Notes under the pieces: generated by a model
Database searches by the model: none
What the model saw: the letters and a program-made list of their open reading frames with translations, nothing else
Told to the model about the DNA's origin: nothing
Made by a program: the position numbers and the translations under genes
Source: Bacteroidaceae bacterium
Lineage (GTDB): Bacteria; Bacteroidota; Bacteroidia; Bacteroidales; Bacteroidaceae
Direction: 5' to 3'
DNA: 64,000 nucleotides
Assembly (NCBI GenBank): GCA_017427065.1
Contig: JAFRTL010000005.1
Location: 124,001 to 188,000, forward strand
Part shown: positions 1 to 64,000 of the stretch, piece after piece
Layout: every line of letters starts with the position of its first letter
Numbering within the stretch: the first letter of the stretch is position 1

Positions 1-2
1 AT

Positions 3-506
3 TTTGGCATTATCTATGGTATTTCCGTCTTTGGATTGGCAGAACGTATGAACGTGGAACGCAAAGAAGCTAAAGAACTCATCGATGGCTACTTCGAGAC
101 CTATCCGCAAATCCAAGATTACATTGAGCAAAGCAAGCAATTTGCGAAAACTCATGGCTATGTGGAAACCATCTTCCATCGCAAACGCTACTTGCCAGAT
201 ATCAATTCACACAATGCTACTGTGCGCGGATATGCAGAGCGAAATGCCGTAAATGCACCTATTCAAGGAAGTGCTGCTGATATCATCAAAGTGGCGATGG
301 CACGTATCTATCAGCGCTTAAAAAGTAACAATCTGAAAGCGAAGTTGCTTCTTCAAGTGCATGATGAATTGAATTTCAGCGTACCTACTGAGGAAAAGGC
401 AATTGTGGAAAAGATAGTAAGCGAGGAAATGGAGCAGGCATACTTGATGAAAGTGCCATTAAAAGTAGAGTTTGGATGGGGAGAAAATTGGTTGGAAGCA
501 CATTAA
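3..506 (+). CDS. polA: DNA polymerase I, C-terminal part (cut by window start)
   Basis: This is the 3' end of the DNA polymerase I gene, which acts in replication and repair (gap filling, primer removal). The reading frame is open from base 3 and already inside the polymerase domain: FGIIYGISVFGLAER is the conserved fingers-domain stretch. It is followed by NAPIQGSAADIIKVAM and the palm motif LLQVHDELNF, whose His-Asp-Glu is part of the catalytic centre. The product ends with FGWGENWLEAH, the usual family C-terminus. The ATP-like internal starts are not used; the true start lies upstream of the window. Identification is firm; how the 5' part (nuclease domains) looks cannot be seen. Confidence 0.96.
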   Translation, partial: FGIIYGISVFGLAERMNVERKEAKELIDGYFETYPQIQDYIEQSKQFAKTHGYVETIFHRKRYLPDINSHNATVRGYAERNAVNAPIQGSAADIIKVAMARIYQRLKSNNLKAKLLLQVHDELNFSVPTEEKAIVEKIVSEEMEQAYLMKVPLKVEFGWGENWLEAH

Positions 507-583
507 AGTTACAGATAGTAAGCCTCGTTTTCGAGAAAAAAGACAAAATTTGACATTTTAATAGAAATTTTTTCAAGAAAAAG

Positions 584-613
584 TTGTTTGTATCAAAATT
601 GGTTGTAACTTTG
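584..613 (+). promoter_or_regulatory. Bacteroidota-type promoter of a candidate small RNA
   Basis: TTG at 584-586, a 19-base spacer, then TAACTTTG at 606-613 match the Bacteroidota consensus TTG-N19-21-TAnnTTTG. The start of transcription would be near 620. No open reading frame follows before the terminator at 704-735, so the likely product is RNA. Confidence 0.6.
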
Positions 614-619
614 CATCGC

Positions 620-735
620 ATTTGAGCGAAACAAGCTTACATAATGTAAGCAATAAACTGATTCCAACTTATATCATAATCTATACTCTTTAAAACATCA
701 GAAAAGGTCAGAACGTTCGTTTCTGGCCTTTTTTA
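620..735 (+). ncRNA. Candidate small RNA, about 115 nt
   Basis: The unit has a full promoter (584-613) and an intrinsic terminator (704-735) with nothing convincingly coding between. It holds an internal hairpin, GCTTAC (635-640) pairing with GTAAGC (646-651). It lies between polA and an unrelated membrane protein and is separated from the latter by a repeat array, so it does not look like a leader. Family unknown; a polA 3' tail read-through is the alternative. Confidence 0.42.
704..735 (+). terminator. Rho-independent terminator
   Basis: AGGTCAGAA (705-713) pairs with TTCTGGCCT (721-729, one G-U pair) and is followed by a T-run. Confidence 0.75.
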
Positions 736-766
736 TTTCTATTGTTCCACGCAACCAATCTAAAGA

Positions 767-945
767 TTAGAACAATGACAAAAAGGCCTTAATATGGAGG
801 ATTATTTCTCTAGTTAGAAAAAATTTTTTTCCTCGTTAGAAAAATAATTTTTCTGTGTGTAGGAACAAATTTTCCATAACGAAGGAATTTTGACAGCAGA
901 ATTAGAACAATTATAATATCGTGGAACATTTTATAGAAAGTGTGG
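767..945. repeat. Degenerate array with 22-bp period (array 1)
   Basis: TTAGAAAAA starts at 814 and again at 836, TTAGAACAAT starts at 902 (and another copy off-phase at 767), and AGGAACAAA falls at 861. The in-phase starts 814, 836, 858, 880, 902 are all 22 bases apart. The best units are preceded by CTAG or CTCG. A second array with the same period and the same TTAGAAAAA unit is at 17784-17893. It lies just upstream of the gene at 988. Function unknown; two-turn spacing fits protein binding on one DNA face. Confidence 0.55.
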
Positions 946-987
946 ATTTTTTGATTATATTTGTAACGAAAAACAAAATCGCAAAAA

Positions 988-1491
988 ATGATAGAAGAAG
1001 AAAAACACATCGTCTTGAAAAGAACCTGGTATGACCGGATACTCGAGATCCTTTCATGGGGGAGTTTGCTTTATGGATTGCTGCCATTATGGTTATACAG
1101 CAAAATACCAGAAACAGCAAAGATTCCAATAAGTTGGATGATGAATGGAGAAGTAAGGAAATGGGGAGATAAGAAAACCATACTGATAATCGTTTTCTTG
1201 ACTATTGGTATTTTCCTGTTACTCCTTTTCTTGGAGCGAAACTATAAATCCTTGAATTATCCAGTGAAAATCACTGAGCAAAATCGCATTCCTCTATTTC
1301 GTGAAGGAGTGAGATTGGCTCGTGAACTTCGTTTTCTGGGAACATTTTTTGGAGCATTCCTAGCAAACATGATATGCTATACCGCTCTTGAAAACCCTAT
1401 TCCTAATAGTCATTACATCCTGATCTTAATTGTAATTGCCCTTTTTGTTTCTACCGTTTACCACATTTTTAAGATGTACAAAGAAAGATAA
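988..1491 (+). CDS. Membrane protein with DUF1648 (SdpI-like) motif
   Basis: A 167-residue integral membrane protein. Three to four hydrophobic segments are visible (about 26-42, 63-82, 109-125, 141-160). The stretch IPISWMMNGEVRKWGDK between the first two resembles the DUF1648 signature (P-x-H/S-W-x-x-G-x-x-x-x-W-G-x-K) found in SdpI-type and related membrane proteins, though a bare DUF1648 protein has no known activity. A -7-like TATATTTG (956-963) sits 25 bases before the ATG; no good -33 element is seen. It stands alone between the 22-bp array and ychF. The family call is moderate, the function unknown. Confidence 0.75.
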   Translation: MIEEEKHIVLKRTWYDRILEILSWGSLLYGLLPLWLYSKIPETAKIPISWMMNGEVRKWGDKKTILIIVFLTIGIFLLLLFLERNYKSLNYPVKITEQNRIPLFREGVRLARELRFLGTFFGAFLANMICYTALENPIPNSHYILILIVIALFVSTVYHIFKMYKER

Positions 1492-1538
1492 GATTTTTTT
1501 CACTATCTTCGCACATTATTTATAAATAGAAACTGAAT

Positions 1539-2642
1539 ATGGCATTACAATGTGGTATAGTTGGTTTGCCGAATGTGGGTAAATCAACACTTTTCAATTG
1601 TCTTTCTAGCGCAAAGGCACAAGCAGCAAATTTCCCTTTCTGCACCATAGAACCTAATGTGGGAGTCATCACGGTTCCTGATGAACGACTTGGCAAATTG
1701 GCAGAATTGGTGCATCCTGGACGCATAGTACCTGCCACGGTGGAAATCGTGGATATCGCTGGTCTTGTGAAAGGTGCCAGTAAGGGTGAGGGATTGGGCA
1801 ATAAGTTCCTTGCCAATATTCGTGAAACGGATGCCATTATCCATGTGCTTCGTTGCTTCGACGATGGCAATGTGACGCATGTGGATGGTACCATAAACCC
1901 TGTGCGCGATAAGGAAATCATTGATACAGAACTGCAACTGAAGGACTTGGAGACAGTGGAAAGTCGCATCCAGAAAGTGCAGAAGATGGCCACTACTGGT
2001 GGCGATAAGGATGCCAAGATCACTTATGGGGTGCTGATGAAATACAAGGAGGCTTTGGAACAAGGAAAATCGGCTAGAACAGTGGAATTTGATACCAAAG
2101 ACGAACAGACAGCTGCCAAAAACCTCTTCCTTCTGACCTCAAAACCCGTACTTTATGTGTGCAATGTAGATGATGCAAGTGCAGTGAATGGCAACCATTA
2201 TGTAGATGAAGTTCGCGAAGCGGTGAAGGACGAAAATGCTGAGATTCTGGTGATTGCAGCAAAGACAGAAGCAGATATCGCAGAATTGGAAACCTACGAA
2301 GATCGACAGATGTTCCTCGAAGAACTGGGATTGAAAGAATCTGGTGTGAATCGTCTCGTGAAGACAGCCTTCCATATGCTGAATCTGGAAACCTTCATTA
2401 CTGCTGGTGAGATGGAAGTGAAGGCGTGGACCTATCGAAAAGGGTGGAAGGCTCCGCAATGCGCAGGTGTCATTCATACCGATTTTGAGAAAGGCTTTAT
2501 CCGTGCGGAAGTCATTAAGTATGAGGATTATATCCACTATGGCAGTGAGGCGGCAGTACGTGAAGCTGGTAAGCTGAATGTGGAAGGAAAGGACTATGTA
2601 GTACAAGATGGCGACATCATGCACTTTAGATTTAATGTCTAA
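1539..2642 (+). CDS. ychF: Redox-regulated ATPase YchF (OLA1 family)
   Basis: YchF is an Obg-related P-loop NTPase that prefers ATP, binds ribosomes and has a role in translation and oxidative stress. The sequence shows the P-loop GLPNVGKST at residues 8-16, the switch region DIAGLVKGASKGEGLGNKF, and, in place of the usual NKxD of GTPases, NVDD, which fits the ATP preference of the family. The C-terminal third is a TGS domain (from LETFITAGE, ending DGDIMHFRFNV). At 367 residues it has the normal length. A TATCTTCG element lies at 1505-1512. lgt follows after 33 bases, so co-transcription is possible. Confidence 0.97.
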   Translation: MALQCGIVGLPNVGKSTLFNCLSSAKAQAANFPFCTIEPNVGVITVPDERLGKLAELVHPGRIVPATVEIVDIAGLVKGASKGEGLGNKFLANIRETDAIIHVLRCFDDGNVTHVDGTINPVRDKEIIDTELQLKDLETVESRIQKVQKMATTGGDKDAKITYGVLMKYKEALEQGKSARTVEFDTKDEQTAAKNLFLLTSKPVLYVCNVDDASAVNGNHYVDEVREAVKDENAEILVIAAKTEADIAELETYEDRQMFLEELGLKESGVNRLVKTAFHMLNLETFITAGEMEVKAWTYRKGWKAPQCAGVIHTDFEKGFIRAEVIKYEDYIHYGSEAAVREAGKLNVEGKDYVVQDGDIMHFRFNV

Positions 2643-2675
2643 AATAACTGAAATACTGAAATTGAAATTGAGATA

Positions 2676-3533
2676 ATGAAAGCACTTTTATTGTATATCA
2701 ACTGGAATCCAGATCCTGTATTCCTGAACATTGCAGGCAATTTCTCCATCCGTTATTACGGATTGCTGTGGGTAGTAGGCATCTTATTGTCGTATCTGAT
2801 GGTGCGCCAACAATACATCGATCGTAAAATCGATGAGAAGAAATTCGATCCCTTGTTCTTCTATTGCTTCTTTGGCATGATCATTGGTGCCCGTTTGGGA
2901 CATTGCCTTTTCTATGAGCCCGAGTACTACATGAATCATGTGGCGGAGATGTTCCTTCCAGTAAAATTCCTGCCAGATGGCGGATGGAAATGGATTGGTT
3001 ATCAAGGACTTGCCAGTCATGGTGGTACACTCTGCTTGATCATTGCCTTGATCCTTTATAGCAGAAAATACAAGATACACATTGTGGATATCTTCGATAT
3101 CATCGCCATTGCCACACCTATCTGCGCCTGCTGTATCCGTTTGGCCAACTTGATGAATTCGGAGATTATCGGAAAACCTACAGATGTGCCTTGGGCTTTC
3201 ATATTCGAAAGGGTAGATATGGTGCCTCGTCATCCAGCACAGCTCTATGAAGCAATGGCTTATTTCCTCTTCTTCATCATCATGGTGGTGCTTTACAAGA
3301 AGCTGAAAACCTATAAGCGTGGCTTCTTTTTTGGGTTAGTGCTCACAGAAATCTTCGTTTTCCGCTTCTTTATCGAATTCTTGAAGGAAGACCAAGTGGC
3401 ATTTGAAGAAGGGATGACCTTCAATATGGGACAACTTCTTAGCATTCCGTTTGTTATTATCGGCATTTATTTCATGTGCATCTATAAAGGTAAACGCATG
3501 CGAATGGATGTGCTGGAAGAAGTGAAGGATTAA
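2676..3533 (+). CDS. lgt: Prolipoprotein diacylglyceryl transferase
   Basis: Lgt moves diacylglycerol from phosphatidylglycerol onto the lipobox cysteine of prolipoproteins in the inner membrane, the first step of lipoprotein maturation. This genome needs it heavily: many lipoproteins are encoded in this window. Signature parts seen are [40 protein letters not shown] (the Lgt signature with the conserved Arg, Asn and Glu) and RHPAQLYEA. About seven hydrophobic segments are present; 285 residues is normal. The next gene starts three bases after the stop, giving a tight operon with three small membrane proteins. Confidence 0.97.
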
Positions 3534-3535
3534 GG

Positions 3536-3718
3536 ATGAAAAAGGAGTTTTACAGCTATTACGGCTTCGTGTGGATGATATTGGGATTCATCAATGTGCT
3601 GATGATTCTCTTAGCAGATGAGCATACCAGTCGACTTCGTTTCTGGCTCTATGTAGTAGCTGCTTGTTTTTTCTTTGCATTGAGCATACACCATTACATC
3701 AAATACAAAAAGTTATGA
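3536..3718 (+). CDS. Small membrane protein, 60 residues
   Basis: Two hydrophobic stretches (about 8-26 and 35-52) nearly fill this 60-residue protein. It begins two bases after the lgt stop and its stop overlaps the next start as ATGA (3715-3718), so it is translationally coupled. No family recognised. It is the first of three coupled tiny membrane proteins between lgt and leuS. Confidence 0.7.
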   Translation: MKKEFYSYYGFVWMILGFINVLMILLADEHTSRLRFWLYVVAACFFFALSIHHYIKYKKL

Positions 3719-3945
3719 AAGAAAACAAAGTAATTATCCGTGTGATTAAGTTTTTATCCGTTTTGATGTTTATCTGCGGATTGGCATTAATTATAGATGC
3801 ATTGACTACTCTAATAGGAGAGGGGAGTGGTCTCGTGGATTGGATTTATTTATTTGGTGGGGCTTGGTTTATCTTCCAATCATGTTACTTCTTTTTTGTG
3901 GAAGTGAAGAAACGTAAAGAAAAAGAAAATAATAAGGAATCATGA
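3715..3945 (+). CDS. Small membrane protein, 76 residues
   Basis: The frame is open further upstream, but the ATG at 3715 is chosen because it overlaps the preceding stop as ATGA and yields a protein starting MKENKVIIRVIKFL. Two hydrophobic segments (about 10-30 and 40-58) are followed by a Lys/Glu-rich tail (VEVKKRKEKENNKES). It overlaps the next gene by ATGA at 3942-3945. Function unknown. Confidence 0.7.
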   Translation: MKENKVIIRVIKFLSVLMFICGLALIIDALTTLIGEGSGLVDWIYLFGGAWFIFQSCYFFFVEVKKRKEKENNKES

Positions 3946-4154
3946 AAAAGTTTTTTAATTTATATTTACTATTTCCAATCTATATCATTGGATTTATAGC
4001 GGCTACGTATGATTTCTTCTTTTATGAAGGAAGAAGTTCGTGGCACAGTGCTTTTTATGCGCTTATCTTCTTAGGAGCAGCATGGTCAAAGTTCGATGAT
4101 TACAGAAAACAAAAGGAATTAGAGCAGAAAAAGCAGCAATATTCAGAAAAATAA
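3942..4154 (+). CDS. Small membrane protein, 70 residues
   Basis: This is the third coupled small protein after lgt. Two hydrophobic segments (about 4-25, 36-50) are followed by a charged, probably helical C-terminal tail (DDYRKQKELEQKKQQ). Its start shares ATGA with the preceding stop. The leuS start is 37 bases downstream behind its own TAATTTTG element. Function unknown. Confidence 0.7.
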   Translation: MKKFFNLYLLFPIYIIGFIAATYDFFFYEGRSSWHSAFYALIFLGAAWSKFDDYRKQKELEQKKQQYSEK

Positions 4155-4191
4155 CGTAATTTTGCAAGCGTTTTTAAATTAGATAGGTATT

Positions 4192-7029
4192 ATGGAATAC
4201 AATTTCAGGGAAATCGAGAAAAAATGGCAAAAACGTTGGGTAGACAACCAAACGTATAAGGTAATAGAAGATGAGAACAAGCAGAAGTTCTATGTGCTCA
4301 ACATGTTTCCTTATCCATCAGGAGCAGGATTGCATGTGGGACATCCTCTGGGATACATTGCATCTGACATCTATGCACGTTACAAACGTCTGCAGGGTTT
4401 CAATGTACTGAACCCAATGGGCTATGATGCTTATGGACTTCCTGCAGAGCAATACGCCATTCAAACTGGTCAGCACCCTGCCATTACTACCGTCAATAAC
4501 ATCAATCGCTATCGCTCTCAGCTCGATAAGATTGGCTTCTCTTTCGATTGGGATAGGGAAGTGCGCACATGTGATCCTATCTATTATAAATGGACACAAT
4601 GGGCTTTCCAGAAGATGTTCGAGAGTTTCTATTGCAACAGGTGCCAAATGGCGCAACCAATCTCTGAATTGGTGAAACATTTTGAAAAGAAAGGTACAGA
4701 AGGTCTGGATGTGGCTTGTACAGAGGAAATTAGCTTCACTGCTGCAGAATGGAATGCCAAGAGCGAGAAAGAAAAGCAGGAAACGCTGATGAACTACCGC
4801 ATTGCCTATCTGGGAGAAACCATGGTGAATTGGTGCCCTAAACTTGGTACCGTACTTGCCAACGATGAGGTGGTAGAAGGTCTTTCTGTACGTGGTGGTT
4901 ATCCTGTGGAGCAGAAAAAGATGCGCCAATGGTGCCTTCGTACGTCAGCTTATGCACAGCGTCTGCTTGATGGATTGGACGTAATCGATTGGACAGATTC
5001 CCTGAAGGAAACACAGCGCAACTGGATTGGTCGCTCTGAAGGTGCAGAAGTGCAATTCAAAGTGAAAGACAGCGACATGGAATTTACCATATTCACTACG
5101 CGTGCAGATACCATGTATGGCGTGACCTTCATGGTATTGGCACCAGAAAGTGAGTTGGTTCCTCAAGTGACTACTGAAGCACAAAAAGCTGAAGTAGAAA
5201 CTTACCTTGACAGAACGAAGAAAAGAACTGAAAGAGACAGAATAGCAGATCGCAGTGTAACGGGTGTATTCTCTGGCAGTTATGCCATCAATCCGTTTAC
5301 TGGTGAAGCCGTACCTATTTGGATAAGCGATTATGTATTAGCTGGCTATGGAACAGGCGCCATCATGGCCGTTCCTGCACATGATAGTCGTGACTATGCG
5401 TTTGCAAAACACTTCAATCTGCCTATCGTTCCATTGGTGGAAGGCTGTGATGTCAGTGATGAGAGCTTTGATGCCAAGGAAGGCATTGTATGCAACTCTC
5501 CAAAGAGTGGGGTAGAGCCTTATTGCGACCTCAACCTTAATGGTTTGACCATCAAGGAAGCCATTGCTGCTACGAAGAAATACGTGAAGGAGCATCATTT
5601 GGGACGCGTGAAAGTGAATTATCGTCTGCGTGATGCCATCTTCTCTCGTCAGCGCTATTGGGGAGAACCATTCCCAGTATACTACAAAGACGGTATGCCT
5701 TACATGATTCCTGCAGAGTGTCTGCCTTTGGAACTTCCTGAGATTGATGAATATAAGCCAACTGAAACAGGTGAACCTCCATTGGGACGCGCCACTAAAT
5801 GGGCTTGGGATGAAGTGAATAAGCAAGTGGTGGAGAATGCGAAGATCGACAATAAGACCATATTCCCATTGGAACTGAGCACTATGCCTGGTTTTGCTGG
5901 TTCCAGCGCTTATTATCTGCGCTATATGGATCCTAAGAACGAGGAAGCTCTGGTTTCTCAGAAAGCTGACCATTATTGGAAGAACGTAGATCTCTATGTA
6001 GGTGGTACGGAGCATGCTACTGGTCACTTGATTTATTCTCGTTTCTGGAATAAGTTCTTGAAAGACATCGGTGTTTCTGAAATGGAAGAACCATTCATGA
6101 AGTTGGTTAATCAAGGTATGATTCAAGGACGAAGCAACTTTGTCTATCGCATCAAGAATACCAATACCTTCGTATCTCTGGGTTTGAAGGATCAGTATGA
6201 TGTCACACCTATCCATGTAGATGTAAACATCGTCAGCAACGATATCTTGGATATTGAAGCTTTCAAGAATTGGAATCCAGAGTATAAGACGGCTGAATTT
6301 ATCCTGGAAAATGGCAAGTATATCTGCGGATGGGCCATTGAGAAGATGAGTAAATCCATGTTCAATGTGGTGAATCCTGATATGATTGTCGAAAAGTATG
6401 GTGCAGATACACTGCGTATGTATGAGATGTTCCTTGGTCCTGTGGAGCAATCCAAGCCTTGGGATACCAATGGTATCGATGGTGTACACCGTTTCTTGAA
6501 GAAATTCTGGACGCTTTTCTACGATCGTAACGACAATTTCTTAGTAACTGACGAAGAACCTACTAAGGAAGAACTAAAATCACTCCACAAGCTGATTAAG
6601 AAGGTGACAAGCGATATTGAACAGTTCTCATACAATACCAGCATCAGTGCTTTCATGATTTGTGTGAACGAACTCTTTACCATGAAGTGCAGCAAGAAAG
6701 CTGTTTTGGAACCATTTGTGATTACATTGGCACCTTTTGCTCCTCATATTGCTGAAGAACTTTGGAGCATTCTTGGACATGAGACTTCTGTATGCGATGC
6801 ACAGTGGCCTGCTTACAACGAAGATTACCTGAAGGAAAACACTATCAATTATACTATTTCATTCAACGGAAAAGCTCGTTACAACAAGGAGTTTGCCATC
6901 GATGCTACGAAGGAAGCCATTGAAAAGGAAACCATTGCAGATGAGCGTTCTGAAAAATGGATGGAAGGTAAGCAAGTGGTGAAAGTAATTGTAGTTCCAA
7001 ATAAAATCGTTAACATTGTCGTTAAATAA
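4192..7029 (+). CDS. leuS: Leucine--tRNA ligase
   Basis: A class I aminoacyl-tRNA synthetase that charges tRNA-Leu in the cytoplasm. The HIGH-type motif is HVGH at residues 48-51 within [16 protein letters not shown], and KMSKS is at 718-722. The editing (CP1) domain includes [12 protein letters not shown] and [19 protein letters not shown]. The insertion before KMSKS (around [14 protein letters not shown] to [10 protein letters not shown]) is of the kind known in Bacteroidota LeuRS. At 945 residues it is full length. A TAATTTTG element lies at 4157-4164. The next gene starts inside the stop codon (TAATG), so the two are coupled. Confidence 0.98.
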
Positions 7030-7991
7030 TGATGACATTACACAAGCCTACTAAGGCAGACATTATAGCAGAGATCAAGGATATGTTTTTCATTACCCTT
7101 GGTCTTTGTTGCTATGCCATCGCATGGGCAGCTTTCATGTTGCCTTACCAAATCACTACTGGTGGTACAACAGGTATTGGCGCTATTATCTTTTACGCAA
7201 CTGGATTTCCTATTCAGACAACCTATTTTATCATCAATGCCATCCTTATTTTATTTGCCATTAAATTTTTAGGATTTAAATTCACATTAAGAACTAGTTA
7301 TAGCATCGTTTTATTGACATTCTTACTTTGGTGGTTCCAAAAACTTATCAATGGCGAAGATGGCATTCCTCCATTAATTCTTGGTGAAGGTCAGGAATTT
7401 ATGGCTTGTATTATTGGTGCTGTTATCTGTGGTTTTGGTTTAGGTATTGTCTTTAATGCCAATGGAAGTACAGGTGGAACGGATATCATCGCTGCCATAG
7501 TAAATAAGTACAAGGATGTAAGTTTAGGACGTATGATACAAATCTGCGACCTTATTATCATTGGTTCTTGTTACTTTGTATTCTATGATCTAAAACGCGT
7601 CATTTTCGGTTTGGTAACTTTATTCATTATTGGTTATGTTCTCGATTATGTGGTAAATGGTGCCCGTCAAGCTGTTCAATTCTTTATATTCTCTAAAGAA
7701 TACAAGAAAATTGCTGATCATATCAATAAAGATACACATAGAGGTGTTACTGTATTAGATGGTACTGGATGGTATAAGAAACAACCAGTGAAAGTACTTG
7801 TTGTAATGGCATATAAGAAACAGTCAGTAGAAATTTTCCGTCTTATAAAAAGCATAGATCCAAATGCTTTTGTCTCACAAAGTGCTGTCATTGGTGTATT
7901 TGGAGAAGGATTCAATCAGATTAAAGCTAAAGTCAAGAAAGACAATAAACAAGAACCTATTGTATTAGATGGTCAAATGATTTCAGAATAA
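7029..7991 (+). CDS. YitT family membrane protein (DUF161 + DUF2179)
   Basis: A 320-residue protein with the YitT layout: five to six hydrophobic segments in the first 210 residues (YitT_membrane), with the repeated [16 protein letters not shown] and [16 protein letters not shown] elements, then a soluble DUF2179 domain from about 225 to 300 ([40 protein letters not shown]). The substrate of the family is not established. The start overlaps the leuS stop by one base; a second ATG follows at once. rdgB begins five bases after its stop. Confidence 0.9.
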
Positions 7992-7996
7992 TAAGC

Positions 7997-8575
7997 ATGA
8001 AGAAAATAGTATTTGCAACCAATAATAAAAATAAAATACGTGAAGTACGTGAGATTCTTGGTAATCAGATCGAAATATTAAGTCTGGAAGAAATAGACTG
8101 TCATGAAGATATTCCTGAGACTTCAGATACCATTGAAGGTAATTCAAAACAAAAAGCAACTTACATAGCTGATAAATACCATATAGATTGTTTTGCTGAC
8201 GATACAGGCTTAGAAATAGAAGCACTTAATGGTGCTCCTGGAGTGTATTCTGCGCGTTATGCTGGTATGGAAAAAGGAGCTGGACATAACCGTAGAAAAG
8301 TGCTAGATGAAATGAAAGATAAAGAAAATCGTAAAGCTCGTTTTCGTACAGCCATCTATTTAATCATCAATGGTAAGCATCATTTATTTGAAGGCATAAT
8401 AAATGGTAGTATTACTTATGCTGAACGTGGATTAGGAGGCTTTGGATATGATTCTATCTTTGTACCTGAAGGCTATGATAAGACTTTTGCAGAATTAGGA
8501 GATGAAGTAAAGAATAAAATAAGTCATCGTGCTATTGCTATTCAGAAATTAATAAAGTTTCTTCTTACCAATTAA
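7997..8575 (+). CDS. rdgB: XTP/dITP diphosphatase (RdgB/HAM1)
   Basis: This enzyme hydrolyses non-canonical purine nucleoside triphosphates (XTP, dITP, ITP) to the monophosphate, keeping them out of DNA and RNA. Motifs seen are [12 protein letters not shown] at the N-terminus, [34 protein letters not shown] (metal-binding Asp residues), GFGYDSIF and ISHRAIA near the C-terminus. The 192-residue length is normal. It is the last gene of the leuS-YitT-rdgB run, directly left of the candidate origin. Confidence 0.96.
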
Positions 8576-9034
8576 TAAACACTCTATACATTAATATATT
8601 CTTTAGTTTAAAAAATAAGAAAAAATAAAATGTATAATATACTTAGTGGTTCATTTAGTGTATAACTTTTTTATTTTTTTCTTGCTTTTAAAGTTATTAA
8701 TAATGTAGAGATAAATAGTAATTACTTATTAACTATTTTATAAAATATAAAATACTATCATTATTATCATTTTTTTTTAATTATTATTATTACTTATCAA
8801 CAATGGTTGAAATATATATGATGGGATATTTTTATAGTGTTTAAATGTTGATTAGATGATTAATATTTGTGTAAAAATAAATCATAGTTTTTGAGATAAT
8901 TATTTGGAAAATAGAATGAAGTATCGTTATAGCTATGTATTTGAATAATGCAAATAAAAAACTTATTTTTATTTCAACATTTTATTCACAAGTTATCAAC
9001 AGTTATTCACATATAAATAAACATAGATAGAAAA
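8576..9034. other. Candidate replication origin (oriC-like region)
   Basis: A 459-base gene-free gap, extremely AT-rich with long A and T tracts. At its right end three DnaA-box-like 9-mers lie in helical phase: TTATTCACA at 8982-8990, TTATCAACA at 8993-9001 and TTATTCACA at 9003-9011, starts 11 and 10 bases apart. A fourth, TTATCAACA, is at 8794-8802. TTATTCACA fits the DnaA consensus TTATNCACA. The AT-rich stretch beside them could unwind. dnaA is not in the window, which is not unusual in Bacteroidota. Against it: the genes to the left all point toward it. A DnaA-controlled promoter is the alternative. Confidence 0.5.
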
Positions 9035-9565
9035 ATGCGAAAATTAAAGGTTACAGAATTAAATAGAATATCTGTAGAAGAATTTAAAGAGGCTGAAAAA
9101 TTGCCTTTAATCGTTGTATTGGATAATGTAAGGAGTCAATACAATGTAGGATCTGTTTTTCGTACTTCAGATGCTTTTCGCGTAGAATGTATTTATTTAT
9201 GTGGTATTTCTGCTACTCCTCCACATCAGGAAATTCATAAAACGGCACTTGGTGCAGAAGATACAGTGAATTGGGAATATTTTAAGGATACAAAAGAAGC
9301 TATTTTAAAATTAAAGTCAGATGGTTATTACATTTTTTCCATCGAACAAGTAGAGGGGAGTTTTATGCTGGAAAACCTACAATTAGATGCTTCTAAAAAA
9401 TATGCTGTAGTTTTAGGAAATGAAGTGAAAGGAGTACAACAAGAAGTCGTAAATCTTTCAGATGGTTGTATTGAAATACCACAATATGGTACGAAACATT
9501 CCTTGAATGTTTCGACAACTGCTGGTATTATTATTTGGGATTTCTTTAAGTTATTGAGGAAATAA
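9035..9565 (+). CDS. SpoU (TrmH) family RNA 2'-O-methyltransferase
   Basis: A SPOUT-fold methyltransferase that uses S-adenosylmethionine to methylate ribose of tRNA or rRNA. Motif 1 is VVLDNVRSQYNVGSVFRTSDAF (with the conserved Asn and Arg), motif 2 is VVLGNEVKGV and motif 3 is IPQYGTKHSLNVSTTAGIIIW. At 176 residues it is a minimal catalytic domain lacking the N-terminal substrate-binding domain of RlmB. The target RNA cannot be told. The start lies 23 bases after the last DnaA-like box. Confidence 0.93.
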   Translation: MRKLKVTELNRISVEEFKEAEKLPLIVVLDNVRSQYNVGSVFRTSDAFRVECIYLCGISATPPHQEIHKTALGAEDTVNWEYFKDTKEAILKLKSDGYYIFSIEQVEGSFMLENLQLDASKKYAVVLGNEVKGVQQEVVNLSDGCIEIPQYGTKHSLNVSTTAGIIIWDFFKLLRK

Positions 9566-9566
9566 A

Positions 9567-10175
9567 TTATATCTGACCACTCATTACTTGTAAAATCACT
9601 CTTTCAGTCAGTTGGTCGTCTCCTTCTGCATCGTATTCTTTCTTAAGACTGGCACCAAAAGTCCATGCAAAAGCTTGATAGAATCCAGCTTTAAAGGATC
9701 CTAAGAAAGCTTTGACAAGTTCATAGGAGGTCTGATTGCTTTGTCTATCTATGAGTTTGATAAGTAATTTTCCTTGATTAAGTGTAAGTTTTTTGAGTTT
9801 GGGAGTATACTGGGCTTTCAGACCTTTTTCCAATGCCTTTATGTGTTTGTCTTTTGCTTTATCGTCTGGAAGTGTTTGCAGATATTCATAAGTTTCTATA
9901 ATGGCGCCATTGATTTCATTAGCAATAGGAAGCACCTTCTTTACATCTCTGACGAGTTTGGTGTAATTATTCTGCTGACGTTTATTTTTAAACTTTAGGG
10001 GTTTGAAGCAATAGAGTTCTGGTAAATCATAGCAAGGAATGGTATCTCCATCGATGATGACCACAGGAACCAACCACCCTCCTTCCACGCGTACAGGCCT
10101 GGAATGTCTTCTTTGAGCATTGACGTTCATCAAGATGCCAAAAAGAGCCAACAATATGAGCACTTGCTTTTTCAC
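9567..10175 (-). CDS. DUF4294 protein, exported
   Basis: A Bacteroidota-specific DUF4294 protein: VVIIDGDTIPCYDLPELYCFKPLKF and LVRDVKKVLPIANEI are the typical conserved stretches, and it ends LTERVILQVMSGQI. I chose the GTG at 10173-10175 because it gives a clean signal peptide (VKKQVLILLALFGILMNVNAQ). An upstream ATG at 10211 would add 12 residues and bury it. A TATTTTTG element at 10180-10187 (-) sits very close to the GTG, leaving almost no leader. The stop is next to the stop of the methyltransferase (convergent). Function unknown. Confidence 0.8.
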   Translation of the reverse strand: MKKQVLILLALFGILMNVNAQRRHSRPVRVEGGWLVPVVIIDGDTIPCYDLPELYCFKPLKFKNKRQQNNYTKLVRDVKKVLPIANEINGAIIETYEYLQTLPDDKAKDKHIKALEKGLKAQYTPKLKKLTLNQGKLLIKLIDRQSNQTSYELVKAFLGSFKAGFYQAFAWTFGASLKKEYDAEGDDQLTERVILQVMSGQI

Positions 10176-10217
10176 GCTACAAAAATAGTGTATTCTACAA
10201 AAAGTCGTCAATTTTGA

Positions 10218-10248
10218 TTTGTTTCTTAACGAAATTAAAGTATCTTCG
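10218..10248 (+). promoter_or_regulatory. Promoter of the HhH beta-barrel gene
   Basis: TTTG at 10218-10221, a 19-base spacer and TATCTTCG at 10241-10248, 31 bases before the ATG at 10280. Confidence 0.65.
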
Positions 10249-10279
10249 CACCGATTTTTAATTTTATTATTATCCGAAC

Positions 10280-12283
10280 ATGAAATTTACACGATTTGGA
10301 GCCTTGTGCTTCTTGTTTTTTGTGAGTTCTTTGTATGCGCAAAATAACTCGACATTGCTTTTGAATGACAATCTTGAACAACTTGCCATCGAAGGAGAAG
10401 AGCGCGATTGGCAAAGTCAGTTGGAAGAACTTCAATATCTTTCAGAACATCCCATTAATTTAAATGTGGCTACAAGAGGACAATTGGAACAGTTGCCTTT
10501 CCTTTCGGATATCCAGATAGAGAATATCTTGGCGTATGTCTATATTCATGGTGAGATTGTGACTGTCTATGAATTGCAATTAGTGGATGAGATGGATAGG
10601 CGCACCATCGAATTACTGCTTCCATACGTTTGTGTAGAACCATTAGCAGATGATAATCGTTTTCCTGCATGGAAGGATGTATTGAAATATGGTCGTCAAG
10701 AATTATTGACACGTTTGGATGTACCTTTCTATCAGCGAAAAGGCTATGAAACCGCTTATCTTGGTCCTTCGATTTACCATTCGTTGCGTTATCAGTTTCG
10801 TTATAGCGACTATGTGCAAGCAGGCATCTTAGGAGAAAAGGATGCTGGAGAGCCAATGTTTGCTTTGCATAATAAGAAAGGATACGATCATTATTCCTTT
10901 TATTTCGTAGTCAATAATCTGGGAATAATCAAGACACTGGCTTTGGGAGATTATCGATTGAGTTTCGGACAAGGATTGGTACTGAATTCAAGTTTTAAGT
11001 TAGGAAAAACTTTTTCGCTAACTAGCGCGCAATATCGACCTAATGGAATTAAGAAACACAGCAGTGCTGATGAGTATAATTATTTCAAGGGAATCGCTAC
11101 TTCTATCAATATACTGCCATCTTTGAATCTGTCTGCTTTCTATTCACATCGTCAATTGGATGGTATCATTACAGATGGGAAATTGATATCCATTCAGGAA
11201 TCGGGTTTGCATCGTACTTCGAAGGAAGCGAGTAGGAGAGGGGACTTTACACTTGAAATGATGGGAGGAAACCTCACGTATGAACGCACTGCATGGAAAG
11301 TAGGTTTGACGGGCATCTACTATCAGATGGATAAGGATTACGCACCTTCTTTACAAGGCTATACGCGATATAATATGTATGGTCGTCAGTTCTATAACCT
11401 TAGTTTGGATTATCGTTTTCGTTACCATAAATGGGAACTGATAGGAGAGGAAGCCCTTGGAAAGCAGGGATATGCCACTTTAAACCGTTTGATATACAAT
11501 CTGCATCCAAATGCCAATTTCATGCTGCTTCATCGCTATTACAGTCATGATTATTGGTCATTGTTTGGCAGTTCGTTTGGAGAAAGCAGCAACCTTCAGA
11601 ATGAAAATGGTTGGTATATGGCTGCAGAGGTGGCTCCTTGGGCTTTCTGGCGCTTTTTTGGCGCCATCGATCTACTTTCCCATCCTTGGTGGAAATATCG
11701 TATCAGTAAGCCTTCAAAGGGCTTAGATGCAATGTTTCAAGCTACATATACACCTCGTGAGCACCTTTCTTTCTTGATGAATTATCGTTATAAGCGAAAA
11801 GAGAGGGATGTGACGCGAAATAAGGAAAAGGTCACACTTCCTACATATCAGCATCGCTTTCGTTTGAGAATGGATATAGACAGAACACATTGGCAGTTCT
11901 GCACCACGTTCGATTTCAATCAGTTTCAGCAATTATACTATCGACCAAGTCGCGGATTTGCATTTACGCAAATGGGGCATTATGAAGTAGGCAACAAACT
12001 TTCTTTGACGTTGCAAGGCACTTATTTTCATACAGACGATTATGATACGCGCATTTATGCCTATGAACGCAGTTTGCTTAATTCTTTCTATTCTCCATCT
12101 TTCTATGGTGAGGGCTTCCGATTTGTTGCACATTGTCGCGTTGATTGGAACGAGCATCTGATGCTACTTCTCAAACTTGGCGAAACCCTCTATTTGGATA
12201 GAGATAAGATTGGTAGTGGGAATGATCTGATAAACAGTCATCACAAGACGGATCTCCAAATGCAACTTCGCCTAAAGTTTTAG
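10280..12283 (+). CDS. Helix-hairpin-helix outer-membrane-like protein
   Basis: A 667-residue exported protein with a signal peptide (FLFFVSSLYAQ). A ComEA-like helix-hairpin-helix region lies at about 58-108 (HPINLNVATRGQLEQLPFLS, VYELQLVDEMD). The rest has alternating polar/aromatic strands (YRLSFGQGLVLNSSF, YMYGRQFYNLSLDYRFRYHKW) and ends in LQMQLRLKF with a C-terminal Phe, as in beta-barrels. The family is common in Bacteroidota. Any DNA link is inference from the HhH motif only. The gene converges with the acyltransferase and overlaps it by four bases. Confidence 0.8.
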   Translation: MKFTRFGALCFLFFVSSLYAQNNSTLLLNDNLEQLAIEGEERDWQSQLEELQYLSEHPINLNVATRGQLEQLPFLSDIQIENILAYVYIHGEIVTVYELQLVDEMDRRTIELLLPYVCVEPLADDNRFPAWKDVLKYGRQELLTRLDVPFYQRKGYETAYLGPSIYHSLRYQFRYSDYVQAGILGEKDAGEPMFALHNKKGYDHYSFYFVVNNLGIIKTLALGDYRLSFGQGLVLNSSFKLGKTFSLTSAQYRPNGIKKHSSADEYNYFKGIATSINILPSLNLSAFYSHRQLDGIITDGKLISIQESGLHRTSKEASRRGDFTLEMMGGNLTYERTAWKVGLTGIYYQMDKDYAPSLQGYTRYNMYGRQFYNLSLDYRFRYHKWELIGEEALGKQGYATLNRLIYNLHPNANFMLLHRYYSHDYWSLFGSSFGESSNLQNENGWYMAAEVAPWAFWRFFGAIDLLSHPWWKYRISKPSKGLDAMFQATYTPREHLSFLMNYRYKRKERDVTRNKEKVTLPTYQHRFRLRMDIDRTHWQFCTTFDFNQFQQLYYRPSRGFAFTQMGHYEVGNKLSLTLQGTYFHTDDYDTRIYAYERSLLNSFYSPSFYGEGFRFVAHCRVDWNEHLMLLLKLGETLYLDRDKIGSGNDLINSHHKTDLQMQLRLKF

Positions 12284-13401
12284 CCAATAATGTACTTGTG
12301 TCCTGGCAGATAGGAGATAAGTTTGGTAATCAGTGCTGAAATTGCGAATGTCAGTAATGCTGCACATGGGATAATCAGTGGTGTAGAAATCCAAGGATCT
12401 ATACCATAGAACCAAGTGCTTACCATACTGAACACCACTCCTATGATAAAGAAGTGTACCAGATAAATTCCATAACTCAATCGGGAGAGTGGTACGATGA
12501 GGTTTTGATAAACCCGTCCATCTGCTGTGAACTTACGTGCAATGAGAAAGTAAGCCACAGTAGTCAGCACCACACCAAAAGAGCAGTATGTCCATGTGGT
12601 TTCCATATCCTTTGCCAAGTCGATGCTCTCATGTATAGGAAATTCTTTAGGCATCAAGTACCAAAAACCACCAGCTATGATGACATATCCCACTATCCAT
12701 AGAGGAAGGGCAAAGCTAAGTGTCTTTTTCCAACTGAATACGGGAACGTACTTCTTGAAATAATGCCCCATAACCACATAGCCAATAAATCCATTGAAGT
12801 AATAAAGGATGCCAAATTCATTCCAACTGGCTTCTCCCCAAACTTCTGGAAGTCCATAGACTTCAAGGGCTATCCTTCGCAGATAGGGCAGGAGAGTGGC
12901 GAGCAACCAAAGCGCCAAAAACCATTCCTCTCCTCGTTTTGAGAGTTTCTCTACCCAAGGAGAAAGGATGGGCATAAAGAGATACACGCCAAGAAGCATA
13001 TAAAGAAACCACAGATGACCACCAGCATCGGAGAAATTAAGCAACAAGTGTTTTAGATTTTCTGTGAAACTATAGTCGCTAAGACTACTTCCGATGGCAG
13101 GTACAAAGGCATAGAAGAGCAACCAAAACAAGAATGGTATGCCTACACGCGTAAATCTGCGCTTAAGGAATGGCCTGGTTTCTCCCTTGACTGGAAAGAG
13201 TAAGTAGCTGGAAGTAAGCACAAAGAGAGGTACTGCACTGCGAATAGCAGAATCGATAAGGGTACTCCATACCGCATTGGCCTCACAGGTGATAAGTGTA
13301 CCACCATCACCTAAATAAAAAGGTTCTGTGGTATGTACTAATATTACCATCAAGCATGCCAATACGCGCAGCCAATCCAAAAAAACGATACGCTCTTTCA
13401 T
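12280..13401 (-). CDS. Acyltransferase family 3 membrane protein
   Basis: A 373-residue polytopic membrane protein of the acyltransferase-3 (OafA/WecH-like) superfamily, which O-acylates sugars of surface polysaccharides or other membrane glycans. The hallmark start FLDWLRVLACLMVILVHTTEPF holds the conserved His. SAVPLFVLTSSYLLFP and HLWFLYMLLGVYLFMPILSP follow, with about ten hydrophobic segments. The substrate is not predictable. It is divergent from the serpin gene with about 120 bases between starts. Confidence 0.88.
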   Translation of the reverse strand: MKERIVFLDWLRVLACLMVILVHTTEPFYLGDGGTLITCEANAVWSTLIDSAIRSAVPLFVLTSSYLLFPVKGETRPFLKRRFTRVGIPFLFWLLFYAFVPAIGSSLSDYSFTENLKHLLLNFSDAGGHLWFLYMLLGVYLFMPILSPWVEKLSKRGEEWFLALWLLATLLPYLRRIALEVYGLPEVWGEASWNEFGILYYFNGFIGYVVMGHYFKKYVPVFSWKKTLSFALPLWIVGYVIIAGGFWYLMPKEFPIHESIDLAKDMETTWTYCSFGVVLTTVAYFLIARKFTADGRVYQNLIVPLSRLSYGIYLVHFFIIGVVFSMVSTWFYGIDPWISTPLIIPCAALLTFAISALITKLISYLPGHKYIIG

Positions 13402-13480
13402 GTTCTTATATTATTTTTTACAAAGATATGAAAAAATGGTAAGAGTAAAATTATTTCTTCCTTTTCATGCAAGGTTTCTG

Positions 13481-13488
13481 TATCTTTG
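13481..13488 (+). promoter_or_regulatory. -7 element upstream of serpin
   Basis: TATCTTTG matches the Bacteroidota -7 consensus and lies 34 bases before the chosen ATG at 13523, which supports that start. No good -33 TTG is visible. Confidence 0.5.
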
Positions 13489-13522
13489 CATTTATATAGC
13501 AGAAACGGTAAAACTGTTGGTT

Positions 13523-14803
13523 ATGAAAAAACATATTTTAATCCCAGCATTGGTATTGAGCATGGTGTTCTGTGCTTGCAGTACAGTTAATAATCCGTTG
13601 GAGGACTTGGTAATAGACGATCCAACACCAACAGAGCCTGTGGATCCTGTGAGTTCACGCGGATATGCCATACCTATCAAACTTGATACGAAACAACAGC
13701 AAATCAATGAGCAATTGGCTGCTTTCTCTTGGAAGTTGTTCAATGAGTCTTATAAGCTGCGTGAAAAGGGAAAGAATGTGCTTATTTCTCCAGTCAGTCT
13801 TGAAGTGGCATTAGGTATGTTTGTCAACGGATTATCTGCAGAGGAGCAGCAACGAGTACTGAAGACTTTGGGATTGGAGAACTTCAGTGTGGAAGATGTC
13901 AATGCTTATTTCCAAACCATGATGGAAGGATTGGCGGATGCTGATGATGTGGCAGAGCTCCACATGGCCAATTCGTTCTGGTACACTGAAGGCAGGAATG
14001 TGAAGTCAGATTTTGCATCTGTGTTGAACAACAGCTATAAAGCAGAGAGCAATGCTGTGAATTTCTCCAAGCAATCTACCATAGATGCCATCAATGCCTG
14101 GTGTGCCAAACAGACCAAGGATCGCATCAAGAGCATCTTAGATAATGGTGTGGATCCTTCCATTTATGCCGTTTTGCTTAATGCCGTTTATTTCAAATCA
14201 TCTTGGAAGAACGAATTTAATGAGAAGGAGACCCATAAGCAGCCTTTCCACTATGCTGATGGAACAGATGCAGAAGTGGATATGATGAACAAGAGCGATA
14301 CGAAGTTCGACTACTTGGAATCGGAGGATTATCAAGCAGCTATCTTGCCTTTTGTGAATGAGGCTTACAAACTCTTCGTAATTCTTCCAAAGGAAGGAAA
14401 GAAAGTGGGGGATATTGCAGGAATCGTCAAGCCACAGATGTTTAACGATTTCCAAACACGCACCCTTGATTACTTTGCGATGCCAAAGTTTGAAGTGAAC
14501 TATACGGAAGAGAAACTGGCACAAGCGATGCAACAAATCAATCCAGAGCTTGGCTTTGGAGGCCTGAATTTCCAACCATTATTGCCAGAGATTACGAGTG
14601 AAACAGCGATAGAAGTGCTACAGAAGACTTTCTTTAAAGTAGATGAGAAAGGTGCTGAGGCTGCTGCAGTGACAGGTATCATTGCTAAAAATACTTCTGT
14701 AAGTCCTAGTCATAATATGATACTTGATCGTCCATTTATCTATGGCATTATGGAAACTTCCACCAATTGCCCGTTGTTTATTGGGTATTATGGTGAAAAA
14801 TAA
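13523..14803 (+). CDS. Serpin-family lipoprotein protease inhibitor
   Basis: A 426-residue serpin. The open frame extends 65 codons upstream, but the ATG at 13523 gives a lipoprotein signal MKKHILIPALVLSMVFCAC and follows the -7 element. Core serpin stretches include VLISPVSLEVALGMFVNG, MANSFWYTEGR, VLLNAVYFKSSWKNEF and DRPFIYGIMET. The reactive-loop hinge EKGAEAAAVT has the small residues needed for loop insertion, so it should be inhibitory. By canonical spacing P1-P1' falls at Thr-Ser, but this is only an estimate. Surface anchoring suggests a defence against host or competitor proteases. Confidence 0.95.
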   Translation: MKKHILIPALVLSMVFCACSTVNNPLEDLVIDDPTPTEPVDPVSSRGYAIPIKLDTKQQQINEQLAAFSWKLFNESYKLREKGKNVLISPVSLEVALGMFVNGLSAEEQQRVLKTLGLENFSVEDVNAYFQTMMEGLADADDVAELHMANSFWYTEGRNVKSDFASVLNNSYKAESNAVNFSKQSTIDAINAWCAKQTKDRIKSILDNGVDPSIYAVLLNAVYFKSSWKNEFNEKETHKQPFHYADGTDAEVDMMNKSDTKFDYLESEDYQAAILPFVNEAYKLFVILPKEGKKVGDIAGIVKPQMFNDFQTRTLDYFAMPKFEVNYTEEKLAQAMQQINPELGFGGLNFQPLLPEITSETAIEVLQKTFFKVDEKGAEAAAVTGIIAKNTSVSPSHNMILDRPFIYGIMETSTNCPLFIGYYGEK

Positions 14804-14823
14804 ATAAGGTTAGGAGAGTGAAA

Positions 14824-14852
14824 GGAGCTTCTTTGGTGGAAGCTCCTTTTTT
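14824..14852 (+). terminator. Rho-independent terminator after serpin
   Basis: GGAGCTTC (14824-14831) pairs with GAAGCTCC (14839-14846), followed by six T. It abuts the mutS stop, which converges from the other side. Confidence 0.85.
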
Positions 14853-17466
14853 ATTTCCCTTTCAGTATCTTCTTGATATCATTCAGCTTATTGAGCGCTT
14901 CGATAGGCGTAAGGTTATTGACATCCAGATTCAGGATTTCATCACGAATCTGACTAAGTACAGGATCATCCAATTGGAAGAAACTCAGTTGGTAGCCATC
15001 GTTGCTCACAGTTTTTCCTACAGCAGATGTAGAGACACCTTGATTGTCCTTTTCCAACTGTTTCAATACTTCATTGGCACGACTGACAATGCTTTTGGGC
15101 ATACCTGCAATCTTTGCCACATGGATACCAAAGCTATGCTCAGAGCCTCCACGTTCCAACTTTCGTAAGAAGATAACCTGTCCGTTGACTTCCTTCACAG
15201 ACACATTGTAATTTTTGATGCGCGCATATTGCTTCTCCATCTCATTGAGTTCATGATAGTGTGTCGCAAAGAGCGTGCGCGCTTTGGCTTTCGGATGCTC
15301 ATGGATATATTCCACAATGGCCCATGCAATGGAAATGCCATCGTATGTGGAAGTACCTCTTCCCAATTCATCAAACAGCACCAAACTACGAGGAGAAAGG
15401 TTGTTCATAATATCTGAAGCCTCATTCATCTCCACCATGAAGGTAGATTCTCCCATCGAAATGTTATCACTGGCTCCCACGCGTGTGAAAATCTTGTCCA
15501 CAAGACCAATATGCGCACTTTCTGCAGGTACGAAACTGCCTATCTGTGCCATCAGTGTGATAAGAGCTGTCTGACGAAGTAAGGCACTCTTACCTGCCAT
15601 ATTAGGACCAGTAATGATGATGATTTGCTGACTATGACTGTCGAGTTCCACATCGTTAGGGATGTATCTCTCTCCAATAGGCAGTTGCTTTTCAATGACA
15701 GGATGTCTTCCTTGACGGATATCCAACACATCATCGTCGCAGATGTTTGGACGAATGTAGTTGTTCTCTTTCGCCACATTGGCAAAGGAGAGCAAGCAAT
15801 CGATACGTGCTAATTGGGTAGCATTCACTTGAATGGCAGGAATGAAATCGCCAACGGCTTGGACTAATTCCGTAAACAATTGCGCTTCGAGTACCAGGAT
15901 CTTGTCTTCTGCACCAAGGATTTTTTCTTCATATTCCTTCAGTTCCTGTGTAATGTAACGCTCCGCATTTACCAATGTCTGTTTGCGTATCCACTCCTCA
16001 GGAACCTTGTCCTTATGCGTATTTCGCACCTCAATATAATAGCCGAAAACGTTGTTGTATCCAATCTTAAGACTTGGGATACCTGTCTTTTCACTTTCCT
16101 GTTGCTGAATCTGCAAGAGGTAGTCTTTTCCGCTGTATGCAATGTGACGAAGTTCGTCGAGTTCAGCATTATACCTGTCTTTGATTACACCTCCCTTGTT
16201 TAATTGTAGTGGAGGGGCATCGTTCACTTCTTTCTCTATCCTCTCTCTGATTGACAAGCAAGCATTCAGTTGCTCTCCAATGCGATTAATAATCTCATTA
16301 TCGGCTTGCATGCAGGCTTCCTTGATAGGCTCAATGGCTTGCAAGGCTTGCTTCAGTGCCACGATTTCTCGTGGATTTACTCTTCCCGTTGCCACTTTGG
16401 AGATGATACGTTCCAGATCGCCAATACGATGCAGTTGTTCTTCAATTTGTTCCTTGAAATCGGGTTCGCGGAAGAAATATTCCACCACACCTAAGCGATC
16501 GTTGATAGGAGCCACATCCTTCAGTGGAAAGACCAACCAACGGCGCAGTAAACGAGCTCCCATCGGACAGATAGTCTTATCCAAGACATTCAGAAGACTG
16601 CTTCCACCTTCATTCATGGTACCAAGCAGTTCCAGATTTCGGATAGTGAACTTATCCAGACGCACATACTTCTCTTCTTCAATGCGAGAGATGGAGGTGA
16701 TATGACTGATTTGAGTATGTTGCGTAATAATCAAGTATTGCAAGATGGCGCCAGCAGCGATGATGCCATTTGTGAGATGCTCCACACCAAAGCCTTTCAA
16801 GTTCTTCACTTCAAAGTGATCGAGCAGTTTCTTTCGTGCCGATTGTTCCGTGAAAACCCAATCATCGAGTTCAAAAGTATAGAACTTGTTTCCAAAGGAT
16901 TGTTCGAAGAATTCACGTTTTCCACGCATGAAAAGGACTTCTTTTGGATTGAAATTGTTCAGTAGCTTGTCCGCATAATCCATAGGCCCTTCTGCAGTGA
17001 GAAACTCACCAGTAGAGATATCCAGGAAAGAAAGTCCGACAATGTCTTTATTGAAATGCACAGCGGCCAGGAAATTGTTCTCCTTGTAGTTCAGCACATT
17101 ATGTCCCATTGCCACACCAGGAGTTACAAGCTCTGTGATGCCACGTTTCACCAATTTCTTCGTCAGTTTGGGATCCTCCAGTTGGTCACAGATAGCCACG
17201 CGTTTTCCAGCGCGAATAAGTTTTGGAAGGTAAGTATCCAGTGCATGATGTGGGAAACCAGCCATTTCTATGGGTTTGGCTCCTCCTTTGCCATTGTTTC
17301 GTTTGGTGAGCGTGATTCCTAAGATCTCTGCAGCGATCACTGCATCTGTGGAATAAGTTTCATAGAAATCACCACATCTGAAAAGCAAGACAGCATCTGG
17401 ATGCTTGGCCTTCAAGTCCAGAAACTGTTTCATCATAGGAGTCTTTTCAATGTCTTCGTATCCCAT
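14851..17466 (-). CDS. mutS: DNA mismatch repair protein MutS
   Basis: MutS recognises mismatches and starts methyl-independent or strand-directed repair with MutL. The start at 17466 ([15 protein letters not shown]) is preferred over an ATG at 17520 because the promoter (17490-17520) lies between. The mismatch-binding Phe-x-Glu is in [12 protein letters not shown] near the N-terminus. The ATPase domain has Walker A GPNMAGKS at about residues 619-626, Walker [17 protein letters not shown] and the ATHYHEL segment. At 871 residues it is a full MutS1. mutL is not nearby. Confidence 0.97.
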
Positions 17467-17489
17467 AGTATTTTTTCGTTTAATGCATG

Positions 17490-17520
17490 CAAAGATAATA
17501 CAAATAGTGGGTAAACGCAA
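17490..17520 (-). promoter_or_regulatory. mutS promoter
   Basis: On the minus strand TTG (17520-17518), a 20-base spacer and TATCTTTG (17497-17490). It leaves a leader of about 17 bases before the ATG at 17466. Confidence 0.7.
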
Positions 17521-17636
17521 ATGCAGTGGTTCTTTTAATTAAAGTGAAATGCCTCCTATTGAAATCTTACAATCTTTTAATAAAATGACGATTTATGCAA
17601 AAGTATGTTATAAAACACGCAAAAATAGTTGGAAAA

Positions 17637-17667
17637 TTTGCAGGTAATAAAAAAGTCCGTACCTTTG
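17637..17667 (+). promoter_or_regulatory. Promoter of a candidate small RNA
   Basis: TTTG (17637-17640), a 19-base spacer and TACCTTTG (17660-17667), a near-perfect Bacteroidota promoter with no gene directly after it. Confidence 0.7.
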
Positions 17668-17673
17668 TATCGT

Positions 17674-17734
17674 GTTTTTCATAGTATTAGATTTAAGGTT
17701 AACAAGGTTGGGATACGGCGGTATCCCTTTTTTT
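17674..17734 (+). ncRNA. Candidate small RNA, about 60 nt
   Basis: The unit starts just after a strong promoter and ends in a perfect intrinsic terminator, GGGATAC-GGCG-GTATCCC (17710-17727) plus seven T. The body contains TTTTTCATAG (17676-17685), TTAAGGTT (17693-17700) and AAGGTT (17704-17709). The same elements in the same order occur in the candidate RNA at 22135-22213. The distance to the radical SAM start (163 bases, with a repeat array between) argues against a simple leader. Confidence 0.52.
17710..17734 (+). terminator. Rho-independent terminator
   Basis: Seven-base perfect stem GGGATAC/GTATCCC, loop GGCG, then seven T. Confidence 0.88.
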
Positions 17735-17783
17735 ATGGCTTTTACTTTGCAGTGTTTTTGGTATTTCGTACTTTTGCTCTTCA

Positions 17784-17893
17784 TTATGAACATTTATGTC
17801 CATAGTTATGGTCATTTATGTCCACGGTTATGAACATTTATTTTTCTAGTTAGAAAAAAATATTTTGCTAGTTAGGAAATAAAAAAGCAGTGT
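17784..17893. repeat. Degenerate array with 22-bp period (array 2)
   Basis: Five units start at 17784, 17806, 17828, 17850 and 17872, all exactly 22 bases apart. Units 1-3 begin TTATGAACATTTAT or TTATGGTCATTTAT; units 4-5 begin TTAGAAAAAAA and TTAGGAAAT. Most junctions read CTAG, ATAG or ACGG before TTA. CTAGTTAGAAAAA at 17846 is also a near-palindrome (TTTTTCTA-GT-TAGAAAAA). It ends against the radical SAM start at 17897. Units 4-5 match array 1 at 814-857. Confidence 0.6.
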
Positions 17894-17896
17894 AAT

Positions 17897-18670
17897 ATGA
17901 CGATCATTTATCCTTCTCCGATTTTCGGACCAGTACATTCGCGACGCTTAGGTGTTTCATTGGGCATCAACTTGATGCCTGGTGATGGAAAGGTATGCTC
18001 GTTCGACTGTATTTATTGCGAATGTGGTTTCAATAAGGATTTCAAGCCTCATACGGAAAGACCATCGCGCGAGGAAGTTCGACAGGCTTTGGAAGCCAAA
18101 CTGAAGGACATGCAAGCGAATGGTCCTGCGCCTGATGTGCTGACATTTGCTGGAAACGGAGAGCCAACGCTTCATCCCGATTTCCCAGGTATCATCGATG
18201 ATACATTGGCGTTGCGCGATCGTTATTTTCCTGATGCCAAAGTGAGTGTATTGAGCAACAGTACGATGATTCATAAGCCCGCTGTTTTTGAGGCATTGAA
18301 TAAGATTGACAATAACATCCTGAAGCTTGATACAGTGGATAAGGCGTACATTCAGGCTCTTGATCAACCAGCTAAAGGATATGATGTGCAGAAGATCATC
18401 CGATACATGAAGGAGTTCAAGGGAAATTGCATCATTCAGACCATGTTCTTGAAAGGCAATTATAAAGGGAAGGATATGAATAATACGACACCACAGTATG
18501 TGAAACCTTGGATGGATGCGGTGCGTGAAATAGCTCCCCGTCAAGTGATGATTTATACCATTGATCGTGAAACGCCAACACAAGGACTATTGAAAGCTAC
18601 ACATGAGGAATTGGATACCATTGCTGCATTAGTAGAAAGGGAAGGCATTCCGTGTAGTGTGTCTTACTAA
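17897..18670 (+). CDS. Radical SAM protein (COG0731-like)
   Basis: A 257-residue radical SAM enzyme. The iron-sulfur/SAM motif CSFDCIYCEC (CxxxCxxC) is near residue 36. The N-terminus IFGPVHSRRLGVSLGINLMP and the following FAGNGEPTLHPDF (SAM-binding GNGEPT) match the COG0731 group annotated as wyosine-synthetase-like, though bacteria do not make wyosine, so the true reaction is unknown. It stands alone behind the 22-bp array, which covers its promoter region. Confidence 0.88.
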   Translation: MTIIYPSPIFGPVHSRRLGVSLGINLMPGDGKVCSFDCIYCECGFNKDFKPHTERPSREEVRQALEAKLKDMQANGPAPDVLTFAGNGEPTLHPDFPGIIDDTLALRDRYFPDAKVSVLSNSTMIHKPAVFEALNKIDNNILKLDTVDKAYIQALDQPAKGYDVQKIIRYMKEFKGNCIIQTMFLKGNYKGKDMNNTTPQYVKPWMDAVREIAPRQVMIYTIDRETPTQGLLKATHEELDTIAALVEREGIPCSVSY

Positions 18671-18705
18671 TCCCATAGTTAGAGCCCCAATAAAATGATT
18701 ATTAT

Positions 18706-18888
18706 ATGAAAAAGATTCAGATGCTTGTCATGCTTGTATTCCTGTTAATGAGTACGGCAATCAGTGGACAAAACAAAGTGAAGGCCTATTTTACTACCAC
18801 AGAAATGCCTGATATGCTGAAATTTGCCCCCACACCACCAGATAGTACATCCTCTCAATTTCCCCAAACCCAAAGAGAAGTATCATAG
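18706..18888 (+). pseudogene. Truncated 5' remnant, probably class A acid phosphatase
   Basis: The first 52 codons look genuine: a signal peptide (MKKIQMLVMLVFLLMSTAISGQ) and then YFTTTEMPDMLKF and PTPPDSTSSQF. From memory this is how Bacteroidota class A acid phosphatases (PhoN/PAP2 type) begin. After SSQF the frame runs into the antisense of the neighbouring nuclease 3' end and stops (PQTQREVS), so the catalytic part is missing. The nuclease stop lies inside it (18855). The fusion point at about 18862 looks like a deletion or recombination junction. Confidence 0.5.
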
Positions 18889-19748
18889 TTGGCTTCAAGA
18901 GGATTTTCAATCTCATCTGGAAGGGTAGGGAAGAAGTCGATGCCTGTAATCTCCTCCACTTCATCGATACTATAAGCCTTCCAAGGCTTGCGGGAATCGT
19001 TGTTTTGGAATACATAGCCGATGGCTTGAGGAGTCTGCTTGTTGACTATTAGAATCACTTTGAAGAAAGCATCTGGAACCACTACTTTATGTCTGCGTCC
19101 TATTGTCTCTGCATTATTGGCATCCTCAACAATGGGACCGCAAACCACATAGACTTTACCATAACGACGTGCCCATCGACGACAAGCGATCTCCAGATCG
19201 TTCCAGGTTTCCTTGTTGAGCTCATGGTCTTGCGGACAAATATTGGTCATGTAGAAGCATTCTTCCATGGCTGTGGCGTCATAGCGATTATCACCTGCAG
19301 GACACATGTGGCCACGATCGTATCCAGAACCACTGTAATCTCCGTAAGTCACAGCTCTGTCAGGATTGATTTCTGGATCTACATCGAAATAATCAGTGCG
19401 TTCGTATTTCTCAACCAATTCTTCTTTCGTGATGTCCCAAGCCACCCAATTCGGAATGTTCCATTTGGTATTGAAAGAAGCGGTATAATTGGTGCGCTTC
19501 AAGATGCGCTCAGAACGTCCTTGGATGCGTGCAGGAATCTCTACGCCTTGTAAGTTGTAAAAAGCATCACTCACACTTATTTCAGTGCTTGGTTGTTGCT
19601 CTAAAGGGATGGAGATTTCCGTCTGTACTGGCTCGTTGATGGAAGGTGCTGGTTCCACGGTTGCAGGTTTGTAGCCAAACAGTGCATAGAGCACCACTCC
19701 AATGAAAACGCAGATAGCAGTGAGTATTTTCTTCAGATTCTTTCGCAT
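18855..19748 (-). CDS. DNA/RNA non-specific endonuclease, membrane anchored
   Basis: A 297-residue sugar-non-specific nuclease of the NUC1/EndA family. The active-site motif DRGHMCPAGD carries the catalytic His, and the metal-binding Asn is likely in YMTNICPQDHELNKETW. Residues 10-27 form a single hydrophobic segment, so it is anchored in or exported through the inner membrane. A Pro/Glu-rich linker (about 30-62) leads to the nuclease domain. Such enzymes degrade nucleic acid outside the cytoplasm for nutrition or DNA handling. A TATCTTCG element (19774-19767) lies upstream. Confidence 0.93.
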   Translation of the reverse strand: MRKNLKKILTAICVFIGVVLYALFGYKPATVEPAPSINEPVQTEISIPLEQQPSTEISVSDAFYNLQGVEIPARIQGRSERILKRTNYTASFNTKWNIPNWVAWDITKEELVEKYERTDYFDVDPEINPDRAVTYGDYSGSGYDRGHMCPAGDNRYDATAMEECFYMTNICPQDHELNKETWNDLEIACRRWARRYGKVYVVCGPIVEDANNAETIGRRHKVVVPDAFFKVILIVNKQTPQAIGYVFQNNDSRKPWKAYSIDEVEEITGIDFFPTLPDEIENPLEANYDTSLWVWGN

Positions 19749-19787
19749 TATCTTCTATATTTGCTGCGAAGATACGAAAATAATCCA

Positions 19788-19795
19788 TATCTTTG
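19788..19795 (+). promoter_or_regulatory. -7 element upstream of rubrerythrin
   Basis: TATCTTTG, 32 bases before the rubrerythrin ATG; no clear -33 partner at the usual distance. Confidence 0.45.
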
Positions 19796-19827
19796 CTTTC
19801 AATAAATGACTAACTAATAAAAGAATT

Positions 19828-20403
19828 ATGAAAAGTGTAAAAGGAACTCAGACAGAAAAAAACCTGCTCACCTCATTTGCAGGTGAAAGTCAGGCTCGCA
19901 ATCGTTACACCTTCTTTGCTAGTGCTGCCAAGAAAGAAGGTTACGAGCAAATTTCAGCCATTTTTACAGAGACGGCTGAACAGGAGAAGGAGCATGCCAA
20001 GCGTATGTTCAAGTATTTGGAAGGTGGTGTAGTAGAGATTACAGCCTCATTCCCTGCTGGTGTGATTGGCAAGACACTCGATAATTTGAAGGCTGCAGCT
20101 GCTGGAGAGAATGAAGAATGGACAGAGGCTTATCCTCACTTTGCAGAGGTAGCTGATGCAGAGGGCTTCCCAGAGATTGCAGAGATGTATCGTTGCATCG
20201 CCATCGCAGAGAAGGGCCACGAGGAGCGTTATCGTGCCTTTATCAAGAACATTGAGGAAGGTACTGTTTTTGCTAAAGAAGAAGAGACCGTTTGGCAGTG
20301 CCGCAACTGTGGTTACATCCACGTAGGTAAGGAAGCTCCTGAAAGTTGTCCTGCTTGCAATCATCCACAGGCTTACTTTGAGGTAAAGAAGACCAATATG
20401 TAA
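19828..20403 (+). CDS. rbr: Rubrerythrin
   Basis: A cytoplasmic non-haem di-iron peroxidase that detoxifies hydrogen peroxide in anaerobes. The N-terminal ferritin-like part shows the iron ligands in [24 protein letters not shown] and AEKGHEERY. The C-terminal rubredoxin-like domain has [10 protein letters not shown] and [13 protein letters not shown] (two CxxC). 191 residues is standard. It is monocistronic with a bidirectional terminator behind it, and fits an obligate anaerobe. Confidence 0.97.
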
Positions 20404-20453
20404 GATGTTAAACCGCAAATCTTGCGGCTTATGAACCGCAGTAAGGCTCAAAA

Positions 20454-20488
20454 AAGAAGATGGTCGCCAAAAAGCGACCATCTTTTCT
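20454..20488. terminator. Bidirectional terminator between rubrerythrin and miaB
   Basis: GATGGTCGC (20459-20467) pairs perfectly with GCGACCATC (20474-20482). An A-run precedes and a T-rich run follows, so it serves both converging genes. Confidence 0.85.
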
Positions 20489-21861
20489 TATTCTACTGCT
20501 TCTCCCATCAACGTTGCGGAAGAAGAATCAGTGATTCTGACTTTCACGAACTCGCCTATGTGATGGTTGCCTTTATCGAACACCACCATCTTGTTTTGTT
20601 CTGTGCGTCCACAGAGTTGGGCACGTGAGCGCTTAGAAAAGCCTTCTACCAATACGATATATTCTTTTCCAATGCACTTGGCATTCTGCTCAGCACTAAG
20701 GCGATTCTGTAACGCAATAATTTCATTAAGACGACGGATCTTCACATCTTCAGGTACATTATCAGGCAGGTGTTTGGCTGCATAAGTGCCACTGCGCTCA
20801 GAGTACTTGAACATGAAGGCGGCATCGTAGGCGCATTCCTCCATCAGTGAAAGCGACTCCTGGTGATCTTCCTCCGTTTCAGAGTGAAATCCGCAGAAAA
20901 TGTCTGTAGAGATGCCACAATCAGGAATAATACGACGGATGGCAGCCATACGATCGAGATACCATTCACGCGTATATTTTCGATTCATCAGTTTAAGGAT
21001 GCGATTACTGCCGCTTTGTACAGGTAGGTGGATGTGCTTGCATACATTAGGATACTGTGCAATGACTTCCAAAGTCTCATCACACATGTCCTTCGGATGC
21101 GAGGTAGTAAAGCGAATGCGGGTTTGTGGAGCAGCCTCTGCTACAATGCGCAACAAAGCGGGGAAGTTCACCACTTCACCATCTGCTTTCTCGAAGTGGT
21201 AACTATCAACATTCTGTCCAAGCAGGATGATTTCCTTGTAGCCTTTTTCTACCAGGTCGTTCACTTCCTTCAAGATACTTTCCACATCACGACTGCGCTC
21301 ACGTCCGCGGGTATAAGGCACGATACAGTAAGTGCAGAAATTGTTGCATCCACGGGTAATGCTTACGAAACCAGAAATGCGATTGCCTCCAATACGTGAA
21401 GGAATCACATCCTTGTAGGTCTCAGTCTTAGAGAGTTCCACATTGATGGCTTTCTCTCCATTCTCCACAGCAGCAATCAGTTCTGGCAGATTCAGATAGG
21501 CATCGGGACCCACCACGAGATCAGCATGGTGCTTTGTGATAAGATCGTCTTTGATATGCTCGGCCATGCAACCCAGTACTCCAATGATAAGGCCGTTCTT
21601 ACGCTTGCCCTTCAAAGAGCGGAAATACTCCAGACGATTGTAAATTTTCTGTTCGGCATTCTCACGTACAGAGCATGTGTTCATAAAGACGGCATCAGCT
21701 TCATCCAGTGTCTCTGCCACTTCATAACCAGCCATTTTCATAATGCTAGCTACAACCTCACTATCTGCCACGTTCATTTGGCATCCATAGGTTTCGATGA
21801 AAAGCTTCTTGCTCCCCTTTTCAGTCGCAGATTTTAAGTCTACTCCCGTATCTTTTTTCAT
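20488..21861 (-). CDS. miaB: tRNA-2-methylthio-N6-dimethylallyladenosine synthase MiaB
   Basis: A radical SAM methylthiotransferase that modifies A37 of tRNAs reading UNN codons. The start at 21861 (MKKDTGVD) is preferred; the open frame runs 23 codons further but over the TATCTTTG element at 21897-21890. The UPF0004 domain has YGCQMNVADSE and MNTCSVRENAE, the radical SAM motif is CNNFCTYC, and the C-terminal TRAM domain ends in FVKVRITDSSSATLMGEAV. The 457-residue length is normal. The ribosomal homologue RimO lacks the MiaB-type N-terminus seen here. Confidence 0.95.
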   Translation of the reverse strand: MKKDTGVDLKSATEKGSKKLFIETYGCQMNVADSEVVASIMKMAGYEVAETLDEADAVFMNTCSVRENAEQKIYNRLEYFRSLKGKRKNGLIIGVLGCMAEHIKDDLITKHHADLVVGPDAYLNLPELIAAVENGEKAINVELSKTETYKDVIPSRIGGNRISGFVSITRGCNNFCTYCIVPYTRGRERSRDVESILKEVNDLVEKGYKEIILLGQNVDSYHFEKADGEVVNFPALLRIVAEAAPQTRIRFTTSHPKDMCDETLEVIAQYPNVCKHIHLPVQSGSNRILKLMNRKYTREWYLDRMAAIRRIIPDCGISTDIFCGFHSETEEDHQESLSLMEECAYDAAFMFKYSERSGTYAAKHLPDNVPEDVKIRRLNEIIALQNRLSAEQNAKCIGKEYIVLVEGFSKRSRAQLCGRTEQNKMVVFDKGNHHIGEFVKVRITDSSSATLMGEAVE

Positions 21862-22134
21862 ATAACTAATGTATGGTTGAATTTTGGTGCAAAGATAATA
21901 CAAACTAGATGCAGAATAAAATCTGCCCACCTATTTTTTACTCGTGTAATAGTCTTCAGATAGGTAAAGACAGGACTGCGATGTCAAATCCAAACAAAAA
22001 TTGTTTATTCTCTGACAAAAGTAAAACTTACAAACTGATAGTTTATATGGCTATTTTGTTAAATAATCTAAATTTTAGGCACTTTTTCTTTCAGTCTTTT
22101 ATTGTTTCGGAAAATATGCTTAACTTTGCATCGG

Positions 22135-22213
22135 AGAAAAAATTAGATTTTTTCATAGTTAAGGTTTAGGTTAAAATTGGAAGGAGGGTAGTTGTGAAAC
22201 TGCCCTTTTTTTT
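22135..22213 (+). ncRNA. Candidate small RNA related to the one at 17674
   Basis: A TAACTTTG element (22121-22128) precedes and a terminator (22186-22213) ends this non-coding unit of about 80 bases. It carries TTTTTCATAG (22149-22158), TTAAGGTT and AGGTT (22159-22171), the same order as in 17674-17734. The -33 element is poor (TTG at 22102, spacing 16). It could also be read as a leader, but the terminator separates it from the gene at 22283, which has its own promoter. Confidence 0.45.
22186..22213 (+). terminator. Rho-independent terminator
   Basis: GGGTAGTT (22186-22193) pairs with AACTGCCC (22198-22205, one G-U), followed by eight T. Confidence 0.82.
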
Positions 22214-22222
22214 GTTCTTCAC

Positions 22223-22253
22223 TTGTGTAAAAGAAAATATCTCTCTATATTTG
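22223..22253 (+). promoter_or_regulatory. Promoter of the 118-residue membrane protein
   Basis: TTG (22223-22225), a 20-base spacer and TATATTTG (22246-22253), 29 bases ahead of the ATG. Confidence 0.68.
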
Positions 22254-22282
22254 CTTATCGAAAGTTTTAAAACGCAGGAATT

Positions 22283-22639
22283 ATGGATGACGGACTTTTC
22301 GGATTTATCATATTTGTATGCGTCATGGTAGCAAGTATTGCCTACCAGAAACGTAAGTTGGCCATGGAAGAAGCTGCCGAGGAAGAGAAGTCTGCTCCTA
22401 CTCCAAAGGTTATCATCAAGGATCTTACTAAACCACGTACGAAAGCCACTACCATAAAACAACCAAAGAAACCAACATTCCAGCCCTCATCCGATTTTAT
22501 TGGGCGCAACAACTATGTGAAGGATGAACTGAAGGCGCCTGTAGAAAAACAAGTGGAGAAATCTGAATATGCCTTTGAATCATTGGATGAGGTGAAGAAG
22601 GCTTTCGTATGGTCTGAAATCCTAAAGCGTAAGTATTGA
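22283..22639 (+). CDS. Hypothetical single-TM protein, 118 residues
   Basis: An N-terminal hydrophobic helix (about 5-21, FGFIIFVCVMVASIAY) is followed by a charged acidic stretch (MEEAAEEEKS), a Lys/Pro-rich middle and a C-terminal helix-like segment (FESLDEVKKAFVWSEILKRKY). It has its own good promoter. The C-terminal EVKKAFVWSEIL pattern looks conserved but I do not recognise the family. The gene converges with the acyl-CoA synthetase with 19 bases between stops. Confidence 0.7.
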   Translation: MDDGLFGFIIFVCVMVASIAYQKRKLAMEEAAEEEKSAPTPKVIIKDLTKPRTKATTIKQPKKPTFQPSSDFIGRNNYVKDELKAPVEKQVEKSEYAFESLDEVKKAFVWSEILKRKY

Positions 22640-22658
22640 ATCTTCTAAGATTCTGTCC

Positions 22659-24308
22659 TTATATGATATCTATTCCTCTCTCTTTACAAAGCTGCACACT
22701 CATTTCACGTAGTTTGTATTTTTGAACCTTACCACTGCCTGTCAGTGGAAATTCCTTGACGAAGAAGATGTACTTTGGCACTTTGTAACGAGCTATTTGT
22801 CCGTTGCAGAAGTCGCTTATATCCGCCTCTTGCAGGGTGCATCCCTCTTTCAGCAGTATAAAGGCCCCTACCTGTTCGCCATATTTCTTCGAAGGCACGC
22901 CCACTACCTGCACCATCTTGATTTCAGGCATACTCTCAAGATAGGATTCTATTTCGATGGGATAGATGTTTTCACCCCCTCGGATAATCATGTCCTTAAT
23001 GCGACCAGTTACATGGAAGTTGCCATCTTCATCCTTGAATCCTAAGTCCCCACTATGCAGCCAGTGGTCCTTATCTATCAGTTGTGCTGTGGCAATGGGG
23101 TCCTTGTAGTAGCCTAACATGTTGTTGTAACCACGATTACACAGTTCTCCTTCCACGCCTACAGGACATTCGTTGCCTTCAGGATCCAGTACTTTTACCT
23201 CTATGTGCTCGAAGACACGCCCCACTGTATTGGCACGCACCTCCAGCGGATCGTTCCACCATGTCTGCGTCATGCCAGGTGATGCCTCAGTGAGTCCATA
23301 TTCGCTGGTGACAATCATGTGCATGCGTTGCTCTACCTCTTTAATAAGGTCGATAGGGCAGAGTGATCCAGCCATGATGCCAGCATGCAGACTGGTAAGG
23401 TCGAAGAGGTCGAACATAGGATGGTGGAGCAAGTTGATATACATGGTAGGGACACCGAATAACGATGTACAGCGTTCCTTGTGAATGCTTGCTAATACCA
23501 GTAGCGGATCGAAGCGCTTGGTGATGACCATGGTACAGCCATGCGTGAGGCAGTTGAGCACAGACAATACGAGTCCGAAGCAATGAAACAATGGCACACA
23601 GATGCAAAGCTTGGTGTTCTGTGTGAAATCCAGATGTTTGCCTGTAGAGAATCCGTTGTTACAGATACCATAATGTGTCAGAGTGGCACCTTTGGGGAAT
23701 CCTGTGGTGCCGCTGGTGTACTGAATGTTGATGGCATCGTGACAGTTACAAGCATTCTTGGCTTTCTGATAAGTGCCTTCTCCGATGGTCAAACCTAGGA
23801 GCATCAGTTCATTGAGGGTGTACATGCCTTTATGCTGCTCTGTACCCATATAGACCACTGCTTTCATGTTGGGAAAGCGAACACTGTCAAGTTGCCCACG
23901 TCCCTGTGTGCGCAGTTCTGGCAGCATTTGGTAAGTCATATCCAGGAAGTTGTTGTCTTTCTCATGCTCTACGATGCAGAGCACTTCCATGTCTGACATC
24001 AAGCAGAGGTCTTCTATCTCAAACTGTTTGAAATTAGTATTTACGGTAATGGTGATGGCTCCTATCTTGGAGCAAGCAAAGAACATCGTATTCCAATCTG
24101 GCACATTGCTGGCCCAAATGCCCACATGCGTGCCTTTCTTTACACCAATGGACATCAGTCCTTTGGCTAAACTATCCACACGCTCATTGAACTTTCGGAA
24201 TGTCCATCGCAAGTCGCGATCTGAATAGATGATAAACTCTTTGTCTGGGGTCTTAGCTGCCCAGTATTCCAGCCATTGACCTATGGTTCTTTCAGATAAT
24301 TGCCACAT
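22659..24308 (-). CDS. AMP-binding acyl-CoA synthetase
   Basis: A 549-residue ANL-superfamily ligase that activates a carboxylic acid, probably a fatty acid, through an acyl-AMP to acyl-CoA. The P-loop-like motif YTSGTTGFPKGATLTH, the YGLTEASPGMT motif, the hinge HSGDLGFKDEDGNFHVTGRIKD and the C-terminal catalytic Lys in PLTGSGKVQKYKLRE are all present. Substrate length cannot be read from sequence. It has no fatty-acid genes around it. A TATCTTTG element (24344-24337) lies 29 bases upstream of the ATG. Confidence 0.92.
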   Translation of the reverse strand: MWQLSERTIGQWLEYWAAKTPDKEFIIYSDRDLRWTFRKFNERVDSLAKGLMSIGVKKGTHVGIWASNVPDWNTMFFACSKIGAITITVNTNFKQFEIEDLCLMSDMEVLCIVEHEKDNNFLDMTYQMLPELRTQGRGQLDSVRFPNMKAVVYMGTEQHKGMYTLNELMLLGLTIGEGTYQKAKNACNCHDAINIQYTSGTTGFPKGATLTHYGICNNGFSTGKHLDFTQNTKLCICVPLFHCFGLVLSVLNCLTHGCTMVITKRFDPLLVLASIHKERCTSLFGVPTMYINLLHHPMFDLFDLTSLHAGIMAGSLCPIDLIKEVEQRMHMIVTSEYGLTEASPGMTQTWWNDPLEVRANTVGRVFEHIEVKVLDPEGNECPVGVEGELCNRGYNNMLGYYKDPIATAQLIDKDHWLHSGDLGFKDEDGNFHVTGRIKDMIIRGGENIYPIEIESYLESMPEIKMVQVVGVPSKKYGEQVGAFILLKEGCTLQEADISDFCNGQIARYKVPKYIFFVKEFPLTGSGKVQKYKLREMSVQLCKERGIDII

Positions 24309-24363
24309 AATCTTCTTTGTCTTTTGTTTGTGGCAACAAAGATACGGAGATAATAATGCGTAG

Positions 24364-24400
24364 AAGTCGCGATTTGTGAAAGGATGTTAAATCGCGACTT
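24364..24400. repeat. Perfect 12-bp inverted repeat
   Basis: AAGTCGCGATTT (24364-24375) and AAATCGCGACTT (24389-24400) are exact inverted copies around a 13-base loop. It lies between the start of the acyl-CoA synthetase gene and the end of dacB. Neither side has a T-run, so it is not a textbook terminator; it may be an operator or an RNA hairpin. Confidence 0.7.
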
Positions 24401-24421
24401 AATAATTTGAAAAAAGAGTAT

Positions 24422-25855
24422 TTAAGGTAGGAGGTTAGTCGTAATTAATACATCGCAAAGTTTATCTTGAAAGTTCCTTGCCGCTTGTGATGACAAGGAA
24501 TTTTGATTCATGATGGCAAAAGCTAAGTCGTGTCCATTCTTGTTTCTAAGATAGCCTGCTAGACAATTTACAGCAGTATAGGAGCCAGTCTTTGCATGCA
24601 CTACATTATACGAAGGAGTACCCTTACGCATACGGGTCTTAAGGGTGCCATCAATGCCTCCGATAGGGAGTGCCTTCAACAAGCGTTGATAGATGGATTT
24701 ATTGGTATAAGCGTATCTTAAGAATGCTACCAACAACTGGGGTGAAAGATAATCGTAGTTAGAAAGTCCACAACCATCCACCAATCTATAATTATCGGCT
24801 TTCAATCCCAAGCGACCAATCAGTTTCTTGATGGCATCAGTCCCATCAGATGCGGAGAGATGTTTTTTGCCTGTGGATTGAGCAGCTATTCTGTAAAGCA
24901 TGGCTTCAGCATTCAGGTTGTCGCTCTCCTTTAGCATCTGATCGAGTACATCCTGCATGGGGGTGAGAAAGACCATCAATTGTTTGCAGCTTTTAGAGGG
25001 TCGTTCTTTGTAGCCATATCCCTCTGCCACTACTACGCCACGCGTCTTCAGTTGATCAAGCAGGGTATGCATAAAGAAGTCTTGCGAGCGATACATGTTG
25101 ATGCTCGCAGTGCCTCTGTTGCTTATGTTACCACTCACGATGATGTGATTGTCGTTTTCCAACCATCCGCGTGTTACCTTGAAAGCACCAGCTTTAGTCT
25201 GTTTGCTTACTGTCTGGTTACTGATGGTGTAGTAGGTTGATGTTGGCGTGGCTACAAGACGTGCTTTTTCCCCCGCATTGCCAGCCGTAGCCGTGATTTT
25301 CACAGCACCCTTATTCAGCATCAAAGGCGACAAATAGGGCTGGAAAGCTTCAGGATTATCATCCCACAGCCATCCGCTGCCCCAATAAAGAGAATCTTTC
25401 ATGGAGACATCGCCAAAGACATGGCCCTCGATGTGCTTAACTTTCAGGGAAGCAATGGTATCTGCAAAGAGACTCAGTGCCTCCTCATCGAATTCTGGGT
25501 CGAAGCCTCCCACCACATAGACATTGCCAAAGAGGGTGTCTTGCTTGATTTCCCCATCATACCACAATTCTGTGCGAAAAGGCTCCTCGCTTTGTGGCAG
25601 GGAGAGAGCCGTGATGGAGGTCAGCAGTTTCATGGTGGAAGCAGGGCGCCCCAGCATTTCTGACTGGTATTCATAGGAGGCTTTGCCACTCGTGAGGTCA
25701 TAAACCATGATGCCCACATTGGAGCCACTAGGCAGATTCGCTTTTACCACACTGTCCAGATATAAGGTCAGAGCGTCAGTTTCCGTCTGTGTCTCCTGGG
25801 CTTGCATCAGCCAAGGCAGGAGCATGCATCCTATGAATACCAGTAGTTTTTTCAT
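24422..25855 (-). CDS. dacB: D-alanyl-D-alanine carboxypeptidase/endopeptidase (PBP4 type)
   Basis: A periplasmic low-molecular-weight class C penicillin-binding protein that trims or cuts peptidoglycan cross-links. A signal peptide (LLVFIGCMLLPWLMQAQ) precedes the three active-site motifs: SxxK as STMK at 73-76, SxN as SDN in KESDNLNAE near 312, and KTG at 422-424. The long insertion between SxxK and SxN is typical of PBP4. 477 residues is normal. The start lies one base after the stop of the M13 peptidase gene, so the two form an operon. Confidence 0.96.
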   Translation of the reverse strand: MKKLLVFIGCMLLPWLMQAQETQTETDALTLYLDSVVKANLPSGSNVGIMVYDLTSGKASYEYQSEMLGRPASTMKLLTSITALSLPQSEEPFRTELWYDGEIKQDTLFGNVYVVGGFDPEFDEEALSLFADTIASLKVKHIEGHVFGDVSMKDSLYWGSGWLWDDNPEAFQPYLSPLMLNKGAVKITATAGNAGEKARLVATPTSTYYTISNQTVSKQTKAGAFKVTRGWLENDNHIIVSGNISNRGTASINMYRSQDFFMHTLLDQLKTRGVVVAEGYGYKERPSKSCKQLMVFLTPMQDVLDQMLKESDNLNAEAMLYRIAAQSTGKKHLSASDGTDAIKKLIGRLGLKADNYRLVDGCGLSNYDYLSPQLLVAFLRYAYTNKSIYQRLLKALPIGGIDGTLKTRMRKGTPSYNVVHAKTGSYTAVNCLAGYLRNKNGHDLAFAIMNQNSLSSQAARNFQDKLCDVLITTNLLP

Positions 25856-25856
25856 C

Positions 25857-27893
25857 TTACCAAATCTTTACGCGATCTTCAGGTTTGCGCCACATACCGT
25901 CGCCCTCTTTCACATCCCATGCCTCAAAGAACGCATCGCAGTCCTGCAACGGACCCCATACTCTCCACTTGGCAGGAGAATGCTCGTTGCTCTTCACACG
26001 CATGGCGAGAGCCTCTGGACGCATCTGCACCATCCATGCTTGTGCATGTCCGAGGAAGAAGCGCTGCAGTGGGGTATAACCACCTATAATAACGTTGTTC
26101 TTATACTGTTCCGTCTTCTTGAAGGCATCCAGACCTACCATAAGGCCACCTAAATCGCCTATGTTCTCACCAGCAGTAAGGGCACCGTTGATGAAAAGCC
26201 CTGGTTGCACTTCGTAGCTGTTGAACTGGTCGATGATCTGTTGCGTCTTGGCTTCGAACTTGGCACGGTCTTCCTCGCTCCACCAGTTAGAGAGGTTGCC
26301 CTCAGCATCGAACTGACTACCCTCATCGTCGAATCCATGACTCACTTCATGTCCGAAGGTACTGCCACCAATGATAGCGTAAAGCACGGCATCATCAGGC
26401 ATACGGCCTTCGAAGCCAGGTACGATGATGTTGCATCCAGGGATGCAGATTTCATTGTTTGATGGGCTATAGTAAGCATTGTAAGTATGTGGCTGCATGT
26501 GCCATTCCGTGCGATCTACAGGCTTGCCATAGCGATCTATCATGCGGGCAGTGCTCCACTTTGAGGCGTTGATGGCATTCTGCACGAAGGAGTTGCGTGT
26601 GATTTTCAGAGCGCTGAGGTCCTTCCACTGGTCTGGGTAAGCCAACTTCATGTTGACAGCTTCCAACTTCTGCAGAGCTTTTTCCTTGGTGGCATCACTC
26701 ATCCAGTCCAAGGCACGAATGTGCTCTGCAAAGGTTTCCTTAATATTCTTACCAATCTCCACGAACTTCTCCTTAGTGCCTGCAGGGAGATATTTGGCTA
26801 CGTATTCCTGACCAATAAGGTCGCCCAGGATACTGTTGGTGATGCTCACTGTGCGCTTCCAGCGTGGACGTGGTTCCTCTACACCATTCAGGGCCTTAGA
26901 GAAGAAATTGAAGCTCAGCATGTAGGTATTGTCGTCTAGATAGCTGGTCAGACCATTGATATACTTAAACTTCAGATAGTCCTTCCAAGCATCGATGTCG
27001 TACTGCTTCAGTGTCTTGTTCAGAGCAGTGAAGAATTCAGGTTGACCAACGTCGATGGTATCTACATTCTGCAAACCAAACTCCTTCAGATAAGCGGTGA
27101 AGTCGAAATCGGGAGCCAACTTCTGCACCTCCTTGAAAGGCAGTGGGTGATAGTTCTCGTAAGGGTCGCGCAGATCCTCGCGCTTGCGAGAAGCCTGTGC
27201 CAATGAGGTTTCCACTGCCAGCAACTGCTGTGCAGATACCTTTGCTTTCGCCTCATCATAGCCTAAGATCTGGAAAATGCCCTGAACATACTCCACGAAC
27301 TTGGCGCGAATCTCCTTGGAGTTGGCGTCGTCCTCTACATAGTAACGACGATCGGGCATAGAGAGGCCGCCTTGTGAGAGGCTGGCTGTATTCTTACTGC
27401 TGTTCTTGGTGTCCTGTCCGATACCGAAGCGGAACATCGGAGAACCTGAGATAGTAGAAACATAAGCCACCATCGCAGGTAGTTCTTTGAGGTTCTTCAC
27501 AGCATCAATCTTGGCAAGATCGGGTTGCAGGTCCTTGATGCCGTTTTGGTTGATAGTCACGCTGTCCATACCACTGAAGTAAAGGTCGCCTATCTTTTGC
27601 ATGTTGCTGCCTTCAGGTGCTCCAGCTTCCATTGCCTCCAGGCAGATGTTGAATACTTGGGCGTCAACGGTATCGCCTACGGTCACAAAGATACCATTGC
27701 TGGTTTCAGAAGCAGGGATAGGATTCTGCTTGAACCACGCACCGTTGGCAAACTCGAAGAAATCGTCTTGAGGACGAACGGATGAGTCGATATGAGAAAT
27801 CAGAGGGTCTGATTCCTGCTGTTGCTGACAAGCGGTAAGTGTACCTGCCAAGAGGAGGCTTAGGCTTACCACATTCGATACTAACTTTTTCAT
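25857..27893 (-). CDS. pepO: M13 family metallopeptidase (PepO/neprilysin type), lipoprotein
   Basis: A 678-residue zinc endopeptidase acting on short peptides. The N-terminus is a lipoprotein signal (SLSLLLAGTLTAC), so it is membrane anchored. The catalytic motif HEVSH has His515, Glu516 and His519; the third ligand Glu is in GENIGDLGG. The C-terminus FFEAWDVKEGDGMWRKPEDRVKIW resembles the conserved M13 end (the usual CxVW is here VKIW without Cys). N-terminal substrate-gating domain starts at DDFFEFANGAWFKQNPIP. It is upstream of dacB in the same operon. Confidence 0.96.
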   Translation of the reverse strand: MKKLVSNVVSLSLLLAGTLTACQQQQESDPLISHIDSSVRPQDDFFEFANGAWFKQNPIPASETSNGIFVTVGDTVDAQVFNICLEAMEAGAPEGSNMQKIGDLYFSGMDSVTINQNGIKDLQPDLAKIDAVKNLKELPAMVAYVSTISGSPMFRFGIGQDTKNSSKNTASLSQGGLSMPDRRYYVEDDANSKEIRAKFVEYVQGIFQILGYDEAKAKVSAQQLLAVETSLAQASRKREDLRDPYENYHPLPFKEVQKLAPDFDFTAYLKEFGLQNVDTIDVGQPEFFTALNKTLKQYDIDAWKDYLKFKYINGLTSYLDDNTYMLSFNFFSKALNGVEEPRPRWKRTVSITNSILGDLIGQEYVAKYLPAGTKEKFVEIGKNIKETFAEHIRALDWMSDATKEKALQKLEAVNMKLAYPDQWKDLSALKITRNSFVQNAINASKWSTARMIDRYGKPVDRTEWHMQPHTYNAYYSPSNNEICIPGCNIIVPGFEGRMPDDAVLYAIIGGSTFGHEVSHGFDDEGSQFDAEGNLSNWWSEEDRAKFEAKTQQIIDQFNSYEVQPGLFINGALTAGENIGDLGGLMVGLDAFKKTEQYKNNVIIGGYTPLQRFFLGHAQAWMVQMRPEALAMRVKSNEHSPAKWRVWGPLQDCDAFFEAWDVKEGDGMWRKPEDRVKIW

Positions 27894-27966
27894 TTGTTTA
27901 TTTTTATTTGTTTTACTTTTCTTTCAGTTCCCTCCACTAAGATAGGGTGGTAGGGAGAGGTATGTT

Positions 27967-29298
27967 TTATAATGTTTCTTTAAAAATCTCTCCAACGGTA
28001 GGGTGGGGGAACACCATGCGCTTCCAATCTTCAGCTTTCAGTTTCATGCTAATGGCCATGCCTGCCAAAGTGATGATTTCTGAAGCAGGATTACCCAACA
28101 GATGTGCGCCTAAAACAGTGCCATCCTCTGCTATCAAGAGCTTACAAACTCCGTTTACACCCTCGTTTTCTGCCACAAAACGACCAGAATAAGCCATAGG
28201 CAGTTTAGATACGCGATAGCTGATGCCTTCGCGCTGTAAGGCCTCTTCTGTGAAACCCACACTTGCTACCTCTGGATTGGTATATACCACACCAGGGATG
28301 GCATTGTAGGCCATCTCATCGGGTATATTTAGCAGATGATGGATGGCCACCTCCGCTTCTCTAACAGCCGTATGGGCCAACATGGAGACTCCCGTGATGT
28401 CACCACAGGCATAGACATTCGCAGTAGAAGTCTGCATGTGGGCATCTACGCAGATTCTACCTCTTTCATCAGTCTTCAGTCCTAAGTTTTCTAAACCATA
28501 ACCCTTGGTAACAGGTCTGCGTCCCATGCTAAGCAGTATTTTCTCTGCTATGATTTCGCCTCCTTCATAATTCACTTTCACGCCATCTTCTGCTTGTTCA
28601 AAAGAGAGCACCTTGGTAGAAAGCAGGAATTGTACACCTCGCTTCTGGTATTCTGCCCTCAAAAGCGAAGAAATCTCCTTATCCAATCCACCTAAGATCT
28701 CGTCAAGCATCTCTATGACAGTCACTTTCACGCCAAGGCTAGTAAAATAAGAAGCAAACTCCATACCTATCACACCACCTCCTATGATGGTAAGCGACTG
28801 AGGTAATTCCTTGCAATCCAGTGCTTCGCGATGGGTCCAGTAGCTGATGTCTTGTACACCAGGAATGGGAGGCACGAAGGTCTCGCTGCCAGTACAAAGC
28901 AGCAGATGGGCACATTCATACACATCTTCGCCACAGCGGATGTGCTGTGCATCCTCAATGTAAGCCTCTCCAGTGACTATCTGCACCTGATGGGCAGTCA
29001 ACTTTGCCTTTACACCCAGTACCAACTTCCTTACCACCTTCTGCTTTCTGGCAATGAACTTTGGAAGGTCGAAGCCATCTACTGTCACATTCACTGCATA
29101 TTTCTGTGCATGACGGGCATTGTCCAGCGTCTTGGCACTGTAGAGCAACGTTTTGGTAGGGATACACCCTTCATTCAGGCATACACCTCCCAGACTTTTC
29201 TTTTCGAAAAGCACCACACTCAGTCCTGCCTTTCCCGCTGCTTCTGCTGCTGTATATCCTGCAGGACCACCACCTATAATTGCTACATCGTATTTCAT
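27967..29298 (-). CDS. lpdA: Dihydrolipoyl dehydrogenase
   Basis: A FAD-dependent disulfide oxidoreductase (E3). The FAD site is GGGPAGYTAAEAAGKAG, the redox pair is in GGVCLNEGCIPTK (CxxxxC), the NAD site is IIGGGVIGMEFASYF and the C-terminal catalytic pair is in HPTVGEIF (His with the following Glu). The 443 residues are slightly short for the family (about 460-475), with the N-terminus starting directly at the FAD-binding strand. No E1/E2 or glycine-cleavage genes are adjacent, so its partner complex lies elsewhere. Confidence 0.95.
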   Translation of the reverse strand: MKYDVAIIGGGPAGYTAAEAAGKAGLSVVLFEKKSLGGVCLNEGCIPTKTLLYSAKTLDNARHAQKYAVNVTVDGFDLPKFIARKQKVVRKLVLGVKAKLTAHQVQIVTGEAYIEDAQHIRCGEDVYECAHLLLCTGSETFVPPIPGVQDISYWTHREALDCKELPQSLTIIGGGVIGMEFASYFTSLGVKVTVIEMLDEILGGLDKEISSLLRAEYQKRGVQFLLSTKVLSFEQAEDGVKVNYEGGEIIAEKILLSMGRRPVTKGYGLENLGLKTDERGRICVDAHMQTSTANVYACGDITGVSMLAHTAVREAEVAIHHLLNIPDEMAYNAIPGVVYTNPEVASVGFTEEALQREGISYRVSKLPMAYSGRFVAENEGVNGVCKLLIAEDGTVLGAHLLGNPASEIITLAGMAISMKLKAEDWKRMVFPHPTVGEIFKETL

Positions 29299-29331
29299 AA
29301 ATACAATTATGAATTATAAATTATGAATTAT

Positions 29332-29700
29332 TCAACCTTTTTGAAGCGATGCTATAAGCTCCTCCTCGTTCACTGGCTGAAGTGGTACGAAACGACCATC
29401 TCCATAATGCACCACCACCCCATGTGTCAGCCAGTTTTTAAACTTCTCCACCTTTTTGATGTCAGAAACCAGTATTTCTTTACCTTTCGTGAAACGTCCG
29501 TAATATACCAACAACCGTCCATCCGTTGTCAGGGTGTAGGTGGTGTGTATGGCCCTTTCTATCATCACGATAAGCATCAGCAGAAAGACCACACCCAGCA
29601 GTACCTGCTTTATCCAAAAAGCCCAGAAAACCACCGCTGCACCAATGAGTATAAACACTACTTGAGCCCAAGTGATTCTTTCATGAAAGATTCTGTTCAT
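29332..29700 (-). CDS. Small PH-like domain membrane protein
   Basis: A 122-residue protein with two hydrophobic segments (about 12-28 and 31-47) followed by a soluble beta-rich part (YTLTTDGRLLVYYGRFTKGKEILVSDIKKVEKF, ending EEELIASLQKG) that reads like a bacterial PH (bPH) domain. It is 33 bases upstream of lpdA on the same strand, so co-transcription is possible. Function unknown. Confidence 0.75.
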   Translation of the reverse strand: MNRIFHERITWAQVVFILIGAAVVFWAFWIKQVLLGVVFLLMLIVMIERAIHTTYTLTTDGRLLVYYGRFTKGKEILVSDIKKVEKFKNWLTHGVVVHYGDGRFVPLQPVNEEELIASLQKG

Positions 29701-29797
29701 CCCTTTTCTGAATTTTTGCGCTAAGATAGTGATAAATTAGGAAATAGTGGCGCCTTTATAGAAAAATGTTCATTAGGAAGATTTTGGTAAGTATATA

Positions 29798-29831
29798 TAA
29801 AAAAGGTCTGCAAGCATTACCGCTTGCAGAC
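29798..29831 (-). terminator. Rho-independent terminator on the minus strand
   Basis: On the minus strand GTCTGCAAGC (29831-29822) pairs perfectly with GCTTGCAGAC (29815-29806) and a T-run follows. It lies 140 bases past the TrlF-like stop and would end that transcript. The rest of the 29701-29969 gap holds nothing I can name. Confidence 0.8.
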
Positions 29832-29969
29832 TATGAATTCAACTTATAGCATCGACATGCAGGAGGTTATTCCTAGCGATGTGCCAATTGTAAGTAGCCT
29901 CATCTGTTATGACTTGGGTTCTATAGAATAAGAAAATCTAAAAATTTAAACCTTATTTCAAAACCCACG

Positions 29970-32561
29970 TTACTTAAATCCATATTTTTGTTCTCGCTTT
30001 TCAAATGCGTCACGACCACCTTCTAGGATATCACAAACATGTTCACGAATTCCCTGTGAGTATAACACTGAGGGTTCTTTAAGGTTTCTTGATTTCGTGA
30101 ACTCTAAAGCACCATTAACATATTGAAATCTCAAACCATCTCTATTATGGCTATCAGACCCTTCTTGGTTAGCAACAATGACATTCTCAGAATCCGCGCT
30201 TACCACAACATTTGAATTGTGAGTGACGAGAATTATCTGTCGTTCTCTCTTTTTCTTTTTTATATAGGTTACCAATTCATTATAGATAGCTCTGTTATCA
30301 AGACTATCTTCAGGTTGATCTATTAAGATCGGGCATGTTTTTTCACTAAAATCTAATAGTAGTTTCAATATAACAAATGCCTGCTTTCCTTCAGACATTT
30401 GTTTAAACGAATCACCTTGGTAGAAAAGTTTATAGCCTAAACTATACCAACTCTTTGCGAAAAACTCTGTCGCAACATTTAATGCTTCATATCCATTCTT
30501 TAATTGTAACTCACCTAATAATAATTTCTTTAACAAGTCTTTTGCATAAGTGCTATTGTCACTATCATAGTTTCGTACTATTGTTGCGAGATATTCTTGA
30601 CGTTCAGAACCTCTAAGGTTTAATCTATCTTCCAAAAAATGTTGAAGAGTTTCACGATGATGTTCTAAATTAACTGTTATTGTCAAACCATCATAACTGA
30701 TATTTAGTTGATTTTTGACATCTTCTGCCATTTTTTTAATAGAACAATGTTGCTCAACAATTTCAACAAACAACTTGTCGAGTTCGTTCTTGATTTTAGA
30801 ATAGATAGACTGTAGTAGGTCTATTTGAGAGAGTTTCTTTTCTTCTGCAATTATTCTGTCATTAATATCTTTCAGTTCTTTATTACCTTCTATGTTTTTG
30901 ATACCATTAACGAAAGATTCCGACTCTTTAATTATACGGCACTGTTCAATAAGCTCATTCTTTACACGAATTGTATCATCTTGGAATTTCCTTACTAATG
31001 TTGCAAATTCTTGTTCTGTCCTTAATTTAATATTTTGAAATTCGCGTAACAAATCATATTGATTGAGTCCGAATGATAGTTTGTCCATTTGCCAGCGCTC
31101 CTCAAACGTGCTGTCGAAAGGAGATGTTATTAATAAATTCCCCAAAATTACTAAATCTTTGTCTGCATTTTCAATCTCATGGTTTAACCCGTTAAGCTTT
31201 CTTAGGTTAGCATCAAATAATGCTTGCTGTTCGGGAGTTATTTTGCTTGCTTTCTGTAATTCTTGTACTTTATCCTTCAATATATTAATCTGCTGTACGA
31301 CTCCGTCTCTTTTGCCTAAAGCCATTAATTCTTTTTTCTTTTCACAAAGTTCCTTTGAAGCCAGAAACAAGGAAAACATGCGTTCAGTAATGCGTTTAGA
31401 AGCGTCATTAATATGGTCATAATACATGCTAAGCATTCCTGATGTATCTTTATTGCGAATGATATTCTCAACTAGCTCACTCGTTTTGCTTGCATCAGAA
31501 GCTATATCATGCATGTAGCTTTGTTTAAAGAATTCTATTTCTCGACCTATTTGATTGGTTCCATCCTTCCATTGTACTGATACACCTTTAATATGCTTCA
31601 TTATAAAATCATCACTGACAACACTTTTATTTCCATGAACAGCTGCAATTGCTTTTAGCAATGTTGATTTCCCAGTAGATCGACCACCAATAATGGTGTT
31701 AAGGTTAGAATTAAAAAGGATAGTTCCTTTCCAGAAACCATCTTCGTCTAATGTTACTCGTTCTATTACCTGATATATGTTTTTATCATCAGGCATAGTC
31801 GTTTGAATTCGAACACGCTCATCTGGCTCATACATCACTTGTTTCAAACCTTCGAATGTTGGGTCGGCTTTGACCCACATTCTTTCCTTAATTTGGTAAT
31901 CTCGAATGTCGTGATTATCAGAGCACATAATGATAGGTAATGAGAATTTGATATCAGGAAAAACGAATTTTCTATAGCCATCCGCATCTTCAGGCTTGCC
32001 TACATCTAATAATGGATGAAAGCGGGATAATAGATCTTGCTTTAATTCTTGCTTAACAAGCAAGTGATTTTTTATGCTTTCTAAACTATTTGATTTGTTT
32101 CCTGCATGTACGGTCACAATTCCTCCTAATTCAAGAATAAGATTACACGTTTTTACAAACTCACAACAAACACGTTCATACCCTCCTCTCTTTTCAATAT
32201 CTGCTTTTGTCAGATTGCATTGACCTTGTATCTTAGTCCATATGCTTTCGAGGTCAGCATTATCTGGAAAAATCCCTATGAAATGAACAGCCTCTGAGCC
32301 TCCAAGTTCGGAACAAAACTCAATTCCTGGCAGTATATAAAGCCCTTTGGGCATTCCAAGAACTTTTAATTCATTAATCCTTTGGACATCAATTATATAA
32401 TGATCCGTAACAGCTACAACAGAAACACCATTATTGACAAGTCCGTTAACAATATCCTCATTGGTAACCGATTTATCTTTATAATCATGCGAAGCAGGTG
32501 TGTGTAGATGTAAATCCCATATTCTCCATTCAGAACCTCTATTCATATTGAAATCAATCAT
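29970..32561 (-). CDS. TrlF-type PHP domain + AAA/ABC ATPase
   Basis: An 863-residue two-part protein. The N-terminal PHP phosphoesterase domain shows DLHLHTP (16-22), VTDHY (51-55), PGIEF (about 79), VHAGN (151-155) and SDNHD (214-218), the metal-ligand blocks of that fold. An SMC/ABC-like ATPase follows: Walker A GRSTGKST (293-300), a long coiled-coil middle, Walker B with signature ILIDQPEDSLDN (from 745) and the switch His in VTHNSN. This matches the TrlF-family AAA-like ATPases, which often occur in defence islands. Nuclease or phosphatase action of the PHP part is inference. It is AT-rich compared with the DUF4249/TonB genes upstream. Confidence 0.82.
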   Translation of the reverse strand: MIDFNMNRGSEWRIWDLHLHTPASHDYKDKSVTNEDIVNGLVNNGVSVVAVTDHYIIDVQRINELKVLGMPKGLYILPGIEFCSELGGSEAVHFIGIFPDNADLESIWTKIQGQCNLTKADIEKRGGYERVCCEFVKTCNLILELGGIVTVHAGNKSNSLESIKNHLLVKQELKQDLLSRFHPLLDVGKPEDADGYRKFVFPDIKFSLPIIMCSDNHDIRDYQIKERMWVKADPTFEGLKQVMYEPDERVRIQTTMPDDKNIYQVIERVTLDEDGFWKGTILFNSNLNTIIGGRSTGKSTLLKAIAAVHGNKSVVSDDFIMKHIKGVSVQWKDGTNQIGREIEFFKQSYMHDIASDASKTSELVENIIRNKDTSGMLSMYYDHINDASKRITERMFSLFLASKELCEKKKELMALGKRDGVVQQINILKDKVQELQKASKITPEQQALFDANLRKLNGLNHEIENADKDLVILGNLLITSPFDSTFEERWQMDKLSFGLNQYDLLREFQNIKLRTEQEFATLVRKFQDDTIRVKNELIEQCRIIKESESFVNGIKNIEGNKELKDINDRIIAEEKKLSQIDLLQSIYSKIKNELDKLFVEIVEQHCSIKKMAEDVKNQLNISYDGLTITVNLEHHRETLQHFLEDRLNLRGSERQEYLATIVRNYDSDNSTYAKDLLKKLLLGELQLKNGYEALNVATEFFAKSWYSLGYKLFYQGDSFKQMSEGKQAFVILKLLLDFSEKTCPILIDQPEDSLDNRAIYNELVTYIKKKKRERQIILVTHNSNVVVSADSENVIVANQEGSDSHNRDGLRFQYVNGALEFTKSRNLKEPSVLYSQGIREHVCDILEGGRDAFEKREQKYGFK

Positions 32562-32875
32562 TATGTGTGTAATATTTCATTAAAGAGTCTTCTCAATATT
32601 GTTATCAGTGAATAATTCATTTACTATCATTAGTCATTACCTTCATGCCTCAGAATGCCTTTCTTTTGTTAAGTAGAAAGGTCGCACTCTATGGTGCATT
32701 GGTTCACCGCCAACTTCTTCGACATTTGTTTGTCGGTTATTGTCGGAGATCCCTTATTCTGGGTTGTTTGATTTATATTTAACTCGTTCCCATTATAATG
32801 GCGCACATATGAGTTTTTGTCATTAATGAATCATAGAATCTCTTAATAATAAACAATAATCTTTTAAAGATATGG
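32562..32875 (-). other. Gap with protein-like remnant
   Basis: A 314-base space between two minus-strand defence-like genes. The frame 32643-32753 (-) encodes NVEEVGGEPMHHRVRPFYL and KERHSEA before a TGA but has no upstream start. The neighbouring frame just before it also reads protein-like (YNGNELNINQTTQN). This suggests a frameshifted, decayed short gene. I do not recognise the family and it may be chance. Confidence 0.25.
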
Positions 32876-33403
32876 TTAATATATCTTATCAAGTAAACTT
32901 CTATAAGTAAGAGAATTCTCCACAGAAAAGGTATTGTTTCTTAACCATTCTTCATTAAAAGATTCAATATCAGTTCGCTCACATATAATCCTCACTACTT
33001 TTGCCCTATTAGTAAGGCATTCGATACAAGGTGCAAATGTTTTTCTAAAATGCCAATATTGTCGACACATTGCCTCAATTACATTTTTATCAGTTCCAAT
33101 CCTTATTATTTCAAGAATACTGTCCAATCTATTCATATCAAATCTACCATAAACATTTTCTTGTTGGACTTGATAGATATACTGCCCACTCCTACGTGCA
33201 AATAGTAGAGCGTCCTTCAACTCCATGAAAAGAAATAAAGCATTTCTTCTTGGTATTGTACAATTCTCCCTTGTGTTTTCCAGAAAGGTTTCCAGAACAT
33301 GTTTTTCTTCACAATCAAACCATTCTTGGTAATCTCTAGAAGGTTCAATCCATTCACCTTCTTCAAAAGCTCTGTTGTCAACTCTAAATAACATAATTTT
33401 CAT
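32876..33403 (-). CDS. Unknown 175-residue protein, third gene of Rex-like operon
   Basis: The start region MLFRVDNRAFEEGEWIEP, the middle IPRRNALFLFMELKDALLFAR and YIYQVQ recall ADP-ribosyltransferase-like small domains (DUF2441/DUF3990 style), where IPR(K)NxLFxF is followed by a helix and a strand. This resemblance is from pattern only and no catalytic triad is certain. It starts 14 bases after the stop of the RexB-like gene, so it belongs to the same transcript. It could be an effector or accessory factor of that system. Confidence 0.7.
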   Translation of the reverse strand: MKIMLFRVDNRAFEEGEWIEPSRDYQEWFDCEEKHVLETFLENTRENCTIPRRNALFLFMELKDALLFARRSGQYIYQVQQENVYGRFDMNRLDSILEIIRIGTDKNVIEAMCRQYWHFRKTFAPCIECLTNRAKVVRIICERTDIESFNEEWLRNNTFSVENSLTYRSLLDKIY

Positions 33404-33417
33404 TTTAAATAGTACAT

Positions 33418-33945
33418 TTATTTTTCCAATAAAATAGTCTGCCCGCTATTAAAAAGATCTATGACAACGCCAAAAATAACATTGACTGAATAGATCAATA
33501 AGTAACAGACAAAAAAGAAAATCGGATAGTTTATCACATTAGGACAATCTATTTCAATATTTAGATTAGCTAATAATGAAACGAAAACTAAAACAATGAT
33601 AGTCAAAACAGATAGTAACAAACATGCTGCAAAGCCTCCATTTATTGACTTAATTAGGTTGCGACCCTCTTCTGTTTGTTTCAATTTATCTTTGGCCTTA
33701 CCAAAAATAAAGGATAGCATGATAGTATATGCTGCTAATATAAAAGCAGTCATTGATGGAACAACTGATATACCTAAATTTAAAAGAAATTTAATCTGGA
33801 TAGTTATATCATTTTCTGTCAAATAAATCATTATACATAAAACTATAGAAATAATCATAGGAATAATACTATCCTTAATGAAGCCATTCCGTCCATAGTT
33901 CTTTATCACATTACACAAACCGAATACTGAATCTTTCTTTTTCAT
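33418..33945 (-). CDS. RexB-like four-TM protein
   Basis: A 175-residue membrane protein with four hydrophobic segments (about 26-43, 58-81, 102-126, 139-163). The start is the ATG at 33945; a TTG three codons upstream is less likely. The layout matches remembered lambda RexB, a 144-residue four-TM ion-channel protein. TM2 is followed by a charged linker (GKAKDKLKQTEEGRNL; in RexB a similar basic stretch after LIG), then TM3 and TM4, ending FGVVIDLFNSG against RexB FQLYNL. It begins five bases after the stop of a RexA-sized gene. No alignment could be run. The safe call is a 4-TM protein in a probable defence operon. Confidence 0.72.
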   Translation of the reverse strand: MKKKDSVFGLCNVIKNYGRNGFIKDSIIPMIISIVLCIMIYLTENDITIQIKFLLNLGISVVPSMTAFILAAYTIMLSFIFGKAKDKLKQTEEGRNLIKSINGGFAACLLLSVLTIIVLVFVSLLANLNIEIDCPNVINYPIFFFVCYLLIYSVNVIFGVVIDLFNSGQTILLEK

Positions 33946-33950
33946 GTTTA

Positions 33951-34829
33951 TCAATTATTATGTCCGAAGATCAGACTAAATTCTCTATAAATTGTGGAAC
34001 ATATATTGTTTATAATTAGTGGAATCACTATAACACGAGGATGTTCACTGCTATCAATATTTTCTAATCTTGAGCTTTCTGTAGATTGAATGGTGGCTTT
34101 AACGTTGCCATCCTGTTCTGCCATATTCACTAAAGCCTCTAAAAGACCATCTTCTTTTCTCAGAAGAGGATATTCTGAAGTTCCAGAAGCAATTACAGAT
34201 AATTTATCTGCCCCCATGTCTTTGATTTCTTTTTCGAAAACAGATTGGAAACCTTTAGTATTACCTGGATTAGAGTAAGAGATATTAGCTTCAATCCTCA
34301 TAACTGCGTGTGCTTTCAATATTCTATCTAATACATCTCGCTCTACAATAGCACTCACATCAAAGCCATCAGGTTCAATTATATTCAGTGCCTCTGACAG
34401 ATATTTGATGATATTATTTAAGGAGATATCACTTGACCTCTTAACCGCAATTATATGAATAGAAGGAATAAAGATTAATTCAGCTTCGCGTTTGTTTGCA
34501 ACAATATCAGTATCCCAATTATCTATAGTTATGTCTTCACGGCTCCTTCTATTATAAAAGGCGTCTGGGTCAATTATTGTATATGCAAGAAGAGTCAAAT
34601 TAATCCATAGGGGGGTAGACTCTTTATCAAGTATCTCACTGAATACTATAGACTTCAGACTTTCACATCTGTTCCTGTCAAGTTCTACAAGCGGATCCTG
34701 CTGAAGCAAACTATTAAAAGTACGTACATAATGAGCAGTGTTTTGCTCTCTCCTTGCCTTGATGTTAATTGCATACCAAGTCGTTTGGCGCCTTAAAATT
34801 CTGTTCTCATTCGGATTTTTCATATTCAA
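33951..34829 (-). CDS. RexA-like (DUF4747/DUF6731-like) protein
   Basis: A 292-residue soluble protein with no TM segment. It begins with an amphipathic strand and helix, TWYAINIKARREQNTAHYVRTFNSLLQ. Remembered lambda RexA (279 residues) has the same order, FYATYRSKN...INLSVFLNSLL. Near residue 180 VMRIEANISYS and FEKEIKDMGADKLSVIASG recall RexA TTVKVEAKL and LGATDIEGELFDSLDIVI. The gene leads a three-gene operon whose second member is a RexB-like 4-TM protein, as in rexAB. RexA senses phage infection and opens RexB. This reading is inference from architecture and remembered sequence; NCBI may call it DUF4747 or hypothetical. Confidence 0.72.
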   Translation of the reverse strand: MNMKNPNENRILRRQTTWYAINIKARREQNTAHYVRTFNSLLQQDPLVELDRNRCESLKSIVFSEILDKESTPLWINLTLLAYTIIDPDAFYNRRSREDITIDNWDTDIVANKREAELIFIPSIHIIAVKRSSDISLNNIIKYLSEALNIIEPDGFDVSAIVERDVLDRILKAHAVMRIEANISYSNPGNTKGFQSVFEKEIKDMGADKLSVIASGTSEYPLLRKEDGLLEALVNMAEQDGNVKATIQSTESSRLENIDSSEHPRVIVIPLIINNICSTIYREFSLIFGHNN

Positions 34830-34884
34830 TTCATTTCTTAATATATTATTATGACCATCTCTTTAAGCAAATTCATTTATATCT

Positions 34885-35976
34885 TTAATCCCCATACTCC
34901 ACGAAGTGCCTGTCATAACTTAGGGCACCTAGGATGCCCCAACCATTCTGCACGTTGCTTGGAATAAGAATAGGTTCAGCATCACGGTCATTCCCTGTTA
35001 TTCGGTAAAGCTGCATTGCTTTCAGGAACTTGTAAAGGTCTTCAGAGATGGCTTGAAGTTCTACCATTACACGAGGGGCTATCTCTGGTATTTCATCACG
35101 TGATGTTTTGTTAGAATTTAATACATCTGATGATATGTATGCCTTCGGACTGTCTATGGTGAAGGTTCGCCCTGATGCTAAAGTGCCATCGAAGACATTG
35201 GAAAAGTAGGCCGGCCACCCGCCAAAGCTTTGTGTCAGACGATTATCAGTGAACAACTCATCATTAGAGAAATAGACATCCTGCATCACATAATAATGAT
35301 AGTACAATCGTTGCCACCCATCGTCTTTCCAATACTGCTCAGAGGTCTTCAGTGTCTGGCTGCGTTCACTCCTGACACGTAGGCGGTAGTAGCTGTTCTC
35401 TCCACCGCCAGAAATACGGCACCTCAGTCGCATGATGGTGTCCGACTGGTTCACCAGTCCTGCCATGTCAAGATAGGGGTTCTCCGCTAACACCTCATGG
35501 CCTATGATCTCAATACTGGGCTTGGTAGGCACCACCGTCTCAACACTCAGTTCACGTCCACCACTCACAGCCTTCACCCTGATGCGGTCGCCCTCCTGAG
35601 GGACGTACCTGCAGGTATAGCAGATTCCCTGCGCGTCATAAGACATCGGGTAGCTTTCCTGCCCGTTCACCTCCACCGTTACCTCTGCATCCCTCACGGC
35701 CGTTTTGGCCAGATAGTCGTCCGTCAGGTAGTCGGTCGTGAGGTCGTCCTTAAAGAGGACGGCATGCTCATAGTCGTAGTACTGAATGGACGGTACCTTG
35801 TCTATCTGGTAAGCTCGGCTCAGATAGACCGTCAGCGGGGTGCCGACGACGGCCGTGCCGTTGATCACCAAGTCGGTGGCCTTCTCATTCTCGGGACCCT
35901 CGAAGTCGAGCGTCCGCTCACAGGCACTGCACAGCAGCGCCGACAACAGGAGTAGTATAGGATATCTATTTTCCAT
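34885..35976 (-). CDS. DUF4249 lipoprotein (locus 1)
   Basis: A 363-residue outer-membrane-type lipoprotein (LLLLSALLCSAC-ERTLDFEGPE) of the DUF4249 family, the usual partner encoded behind a group of TonB-dependent receptors. It is probably a surface-exposed substrate-binding or lid subunit, in the manner of SusD; that role is inference. A conserved stretch is VNGQESYPMSYDAQG with YVPQEGDRIRVKAVSGG, and it ends GILGALSYDRHFVEYGD. The paralogue at 50331 shares this end and the CERTLDF start. It follows the receptor gene after seven bases. Confidence 0.92.
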   Translation of the reverse strand: MENRYPILLLLSALLCSACERTLDFEGPENEKATDLVINGTAVVGTPLTVYLSRAYQIDKVPSIQYYDYEHAVLFKDDLTTDYLTDDYLAKTAVRDAEVTVEVNGQESYPMSYDAQGICYTCRYVPQEGDRIRVKAVSGGRELSVETVVPTKPSIEIIGHEVLAENPYLDMAGLVNQSDTIMRLRCRISGGGENSYYRLRVRSERSQTLKTSEQYWKDDGWQRLYYHYYVMQDVYFSNDELFTDNRLTQSFGGWPAYFSNVFDGTLASGRTFTIDSPKAYISSDVLNSNKTSRDEIPEIAPRVMVELQAISEDLYKFLKAMQLYRITGNDRDAEPILIPSNVQNGWGILGALSYDRHFVEYGD

Positions 35977-35983
35977 CGTTTTC

Positions 35984-38635
35984 TCAGAGTTTAAGTGTCA
36001 GACTTATGAAAGGCATGATGGGGAACATGCAGACGCCCTTCAGCTCTGGGCGGCTGCCAGTATAGCCCCAATAGACCGAGGAGACGTTCTGCTGGTTGTA
36101 AAGGTTATAGATGCCCAGATCGCATATCATCTCACCGATGCCTATGCTGCCGTGGTGACTCAGGCTCACGTCAAGACGGTGCACGGCAGGTAGTACGTAG
36201 CTATTGCGCTGTCCGTAGGTACTTGTACGTACTAGGTGCTGCACATAGGTGTCATTATAGTAGGCAAGCGTTATGTCTGCATAGGCAGGGTTGCTGCCGT
36301 AGTCGATGTCACTGCCGTCAGAGGTAGTGGGATAGTAGTTGTTGTACTCGTCAAAGACCTGTCCCACCAGCGTGGTGGTGGCGAAGGTCACGCGCCTGCC
36401 GCTCTGGATAGTCCATGCAGCTGACAGATCCCAGTTTTTGCTCAGGCGCTGGCTGATGCTCACATTGAAATTGTGGCGTCGGTCGCCCGAGGCGTAGAAC
36501 TCGCGCCCATCGTTGAGCACCATGCCCTCGCGGTCGAAGGTGCGGAGCGACTTGCTCCACGTGTAGCCCACCATCCCCGTGGTGTTGCCTATGGTCTTCT
36601 GCGCCAGTAGCTCCACGCCGTAGGCGCGTCCGCGTCCCTGCGCCGCCAGCTGGCTCCACGTGCTTTCCGTATAGAGCGAGGCACCCTCTCGGTACTCTGT
36701 CATGCCGTCCAGCCACTTGTAGTATCCTTCCACGGAGAGCTGTATGCCGCCTTTCAGCTCATGGCTGAGTCCCATCGACACTTGGTCGGAAGTACTGGGC
36801 TTCATCTTCCTGTCCATAGCTACCCATACTTCTGAGGGGGCAGTCAGGCTACCACTGCTCAAAAGGAACATGCCCTGCGACATGCGGGCATACGAAGCCT
36901 TCAGTGACGTGGATCTGCCCAATGACAGGCGCAACGAAGCCCGCGGCTCCAGCAGGAGTGAGCTCCTGCCGTCGGCATTATAGCCCTGCAGGCGCAAGCC
37001 GAGGTCTGCCTTCAGCCAGGGGGCCATCGTCCAGTCGTCCTCGGCATAGGCTGAGAAGGTCGTCAGCGTGCCCTTGCCTGTGACGAGGTTGGTCTTCCCG
37101 CTCTCTGACGTAGTATAGCGGTCGTCGCCCAGTCCCACGTTCCAGACAATCTGCTCGCTCAGTGCGGCCTTATGCCACGTATGCCGGCCTGCTTCCATCG
37201 TAGGTGTCAGTCTCAAAGTGCTGCCCTGCAACCCAAAGTGTAGATCATGGCGCTCGGGCAGCGTGTATGTAAGCTCCGCCCTTGCGCTCATGTCGTCCAC
37301 CTTGGAACGGTAGGCCGTCAGGCTCTCCGTGATGGTCTGCGAGTAGAGTTCTGCACCGTCATGTCCATGGTTCCATAGGTCGATTCCCACCCAACTGTCA
37401 GCGTAGGTGGCATGGCTGAGGCGGTAGTCGTAGCCGCTGTAGCTCGCGGAGGCGTCGAACCTGAGTGAAGGACTGAGCTGGTGCGTGTAGAGCAGACCGC
37501 CCAATAGGTTGTTCCAGTTGTTGCGTGTCTCACTGCGTTTTACATTGTCTATGTAGCCCTGCTTATCACTGGAGGTACTTCCGTCAGGATTCCAGCGTAT
37601 GTTCTTGTCGTAACGGTAGTTCTGGCTGGTCTCCAGCGGCGTGGCATTGTTCACGTCGTGTCCCATGTAGAACACAGCGGAGAGCCTTGCATCCTCAGAG
37701 AACCTATGCGTCAACTTGGCATTTACGTCGAAGTAGCGCATGTGGGCGTAGTCGTTCATCTGCCCGGGGTTGTCGTAGATCACCTCCTCCAGCATCGGCT
37801 TCACGATGGCGTTGAAGTAGGATACGCGGGCTGCTATATTATAAGAGGTGTGTCCCTTCCACAGCGGCCCTTCTGCCTGCAGGCGTGAGGAGAGCATGCC
37901 CGCAGTGACTGAGAGGCGGTGGCGCTGCATGTCGCCCTCGCGCAGGCTCACATCCACCACGCTGGAGAGTCGAGAACCGTAGCGGGCGGGGAAAGCTCCC
38001 TTGTAGAGCACCACGTCATCCATCACCTCGGCATTGACGGCAGAAGTGAAGCCCTGCAGGTGCTCGGGGTTGTAAAGCGTGATGCCATCGAGCGTGAACA
38101 GGTTTTGATCCTGCTCGCCGCCGCGCACATATATGCCAGCCTTGCCGTCGCCTGCCGACTGCACGCCTGGCAGTCTCTGCAGTGACTTCAGCACGTCAGT
38201 CTCACCCAGCAGTACGGGCATCTTGCGTACCTGCTCGGCACTCACGGCTATGGCGCTCATCTGCGAGCTCTGGATGCCGAAGTTGTGGCGCGTGCCATAG
38301 ACTTGCACTTCGCTCAGGTTCTGCGTGTCCTGTCGCAGCTGTATGTCCAGCTTCGTGTCACGTGTCAGCGTTAGCGTCTGCGTCTCGGAGGCGTAGCCCA
38401 CGTAGCTGAACACCAGTTCCAACGGCCTTCCGCTGGGCAGGGTGATGGTATAGCGCCCCGTGGTGTTGGTGGTGGTACCCGTACGGCGGTCGGTGTTATA
38501 GACCGTCACGCCAATCAGGGCCTCACCTGTGGCGGCATCCGTCACCTGCCCGCTCAGCACCACATTCTGGGCACTGAGGGAGGAACATAGTAGTGTGAAT
38601 AATACTGTGATGTAACAGTTTCTATGCATTTTCAT
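35984..38635 (-). CDS. TonB-dependent receptor with carboxypeptidase-like domain (locus 1)
   Basis: An 883-residue outer-membrane receptor. After the signal peptide comes a CarboxypepD_reg-like domain (VVLSGQVTDAATGEALIGV, GRYTITLPSG, VFSYVGYASE), then the plug (MPVLLGETDVLKSLQRLPGV, GIYVRGGEQDQNLFTLDGI) and a beta-barrel ending FISLTLKL. It imports an unknown substrate with TonB energy. The gene is clearly more GC-rich than its neighbours on both sides. It is a paralogue of the receptor at 47721, most similar in the plug and in the last 100 residues (GSIGIGEMICDLGIYNLYNQ). Confidence 0.96.
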   Translation of the reverse strand: MKMHRNCYITVLFTLLCSSLSAQNVVLSGQVTDAATGEALIGVTVYNTDRRTGTTTNTTGRYTITLPSGRPLELVFSYVGYASETQTLTLTRDTKLDIQLRQDTQNLSEVQVYGTRHNFGIQSSQMSAIAVSAEQVRKMPVLLGETDVLKSLQRLPGVQSAGDGKAGIYVRGGEQDQNLFTLDGITLYNPEHLQGFTSAVNAEVMDDVVLYKGAFPARYGSRLSSVVDVSLREGDMQRHRLSVTAGMLSSRLQAEGPLWKGHTSYNIAARVSYFNAIVKPMLEEVIYDNPGQMNDYAHMRYFDVNAKLTHRFSEDARLSAVFYMGHDVNNATPLETSQNYRYDKNIRWNPDGSTSSDKQGYIDNVKRSETRNNWNNLLGGLLYTHQLSPSLRFDASASYSGYDYRLSHATYADSWVGIDLWNHGHDGAELYSQTITESLTAYRSKVDDMSARAELTYTLPERHDLHFGLQGSTLRLTPTMEAGRHTWHKAALSEQIVWNVGLGDDRYTTSESGKTNLVTGKGTLTTFSAYAEDDWTMAPWLKADLGLRLQGYNADGRSSLLLEPRASLRLSLGRSTSLKASYARMSQGMFLLSSGSLTAPSEVWVAMDRKMKPSTSDQVSMGLSHELKGGIQLSVEGYYKWLDGMTEYREGASLYTESTWSQLAAQGRGRAYGVELLAQKTIGNTTGMVGYTWSKSLRTFDREGMVLNDGREFYASGDRRHNFNVSISQRLSKNWDLSAAWTIQSGRRVTFATTTLVGQVFDEYNNYYPTTSDGSDIDYGSNPAYADITLAYYNDTYVQHLVRTSTYGQRNSYVLPAVHRLDVSLSHHGSIGIGEMICDLGIYNLYNQQNVSSVYWGYTGSRPELKGVCMFPIMPFISLTLKL

Positions 38636-38680
38636 GTCTATTAGTTTTGTAGTAGTGTGTCTATTCTTTAATCCAGCATT

Positions 38681-39280
38681 TTAATAGTAATGATGCACAG
38701 TTTCCCAAGGTTGTTTTATTATATCATCCCACCCGTCATCATCAAGGTCTAAGGAATACTTAAAATAAGCTACTGATTTCTCACAAAACCGACTCAAAAT
38801 TTTAAAACCATCTGAACATTTGTTTTCATTGTATGAAGGATCGTCTATAGACACATAATCTACGAAGGTTGGAGGATAAACTGATTTAGCTATTAGCACA
38901 TTTCCATCTTTGTCCAATACTTGAATATATTCACTTGACAAATTCATGGGATTATCGCCAAAATAGAATATGAAAGTGCAATATTTATCCCCAAGGAGAT
39001 TTTCTTCCCCATGTCTAATACAATAGACCTTGTAAGGTTCTGCATTATCAGGTATTGGGGTGACGATAAGTTCACCCTTAGGCTTTATGGAATCGTTATC
39101 CATTCCAATATTATCATCGCTGCATGATGCTTCAATAGATGCAATAAGCAAAATTAAAACAAAAACAAAGTATCCTCTTATAGATAAATACCTCCACCAA
39201 ACTTTTTTACATAAACAAGTGAAGGGAGCCCCCTTCACTTGTTTATCCATATTCACTCGTTTATCCATAGAGAATCTCAT
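38681..39280 (-). CDS. Unknown small lipoprotein (locus 1)
   Basis: The frame gives 199 residues. A hydrophobic segment (GYFVFVLILLIASIEASC) ends in a lipobox-like Cys followed by SDDN. The N-terminus before it is odd: it translates a perfect 16-bp inverted repeat and two 18-bp direct repeats (39211-39269), so the true start may be within it (ATG at 39280, 39268 or 39250). The mature part carries IVTPIPDNAEPYKVYCIRHG and ends LDDDGWDDIIKQPWE. It overlaps the upstream lipoprotein gene by 20 bases if the first ATG is used. It takes the same locus position as the gene at 47302 but is not clearly alike. Confidence 0.65.
   Translation of the reverse strand: MRFSMDKRVNMDKQVKGAPFTCLCKKVWWRYLSIRGYFVFVLILLIASIEASCSDDNIGMDNDSIKPKGELIVTPIPDNAEPYKVYCIRHGEENLLGDKYCTFIFYFGDNPMNLSSEYIQVLDKDGNVLIAKSVYPPTFVDYVSIDDPSYNENKCSDGFKILSRFCEKSVAYFKYSLDLDDDGWDDIIKQPWETVHHYY
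39211..39269. repeat. 16-bp perfect inverted repeat plus 18-bp direct repeat
   Basis: ATAAACAAGTGAAGGG (39211-39226) and CCCTTCACTTGTTTAT (39231-39246) are exact inverted copies with a four-base loop AGCC. The right arm also opens a tandem direct repeat: TTCACTTGTTTATCCATA (39234-39251) and TTCACTCGTTTATCCATA (39252-39269). It lies over the 5' end of the small lipoprotein gene. No T-run follows on either strand. Confidence 0.85.
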
Positions 39281-40004
39281 CTACATATAACTTGTTTACA
39301 TTGTATGAAGAATAATATCCCCTAACAAAGACTTCAGTCCAACCTTGATCTGTAGTTTTAAACTGGCAGAAGTTACTATAGCTAACAGTATATAACGGAT
39401 CCACAGCACTGAATTCCCATGAAAGATTTGTTATTGCATAACTGGATGAGAAATAGGCATAATATAAAGTGTTTGGTTCAAGATAAACATTTCCGTGTGG
39501 ATATACTTCTACATTATCAGAGGCTCGATAAACATGTATTGTACAATACTTCCTTAATGGACCATTTACACCAATAGCCATGGTACATATTCCAGCTATT
39601 GAGTTGTCACTGTAGCGCATAATCCCTGTCAAAGTTACATCTCCGCCACTAGAAGAACTAGCTGGGGTTAGTTTGATTTTGTTACCACTACTACTTACTT
39701 GACTTAAAAGACTAGTATTATATGACCAATCAATGGTAGTTACACCAAATGGAGTTGATTCAATTTTATATTCTTTCTGTTGCGTTCCACATATCATATC
39801 ATCACCTGTTATAGTATAAACTGTAGTAATGGATGTAAGTTCTGCTAACTGTTCTTCAGTTAGTTCATCAATAACATTTGTGCGAGTAGTAGCCTGTTTT
39901 TCTAGAACTGCATTTTGTTCCAACACTTCTTCCAAACCATTCTGGCAAGAAGCTACCAGCAAACCTAAGGTCAGGCTTGCAAACAATAATTTCGTTATTT
40001 TCAT
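39261..40004 (-). CDS. SCQNGLEEVLEQ lipoprotein (locus 1)
   Basis: A 247-residue lipoprotein with signal LLFASLTLGLLVASC. The mature start QNGLEEVLEQNAVLEKQATTR is nearly the same as in its paralogue at 46493, while the rest diverges, though both keep GVNGP/GINGP, an HxxIxVxRxSD-like strand and the YLEPNTLYYAYFSSS segment. The protein looks all-beta and secreted to the surface. I do not know the family. It sits between DUF3244 and the small lipoprotein in both loci. Confidence 0.82.
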   Translation of the reverse strand: MKITKLLFASLTLGLLVASCQNGLEEVLEQNAVLEKQATTRTNVIDELTEEQLAELTSITTVYTITGDDMICGTQQKEYKIESTPFGVTTIDWSYNTSLLSQVSSSGNKIKLTPASSSSGGDVTLTGIMRYSDNSIAGICTMAIGVNGPLRKYCTIHVYRASDNVEVYPHGNVYLEPNTLYYAYFSSSYAITNLSWEFSAVDPLYTVSYSNFCQFKTTDQGWTEVFVRGYYSSYNVNKLYVDEILYG

Positions 40005-40054
40005 ATTGTTTAGATTTTAATTGTTTATTATAAAGTTTCTTATAGATGATGAGT

Positions 40055-40444
40055 CTATTCATCAACTATCTGCCCAACGATATACAATGCAGGGGAGTTA
40101 ATCACTATTTCATAAGGATAACAGTTGTCTGGAGTGATGAACAACGTCATACCTGTAGTGATAGTTACAGAGGACAGATTAACAACTATGTTCTCCAAAT
40201 CATCCGTCACCGTAATATCCGCATCTGGTAACGTACCTGTAAATATTATACATAGGGTGTTGTTGATACTTTCAACATCCATATCAAGATAATAATCGTC
40301 AGGGGAACGAGCAGGAGTTTTCTCTCTTTCTTCTGTAATTATAATCTTAGGCTTATTCTCGTCCATTCCGAAATTGGCAGCTTTGGCATTTACTGGCAGA
40401 ATGGACAAAGCCATTAATGCAGCTGCAATAATAACACTTTTCAT
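40055..40444 (-). CDS. DUF3244 exported protein (locus 1)
   Basis: A 129-residue exported protein (signal IIAAALMALSILPVNAKA) with the Bacteroidota DUF3244 pattern: NNTLCIIFTGTLPDADITV, then a predicted beta-sandwich ending YPYEIVINSPALYIVGQIVDE. The paralogue at 46060 keeps the same two blocks (NNCLEISFSGSLTDVNIVI and YPYDIEITSSTINIVGIIYVE). Function unknown. It is the first gene after the doublet-operator promoter at 40472-40575. Confidence 0.8.
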   Translation of the reverse strand: MKSVIIAAALMALSILPVNAKAANFGMDENKPKIIITEEREKTPARSPDDYYLDMDVESINNTLCIIFTGTLPDADITVTDDLENIVVNLSSVTITTGMTLFITPDNCYPYEIVINSPALYIVGQIVDE

Positions 40445-40471
40445 AATATTAATAGATTAGTAACTCAATTG

Positions 40472-40504
40472 CGAATATATAATAAAAAAAACTGGGAAAA
40501 CAAA
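40472..40504 (-). promoter_or_regulatory. Promoter of locus 1 (DUF3244 to DUF4249 operon)
   Basis: On the minus strand TTTG (40504-40501), a 21-base spacer and TATATTCG (40479-40472). The -33 element lies in the loop of an inverted repeat, ACTGGGAA (40491 side) and TTCCCAGT (40505-40512). Confidence 0.65.
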
Positions 40505-40509
40505 TTCCC

Positions 40510-40575
40510 AGTCACACTTATTTTATACTATATACCTGAATGTCAGTACACTAAATAAAAAAGGCAGTCACACTT
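40510..40575 (-). promoter_or_regulatory. Doublet operator AAGTGTGACT, locus 1
   Basis: On the minus strand AAGTGTGACT occurs at 40575-40566 and at 40519-40510, exactly 56 bases apart. The distal box lies four bases past the stop of the TPR regulator gene, the proximal box just upstream of the -33 element. Locus 2 has the same pair with the same 56-base spacing. Likely binding sites of the locus regulators (inference). Confidence 0.65.
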
Positions 40576-40578
40576 TCA

Positions 40579-42342
40579 TTATGTTTCGTAAGAGTTCATG
40601 CGTTTTTTCATTCGATAACGACGTTGGTTTATTGCATGTGTAGAGGTTGTACCAAGGCTGATAGCTATAGCTTTTGTATCAAAGTCTGTGCGTTGTTCCA
40701 AGATGTAAAGCAGTATGTCATCATCTTGAAGAAGTGGATATCGTTCTTTCAATTCCCGTACCATCTGCTTGTTAAGGCTAAACAGAACCGACCGTAGCTT
40801 TTCACAATCTGAATTATTTAAAGTATGTTTTAACTCATTACCCTCTGAAGATTTTCGGAGTTCTTTTATCTTCTGATAAATCTTAGTTTGAGTAAACTGC
40901 CAATTCTCCAAGTGGCGAATCTGCTGAGTTGATTGTTCAATTTGTTGTTCACGCTCTGCAATTTGTCGGAGAAGTGTTTGTTCATGCTGCAACAAATCAT
41001 TCAGGTACTCTTCTTGTATTTCCTGTGAATGAAGCAGTTGCCGTATATCTTTTTCTAATTGTTCTTTTTCTGTTTTAAGTGTTCCCAAGGTTATCAAGTT
41101 CTTCTCCATGGCGCAATGCAAAATTGCAAGTTTTTCTACATTTTCATTAAGTTTGGCATTTAGCTGTTTCTTTTCTTTGTGACGTTTATATAAATAATAT
41201 AATAAGGTGAGAAGTAGAAGGAGGAGAATAAAGGCCGAGATAATAATAATAATAATTTGGTCTCGTTTTCCCCTTGCTTGCTCATCCTGTACTCGTAGTT
41301 CAGTTTTATGTTCATGTATCAGGTTACTGATTTCTGTATCACGCTCCTCTGTATATAGTGAGTCAATAATAGAAACATGCTCTTCCAGATAGTGAGAAGC
41401 TTTTTCATAATCACCACGATATTTCTCAATCTGATATAGATTAAGCAAGGTGGTCAGTCTATGTCTTTCGTACTTTGTGGTGTCTATGCTTAAATTCAAA
41501 TAATAAATCGCACTATCTATTTGATCTAAATCGTATAAGATTCCACCATATGTTCCATAATATAATCTTCTCTTAGAATTATTGACAGCATGGTTAATAG
41601 CTTTACGTTCAAATAATAAAGCAGAATCTGGATGGGAGTAATAATAATGATATAATGCAAGATTATGCTCCATTTGTGGTATCAAAATAGAATCTTGGGA
41701 ATGAATGGCACATTTTAAGGCCTCATTAGCATAATAGAAAGCAGAGTCAACTTTGTCATTCATAATATAATAATCTGATATACCACTTAAGGCAATAGCT
41801 TTATCTTTATCTTTCTCACAAACAGATAGCATCTCTCTATATGAAGATACGGATTCTTCAAAGTGTTTGTTATCTTCATAAAGGATTCCCAAAGAACTAT
41901 GAATTAATCTTTTTATCTCTTTAACGTTTGGAAAATCTCGTATAATTGTAAGGCCGTCTTGTAATAGTTCAATAGCCCTCTCAGTCTGCCCTAATTCTTC
42001 TTCTAACCTTCCTTTATAGAGTAGTGCTGTGGCACGTTCAGGGGTGGACTTCTTATAATAGCTAAGGGAGACATCTAACAAAGAGTCACAAGGTAACAAA
42101 GGACGATAAGTCTTATTAGTAGCTTTTGCCAACAGCAGGGCATAGTGGGCAGTTTCTTTCTTTGATAGCTGTTGCTTGAAGTGTAGTGAATCAAGCAGGG
42201 AAAAAGCACTGTCCGGATGATCTTCCATCAGTGCCTCCGCTTGTTGTAAAATAGACTCTACTTGTGGATTACTACTGTTACAAGATGCTAATATCATCAG
42301 GAAACAAAGGTAGAAACAATATGAAAATACTTTGGTTTTCAA
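40579..42342 (-). CDS. TPR / transmembrane / coiled-coil / HTH regulator (locus 1)
   Basis: Predicted 587 residues from a TTG start at 42342 (MKTKVFSYCFYLCFLMILASC), chosen because it lines up with the ATG of the paralogue at 44230; a TTG at 42372 is possible. A lipobox-like N-terminus leads to TPR-like helices (about 30-330), a TM helix (about 357-380, IIIIIISAFILLLLLL), a coiled coil (about 385-480) and a C-terminal HTH-like end (LQDDDILLYILEQRT, AIAISLGTTS, NQRRYRMKKRM). The layout suggests a one-protein sensor: TPR outside, DNA-binding end in the cytoplasm. Related to DUF6377-type TPR regulators. It probably controls the neighbouring locus. Confidence 0.82.
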   Translation of the reverse strand: MKTKVFSYCFYLCFLMILASCNSSNPQVESILQQAEALMEDHPDSAFSLLDSLHFKQQLSKKETAHYALLLAKATNKTYRPLLPCDSLLDVSLSYYKKSTPERATALLYKGRLEEELGQTERAIELLQDGLTIIRDFPNVKEIKRLIHSSLGILYEDNKHFEESVSSYREMLSVCEKDKDKAIALSGISDYYIMNDKVDSAFYYANEALKCAIHSQDSILIPQMEHNLALYHYYYSHPDSALLFERKAINHAVNNSKRRLYYGTYGGILYDLDQIDSAIYYLNLSIDTTKYERHRLTTLLNLYQIEKYRGDYEKASHYLEEHVSIIDSLYTEERDTEISNLIHEHKTELRVQDEQARGKRDQIIIIIISAFILLLLLLTLLYYLYKRHKEKKQLNAKLNENVEKLAILHCAMEKNLITLGTLKTEKEQLEKDIRQLLHSQEIQEEYLNDLLQHEQTLLRQIAEREQQIEQSTQQIRHLENWQFTQTKIYQKIKELRKSSEGNELKHTLNNSDCEKLRSVLFSLNKQMVRELKERYPLLQDDDILLYILEQRTDFDTKAIAISLGTTSTHAINQRRYRMKKRMNSYET

Positions 42343-42385
42343 TATAATAATAAATGCTAAGTTGAAATTCAAATTATAACAGCCT

Positions 42386-42417
42386 CAAATGTAAGAAGTT
42401 TTCTTGAAACAACCAAA
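42386..42417 (-). promoter_or_regulatory. Promoter of the locus 1 regulator
   Basis: On the minus strand TTTG (42417-42414), a 20-base spacer and TACATTTG (42393-42386). It leaves about 38 bases before the TTG start at 42342. Confidence 0.6.
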
Positions 42418-42445
42418 TAGCAAATACTCACGATGACTTCACTAC

Positions 42446-42465
42446 TCTTTTTTTACCAAAAGTCG
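42446..42465 (-). promoter_or_regulatory. 20-mer shared with the HU-like gene promoter
   Basis: On the minus strand CGACTTTTGGTAAAAAAAGA, an exact copy of 58049-58068 (+). It lies 30 bases upstream of the regulator -33 element. Confidence 0.6.
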
Positions 42466-42571
42466 GACGAGTTTCCAGAAACACAAGGTTTTTCTGCGGA
42501 AATGTCCAGCATTACTATATGTAATATTGAAGTATTTTTCTAATAATAGTGGACGTTTTGGCGAAAAAGCC

Positions 42572-42601
42572 TTGCGTTTCTGAAAAAACAAACTAATTTT
42601 G
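42572..42601 (+). promoter_or_regulatory. Promoter of the 232-residue orphan gene
   Basis: TTG (42572-42574), a 19-base spacer and TAATTTTG (42594-42601), 22 bases ahead of the ATG at 42624. Confidence 0.65.
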
Positions 42602-42623
42602 CGCCGTTTTTATAGTTTGTCAG

Positions 42624-43322
42624 ATGGTAAGACATGTATTATTCTACTCCCTGCGTGGAGTCTTCTCTGCAAATCTTATAGAGGCTGGCATCGTATTCTT
42701 CAAAGCCATTATTGAGCATTTGGCAGAGAGTAAAAGGAGAGAAGAAATATCTATAGTGAAAATTAATAAGTTAGAAGAAAGAGTCGCTATTATCGAGAGG
42801 AGGAGTCATATATACAATATTGAGAACCAACAACTTATAAGAATAAATAAGACACGAGGTCGCAGAAAAGATGTACTACTGACAAAAAGAGTTAATGAAG
42901 AAGAATTATTGAATGCCATTAAAGATTATTTGCACGGACGGAGAATAGATAATGATGAGGTTGATTTGACAAAATATGTGATACCTACTCCACGATTTGC
43001 AATCTTCCTTTATCAAATTCTTGATAGAAAAGGATTAATCGTTCATGGAGAGAAGCCACAGATGAGGTATTCTGCTTATGGGCGTTTCTTACAGCAATGT
43101 ACTGGGTTGAACTATGCCCCTGCTAGGCAAAACTATGTGAGAATGATGAACTGCTACAATGCTTTCTGTTGTGATGGCAAGGAGATTAAGCTATATGAAC
43201 TTGATCTGTTTAACATACCAATCGGATTCAAGCAAAGGTCAGACGCAGAGCTCTTAAAGAAGCAATACGACTACTTGGAAACACAACTTTGCTTACACCC
43301 ATTCTTTCAGAAAATACTCTAA
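42624..43322 (+). CDS. Unknown 232-residue protein
   Basis: I do not recognise the family. The first 75 residues contain a hydrophobic start and a coiled-coil-like stretch (ESKRREEISIVKINKLEERVAIIERR). The middle is basic (NKTRGRRKDVLLTKRVNEEE). The C-terminal half (about 115-225) reads like a helical, possibly winged-helix, domain: TPRFAIFLYQILDRKGLI and YSAYGRFLQQCTGLNYAPAR. It has a good promoter and lies in the centre between the two mirror loci, upstream of a DUF5675 gene. A mobile-element accessory protein is possible. Confidence 0.6.
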   Translation: MVRHVLFYSLRGVFSANLIEAGIVFFKAIIEHLAESKRREEISIVKINKLEERVAIIERRSHIYNIENQQLIRINKTRGRRKDVLLTKRVNEEELLNAIKDYLHGRRIDNDEVDLTKYVIPTPRFAIFLYQILDRKGLIVHGEKPQMRYSAYGRFLQQCTGLNYAPARQNYVRMMNCYNAFCCDGKEIKLYELDLFNIPIGFKQRSDAELLKKQYDYLETQLCLHPFFQKIL

Positions 43323-43513
43323 AAAAGATTTCAAGGAATTGAATTCTTTGATACCAGGAAGTTTTCTTTGCGTTCTTTGAATTCTTTGTTCTTCGAACAC
43401 TACTATTGTTCATCTATGTTTGCACTGTCATTGCAAAAAGGTATTGATATGCTGGCCAGCTAATTAGTTCCTTGGGTTCTTTGACAATGTTTCATTGTAT
43501 AAAAACAAAGAAT

Positions 43514-43948
43514 ATGAGAACAAAGAAAGAAGAAAGAATAATAAAATGGGAGTTGCATCGTGTAGCTCGGAAAGAAGACTGTACAATAGGTCATTTCTAT
43601 TGTGGTGGCATAAAGATCTGTGATACACTGGAACCACACTGTATAGACTGGCAGAAAGAAAAGAAAGTGTATGGGCAGACGGCCATCCCTGAAGGGGAAT
43701 ATCGCTGTGTGATAGGTTATTCCACACGTTTCAAGGCTCAGCGTCCTTATCTGGAGAATGTGCCACACTTTAGCGGCATCATGATTCATGAGGGGCGTGA
43801 TGTCCGTAGTACTAAAGGTTGCATTTTAGTTGGCACTCTGCTGCCTCACGATCGGTTGATTTACTCCAAAGCAGCACTTGAGAAAATAATGGAGAAACTG
43901 AGGTATGCTGAAAAAACAGGACAGGAAGTCTGGCTAACCATTTACTGA
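43514..43948 (+). CDS. DUF5675 family protein
   Basis: A 144-residue protein from the ATG at 43514 (MRTKKEERIIKWELHR); the frame runs 14 codons further upstream. It has the DUF5675 pattern: CTIGHFYCGGIKICDTLEP, the substrate-like YGQTAIPEGEYRCVIGYS, then RPYLENVPHFSGIMIHEGR and GCILVG. The His and Cys placement recalls the L,D-transpeptidase or lysozyme-like fold proposed for this family, which is common in phages and integrated elements. It has its own terminator. Its cellular role is not known. Confidence 0.82.
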   Translation: MRTKKEERIIKWELHRVARKEDCTIGHFYCGGIKICDTLEPHCIDWQKEKKVYGQTAIPEGEYRCVIGYSTRFKAQRPYLENVPHFSGIMIHEGRDVRSTKGCILVGTLLPHDRLIYSKAALEKIMEKLRYAEKTGQEVWLTIY

Positions 43949-43957
43949 TAAACTGAA

Positions 43958-43986
43958 GGGGTGAGTTAAAAAACTCACCCCTTTTT
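43958..43986 (+). terminator. Rho-independent terminator after DUF5675
   Basis: GGGGTGAGTT (43958-43967) pairs perfectly with AACTCACCCC (43972-43981), then five T. Confidence 0.9.
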
Positions 43987-44049
43987 ATATTCTAAACCTT
44001 TCAAAGATGGAGTAATGTTCAAATTATGGACTTATCCTGTTCATAACAT

Positions 44050-44115
44050 AAGTGTGACTACTCTTTTATCGTAATCTATTGATGACAAATTAATTAAGGA
44101 AAATAAAGTGTGATT
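44050..44115 (+). promoter_or_regulatory. Doublet operator AAGTGTGAYT, locus 2
   Basis: AAGTGTGACT at 44050-44059 and AAGTGTGATT at 44106-44115, starts exactly 56 bases apart, as in locus 1. The proximal copy runs into TGGGAATTTGTGTTTTCAG, the same block seen in locus 1 (there CTGGGAATTTGTTTTCCCAG). Confidence 0.65.
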
Positions 44116-44120
44116 GGGAA

Positions 44121-44154
44121 TTTGTGTTTTCAGTCAATATTTGTTTTATATTCG
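44121..44154 (+). promoter_or_regulatory. Promoter of locus 2
   Basis: TTTG (44121-44124), a 22-base spacer and TATATTCG (44147-44154). The same -7 sequence is used in locus 1. Confidence 0.55.
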
Positions 44155-44229
44155 CAACAAAGTTGCACTATTATATAAATGATTTTTTTATCTAATGATA
44201 CGGTATTAATAATACTTATATTCATAATA

Positions 44230-45918
44230 ATGTCGAGACCTAAGATATTTGCATATTGCATTTTTCTATGTCTGCTGATGATTCTGGCGGCTTGTAACCG
44301 CAGTAATCCACAAGTGAAGGCTATTTTACAACAAGCAGATGCACTGATGGAAGAGCATCCGGACAGTGCTTATTCCCTGATTGATTCACTGCATTATCGT
44401 CAATCACTTTCAAAGAAAGAAACTGCTCTCTATGCCCTGCTGTTGGCAAAAGCTAAAGATAAGACTTACCAATCATTGATTCCTTGTGACTCCTTGCTGA
44501 GTTATGCACTGAGATTCTATGATAAGCCCACAGCCAATCGTGCCACTGCATTACTATACAAAGGCTGCTTGGAAGATGAGGTAAATCATGATGAGGATGC
44601 CATCACGCACTTACAGGAGGCACGCCTCATTCTTCAAAACTATCCCGAAGAGAAATCCACTTGCCGCATAACACTGGGACTATTAGGTGATTTATATTAT
44701 CAGCACAAACATTATGAGGATTGTCTGCCAGTGTATAAAGAAACCTTGGAACTCTGTGAGTCGGACAGGGATAAGTCATATACTTTTAAAGACATAAGCT
44801 CATACTATACCATGACTGAACAACAAGATTCGTCATTGTATTACCATCATAAAGCCATTAAACATGCTATATTGACGGAAGATTCTGTTTTGGTAGCAAG
44901 CTCATACCATTCACTCGCTTTAGCCTTCAATGTATTTTCAAAAGTAGATTCGGCATTGTATTATGAAAACCTTGCATTAAACCATACCCCAAATAATAGC
45001 TCAAAAGGAGGCATCTATTACCAGATAGGTTCTATAATGCAGAATTCTGGAGACCTTGAACAGGCTGCCTATTATATAAACAAGGCTAAAGAAGATAGCC
45101 TCTTCAATGGATCTTTTATGATTAACAGAGTGCTTGGAAAGATAGAAACCAGTTTAGAAAATTATAAAGAAGCCAATGTTTATTATAAAAAATATATAGA
45201 CTATCTAGACTCCTTATATACCTTTGAACGTTCTGTGGATGTTCAGAAACTAAAATATGATTATGAAAATAGATTGATGTTGAAGAATGAACAAGTAAAT
45301 AATGAAAGAAAACGTAATAGAATTATTTTCTTCAGCACTTTTTTTGTCTTTTCTTTAATTACTCTTCTAATTTACACATATTATCATTTTAGGCAGTTAC
45401 GACAAAGACAAATCCATGCCATGAGAGAAATGAAGATGAGGTTATCTTCATTAGAGGATGCTATTTTAGATAATCAAAAAACTATTGAGCAACTAAGAAA
45501 AGAATCAGTCAGGACACTTTCTGATGCGAATGAATTACAACTCATAATTCAGGAGAAAGAAGCTGCCATTAAAAAATACGAAAAAGAATCCTTAGAACTA
45601 TCCAATCGATATTTTCAAAAGACAGTTATGTATTCAACGATAGTATCAAGAACGACAAATATCAAAAACAAGAAAAAGCTTCAGATATTCACATCAACCG
45701 AGCAGGAACAGATAAGAAATGAGGTTTTTACCATTTATTACACTTACATTAAACAATTAAGAAATGAGCATCCTACATTGAAAGATGAAGATTTGTTGTT
45801 ACTTTGTTTAGAATCTGCTGGCATCAGCAATCAGGCCATTGCATTGTGCTTTGGTAGTACAGACCCTCATATTGTTTATGCACGTAGAGCAAGAATGAGA
45901 GACAGAATTACAACATAA
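44230..45918 (+). CDS. TPR / transmembrane / coiled-coil / HTH regulator (locus 2)
   Basis: A 562-residue paralogue of the locus 1 regulator. The ATG at 44230 (MSRPKIFAYCIFLCLLMILAAC) is preferred to one at 44179 because it fits the signal and leaves a leader after the promoter. TPR-like repeats fill about 30-340, a TM helix lies at about 363-387 (FFSTFFVFSLITLLIY), a coiled coil follows, and the C-terminal HTH-like end has LKDEDLLLLCLESAGIS, AIALCFGST and YARRARMRDRI. The start NRSNPQVKAILQQADALMEEHPDSA is close to its twin. Unlike locus 1 the doublet operator lies ahead of this gene, suggesting autoregulation. Confidence 0.82.
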   Translation: MSRPKIFAYCIFLCLLMILAACNRSNPQVKAILQQADALMEEHPDSAYSLIDSLHYRQSLSKKETALYALLLAKAKDKTYQSLIPCDSLLSYALRFYDKPTANRATALLYKGCLEDEVNHDEDAITHLQEARLILQNYPEEKSTCRITLGLLGDLYYQHKHYEDCLPVYKETLELCESDRDKSYTFKDISSYYTMTEQQDSSLYYHHKAIKHAILTEDSVLVASSYHSLALAFNVFSKVDSALYYENLALNHTPNNSSKGGIYYQIGSIMQNSGDLEQAAYYINKAKEDSLFNGSFMINRVLGKIETSLENYKEANVYYKKYIDYLDSLYTFERSVDVQKLKYDYENRLMLKNEQVNNERKRNRIIFFSTFFVFSLITLLIYTYYHFRQLRQRQIHAMREMKMRLSSLEDAILDNQKTIEQLRKESVRTLSDANELQLIIQEKEAAIKKYEKESLELSNRYFQKTVMYSTIVSRTTNIKNKKKLQIFTSTEQEQIRNEVFTIYYTYIKQLRNEHPTLKDEDLLLLCLESAGISNQAIALCFGSTDPHIVYARRARMRDRITT

Positions 45919-46059
45919 TAGCAAAGCATTACACTTTATTTTATATTTCTCTTAGTAATCAGCAAGTTACGTTCTTATATCGTTACAGTATTCATATCCA
46001 TCATTACATCTTTGTTTGTAACTTTATGTCAGATTTAATGAACTTAAACACATAAAGTT

Positions 46060-46443
46060 ATGAGAAAGATTAAAGTATTATTTACATTTATGCTGATGCT
46101 TACATTGGCATCTCCTCTGTTTGCACAATCCCCACCAAGTGGTAATGGTGAAGCTAAAATTGAGTATTCTGTAGGAGACCCTTCTGGGAGACCGAGATCT
46201 CCATTGTTTTTTGACATTGCTGTTACTGAAGTAAATAATTGTTTAGAGATTAGTTTCAGTGGCTCTTTGACTGATGTAAACATCGTCATTAGCGATACGG
46301 ATAGCTCTATAGTCTATCAAGAATCTAATGGTTCTATCTATAATGGAAAGACTATCTACATTAATCCTGCTGATGGCTATCCCTATGATATAGAGATTAC
46401 ATCGTCTACTATTAATATAGTGGGTATAATCTATGTTGAGTAA
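46060..46443 (+). CDS. DUF3244 exported protein (locus 2)
   Basis: A 127-residue exported protein (signal MLMLTLASPLFAQ). It keeps the DUF3244 blocks NNCLEISFSGSLTDVNIVI and YPYDIEITSSTINIVGIIYVE of its locus 1 twin. The segment after the signal (PPSGNGEAKIEYSVG) differs. It follows the regulator after 141 bases, and TTTG plus TAACTTTA near 46010-46026 may give it a weak promoter of its own. Function unknown. Confidence 0.78.
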   Translation: MRKIKVLFTFMLMLTLASPLFAQSPPSGNGEAKIEYSVGDPSGRPRSPLFFDIAVTEVNNCLEISFSGSLTDVNIVISDTDSSIVYQESNGSIYNGKTIYINPADGYPYDIEITSSTINIVGIIYVE

Positions 46444-46492
46444 TACTATCCCATTAATAATCAATAATTATTAACATTTAAAACAATTTTCC

Positions 46493-47227
46493 ATGAAAAC
46501 AAATTTTTATTTCCTTGCTAGCCTTACATTAGGTTTATTAGCAACTTCCTGCCAGAATGGTTTGGAAGAAGTTTTGGAACAAAAAGCCGTTCAAGATGAA
46601 CTTGCTACTACTCGTGTGGAGATTGAAACTCCAATCGATGAAGAAATTATAGAAGAGTATGCCCTTGGACCTGCTATTTCTGGGCCGACAATTATTACAG
46701 GCACAAGCCAAGTATCTTATACTGTCAATCCACCATTTGGTAGTGTTAATACAATTTGGTCTCACAATACTGCGATTTTCAACGAACACGGAAACTCTGA
46801 TACAGCACTCACTGTATCCTTGAAAAACGCAAATACAACAGCAGATGTGACGATTTTTGCAACTTTCTACGACTCAAATAATAATGTCATAAGTCAAAGC
46901 AGATTTGATACTGGTATAAACGGCCCTCATTATAATCATTGCAGCATCCGTGTGATACGCTCGTCAGATGGTGCCGAGATTTATCCAAACCATACGGCAT
47001 ATATGGAACCAAACACATATTATTATGCTTATTTCTACACTTCGACTGGTGGTAGCATGGATCTTGATTGGTCCTTCTATGATGATGGTATGGAGATCCT
47101 AAATAGTTATGCACATACTCTCTACTTTAAGACAGGAAGCGACAATTATGATTGCTTCCTCCATGTTGACGGAAGAATGTACGGCAGCAGTATCACAAAA
47201 GCATTGCTTGGAGTAGTTTTATACTAA
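46493..47227 (+). CDS. SCQNGLEEVLEQ lipoprotein (locus 2)
   Basis: A 244-residue lipoprotein (LASLTLGLLATSC). The mature start QNGLEEVLEQKAVQDELATTR matches its twin at 39261 almost residue for residue, while the body has diverged; shared landmarks are FGSVNTIWSHNT against FGVTTIDWSYNT, TGINGPHYNHCSIRV and YMEPNTYYYAYFYTS. A predicted all-beta surface protein of unknown role. Confidence 0.82.
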   Translation: MKTNFYFLASLTLGLLATSCQNGLEEVLEQKAVQDELATTRVEIETPIDEEIIEEYALGPAISGPTIITGTSQVSYTVNPPFGSVNTIWSHNTAIFNEHGNSDTALTVSLKNANTTADVTIFATFYDSNNNVISQSRFDTGINGPHYNHCSIRVIRSSDGAEIYPNHTAYMEPNTYYYAYFYTSTGGSMDLDWSFYDDGMEILNSYAHTLYFKTGSDNYDCFLHVDGRMYGSSITKALLGVVLY

Positions 47228-47301
47228 ATAAAAGGGAATAGTTCCTTGGAATTCAGAAATTCAATCATAACCTTTGCTTCAAATATAAATGTCTTTGACT
47301 T

Positions 47302-47688
47302 ATGAAAACAATTAGATTTCTCAATTTCTGCCTTTCAATGGCAATTTATTTTTGTAGCTTTAGTGCCTGCAGTGATGACGACCCTGAGGAAACCGTCAGG
47401 CCTCCATACATGTATGCTGAGCAGACTCTTTATGAGATAGACGCAGCTTCACAAGTTATTAACGTGCACCTGAATACTAATATAGATAAACTTGATTTAT
47501 GGATTCAAGATAAATATTCATGGATTCAGCTGGCGGATATGAAAGAAGGAGAGAACGTTAAGAATTATCAGTTTCAGGTAGCAGATAATACAACGGGGGA
47601 ACTGAGAGAATGTGGTATTGTGATAATAGATCCGGAGAACCGCATAGCAGCCGTTACCATAACGATTCGTCAGTCTGTTGTAGAATAA
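47302..47688 (+). CDS. Small lipoprotein with BACON-like domain (locus 2)
   Basis: A 128-residue lipoprotein (SMAIYFCSFSAC-SDDD). The mature part has an Ig-like pattern, YEIDAASQVINVHLNTNID, then YSWIQLADM and ending RIAAVTITIRQSV, as in BACON (carbohydrate- or mucin-associated) domains. That call is moderate. It occupies the place of the 38681 gene in locus 1. The TonB receptor starts 32 bases later. Confidence 0.7.
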   Translation: MKTIRFLNFCLSMAIYFCSFSACSDDDPEETVRPPYMYAEQTLYEIDAASQVINVHLNTNIDKLDLWIQDKYSWIQLADMKEGENVKNYQFQVADNTTGELRECGIVIIDPENRIAAVTITIRQSVVE

Positions 47689-47720
47689 GTGTTTTGTTTT
47701 GATTTAAACTGAGTGATACC

Positions 47721-50324
47721 ATGAATGCTAGGTTAATACTATGGCTATATCTTTCAGTGTTTCTCTACCTACCGCTCAGTGCCCAGAACGTGGTACTGAG
47801 CGGACTGGTGACAGATGCATCTACAGGCGAACCGTTGATAGGTGTGACGGTGTATAACACGGATCGTCGCACAGGTACCACGACTAACTCAACAGGGCAT
47901 TATACCATTACCTTGCCTAGTAACAGGGCATTGGAACTGGTGTTCAGCTATGTGGGCTATGCCTCCAACACGCAGAACCTTACGCTGACACGTGACACGA
48001 AGCTGGACATACAGCTTAGACAGGACACACAAAACCTGCGTGAAGTGCAGGTCTATGGTACTCGCCACAACTTTGGCGTGCAAAGTTCACAGATGAGTGC
48101 CATAGCCGTTAGTGCTGAACAGATTAGGAAGTTGCCTAGCCTACTTGGAGAGGTAGATGTATTGAAGTCGTTGCAGCGGTTACCTGGTGTGCAGAGCAGT
48201 GGCGAAGGGCGTTCGGGCATCTTCGTGCGTGGTGGCGACTACGACCAGAACCTCTTCACGCTGGATGGCATCACCCTGTATAACCCAGAGCATCTGCAAG
48301 GATTCACCTCTGCAGTGAATGCTGATGTGATGGATGATGTGGTGCTCTACAAGGGTGCTTTCCCTGCCCGTTTTGGCAGTCGCCTCTCCAGCGTAGTGGA
48401 CGTAAGCCTACGCGAAGGAGATATAGAAAGACATCGCCTCTCTGTCACAGCAGGCATGCTGGCCTCTCGTATTCAGGCAGAGGGTCCGCTATGGAAGGGG
48501 CATACCTCCTATAATATCGCTGCCCGTGTGAGCTACTTCGGTGCTATCGTGAAACCAATGCTGCAGGAAGTCATCTATGATAATCCTGGACAGATGGACA
48601 ACTACAGCCACATGCGCTACTGGGATGTGAATGCCAAGTTGACGCACAGGTTCTCTGATAACGACAAACTTTCAGCAGTGTTCTATATGGGGCACGACGT
48701 GAACAATGCCACACCCGATGAAACTATTCAATTATTCGACTACAGCCCTCAACTCATAGACATTATTGAACGGAGTGAGACAAGGGATCGATGGAGCAAT
48801 CTGCTTGGAGGTTTGCTTTTCACGCACCAATACAGTCCTGATCTGCGTCTGGATGCATCTGTGAGCTACAGCGGATACAATAACAAGCTGAGTTATTTAA
48901 ACTACAAAAGCAACAAAATTGGCCTGAACCTCTTCGGGGGCGGTAGGGATGTTGCGGAATTGTTCATTTTGCATACCTCTGATTATGGCACTACTTACCG
49001 CTCTGAAATTCAAGACTTGGGAGCCACGGCCAACCTTACCTACCTGATAGGTGGGGTGCATGAAGTGCAGGGTGGTCTGCAGATAGGAAGCCAACGACTC
49101 TCGCCATCGTTCAGTTCCGATTATTACACCTACCAAAAAGCCGCCGCAAATGAGGATGTTGTGAAGAACAGAGGGCTTGGAGATGAACGCTATAAAATTA
49201 CGGAAAACCAATTATCAAACAGCCTAAAGGGTAGCCATACGGTGACATCTTTTGCTGCACACGTGGAAGACGACTGGGATATCAACGAAAAGCTGAAAGC
49301 CAATTTGGGCATCCGTCTGCAGGGGTACGGAGTGGAAGGAAGCATGAAACTTGCCATAGAACCACGTGCTTCCCTACGCATGCTTCTCTCTAAAGGAATC
49401 TCCCTGAAGGCAGCATACTCCCGTATGTCACAGGGTGTGTTTCTGCTAAGCAGCAGTAGCCTTACCAACCCGTCGGATGTATGGATACCACTCTTTAAGG
49501 ATATGGATCTGGGCATCTCTGACCAGCTGTCACTGGGTTATAATCAAGACCTGAGCAGCGGCATCAATCTCTCTGTGGAGGGATACTACAAGTGGCTGGA
49601 TGGTACAGTGGATTACAAGGAAGGGGCCTCACTCGCTGGAAGCAGTGACTGGAATGACGCCATCGCTCAAGGGAAAGGCAAGGCTTACGGTGTGGAGCTG
49701 ATGGTACAGAAGACCATTGGCACCACAACTGGCCATATAGGCTATACATGGAGCAAAGCGCTACGTACTTTCGACCGGGAAGGAATGGTGCTGAATAGCG
49801 GACGCGAGTTCTTTGCCATAGGTGACCGCAGGCACAACTTCAACATCAGCATCACACAGCGCCTGAGCAAGAACTGGGACCTGTCTGCAGCCTGGACCTA
49901 CCAGAGCGGGCGCAGGGCAACCTTTGCTTCTACCTCCGTGCCGAGTCCAGTATTCGACGAGTTCAACAACTATATACCACTGGCTGACGGTTATTCCAGA
50001 CAATGGTATCCAGAGAACCCTGCTTATGAAACCACTACGGATGGGTATTATGAGGACACTTACGTGGCGCACGTGGTACGCATGAATACCTATGGCAAAC
50101 GCAACGGCTATGTGCTGCCAGCCGTACACCGTCTGGATTTGAGCCTGAGCCACCATGGGAGCATAGGCATAGGTGAGATGATCTGCGACATTAGTATCTA
50201 TAACCTGTACAACCAGCAGAATATCTCTACGGTATATTGGGGCTTTCAGGACAATCGCCGTGCCCTAAAGGGCGTGTGCATGTTCCCCATCATGCCCTCC
50301 ATCAGTCTGACACTAAAACTCTAA
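47721..50324 (+). CDS. TonB-dependent receptor with carboxypeptidase-like domain (locus 2)
   Basis: An 867-residue paralogue of the receptor at 35984. The signal (FLYLPLSAQ) is followed by the CarboxypepD_reg-like domain (VVLSGLVTDASTGEPLIGV), the plug (LPSLLGEVDVLKSLQRLPGV, GIFVRGGDYDQNLFTLDGI) and the barrel, ending SISLTLKL. The barrel middle (about 340-470) differs most from the twin, which suggests a changed substrate. Its base composition is less GC-rich than that of its twin. The DUF4249 gene starts six bases after the stop. Confidence 0.96.
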   Translation: MNARLILWLYLSVFLYLPLSAQNVVLSGLVTDASTGEPLIGVTVYNTDRRTGTTTNSTGHYTITLPSNRALELVFSYVGYASNTQNLTLTRDTKLDIQLRQDTQNLREVQVYGTRHNFGVQSSQMSAIAVSAEQIRKLPSLLGEVDVLKSLQRLPGVQSSGEGRSGIFVRGGDYDQNLFTLDGITLYNPEHLQGFTSAVNADVMDDVVLYKGAFPARFGSRLSSVVDVSLREGDIERHRLSVTAGMLASRIQAEGPLWKGHTSYNIAARVSYFGAIVKPMLQEVIYDNPGQMDNYSHMRYWDVNAKLTHRFSDNDKLSAVFYMGHDVNNATPDETIQLFDYSPQLIDIIERSETRDRWSNLLGGLLFTHQYSPDLRLDASVSYSGYNNKLSYLNYKSNKIGLNLFGGGRDVAELFILHTSDYGTTYRSEIQDLGATANLTYLIGGVHEVQGGLQIGSQRLSPSFSSDYYTYQKAAANEDVVKNRGLGDERYKITENQLSNSLKGSHTVTSFAAHVEDDWDINEKLKANLGIRLQGYGVEGSMKLAIEPRASLRMLLSKGISLKAAYSRMSQGVFLLSSSSLTNPSDVWIPLFKDMDLGISDQLSLGYNQDLSSGINLSVEGYYKWLDGTVDYKEGASLAGSSDWNDAIAQGKGKAYGVELMVQKTIGTTTGHIGYTWSKALRTFDREGMVLNSGREFFAIGDRRHNFNISITQRLSKNWDLSAAWTYQSGRRATFASTSVPSPVFDEFNNYIPLADGYSRQWYPENPAYETTTDGYYEDTYVAHVVRMNTYGKRNGYVLPAVHRLDLSLSHHGSIGIGEMICDISIYNLYNQQNISTVYWGFQDNRRALKGVCMFPIMPSISLTLKL

Positions 50325-50330
50325 ACTGCC

Positions 50331-51401
50331 ATGAGAATAAAAAATACTATTATATTACTTATAATTGCTCTTATGGGCACCTCCTGCGAGCGTACGTTGG
50401 ATTTTGTGACAGGTGACGATGGTATGGGCGATATGACTATAGGAGCCATCGCAGTCACAGGTGCGCCAATGATAGTTTATGTAAACAAGGCCGTAGCGGT
50501 AGATAAATCCCAGTTGACGGAATACATAGGCATGGGAGAAGACCGCATCAGGTATATGCAGGCAGGCGAAGCTGTGGACTATATGCAGGATACGTATTTT
50601 AAGAAATCTGCAGTGAAGGAAGCACAAGTATCTGTAGAGGTCAACGGACAGCATACCTATCCTTTATCATTTAATGAAAGCAGTTATGGATACTCCAGCG
50701 ATTATGTGCCCAAGGAAGGGGATCACATTGTGGTAAAAGTTATAGCGGGCGGACAGGAGCTTCATGCTGAAACCGTTGTACCTTCAAAGCCTGAAATAGA
50801 AATCTTGAACTATGAAGTACTGGCAGAGAATCCGTACAGGGAAGTGGAAGGATACATGTTCCGCACTGACACCATTATGCGCATTACCTGTAGAATCAAT
50901 GGGCAACAAGGACAGCATTATTATCGACTGAGAGTAAGGAGTGAAAGGGATGTATATGGATGGTGGCACGGTGCAGGTAAGTATGATGGCTATCAGATGC
51001 AGGATGTATATTTCTCTGACGATGAAATCTTCGTGGATAAACGACTGTCAAAAGGTTTTGGTGGCTGGAAGCCTTATTTTTCCAACGTATTCGATGACTC
51101 ACTGATAAGTACTGGTGGACATACCTTTACACTGGACAGCCCTAAGATGCCAAGGAAAATTTATGGTTCCATGACCTCCACCTCAAATCAGGAACATGGG
51201 CCTTTGCCCCCTCAAGTAATGATAGAACTGCAGGCCATCAGTCCAGAGCTGTATCACTATCTGAAGTCTGCAGAACTTTATCGACTTACCTATAATGATG
51301 CTTATGCAGAGCCTGTGCAGATTTATGGAAACGTCGAAGGTGGCTGGGGCATCTTTGGTGCCCTAAGTTATGACAGGCACTTCGTGGAGTATGGGGAGTG
51401 A
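50331..51401 (+). CDS. DUF4249 lipoprotein (locus 2)
   Basis: A 356-residue lipoprotein (ALMGTSC-ERTLDFVTGDD) of the DUF4249 family and paralogue of 34885. Conserved with the twin are VSVEVNGQHTYPLSFNES, YVPKEGDHIVVKVIAGG, KPEIEILNYEVLAENPYR and the end GIFGALSYDRHFVEYGE. It is co-transcribed with the receptor at 47721 and presumably forms an outer-membrane uptake complex with it. Confidence 0.92.
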   Translation: MRIKNTIILLIIALMGTSCERTLDFVTGDDGMGDMTIGAIAVTGAPMIVYVNKAVAVDKSQLTEYIGMGEDRIRYMQAGEAVDYMQDTYFKKSAVKEAQVSVEVNGQHTYPLSFNESSYGYSSDYVPKEGDHIVVKVIAGGQELHAETVVPSKPEIEILNYEVLAENPYREVEGYMFRTDTIMRITCRINGQQGQHYYRLRVRSERDVYGWWHGAGKYDGYQMQDVYFSDDEIFVDKRLSKGFGGWKPYFSNVFDDSLISTGGHTFTLDSPKMPRKIYGSMTSTSNQEHGPLPPQVMIELQAISPELYHYLKSAELYRLTYNDAYAEPVQIYGNVEGGWGIFGALSYDRHFVEYGE

Positions 51402-51804
51402 AGGAAATTATTTATTAAACTTAATTTGTGAATAAATATGGTATACAACTCTAGCTAATTCATCAGACTCATTGAACATCCAGATGCAATATTCAAGGTC
51501 TATGAATATTTCATAAGTGTTATCGTGTAGAAAAGAAGGTAAGATGTAATAGTAATGGCTATTATTTGCACATCTTACGAGTGTTAAAATTAGTGGTATT
51601 TCCATCTCCGTCCTCGTGTGTCTCATGTATACATGAACGAAGGGTAAGTTGATAATAACGACTTTTTGTTAGCGAATATATATCTTTTTAATAATCAATA
51701 TTAAGGAGATTTTTTGCCTAAAATGTGGTTAATTAAATAAATATGATTATTTTTGGAATGATATTCCAAATGGAATGTTGAATATTTAATTTTTAAATTG
51801 TCTT
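51402..51804. other. AT-rich gap, possible small gene
   Basis: A 403-base space. A minus-strand frame at 51408-51626 could encode 72 residues (with IFIDLEYCIWMFNESDELA and VVYHIYSQI), which look protein-like, but no ribosome-binding site or promoter stands out. A 14-bp palindrome TCATGTATACATGA (51623-51636) sits at its start. I see nothing else. Confidence 0.25.
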
Positions 51805-53010
51805 ATGCCAAGTATATTAAGTGAATATGTAGCAAGTGGGATGAGTATATTGGATCTTAAAAAAGAACTCAGTAGATTACGAATAGAATATAATAAGTTG
51901 ACTGGGCGAAATCTCTTTATCTTTGCTTCAGACTTTACCAAAGGAAAACAAGGTGTTGATGTCACATTGAATCAAGATGATTTTTACATGATTCAGGATA
52001 TTCTTCGAGAATCAAAAAGGAAACAGATTGACATCTATCTTGAGACTCCTGGTGGTAGTGGAGAAGCAGCAGAGGAGATTGCAAGGTTTCTACATACTAA
52101 ATTTGAAGAAGTGAATTTTGTAATAGCAGGCGAAGCAAAAAGTGCTGGTACCATTTTGGTTATGTGTGCCGATAACATCTATATGTGTAGTACTGGAAGT
52201 TTAGGCCCAATAGATGCTCAGGTGCAGATAGGTCGTAAGATGGTATCTGCTTATGATTATACTACATGGGTGAAGGAAAGACGTGATGAGGCCATTATAA
52301 ATGGCAAATTGAATCCATTCGATGCTATTATGGTTGCTCAAATATCTCCTGGAGAATTATATGGCGTAGAGAATTCACTTCAGTTTGCAAAGGATCTTGT
52401 TAAAGGATGGTTACCAAAGTATAAATTCAAGAACTGGAATGTAACTCAAACAAGACATCTTCCTGTAACTCCTGAAATGAAAGCTCAAAGAGCGTCTGAA
52501 ATTTCGGATAAACTGTGTAATCACATGGATTGGCATTCCCATGGACGTTCTCTTAAGATAGAAGACCTAAGTAAAGAGCTCCTTATAGAGGATATAGACA
52601 ACAATCCATCTCTTGCTGATGTTGTTTATAGGATTAAGACTGTTATACGACTCATTTTTGAGTCTAGTACTGATTATAAAATTTATAACTGGGAAGACTG
52701 TGAATTATCTCGAACAGCAAATGTTACCCATATGCCATTTCAGCCCCCTCGGCCTAAAAATACCCCGAAAAATGTAAATACTATAGATTTTAGTATTGTC
52801 TGTCCAAAATGTAAAAAAGCACATCTTGTTAGAGGGTATCTTGATATAAACAGTAATGATATTAAAAACTTAAAACTACCGACACATCCGCTGGTGAAAG
52901 ATGGTGAAATTTTGGCATGTGATAGCATTGGTTGTGGATTTAATATTGATTTAAAACCGATTAAAAATACAATAGAAAACCAACTTAAAAGAAAAATAAC
53001 AATTCGATAA
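51805..53010 (+). CDS. SDH-family Clp-fold serine protease with zinc ribbon
   Basis: A 401-residue protein of the SDH (serine dehydrogenase proteinase)/SppA-like Clp-fold group. The oxyanion-type loop is YLETPGGSGEAAEEIARFL (about 78-96), the probable nucleophile is Ser113 in GEAKSAGTILVMCAD, and GSLGPIDAQ follows as in SppA. A C-terminal extension (about 330-380) has a zinc-ribbon pattern, CPKCKKAH and CDSIGCGF. No signal peptide, so it is cytoplasmic. Members of this family are found in mobile and defence-rich regions. A 62-residue gene follows after four bases. Confidence 0.85.
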   Translation: MPSILSEYVASGMSILDLKKELSRLRIEYNKLTGRNLFIFASDFTKGKQGVDVTLNQDDFYMIQDILRESKRKQIDIYLETPGGSGEAAEEIARFLHTKFEEVNFVIAGEAKSAGTILVMCADNIYMCSTGSLGPIDAQVQIGRKMVSAYDYTTWVKERRDEAIINGKLNPFDAIMVAQISPGELYGVENSLQFAKDLVKGWLPKYKFKNWNVTQTRHLPVTPEMKAQRASEISDKLCNHMDWHSHGRSLKIEDLSKELLIEDIDNNPSLADVVYRIKTVIRLIFESSTDYKIYNWEDCELSRTANVTHMPFQPPRPKNTPKNVNTIDFSIVCPKCKKAHLVRGYLDINSNDIKNLKLPTHPLVKDGEILACDSIGCGFNIDLKPIKNTIENQLKRKITIR

Positions 53011-53014
53011 AAGT

Positions 53015-53203
53015 ATGGAAGATATGAATCAGATCAACGACTCCCTTCAGGATTTTGTGGCCGAAGTAAAAGAAGGGAAATATTCAGATGAAACGCTTTC
53101 TTCTGAGGATGTTCTTATTTATACTAGACCACGTGAAGAGTTCCTTTCTTTCGAAAATAACAATTTCGAGGAAAACTGCGTTATTTTATATGGGATTAGC
53201 TAA
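53015..53203 (+). CDS. Small acidic protein paired with the SDH protease
   Basis: A 62-residue acidic protein (DSLQDFVAEVKEGKYSD, SSEDVLIYTRPREEF), starting four bases after the protease stop and followed by a terminator. It has no recognised family. The tight pairing suggests an inhibitor, adaptor or antitoxin-like partner; this is inference from context only. Confidence 0.55.
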   Translation: MEDMNQINDSLQDFVAEVKEGKYSDETLSSEDVLIYTRPREEFLSFENNNFEENCVILYGIS

Positions 53204-53235
53204 TCCTTAGCTTCAATTAATTGTAATGAAAAAAT

Positions 53236-53265
53236 CGCTGCCTAATTATTGGGCAGCGGTTTCTT
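53236..53265 (+). terminator. Rho-independent terminator after the protease pair
   Basis: CGCTGCC (53236-53242) pairs with GGCAGCG (53252-53258), followed by a T-rich run. The rest of the gap to 53698 is AT-rich; a weaker hairpin near 53407-53427 followed by TTTTT may be a second terminator, and TAATTTTG at 53668-53675 is a likely -7 element of the next gene. Confidence 0.8.
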
Positions 53266-53698
53266 TTACATTTACCCCTGTTTTGTTACAGTGCGAGTAT
53301 TATCAGTAAAACTCTGCAATTAAAAACACTACTGCTGAATTAATAAAGAACAAGACTATTCCCAGTAAATAATGAGATAAAGAAATAATTGTATATCATT
53401 ACTTAAGCCGCTACCTTTGAGTGGCAGAGGTTTTTCTATATACCTTATCCATCAACTCCCACTTAAATTTACCTTTTTCAATGTGAACAGTCCATAAGAA
53501 AAAAGATTTCTTCTCCAAGTCATTGGAGTAGTAGAATTATATCCATGCAAAAACATATATTTTATCCTTTTTATTTCGCAAAATGAAATTATTTATATTT
53601 TTACGAAAAAAGGCAAAAAGGGAATAAAAAACTTATCAAATTCCATCTACATTTATAGTTTATTTCCTAATTTTGTAAAAGATAAGAATTAATTATTA

Positions 53699-55912
53699 AT
53701 GAAATTAGAGACTTTGATAGCTGAATGTACAGCATACGATTTTAAGTCGATGCTTGAAGAAAAGAAACCTAAGAGTTGGTTGAAGAGTGTAAGTGCTTTT
53801 GCTAATGGTATGGGTGGCTCACTTTTCTTTGGGGTTGATGATGATGGTAATGTCAGAGGCCTATCTAATGTGCAGCATGTTTGTGAAATCATCAGCAACA
53901 AGATTCGTGACTATATGGATCCTCTGCCAGAGGTTGAAATGATTCCAGAGGTAATAGACGGATGCTCTATCCTACAATTAAAAGTAAATGCTGGCAACTA
54001 TACTCCATATTATTATGTTGGAGATGGACAAAGAGTGGCATTTGTTCGTGTTGGCGATGAAAGTATACCTGCAACGGCAGAACAAATGGTTCGCTTGGTA
54101 TTGAAAGGAACTAACAAAACTTTCGATTCTATTCACACAGATTATAAAGCAGAAGACTATTCTTTTACTATTTTGGCCAATTCGTTCAAGTTACGAACTA
54201 ATCAAGAATGGGATAAAAAGTATCTCCTGTCATTTGGTCTTGTCACAAATACTGGTAATCTCACTAATGCTGGAGCATTGTTTGCTGATGACAGTCCCAT
54301 GTGGCAATCACGCCTTTATTGTACACGATGGGATGGCCTGGAGAAAAGTGATGCTATAAACGATTCGGAATTTAATGGCAACATCCTTATATTGCTTCGT
54401 GAAGCAATGGACTTTGTAAAAGCAAACACACGTAAAGGCTGGGAAAAACTTCCTAATGGCAGGAAAAATAAACCAGAATACTCAGAAAGGGCAGTACTTG
54501 AGGCATTGGTAAATCATTTCATTCACCGCGACTATACAGTAATGGGTAGTGAGGTACATTTGGATATCTATGATGATAGGCTCGCTATTACTTCCCCTGG
54601 GGGCATGTATAGTGGGCAGAATGTACAAGATCTTTCACTTGAGGATATCTCATCGGATAGAAGGAATCCTATCCTTGCTGATGTAATGGCTCAGTTGGAT
54701 TATATGGAGAAGCGGGGTAGTGGATTAAAACGTATTTATAATGAGACAAAGGCTTTGGAGGGCTACAGAGAAGAGCTAAAACCTATATTCAAATCTACAA
54801 CAAGCCAGTTTATGACAATAATTTTCTCTATGAATTATATTAGCACTAAGCAGTTGCTAAGTAATCATCAAGTTGGTACTAAGCTGGGATTAAGTTGGGA
54901 CCAAGTTGGTACTAAGCTGGGATTAAGTTGGGACCAAGTTGAGAAGCTTCTTATTGCTCTTCAACAGCCATCTAATATGAATGAATTAAAATTATTGTAT
55001 GGTTGGAAAAACACAACGAAATTCAGGAAGAAATTTATCAGTCCACTTATTGGAGAGAATCTTGTAAAGATGGTTATTCCAAACAAACCAACCAGCCCTG
55101 ATCAAAAATATTATCTGACAGAATTGGGTAAGGAATTGTTGGAAAACGAAATGTACAAAAAACAACCTGCAGTTGTATCTCAGGAAAGAGTAAACCGATT
55201 GATTAATGAATTTGCAGAAGCTTTGCCTATGTTTCCAATAGGATTACCTATGATAACGAAACAGTATCATTCTACACTTCCCATTGTAGATGTGCGTTGC
55301 TTTCAAGCTTCATATAATATAAAGAAAGAAATGTTCCTAAATAATGGAACTTGGGTTTATGAAACTCCCGAGTTGTATCTGCATGAAATACAAGAAAACA
55401 TTTGGCAGCACTACAATGTGCAATTCCTAAAGCATCGAGCAAAAGCAAACTATCGGATTCGATTCTCTGAAATCAAAAATGCAATCAAATCTTTAGGTCT
55501 TGATGAAAAATTCGCCATCATTACCAGTTTCTATTTAGGTACATACGATGACTTATATGGAGGTGATATTCCAATAAAAGAAACGGATTTTGGCTATCAG
55601 TATGGAGAAATACCAATATTTATGATTCCTTCACATGAGGCTTATCTGATTGTGATTCGGAAAGAGTTGCTTCCAAGATGCGAGGCTATAATGTACGAAG
55701 ATCCTAATACAGAATATAAGTTAATAAATGAGCAGCATCTACTTTATTCAAATATTTATGACATGAAAAATGAAGGAGATGATTTCGGTTTAGTTATGAT
55801 GCGTGAGATAAAGTTCTACTATCCTAATGATAACGATTTTCGTTATGTGAGGCTTGTCATAGACAGGATCGAACATGGGGATAGTGATTTATCGATAATC
55901 AAGGGAATATAA
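53699..55912 (+). CDS. AlbA_2 / divergent ATPase protein with unusual C-terminal extension
   Basis: A 737-residue protein. The N-terminal AlbA_2 (Schlafen-like) domain shows KPKSWLKSVSAFANGMGGS and LFFGVDDDGNVRGL. A HATPase_c_4-like block follows at about 262-330 (YSERAVLEALVNHFIHRDY, LAITSPGGMYSG), then GSGLKRIYNETKAL and winged-helix-like segments. Ordinary family members end near 480-500 residues. Here about 245 more follow (from VVSQERVNRLINEFAEAL to the end) with no family I recognise. Residues 391-412 come from a perfect 33-bp tandem duplication. It leads a three-gene operon of unknowns. Regulator or defence sensor are both possible. Confidence 0.8.
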   Translation: MKLETLIAECTAYDFKSMLEEKKPKSWLKSVSAFANGMGGSLFFGVDDDGNVRGLSNVQHVCEIISNKIRDYMDPLPEVEMIPEVIDGCSILQLKVNAGNYTPYYYVGDGQRVAFVRVGDESIPATAEQMVRLVLKGTNKTFDSIHTDYKAEDYSFTILANSFKLRTNQEWDKKYLLSFGLVTNTGNLTNAGALFADDSPMWQSRLYCTRWDGLEKSDAINDSEFNGNILILLREAMDFVKANTRKGWEKLPNGRKNKPEYSERAVLEALVNHFIHRDYTVMGSEVHLDIYDDRLAITSPGGMYSGQNVQDLSLEDISSDRRNPILADVMAQLDYMEKRGSGLKRIYNETKALEGYREELKPIFKSTTSQFMTIIFSMNYISTKQLLSNHQVGTKLGLSWDQVGTKLGLSWDQVEKLLIALQQPSNMNELKLLYGWKNTTKFRKKFISPLIGENLVKMVIPNKPTSPDQKYYLTELGKELLENEMYKKQPAVVSQERVNRLINEFAEALPMFPIGLPMITKQYHSTLPIVDVRCFQASYNIKKEMFLNNGTWVYETPELYLHEIQENIWQHYNVQFLKHRAKANYRIRFSEIKNAIKSLGLDEKFAIITSFYLGTYDDLYGGDIPIKETDFGYQYGEIPIFMIPSHEAYLIVIRKELLPRCEAIMYEDPNTEYKLINEQHLLYSNIYDMKNEGDDFGLVMMREIKFYYPNDNDFRYVRLVIDRIEHGDSDLSIIKGI
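54869..54934 (+). repeat. Perfect 33-bp tandem duplication inside a gene
   Basis: 54869-54901 and 54902-54934 are identical, each starting CAAGTTGGTACTAAGCTGG and ending TTGGGAC. It adds 11 residues (QVGTKLGLSWD) in frame. A third partial copy starts CAAGTTGAG at 54935. The helix it lengthens lies between the ATPase-like and winged-helix parts. Confidence 0.97.
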
Positions 55913-55941
55913 CATAATCACATTTTTAGAAAGATAATGTA

Positions 55942-56358
55942 ATGGCATATAACTATCCATTTTATACAAGAAATGAAGATGACACTTATGGCCCAACTAA
56001 TAAAGGACATTTTTATCTTCCCCTTAGTTATCATAATCGTACTGCTAGAAAGAGGGCAGATAAAAATCGTTGGCGTATAAAACCGCCTGAGCAGTATGAG
56101 GTTTTCCGTGTGGCAGATGATAATAGCGAGTATTATCAAGGCGATGGGGGATTGTATGGCTTTTTAGATAAAATGGATGAGGTTCTTGGATTAGATAATG
56201 AAGAACGTATAGCTTATTTTCCAGACCCAGGAAACGATCCATGGCATGGCTATCCTGTGTCATCAAAAGAAATAAGTAACGAGGTAATAAAACGATGGAA
56301 AGATACTGCATTCATTTCAACACGTAATTATCGTAATCTGCTTAAAAGAGAAATATGA
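55942..56358 (+). CDS. Unknown 138-residue protein
   Basis: A soluble, Tyr/Asn-rich protein with no recognised family (MAYNYPFYTRNEDDTYGP, FLDKMDEVLGLDNEERIAYF, DPWHGYPVSSKEIS). It starts 29 bases after the AlbA_2-ATPase gene and its stop overlaps the next start (ATGA, 56355-56358), so the two are translationally coupled. Part of a likely three-gene system. Confidence 0.75.
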   Translation: MAYNYPFYTRNEDDTYGPTNKGHFYLPLSYHNRTARKRADKNRWRIKPPEQYEVFRVADDNSEYYQGDGGLYGFLDKMDEVLGLDNEERIAYFPDPGNDPWHGYPVSSKEISNEVIKRWKDTAFISTRNYRNLLKREI

Positions 56359-57641
56359 AAACATTAAACTTTTCAATAGTAGAAATCAATGCGATAGATT
56401 CATATCTATATGCAGGTAATTTATATGTTTTTTTTGAAAGTGGTCGTATAGCATATGTCTCTTTTACCTATTTGGTCAGATTATTACAAGACAACTATCC
56501 TCATTACAAAAATATATTTGAATTGGCTTTTTTGCATAATGATTATACTAATACTGCATCTGGTCGTTTATTTCTAGGAATTGCTGGAGTACATTCGCAA
56601 ATTATTAAGGAATGGGATAAAGCCAGAAAAGAGGTTCGTTTTACAATTCCTTTCGAAAGTATCAGTCGCTATTTTCATGAGATTGGGGAATGGAAATCAA
56701 TGCCATTAGATGTTCGCCTTTACGCTATGCGATTATACATTGGTTGTGAAGATGGTCTTTATGAGAGCATAATATCACAAGACGAAAAAGCAAAAGTTAC
56801 ATCTGGCAAGATAGACAGAGTTTTTGACTCAAAGGTGGTATCTGTGAATGCCAGATATGGAACTGTTGCTATCTCTGCAGACGAAGAGGGGCTGTTTTCA
56901 TCTATAATTGGTGAACAAGAAGTACATATAAGGGTTAGTGATAGACCTGATGTAAACGAACCTTCATTGCGTACTGATTGGAAAGAAGTAGATTTATTGA
57001 GTTATGATTCAGAAAGTAAGTTTAAATATATTCATAATGAATCTCAACGAACGAACAAAAATACCCCTAATTATAATACTCTTAGAAGAGGGGGTGAATT
57101 TAAACAAATAGTGAACTTTGCAATTCAGATTGATGAAATGGACCCTCTTCTTGATGAACTTAACATTAAAAATGGTAATCTTAGTTATTGCTTCAATAGC
57201 GGTTCTTCTGCATTTATGAAATTGAAGGACGGAACATTCTTTGTTACAGATTTTAAACAAAGATCAGGTGGAACGTATAAACGAATAATTAAGGAAAGTA
57301 AAGGATGCAAAAAAATTATGTCTTCTGTTATTATACCTAACGGTTGTGTTCTGCGCTATTATGATCGCATTGTATTATATAAGAAAGATAGTTTTCTGCT
57401 ATTATACAATGGTCCGACATATGGTATTAGATCATATATGAACTCCAACCAATATAGAAGTCTTATAACTATTAATACGGAGAATTCTATTGGAATTCAT
57501 ACAACAGAGTCGTTTGAACCTATATCTACATTAGCTGAAAACATGAGCCAATATGGCAGAGTTAAATATAATAATATATTTAGATTAAATAAAAATATTG
57601 CAAAGGATGTGAGTGTGGATGAAGAAGATCTTCCCTTTTAA
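56355..57641 (+). CDS. Unknown 428-residue protein
   Basis: A soluble protein with no recognised family. The N-terminal half has short repeated beta-like units of the kind seen in propellers (YLYAGNLYVFFESGRIAYVS, MRLYIGCEDGLYESII, SVNARYGTVAISADEEGLF), and the second half repeats the style (GNLSYCFNSGSSAFMKLKDG, DRIVLYKKDSFLLLYNG). It ends in an acidic tail (DVSVDEEDLPF). It is coupled to the 138-residue gene and ends the operon. Confidence 0.75.
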   Translation: MKTLNFSIVEINAIDSYLYAGNLYVFFESGRIAYVSFTYLVRLLQDNYPHYKNIFELAFLHNDYTNTASGRLFLGIAGVHSQIIKEWDKARKEVRFTIPFESISRYFHEIGEWKSMPLDVRLYAMRLYIGCEDGLYESIISQDEKAKVTSGKIDRVFDSKVVSVNARYGTVAISADEEGLFSSIIGEQEVHIRVSDRPDVNEPSLRTDWKEVDLLSYDSESKFKYIHNESQRTNKNTPNYNTLRRGGEFKQIVNFAIQIDEMDPLLDELNIKNGNLSYCFNSGSSAFMKLKDGTFFVTDFKQRSGGTYKRIIKESKGCKKIMSSVIIPNGCVLRYYDRIVLYKKDSFLLLYNGPTYGIRSYMNSNQYRSLITINTENSIGIHTTESFEPISTLAENMSQYGRVKYNNIFRLNKNIAKDVSVDEEDLPF

Positions 57642-57797
57642 TTTTACCTGTAAAAACAGTAAAAATGATAACATCTTTACTCATACTCATATAAACTACA
57701 GTTTATAAAAACCTGACTTTTTATATAGTTCAGTTTACAAAAATCGTTTTTGTACTCTAAATTTTAGCATCATCGTAACGAATGAGGTCCTGTAAGG

Positions 57798-57923
57798 TTA
57801 TGGGGTGACAGGAATCAATTGCTTCAAACATCCTATCGGAATAATGTAGATACCATCGTCAGGACGGCGATAAGTGTATTCGCCTGTCGCTGTCAATATC
57901 ATTTTAATAGCAGATACTTTCAT
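57798..57923 (-). pseudogene. Small remnant ORF, 41 residues
   Basis: A minus-strand frame from an ATG at 57923 encodes a short product with GEYTYRRPDDGIYIIPIGCL, then KQLIPVTP and a stop. The block R-x-D-D-G-I-Y-I-I-P-I-G-C-L is, from memory, the C-terminal end of a larger Bacteroidota protein family, so this looks like a left-over 3' end. Its own stop lies inside the duplicated leader block. It could also be a real small protein. Confidence 0.35.
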
Positions 57924-57962
57924 ATGTATGGTTTCTATCTGATTATCTTAGATTAATCGCAA

Positions 57963-58025
57963 AACTGCGACATGTCGCAGTTAATTTTTTCGGTAATTTG
58001 GCGTTAAAATTTTCGGTAATTTGGC
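57963..58025. promoter_or_regulatory. Palindrome and direct repeats upstream of the HU-like gene
   Basis: A perfect 20-bp palindrome (57963-57982; half-site AACTGCGACA) is followed by two identical 16-mers TTTTCGGTAATTTGGC at 57987-58002 and 58010-58025, 23 bases apart. They lie about 60-125 bases upstream of the -7 element of the HU-like gene. Likely operator sites or a terminator remnant (the palindrome is followed by six T). Confidence 0.6.
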
Positions 58026-58048
58026 ATTTTGGCCATCAAAACACATCA

Positions 58049-58068
58049 CGACTTTTGGTAAAAAAAGA
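58049..58068 (+). promoter_or_regulatory. 20-mer shared with the locus 1 regulator promoter
   Basis: CGACTTTTGGTAAAAAAAGA, exact copy of 42446-42465 on the other strand, ending 19 bases before the -7 element TATTTTTG (58088-58095), so it covers the -33 region. Confidence 0.6.
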
Positions 58069-58222
58069 ATCGGGTAGGGGTTTGCTGTATTTTTGCATCG
58101 TCAAAACTGATGAGGCCCTGTGAGGTTATGAGGTGACAAGGATCCATCGCTTAATAATATAATAAGGTGGCTTCATGGTTGCGACAGAAGTAAAATGAAT
58201 GTAAAACTAAAAAAGAAAAACT

Positions 58223-58753
58223 ATGAGTTTAATTAAAGTAAAAACCCGATTAGCAACCATTGGTTTCAACAAGACGCAGAAGTATGTAACTTCTCCAGTA
58301 CGCTACAGCAACATCACTGTAGATGACTTGATTAAGTTTGCTTCAGAGAATTCTGGCATCAGTAAAGCGAACATTTCCGCCTCTTTCTTTGCCATTCAGC
58401 AGCAGATTGAGCAGTTTGTATGCAATGGACATGGTATTGTGCTGGGTAACCTCGGTACTTTCTACATCAGTACGCGCTGCAAGGCGGCTGATGAAGTTAA
58501 GGATGCAGGAGCTAGTTCTGTGAAGAGCCTTGCTGTGCGGTTCCGTCAGTCGAAGAAGCTACGCTCAATGCTCAATAGCAATACCCTACTGGAAGGTATT
58601 GAGTTTGAAACAGATACAGAAGAAGAGGACGATCAGACTGATACGCCAAGTGGTGGTAGTGGTGACGATAATACTTCTGGTAGTCAGGGCAGCGAATCTG
58701 AACAAGGTAGCGGCAATGATAACCAAGGTGGCGGAGACAGCGGCATTGGCTAA
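58223..58753 (+). CDS. HU-like DNA-binding protein (HU_HIG type)
   Basis: A 176-residue protein of the Bacteroidota HU-like group: LIKVKTRLATIGFNKTQKYV, VDDLIKFASENSGISKANISASF and IEQFVCNGHGIVLGNLGTFYIS follow the HU fold (two helices, then the beta-arm start GxLGTF). The C-terminal 45 residues are a Gly/Ser/Asp-rich low-complexity tail (SGGSGDDNTSGSQGSESEQ). It probably binds DNA in the nucleoid or at a mobile-element site. The leader is long (about 120 bases) and repeat-rich. A smalltalk peptide gene follows, as usual for this pair. Confidence 0.88.
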   Translation: MSLIKVKTRLATIGFNKTQKYVTSPVRYSNITVDDLIKFASENSGISKANISASFFAIQQQIEQFVCNGHGIVLGNLGTFYISTRCKAADEVKDAGASSVKSLAVRFRQSKKLRSMLNSNTLLEGIEFETDTEEEDDQTDTPSGGSGDDNTSGSQGSESEQGSGNDNQGGGDSGIG

Positions 58754-58829
58754 AATTGAGGATTGATAATTGAGGATTGAGAAGTATAAAAAACGGAATA
58801 ATCCGTTAAATCTGAAAAAAGAAGCAAAT

Positions 58830-58934
58830 ATGAAAAAGAAAGAAATCGTGAAATACGTGATTCAGTTGGCCATTGCCATACTGACAGCAATCGGCACTTC
58901 GATTGGGGTAACCTCCTGCATGTCGATGCTATGA
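58830..58934 (+). CDS. Smalltalk family peptide, 34 residues
   Basis: An ATG at 58830 opens a short frame of 34 codons that starts MKKKEIVKYVIQLAIAIL, has a hydrophobic helix, and ends SIGVTSCMSML. This matches the Bacteroidota smalltalk protein family (about 30 residues, conserved TAxGTsxGvtsCM end) and its normal place after an HU-like gene. GAAGCAA before the ATG could act in ribosome binding. Function unknown; the lipobox-like TSC at the end is a family feature. Confidence 0.85.
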   Translation: MKKKEIVKYVIQLAIAILTAIGTSIGVTSCMSML

Positions 58935-58967
58935 TCCAAAGACTACTAAAGTAGTCGAGATAAAACC

Positions 58968-59007
58968 AAGATGCCCCTGCACTTTATAAGGCACAGGGGC
59001 ATCTTTT
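58968..59007 (+). terminator. Rho-independent terminator after smalltalk
   Basis: AAGATGCCCCTG (58968-58979) pairs with CAGGGGCATCTT (58994-59005), followed by T-rich sequence. A smaller hairpin, GACTAC/GTAGTC (58941-58956), precedes it. Confidence 0.85.
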
Positions 59008-59032
59008 ATGTTTGGGAATATGGTTGTACAGT

Positions 59033-59590
59033 TTACAGCTGCGCAGCATACGTTTTTCCTGGAACGATGGCAGGTCCTACCACATCGCCTGTGCGCAAAT
59101 AATGGAAGCGAGGTTCGAAGAGGATGGGCTTCAGTTTGCTGTAATCCACCTTCTGCTTCTCATCCAGAAATTCTTCCTTTACATAGGTATTTTCCACCTT
59201 GCAGATGAGCAGGTGCATGCCATTCTCTGCATAGGTGTCTATGAGTTGGCATTCCATAGTCACAGGAGCATCGTCTGGGATAGGAGCACCCAACTCTCCC
59301 TTGGTCCATGCGAAGACCTTGCTCTTATCCACTTTGGCACCGCTTACGATACCCACATAGTCGGCACGCTGAAGCAGTGCATCGTCTGTGAGGCTGATAC
59401 TCAGCACTTTGTTAGCATTGATACCCTTGCAAGTCTCATGACTAGGAGTCACGCTCAAGGTCACGATATTAGCATCGCCAATACCACACCAAGCCACTTC
59501 AAACCAGTTGGGCTTCTCGCCAACCATAGCACCCACTACCACGATAGGGGTAGGGAAGGCTGCATTATAAGATCCAATGTTCTTTTTCAT
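59033..59590 (-). CDS. Flavin reductase family protein
   Basis: A 185-residue FMN-binding split-barrel protein: FPTPIVVVGAMVGEKPNWF and the SVTPSHETCKGINANKVLSIS stretch match the flavin reductase-like (DIM6/NTAB) family common in anaerobes. These bind FMN and transfer electrons, with varied partners. The length is normal. It stands alone with a terminator-backed neighbour on one side and beta-glucuronidase divergent on the other (111 bases between starts). Confidence 0.9.
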   Translation of the reverse strand: MKKNIGSYNAAFPTPIVVVGAMVGEKPNWFEVAWCGIGDANIVTLSVTPSHETCKGINANKVLSISLTDDALLQRADYVGIVSGAKVDKSKVFAWTKGELGAPIPDDAPVTMECQLIDTYAENGMHLLICKVENTYVKEEFLDEKQKVDYSKLKPILFEPRFHYLRTGDVVGPAIVPGKTYAAQL

Positions 59591-59700
59591 ACGAGTTTTG
59601 TTCTATTGATTAACTTTGGTTACAAATGTAATTAAAATATGTGGAGGGTTTCAGGATTTCGTGCTATATTTGTGGAAAATAACTATAATTAACTACTGCT

Positions 59701-61611
59701 ATGAAAAATAATCTTGTCGTAGTGCTGATGACTGCTGCACTTGCCTTTATTGGAACTATATCGCTGAATGCCACCGACTTCTCTGTGGCTAATCCAAAGG
59801 ACATAGCGCTCTTTCCACAACAAAATGCCTATCGCAACAAGTTGGATCTCTCTGGCATCTGGAATTTCCAACTGGATCCTCAAGGGGTGGGGGAGACTGA
59901 AGGATGGCAGAATGGATTGCCTAATCCTGCTTCCATCGCTGTGCCAGGAAGTTGGAACGACCAACTGGATCAGCAGCACAACTACCTAGGATACTCCTGG
60001 TATGAGACGACAACCTATGTGCCTACCGCTTGGCAAGGCAGCGACATAGGACTGCGTGTAGGTTCGGCTGTGTATATGGCCAAGGTTTGGATTAACGGAC
60101 AACCTGTGGGTATGCACGAAGGTGGCCATCTGCCTTTTGCTTTTAGAATCAATAACTATATCAAGTGGGGCGCAGAAAACCGCGTCACCATCATGGTGGA
60201 AAATATGATCAGGCCTGATCGTGTGCCTGGCAATATAGATGGTGGCGAGATGTCGAGAACCAATTTCCCCAACAATAACTACGACTTCTTCCCATACTCG
60301 GGTTTGCATCGTGCTGTATGGCTCTATTCCGTGCCTCGTGAGCATATCGCAGACATTACATTGACAACTGACTTCAGTGGCAATACTGGCCGTATCAAGG
60401 CAGTAGTGGAGAAAGTGGGGAGTGTCAATGCTGGTCGAATTGTCGTAAAGGATAAGCAGGGACGTCAGGTGGCCACGGCTGCACTTCGTTTCAAGGGTGC
60501 AGAAGCACAAGCAGAAATCAGCGTGCCTGATGTACAGCTTTGGAGTACCGAGAATCCTTACCTCTATGAAGTGACGGCTTCATTGGAAAAAGGTTCACGC
60601 ACAGTGGACAGCTATACGTTGCAGACAGGTGTACGCACTATCCGTGTGGAGGGCGACCAATTGCTTTTAAATGATAAACCAATTCATTTGAAAGGTTTTG
60701 GTAAGCATGAGGATTTCCCTATCTTCGGACGTGGCGTGGCACAACCAGTAATGATACGCGACTTCGGATTGATGAAGTGGTTGGGCGCCAACTCGTTCCG
60801 CACTAGTCACTATCCTTATGACGAGAGTGTGTATGCGGAGGCTGACAAGCAGGGTATTCTCATTATCGATGAGATGCCATCAGTAGGTTTGGGATTCTTC
60901 GATGAGGATGCCAACATCAATCGTCGTAAGGAGCTTTGCAATCAATATTTGGAGGAGATGATTACACGCGATAAGAATCATCCAAGTATTATCATCTGGT
61001 GCGTAGCGAATGAGCCTTCACCAAAGGCATTGGGATCCAATGTGATGGGTGGACGCAGCGATGCTGATGAGAAGGAAAATCGCATTGCCAAAGAGTTTTT
61101 GGGCGATTTGGTGCATAGAGCCAAGGCTGCAGATCCTTCCCGTCTATCAGCTTTTGTAGGCGTGATGGGTGGTCCTGCTGAATGGATGGAGGAGTGCGAC
61201 ATCATCCTTATCAATCGCTATTATGGATGGTACACCAACAATGGCAACTTCAGCATGGCGAAGATGTACTTCAATGGTGAACTTGATAAGCTTCATAATG
61301 ACCTTAAAAAGCCTATCATCGTTACGGAGTTTGGTGCTGATGCCATCGCTGGTCATCATGCCAATGAGGACGAGATGTTCAGTGAGGAATTCCAGCAGAT
61401 GATGATCAACTCTTATCTGGACATCGCGAATACCAAGCCTTTTGTGAGTGGCATGATGATCTGGGCCTTTGCCGATTTCCGTACCAGTCAGGCATTAATG
61501 CGTGTGGCAGGGAAGAATCTCAAAGGAGTCTTCACGCAAGATCGCCGTCCTAAAATGGCAGCGCACTTGCTGAAAAAGCGTTGGGTGGATGAGGTTAAAG
61601 GGAACTATTAA
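59701..61611 (+). CDS. uidA: Beta-glucuronidase (GH2), exported
   Basis: A 636-residue GH2 glycosidase with a signal peptide (LVVVLMTAALAFIGTISLNA). The sugar-binding, Ig-like and TIM-barrel parts follow in order. The acid/base is Glu438 in WCVANEPS and the nucleophile Glu543 in IIVTEFGADA. The NxK motif that recognises the glucuronate carboxylate is present as Asn606-Leu-Lys608 (NLKGVFTQDRRPK), which favours beta-glucuronidase over beta-galactosidase. LKGFGKHEDFPIFGRG also resembles the enteric enzyme. The periplasmic form fits release of sugar from host or drug glucuronides in the gut. No transport or uronate genes adjoin it. Confidence 0.93.
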   Translation: MKNNLVVVLMTAALAFIGTISLNATDFSVANPKDIALFPQQNAYRNKLDLSGIWNFQLDPQGVGETEGWQNGLPNPASIAVPGSWNDQLDQQHNYLGYSWYETTTYVPTAWQGSDIGLRVGSAVYMAKVWINGQPVGMHEGGHLPFAFRINNYIKWGAENRVTIMVENMIRPDRVPGNIDGGEMSRTNFPNNNYDFFPYSGLHRAVWLYSVPREHIADITLTTDFSGNTGRIKAVVEKVGSVNAGRIVVKDKQGRQVATAALRFKGAEAQAEISVPDVQLWSTENPYLYEVTASLEKGSRTVDSYTLQTGVRTIRVEGDQLLLNDKPIHLKGFGKHEDFPIFGRGVAQPVMIRDFGLMKWLGANSFRTSHYPYDESVYAEADKQGILIIDEMPSVGLGFFDEDANINRRKELCNQYLEEMITRDKNHPSIIIWCVANEPSPKALGSNVMGGRSDADEKENRIAKEFLGDLVHRAKAADPSRLSAFVGVMGGPAEWMEECDIILINRYYGWYTNNGNFSMAKMYFNGELDKLHNDLKKPIIVTEFGADAIAGHHANEDEMFSEEFQQMMINSYLDIANTKPFVSGMMIWAFADFRTSQALMRVAGKNLKGVFTQDRRPKMAAHLLKKRWVDEVKGNY

Positions 61612-62593
61612 ACCCTTTCGCCTTCAGTAATCTGAGGAGCTGCTTTAGATCCTCGTCACTGACTAAATAGCCATCGCTATTTAGGAAGTTTCGTTTGCAG
61701 AGCGGATGCTTACTGAAATAGGTATCTGCCCGTAATTCATCCAAAGTAAGCAAAGGAGTAGGCTGTTTATTGCCAATAACACAGTTGCTGTACTGAGGAT
61801 CTATTGGGTCTGGTTTTGCATCTGTAAAAACGCGCCAGAAGCTGGTGATGCCTTTTTTGGGTGCAGCCTCATAACGTATCACCAAGTCGCCCATACGTGC
61901 GGAAATACGAAGGTGTGTCAGTGTTATATTGCGGTATTCGTCAATGGCCTCACGCTTCCCAAGCCACCAGATGTGTGTGTGGGTTTCTGGGATTGAGATA
62001 GGATCGGCTCCAGGAAGGCACATCGGGATAAAGTGATATAGAAATACCCAGAGTTCAATGCTAATCCATTCGTTCTTCACGCGTAAATCATAGAAGGCAT
62101 CGCACAATTCCCAATAATACATACAACGTCCTCGCCAATCGTTTTCTTTAGGTATCGGAGGAAGTTGGATATTACATAATTCGGCAGTCTGTTCGAGTTG
62201 ATAAAACTTATAGCGATAAAAATAAGGGAAGAAATAGGATGGGAAGTAGCGTGACAGCACAAAGGATAATGCCATCATGGCATGCAACATGTTGCGATAG
62301 TCGCCTGCTACGATATAATCTCCATCATTAGGGTCAATGCATGGTACAGTATGGTCGATAATATGTTCAAAAAGTGCTTTGGCCTCTTCTTTGGATTCTG
62401 GGGCTTTCAGCGTTTCTGCAACCTGTGAGAATGCAGCCAAGTCATAACGAAGAAACTCGGAGATCAAGCGATCGGATTCAATAGAGTTATATTCATTGAT
62501 AAGGTTGAAAACATTGAATATTTCGAATGATTCTTGAATCTCTATGCCCTGAAAACTGTTCAGGAATGATTGAAATTCTTTTGTATAATTCAT
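61595..62593 (-). CDS. Unknown 332-residue protein
   Basis: A soluble, Trp/Tyr-rich protein of no recognised family. The start at 62593 (MNYTKEFQSFLNSFQ) is preferred to an ATG at 62647 since a promoter lies between. Landmarks are IDPNDGDYIVAGDYRNMLHA, WRGRCMYYWELCDAFYDLR and KHPLCKRNFLNSDGYLV. It overlaps the beta-glucuronidase 3' end by 17 bases in convergence. The C-terminal ISPET/SxGYL region gives no clue to function. Confidence 0.72.
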   Translation of the reverse strand: MNYTKEFQSFLNSFQGIEIQESFEIFNVFNLINEYNSIESDRLISEFLRYDLAAFSQVAETLKAPESKEEAKALFEHIIDHTVPCIDPNDGDYIVAGDYRNMLHAMMALSFVLSRYFPSYFFPYFYRYKFYQLEQTAELCNIQLPPIPKENDWRGRCMYYWELCDAFYDLRVKNEWISIELWVFLYHFIPMCLPGADPISIPETHTHIWWLGKREAIDEYRNITLTHLRISARMGDLVIRYEAAPKKGITSFWRVFTDAKPDPIDPQYSNCVIGNKQPTPLLTLDELRADTYFSKHPLCKRNFLNSDGYLVSDEDLKQLLRLLKAKGFNSSL

Positions 62594-62613
62594 AATGGGT
62601 ATTATTTTTGGGG

Positions 62614-62644
62614 TAAAGATACAGGTTTTTGTATTATCTACAAA
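62614..62644 (-). promoter_or_regulatory. Promoter of the 332-residue gene
   Basis: On the minus strand TTTG (62644-62641), a 19-base spacer and TATCTTTA (62621-62614), about 20 bases upstream of the ATG at 62593. Confidence 0.55.
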
Positions 62645-62675
62645 CAAAAAGCCCCGCTTTTTCAGCGGGGCTTTT
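62641..62675. terminator. Bidirectional terminator
   Basis: GCCCCGC (62651-62657) pairs with GCGGGGC (62665-62671), flanked by A-run before and T-run after. It ends the tRNA transcript on the minus strand. Confidence 0.88.
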
Positions 62676-62680
62676 TGGTG

Positions 62681-62751
62681 TTGGACTACCGAGACTCGAA
62701 CTCAGTCAAACAGAACCAAAACCTGTTGTGCTACCATTACACCATAGTCCA
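62681..62751 (-). tRNA. tRNA-Gln (anticodon UUG)
   Basis: On the minus strand the acceptor TGGACTA (62751-62745) pairs with TAGTCCA (62688-62682). The D-arm, anticodon stem-loop with TTTTGGT (anticodon TTG) and T-arm GTTCGAGTC are all in place. The CCA end is not encoded. It lies between tyrS and a strong terminator. Confidence 0.95.
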
Positions 62752-62821
62752 AACAAGCGGTTTATGGAAAACGCACTGCAAAGGTAGAGCTAAGCAGTGA
62801 ATTATGCAAATTTCAGTCACT

Positions 62822-64000
62822 TTATTTCGCAATGAGCAGAAAATAATTCTTCTTACCACGCTGTACCAAGAGGTACTTATCGCCTATCAGACGATCGATT
62901 CCGATGATTTCATCGAAAGTTGTCAGCTTCTCTTTATTTAAAGAAACGCCACCGCCTTGTACCAATTTACGCATCTCGCCCTTGGAAGCGAAACACTGTG
63001 AATGCTCTGCAAATAGATCCACAGCCTTCACGCCTGCATTGAGTGCTTCACGTGATACCTCAAATTGTGGAACGCCCTCGAACACAGAGAGTAGGGTGTC
63101 TTCATCAAGCTTCATCAGTGCATCGTGAGTACCGTTTCCGAAAAGAATGCCTGAAGCTTCCACGGCGGCATTGTAATCCTCTTCTGAGTGTACCAAGATG
63201 GTTACTTCCTTAGCCAGTCGCTTCTGAAGCACACGCAGATGTGGCGCTTCAGCGTGCTCAGCAACCAGTGCGTCGATTTCTTCTTTAGTCAGTGAGGTGA
63301 AAATCTTGATGTATTTCTCAGCATCTTCATCACTTACGTTCAGCCAGAACTGGTAGAATTTATAAGGTGTGGTACGTTTAGGATCGAGCCAGATGTTTCC
63401 ACTCTCTGTCTTGCCGAACTTCTTGCCGTCGGCTTTGGTAATCAGTGGACAAGTCAGAGCAAAAGCTTCATTCTCAATGCCCAATGTACGACGAATAAGT
63501 TCTGTTCCTGTCGTGATGTTTCCCCATTGATCATTACCGCCAAGCTGCAACTTGCAATGCTTGTGCTGATAGAGGTAGAGGAAGTCGTAACCTTGCAGTA
63601 ACTGGTACGTAAACTCGGTAAAAGAGAGTCCGTCACGAGCCTCACCGTTGAGACGCTTCTGAACAGAGTCCTTAGCCATCATATAGTTTACGGTGATATG
63701 CTTACCAACTTCACGAGCGAAATCCAGGAAAGTGAAATCTTTCATCCAGTCGTAGTTGTTTACCATTTCAGCACGGTTAGGAGCATCGCTATCGAAATCG
63801 AGGAACTTAGCCACTTGTTTCTTGATGCACTCCTGATTATGATAAAGGGTGTCAGCATCAAGCAGATTACGCTCCTGACTTTTACCTGATGGGTCACCAA
63901 TCATACCTGTGGCACCACCTACCAAGATGATAGGCTTATGTCCGCAACGCTGGAAGTGACGAAGCATCATGATACCACAAAGGTGACCGATATGGAGTGA
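62822..64000 (-). CDS. tyrS: Tyrosine--tRNA ligase, cut by window end
   Basis: A class I aminoacyl-tRNA synthetase for tyrosine. The frame is open to the window edge; just at the edge it reads [13 protein letters not shown] with HIGH, so only about 40 N-terminal residues are missing. The tyrosine-binding region has [18 protein letters not shown] and [12 protein letters not shown]. The KMSKS-type loop is [11 protein letters not shown]-terminal S4 RNA-binding domain ends the protein ([27 protein letters not shown]). tRNA-Gln lies downstream on the same strand. Confidence 0.97.

Follow-up and report, generated by a model that had tools for sequence, protein, structure and literature searches.

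Gene cluster A–C and its genomic setting

The window, which is the whole 64,000-nucleotide stretch of DNA that was analysed, contains three closely spaced minus-strand genes, designated A, B, and C, and a TrlF-family gene next to them (Table 1). The preliminary description had reported three tight genes of 292, 175, and 175 residues separated by 5 and 14 bases, and all of these were present as open reading frames. The 292 residues of gene A are counted from a TTG codon, and a possible ATG start at 34823 would give 290 residues. Gene B has 175 residues from an ATG at 33945, from which the 5-base spacing to gene A is counted, and 178 residues from the TTG used in the list of open reading frames. 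Gene C has 175 residues, and the gap of only 14 bases between B and C does not fit a terminator hairpin between these genes. Genes A and B have counterparts, 35% and 32% identical, respectively, in a gene pair from a second genome of the genus, and a gene 46% identical to gene C occurs in yet another of its genomes. This conservation indicated that A, B, and C are real genes.

Table 1. Positions of the A–C cluster, the adjacent TrlF-family gene, and the surrounding variable stretch in the window
Feature	Position	Strand	Description
Gene A	33951..34829	-	Soluble protein with DUF4747; putative RexA-like sensor of infection
Gene B	33418..33945	-	Four-TM protein; RexB-like putative pore
Gene C	32876..33403	-	DUF2441-related protein resembling the ART clan; probable separable passenger
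TrlF-family PHP/AAA ATPase	29970..32561	-	NCBIfam NF045780, E 4.5e-148, over cut-off; PADLOC Ppl, E 2.5e-28
Variable stretch (TrlF, C, B, A)	29914..34884		Bordered by the lpd/PH-domain genes on one side and a DUF4249/TonB pair on the other

The TrlF-family neighbour is related to the Ppl anti-phage protein and lies 314 bases from gene C. A reading of the TrlF-family gene and genes A, B, and C as one single system was unsupported.

We compared the locus with G417, the closest relative among the genomes compared, whose lpd is 97% identical. Contig 87 of G417 matched the window at 90.7% up to position 29913, and the match resumed from 34889 (57 bases, 87.7%) at the end of the DUF4249 gene. Between both matches, G417 contains six other open reading frames of at least 110 residues (L064 5144-12186), including the PADLOC candidates PDC-M11A (E 5.5e-148), PDC-M11B (E 3.6e-46), and PDC-S31 (E 8e-19). 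From this one comparison, the stretch beside lpd and the PH-domain gene looks like a variable defence-gene hotspot. Confidence is higher for the left border than for the right, because DUF4249 genes (window 34885-38635) are multicopy, with 7 matches in the window genome and 12 in G417, and because the best G417 copy of the DUF4249 region (88% over 34889-38584) is located on another contig. The multicopy DUF4249 genes are a possible source of recombination beside the stretch.

The GC content of the genes was 0.29-0.35 in the variable stretch, 0.47 in lpd, 0.51 in the DUF4249 gene, and 0.58 in the TonB gene. Calculated over 500-base segments, it was 0.28-0.38 across 30.0-35.0 kb, 0.44-0.50 on the left (27.0-29.5 kb), and 0.47-0.61 on the right (3.5 kb). 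Low GC is not special to the variable stretch, since comparably low values (0.30-0.42) recur between 38.5 and 46 kb.

DUF4747 in gene A and its four-transmembrane partner

Gene A matched the Pfam family DUF4747 (PF15931; E 4.2e-14, 53 bits with a cut-off of 27, residues 22-264 of 292), no other Pfam family up to E 10, and phrog_10040 in PHROGs (E 5.1e-11). It was the only DUF4747 match in its own genome assembly, which is 83% complete. Searches with gene A gave no match to the Pfam RexA family PF15969, to PADLOC RexA, or to any PDB entry. Lambda RexA itself matched PF15969 only (E 1e-97). DUF4747 motifs have been reported, as weak HHpred matches, in lambda RexA, Sbash gp30, and CarolAnn gp44 (PMC7542560, PMC6426606), and Butters gp30 is reported to show a weak DUF4747 match as well (PMC7542560); each of these proteins is described as paired with a four-TM partner (PMC7542560, PMC6426606).

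Gene A and lambda RexA were 14% identical in a MAFFT pair alignment. The RexA likeness had originally been argued from the FNSLL and VEA motifs; NSLL does occur in both proteins and the VEA of RexA appears as IEA in gene A, but neither motif is in register in the alignment, and they consequently carry no weight. Profile comparisons of the Bacteroidota A set were at noise level both for lambda RexA (E 0.31, matched by 14 of 60 shuffles) and for actinophage RexA (E 0.47). A comparison of lambda RexA with the actinophage RexA profile (CarolAnn/Sbash/Sejanus/DumpsterDude), which served as the positive control, was also without signal (E 0.47, matched by 23 of 60 shuffles), so that the profile test is powerless for RexA homology. 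For the RexA fold, an RdgC-like two-domain dimer represented by PDB 8TWQ and 2OWL, the AlphaFold2 model of gene A from single-sequence input gave no reliable structure (pLDDT 31). With the profile comparisons at noise, the relation of A-B to Rex rests on the published DUF4747 link, the pairing of the genes, and their layout.

The hydrophobicity of gene B agreed with the initial proposal of a four-TM protein with the RexB layout: a crude Kyte-Doolittle scan gave four hydrophobic peaks, and the TM2-TM3 loop is positively charged (6 K/R and 3 D/E; 5 K/R and 1 D/E in lambda RexB). This layout and the charged loop also resemble those of CarolAnn gp43. Up to E 10, gene B had no match in Pfam, and hence none to the RexB model PF15968. 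In PHROGs, the B proteins leaned toward phrog_20580, with E 1.4e-5 for that of L002, 0.0023 for L009, and 0.0012 for the window. Against a RexB profile, the match of gene B covered TM2 and the loop after it (E 0.019), with a score reached by none of 60 block shuffles, which we read as a hint of a profile relation to RexB. Against an actinophage RexB profile it gave E 0.086 (2 of 60 shuffles reaching the score); the control, RexB against the same profile, gave E 0.37 with 18 of 60 shuffles reaching the score and a reversed alignment scoring higher. The TM2-TM3 loop of gene B contains K82-A-K-D85 (numbered without the first Met), a motif similar to R70-V-K-D73 in the corresponding loop of Sbash gp31, of which the R70A and D73A mutants are reported to be defective in defence (PMC6426596). 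K-A-K-D was not conserved in the other Bacteroidota B proteins. In the B protein of L003, the automatic placement of hydrophobic peaks missed the third helix.

We then surveyed DUF4747 genes in overlapping sets of genomes. DUF4747 was found in 5 of 395 Bacteroidota genomes sampled across the phylum, including the window genome (4 above the cut-off), in 2 of 158 genomes of the genus, again including the window genome, and in 3 of 92 genomes of the family of G250, which were the same three as in the phylum sample; in the order, the window genome itself was the only one of 295. One locus (L005 in G145; E 8.1e-4, below the cut-off, four internal stops) was excluded. The other intact genes belonged to G492, of the same genus (L009/L010), and to G250, G227, and G364, of one other genus. 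According to reading and tblastn, a B-like gene directly followed A in all four of these loci, with 6 bases between the two genes in L009 and an overlap of 23 bases in L002 and of 11 bases in each of L003 and L004; since three come from one genus, the four loci are effectively two independent contexts. The association of A with B proposed at the outset was therefore upheld in the other intact Bacteroidota loci.

The G492 pair (L010) is located amid genes resembling, by eye, phage structural and packaging genes; one fragment from these surroundings (L009 2872-3708) matched no Pfam family. In L002, L003, and L004, a patatin-like gene (PF01734, tested in L002 only) precedes A-B and could be functionally linked to the pair or simply adjacent to it. 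Searches of the phage collection by tblastn gave no match for A, B, or C, and none for the versions of A in L009 and L002. Scans of viral contigs found no relative of A, B, or C, and the genome-contig collection contained no relative of gene A.

The gene layout observed here fits equally an arrangement like that of phage Butters, in which A itself would be antiviral and B would hold or tune A at the membrane rather than act as a killing pore. Butters gp30 alone is reported to block phages, with gp31 attenuating gp30 (PMC7542560). In contrast, the lambda, Sbash, CarolAnn, and Pseudomonas putida systems are described as dependent on both genes, the effector being the membrane partner (PMC12894663), and we regard the Butters-like arrangement as unlikely for A-B.

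Gene C and its link to the A-B pair

Gene C had no Pfam match up to E 10, and its close relative had none to PF10386 (DUF2441) up to E 1. In PHROGs, gene C matched phrog_5663 (E 4.5e-5), which its 46% relative did not reach. A profile of gene C and the close relative matched the DUF2441 set with E 2.1e-4 and a score of 32.7 (shuffle maximum 21.7; none of 60 reached the score). DUF2441 is reported to belong to the Pfam ADP-ribosyltransferase (ART) clan (PMC7955679). Among distant relatives of gene C, those of L016, L018, and L039 matched PF10386 and that of L017 did not; seven residues (G16, E38, R52, Y116, W117, P125, and E128) were invariant across gene C and four relatives. The His of the first motif is replaced by Arg in gene C (Arg7) and in the close relative; this position is His in L018, phiES15, and the solved DUF2441 structure PDB 2AUA, Arg in L017, and Phe in L016. 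These comparisons lean toward a relation of gene C to the DUF2441 group and the ART clan. The ART-like pattern initially proposed for the third gene was retained to the extent of this leaning, which falls below the Pfam model. Profile A4 matched 2AUA (E 4.9e-6), but this is not independent evidence for gene C because the relatives alone (profile A8) scored E 1.9e-12.

Other candidate assignments were rejected. A phmmer match of gene C to uridylate kinase (E 0.009) was regarded as due to chance, with profile A4 giving only E 0.78. Among the Foldseek matches of the weak model of gene C, proteasome subunits, Ebp1, IspD, and a Staphylococcus aureus protein (E 3.2-8.4) were regarded as noise, and the matches listed included no classical ART enzyme.

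Relatives of gene C occurred in 2 of 198 genomes in one sample, including the window genome, and in 3 of 158 genomes of the genus, including the window genome and one spurious case; in the phylum sample, the window genome itself was the only one of 198. The genome-contig collection contained one contig with a relative (Bacteroides sp. UBA939), the same contig as that of the genus relative, and tblastn gave no match in plasmids. The spurious case of the genus (L036, 20 bits) was discarded, as on inspection it lies in a 382-residue open reading frame unlike gene C.

The close relative (L008) is flanked by a Fic gene (PF02661) and a 282-residue gene, near a gene that by eye is tail tape measure-like; this cassette (L008 5339-7397) is possibly a prophage-borne module for defence or with a toxin function. 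A PIN-like assignment of the 282-residue gene, made by eye, was unsupported by Pfam, PHROGs, PADLOC, and NCBIfam. In L021 (4657-7380), a phrog_5663 relative of gene C lies approximately 1.1 kb after a 384-residue gene that by eye resembles SIR2. In Cronobacter phage phiES15 (L039 1-3327), the DUF2441 gene follows, according to the annotation, genes for a Ser/Thr kinase, a PP2C phosphatase, and lysis.

We considered whether gene C is a third component of a Rex variant, in which an ART-fold, NAD-linked C would prime, restrain, or replace the sensor step of A-B. The 14-base gap, the shared strand, the similar low GC, and the leaning toward DUF2441 and the ART clan point in this direction. However, a tblastn search (E up to 0.05) of the regions of 14-18 kb that hold the other four A-B pairs (L010-L013) gave no match to gene C, the close relative in L008 is without A-B and is overlapped by the 282-residue gene by 4 bases, and the first-motif His is replaced in both close members. 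The earlier suggestion that gene C is an added Rex component was not sustained by these neighbourhoods, and we consider a three-component variant improbable. If this unproven idea were true, NAD-linked chemistry would gate a membrane-pore suicide switch in a chromosomal, bacterium-owned Rex system. Gene C is probably a separate passenger; on the one case of L008, it may be mobile independently of A-B, and its position after B may be due to chance or recent.

A putative RexAB-type system in Bacteroidota

We interpret A-B, with a probability of approximately 0.7, as an abortive-infection pair of the RexAB type that occupies a defence hotspot on the chromosome of a Bacteroidota bacterium. Gene order, protein families, layout, and the hotspot were observed directly in this analysis. 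A functional analogy of A-B to Rex is well supported, and A-B probably works like Rex. The preliminary description of a RexA/RexB-like pair stands with respect to DUF4747 in gene A and the abutting four-TM gene, but not with respect to the RexA and RexB families themselves. That A-B is instead an ordinary membrane or regulatory pair or a prophage remnant, unrelated to phage exclusion, is the least probable reading, for although no direct homology to lambda RexA/RexB is demonstrable, the published DUF4747 link, the defence-type neighbourhood, and the conserved pairing argue against it.

By analogy with the published relatives, the protein encoded by gene A would be a cytosolic dimer sensing the infecting phage, either as phage DNA or as a phage protein. 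It would act on B, probably via the TM2-TM3 loop, and B would open as an ion channel, whereupon the membrane would depolarise, ATP would fall, and the infection would abort. Gene C would probably be a separate ART-fold, DUF2441-related accessory with its own role. Non-specific DNA binding by the soluble dimer has been reported for lambda RexA, Sbash gp30, CarolAnn gp44, and Toast gp42 (PMC11077077), and phage-challenge data exist for the actinophage systems Sbash, CarolAnn, and Butters (PMC7542560, PMC6426606, PMC6426596). Two reports count against the proposed mechanism: a two-hybrid analysis of the P. putida system showed no binding between RexA and RexB (PMC12894663), and the authors of the Sbash study doubt DNA as the trigger of that system (PMC6426596).

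Five RexAB-like systems are described in a 2026 report (PMC12894663), namely those of lambda, Sbash, CarolAnn, Butters, and P. putida prophage P1. Undescribed homologues have also been noted, with Sbash-like pairs in genomes of mycobacteria and Rhodococcus (PMC6426596) and rexA as an orphan gene outside prophages (PMC11077077), and a 'DUF4747/CarolAnn' operon has been counted as an immune operon downstream of 17 of 443 capK homologs (PMC13373217). Our literature search, covering titles and abstract openings with subscription journals mostly outside its scope, found no RexAB-like system of Bacteroidota. What is new here is a Bacteroidota member of an already known RexAB-like kind. This lineage, with one copy amid phage-like genes (L010) and another in a chromosomal defence spot (the window), would add genetically tractable gut-type bacteria to the range of the Rex switch and would point to its use as a bacterial defence.

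Like lambda RexA/RexB, the pair consists of a soluble gene followed by a four-TM gene with a positive central loop, and the DUF4747 match of gene A has its counterpart in the DUF4747 motif reportedly carried by RexA. It differs from the lambda pair in the lack of Pfam RexA and RexB matches, in the low identity of gene A to RexA, and in having no adjoining repressor gene among the neighbours inspected. With CarolAnn gp44/gp43 and Sbash gp30/gp31, A-B shares the combination of a DUF4747-type cytosolic protein and an abutting four-TM protein. Gene A is approximately 80 residues shorter than its counterparts in CarolAnn and Sbash, and A-B is located in a chromosomal stretch of a Bacteroidota bacterium rather than in an active phage. 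Whereas CarolAnn gp44 matched no Pfam family by HMMER up to E 10 and has only the weak published HHpred match, gene A matches DUF4747 directly, and the best label for A-B is a Bacteroidota DUF4747-4TM (CarolAnn-type) system.
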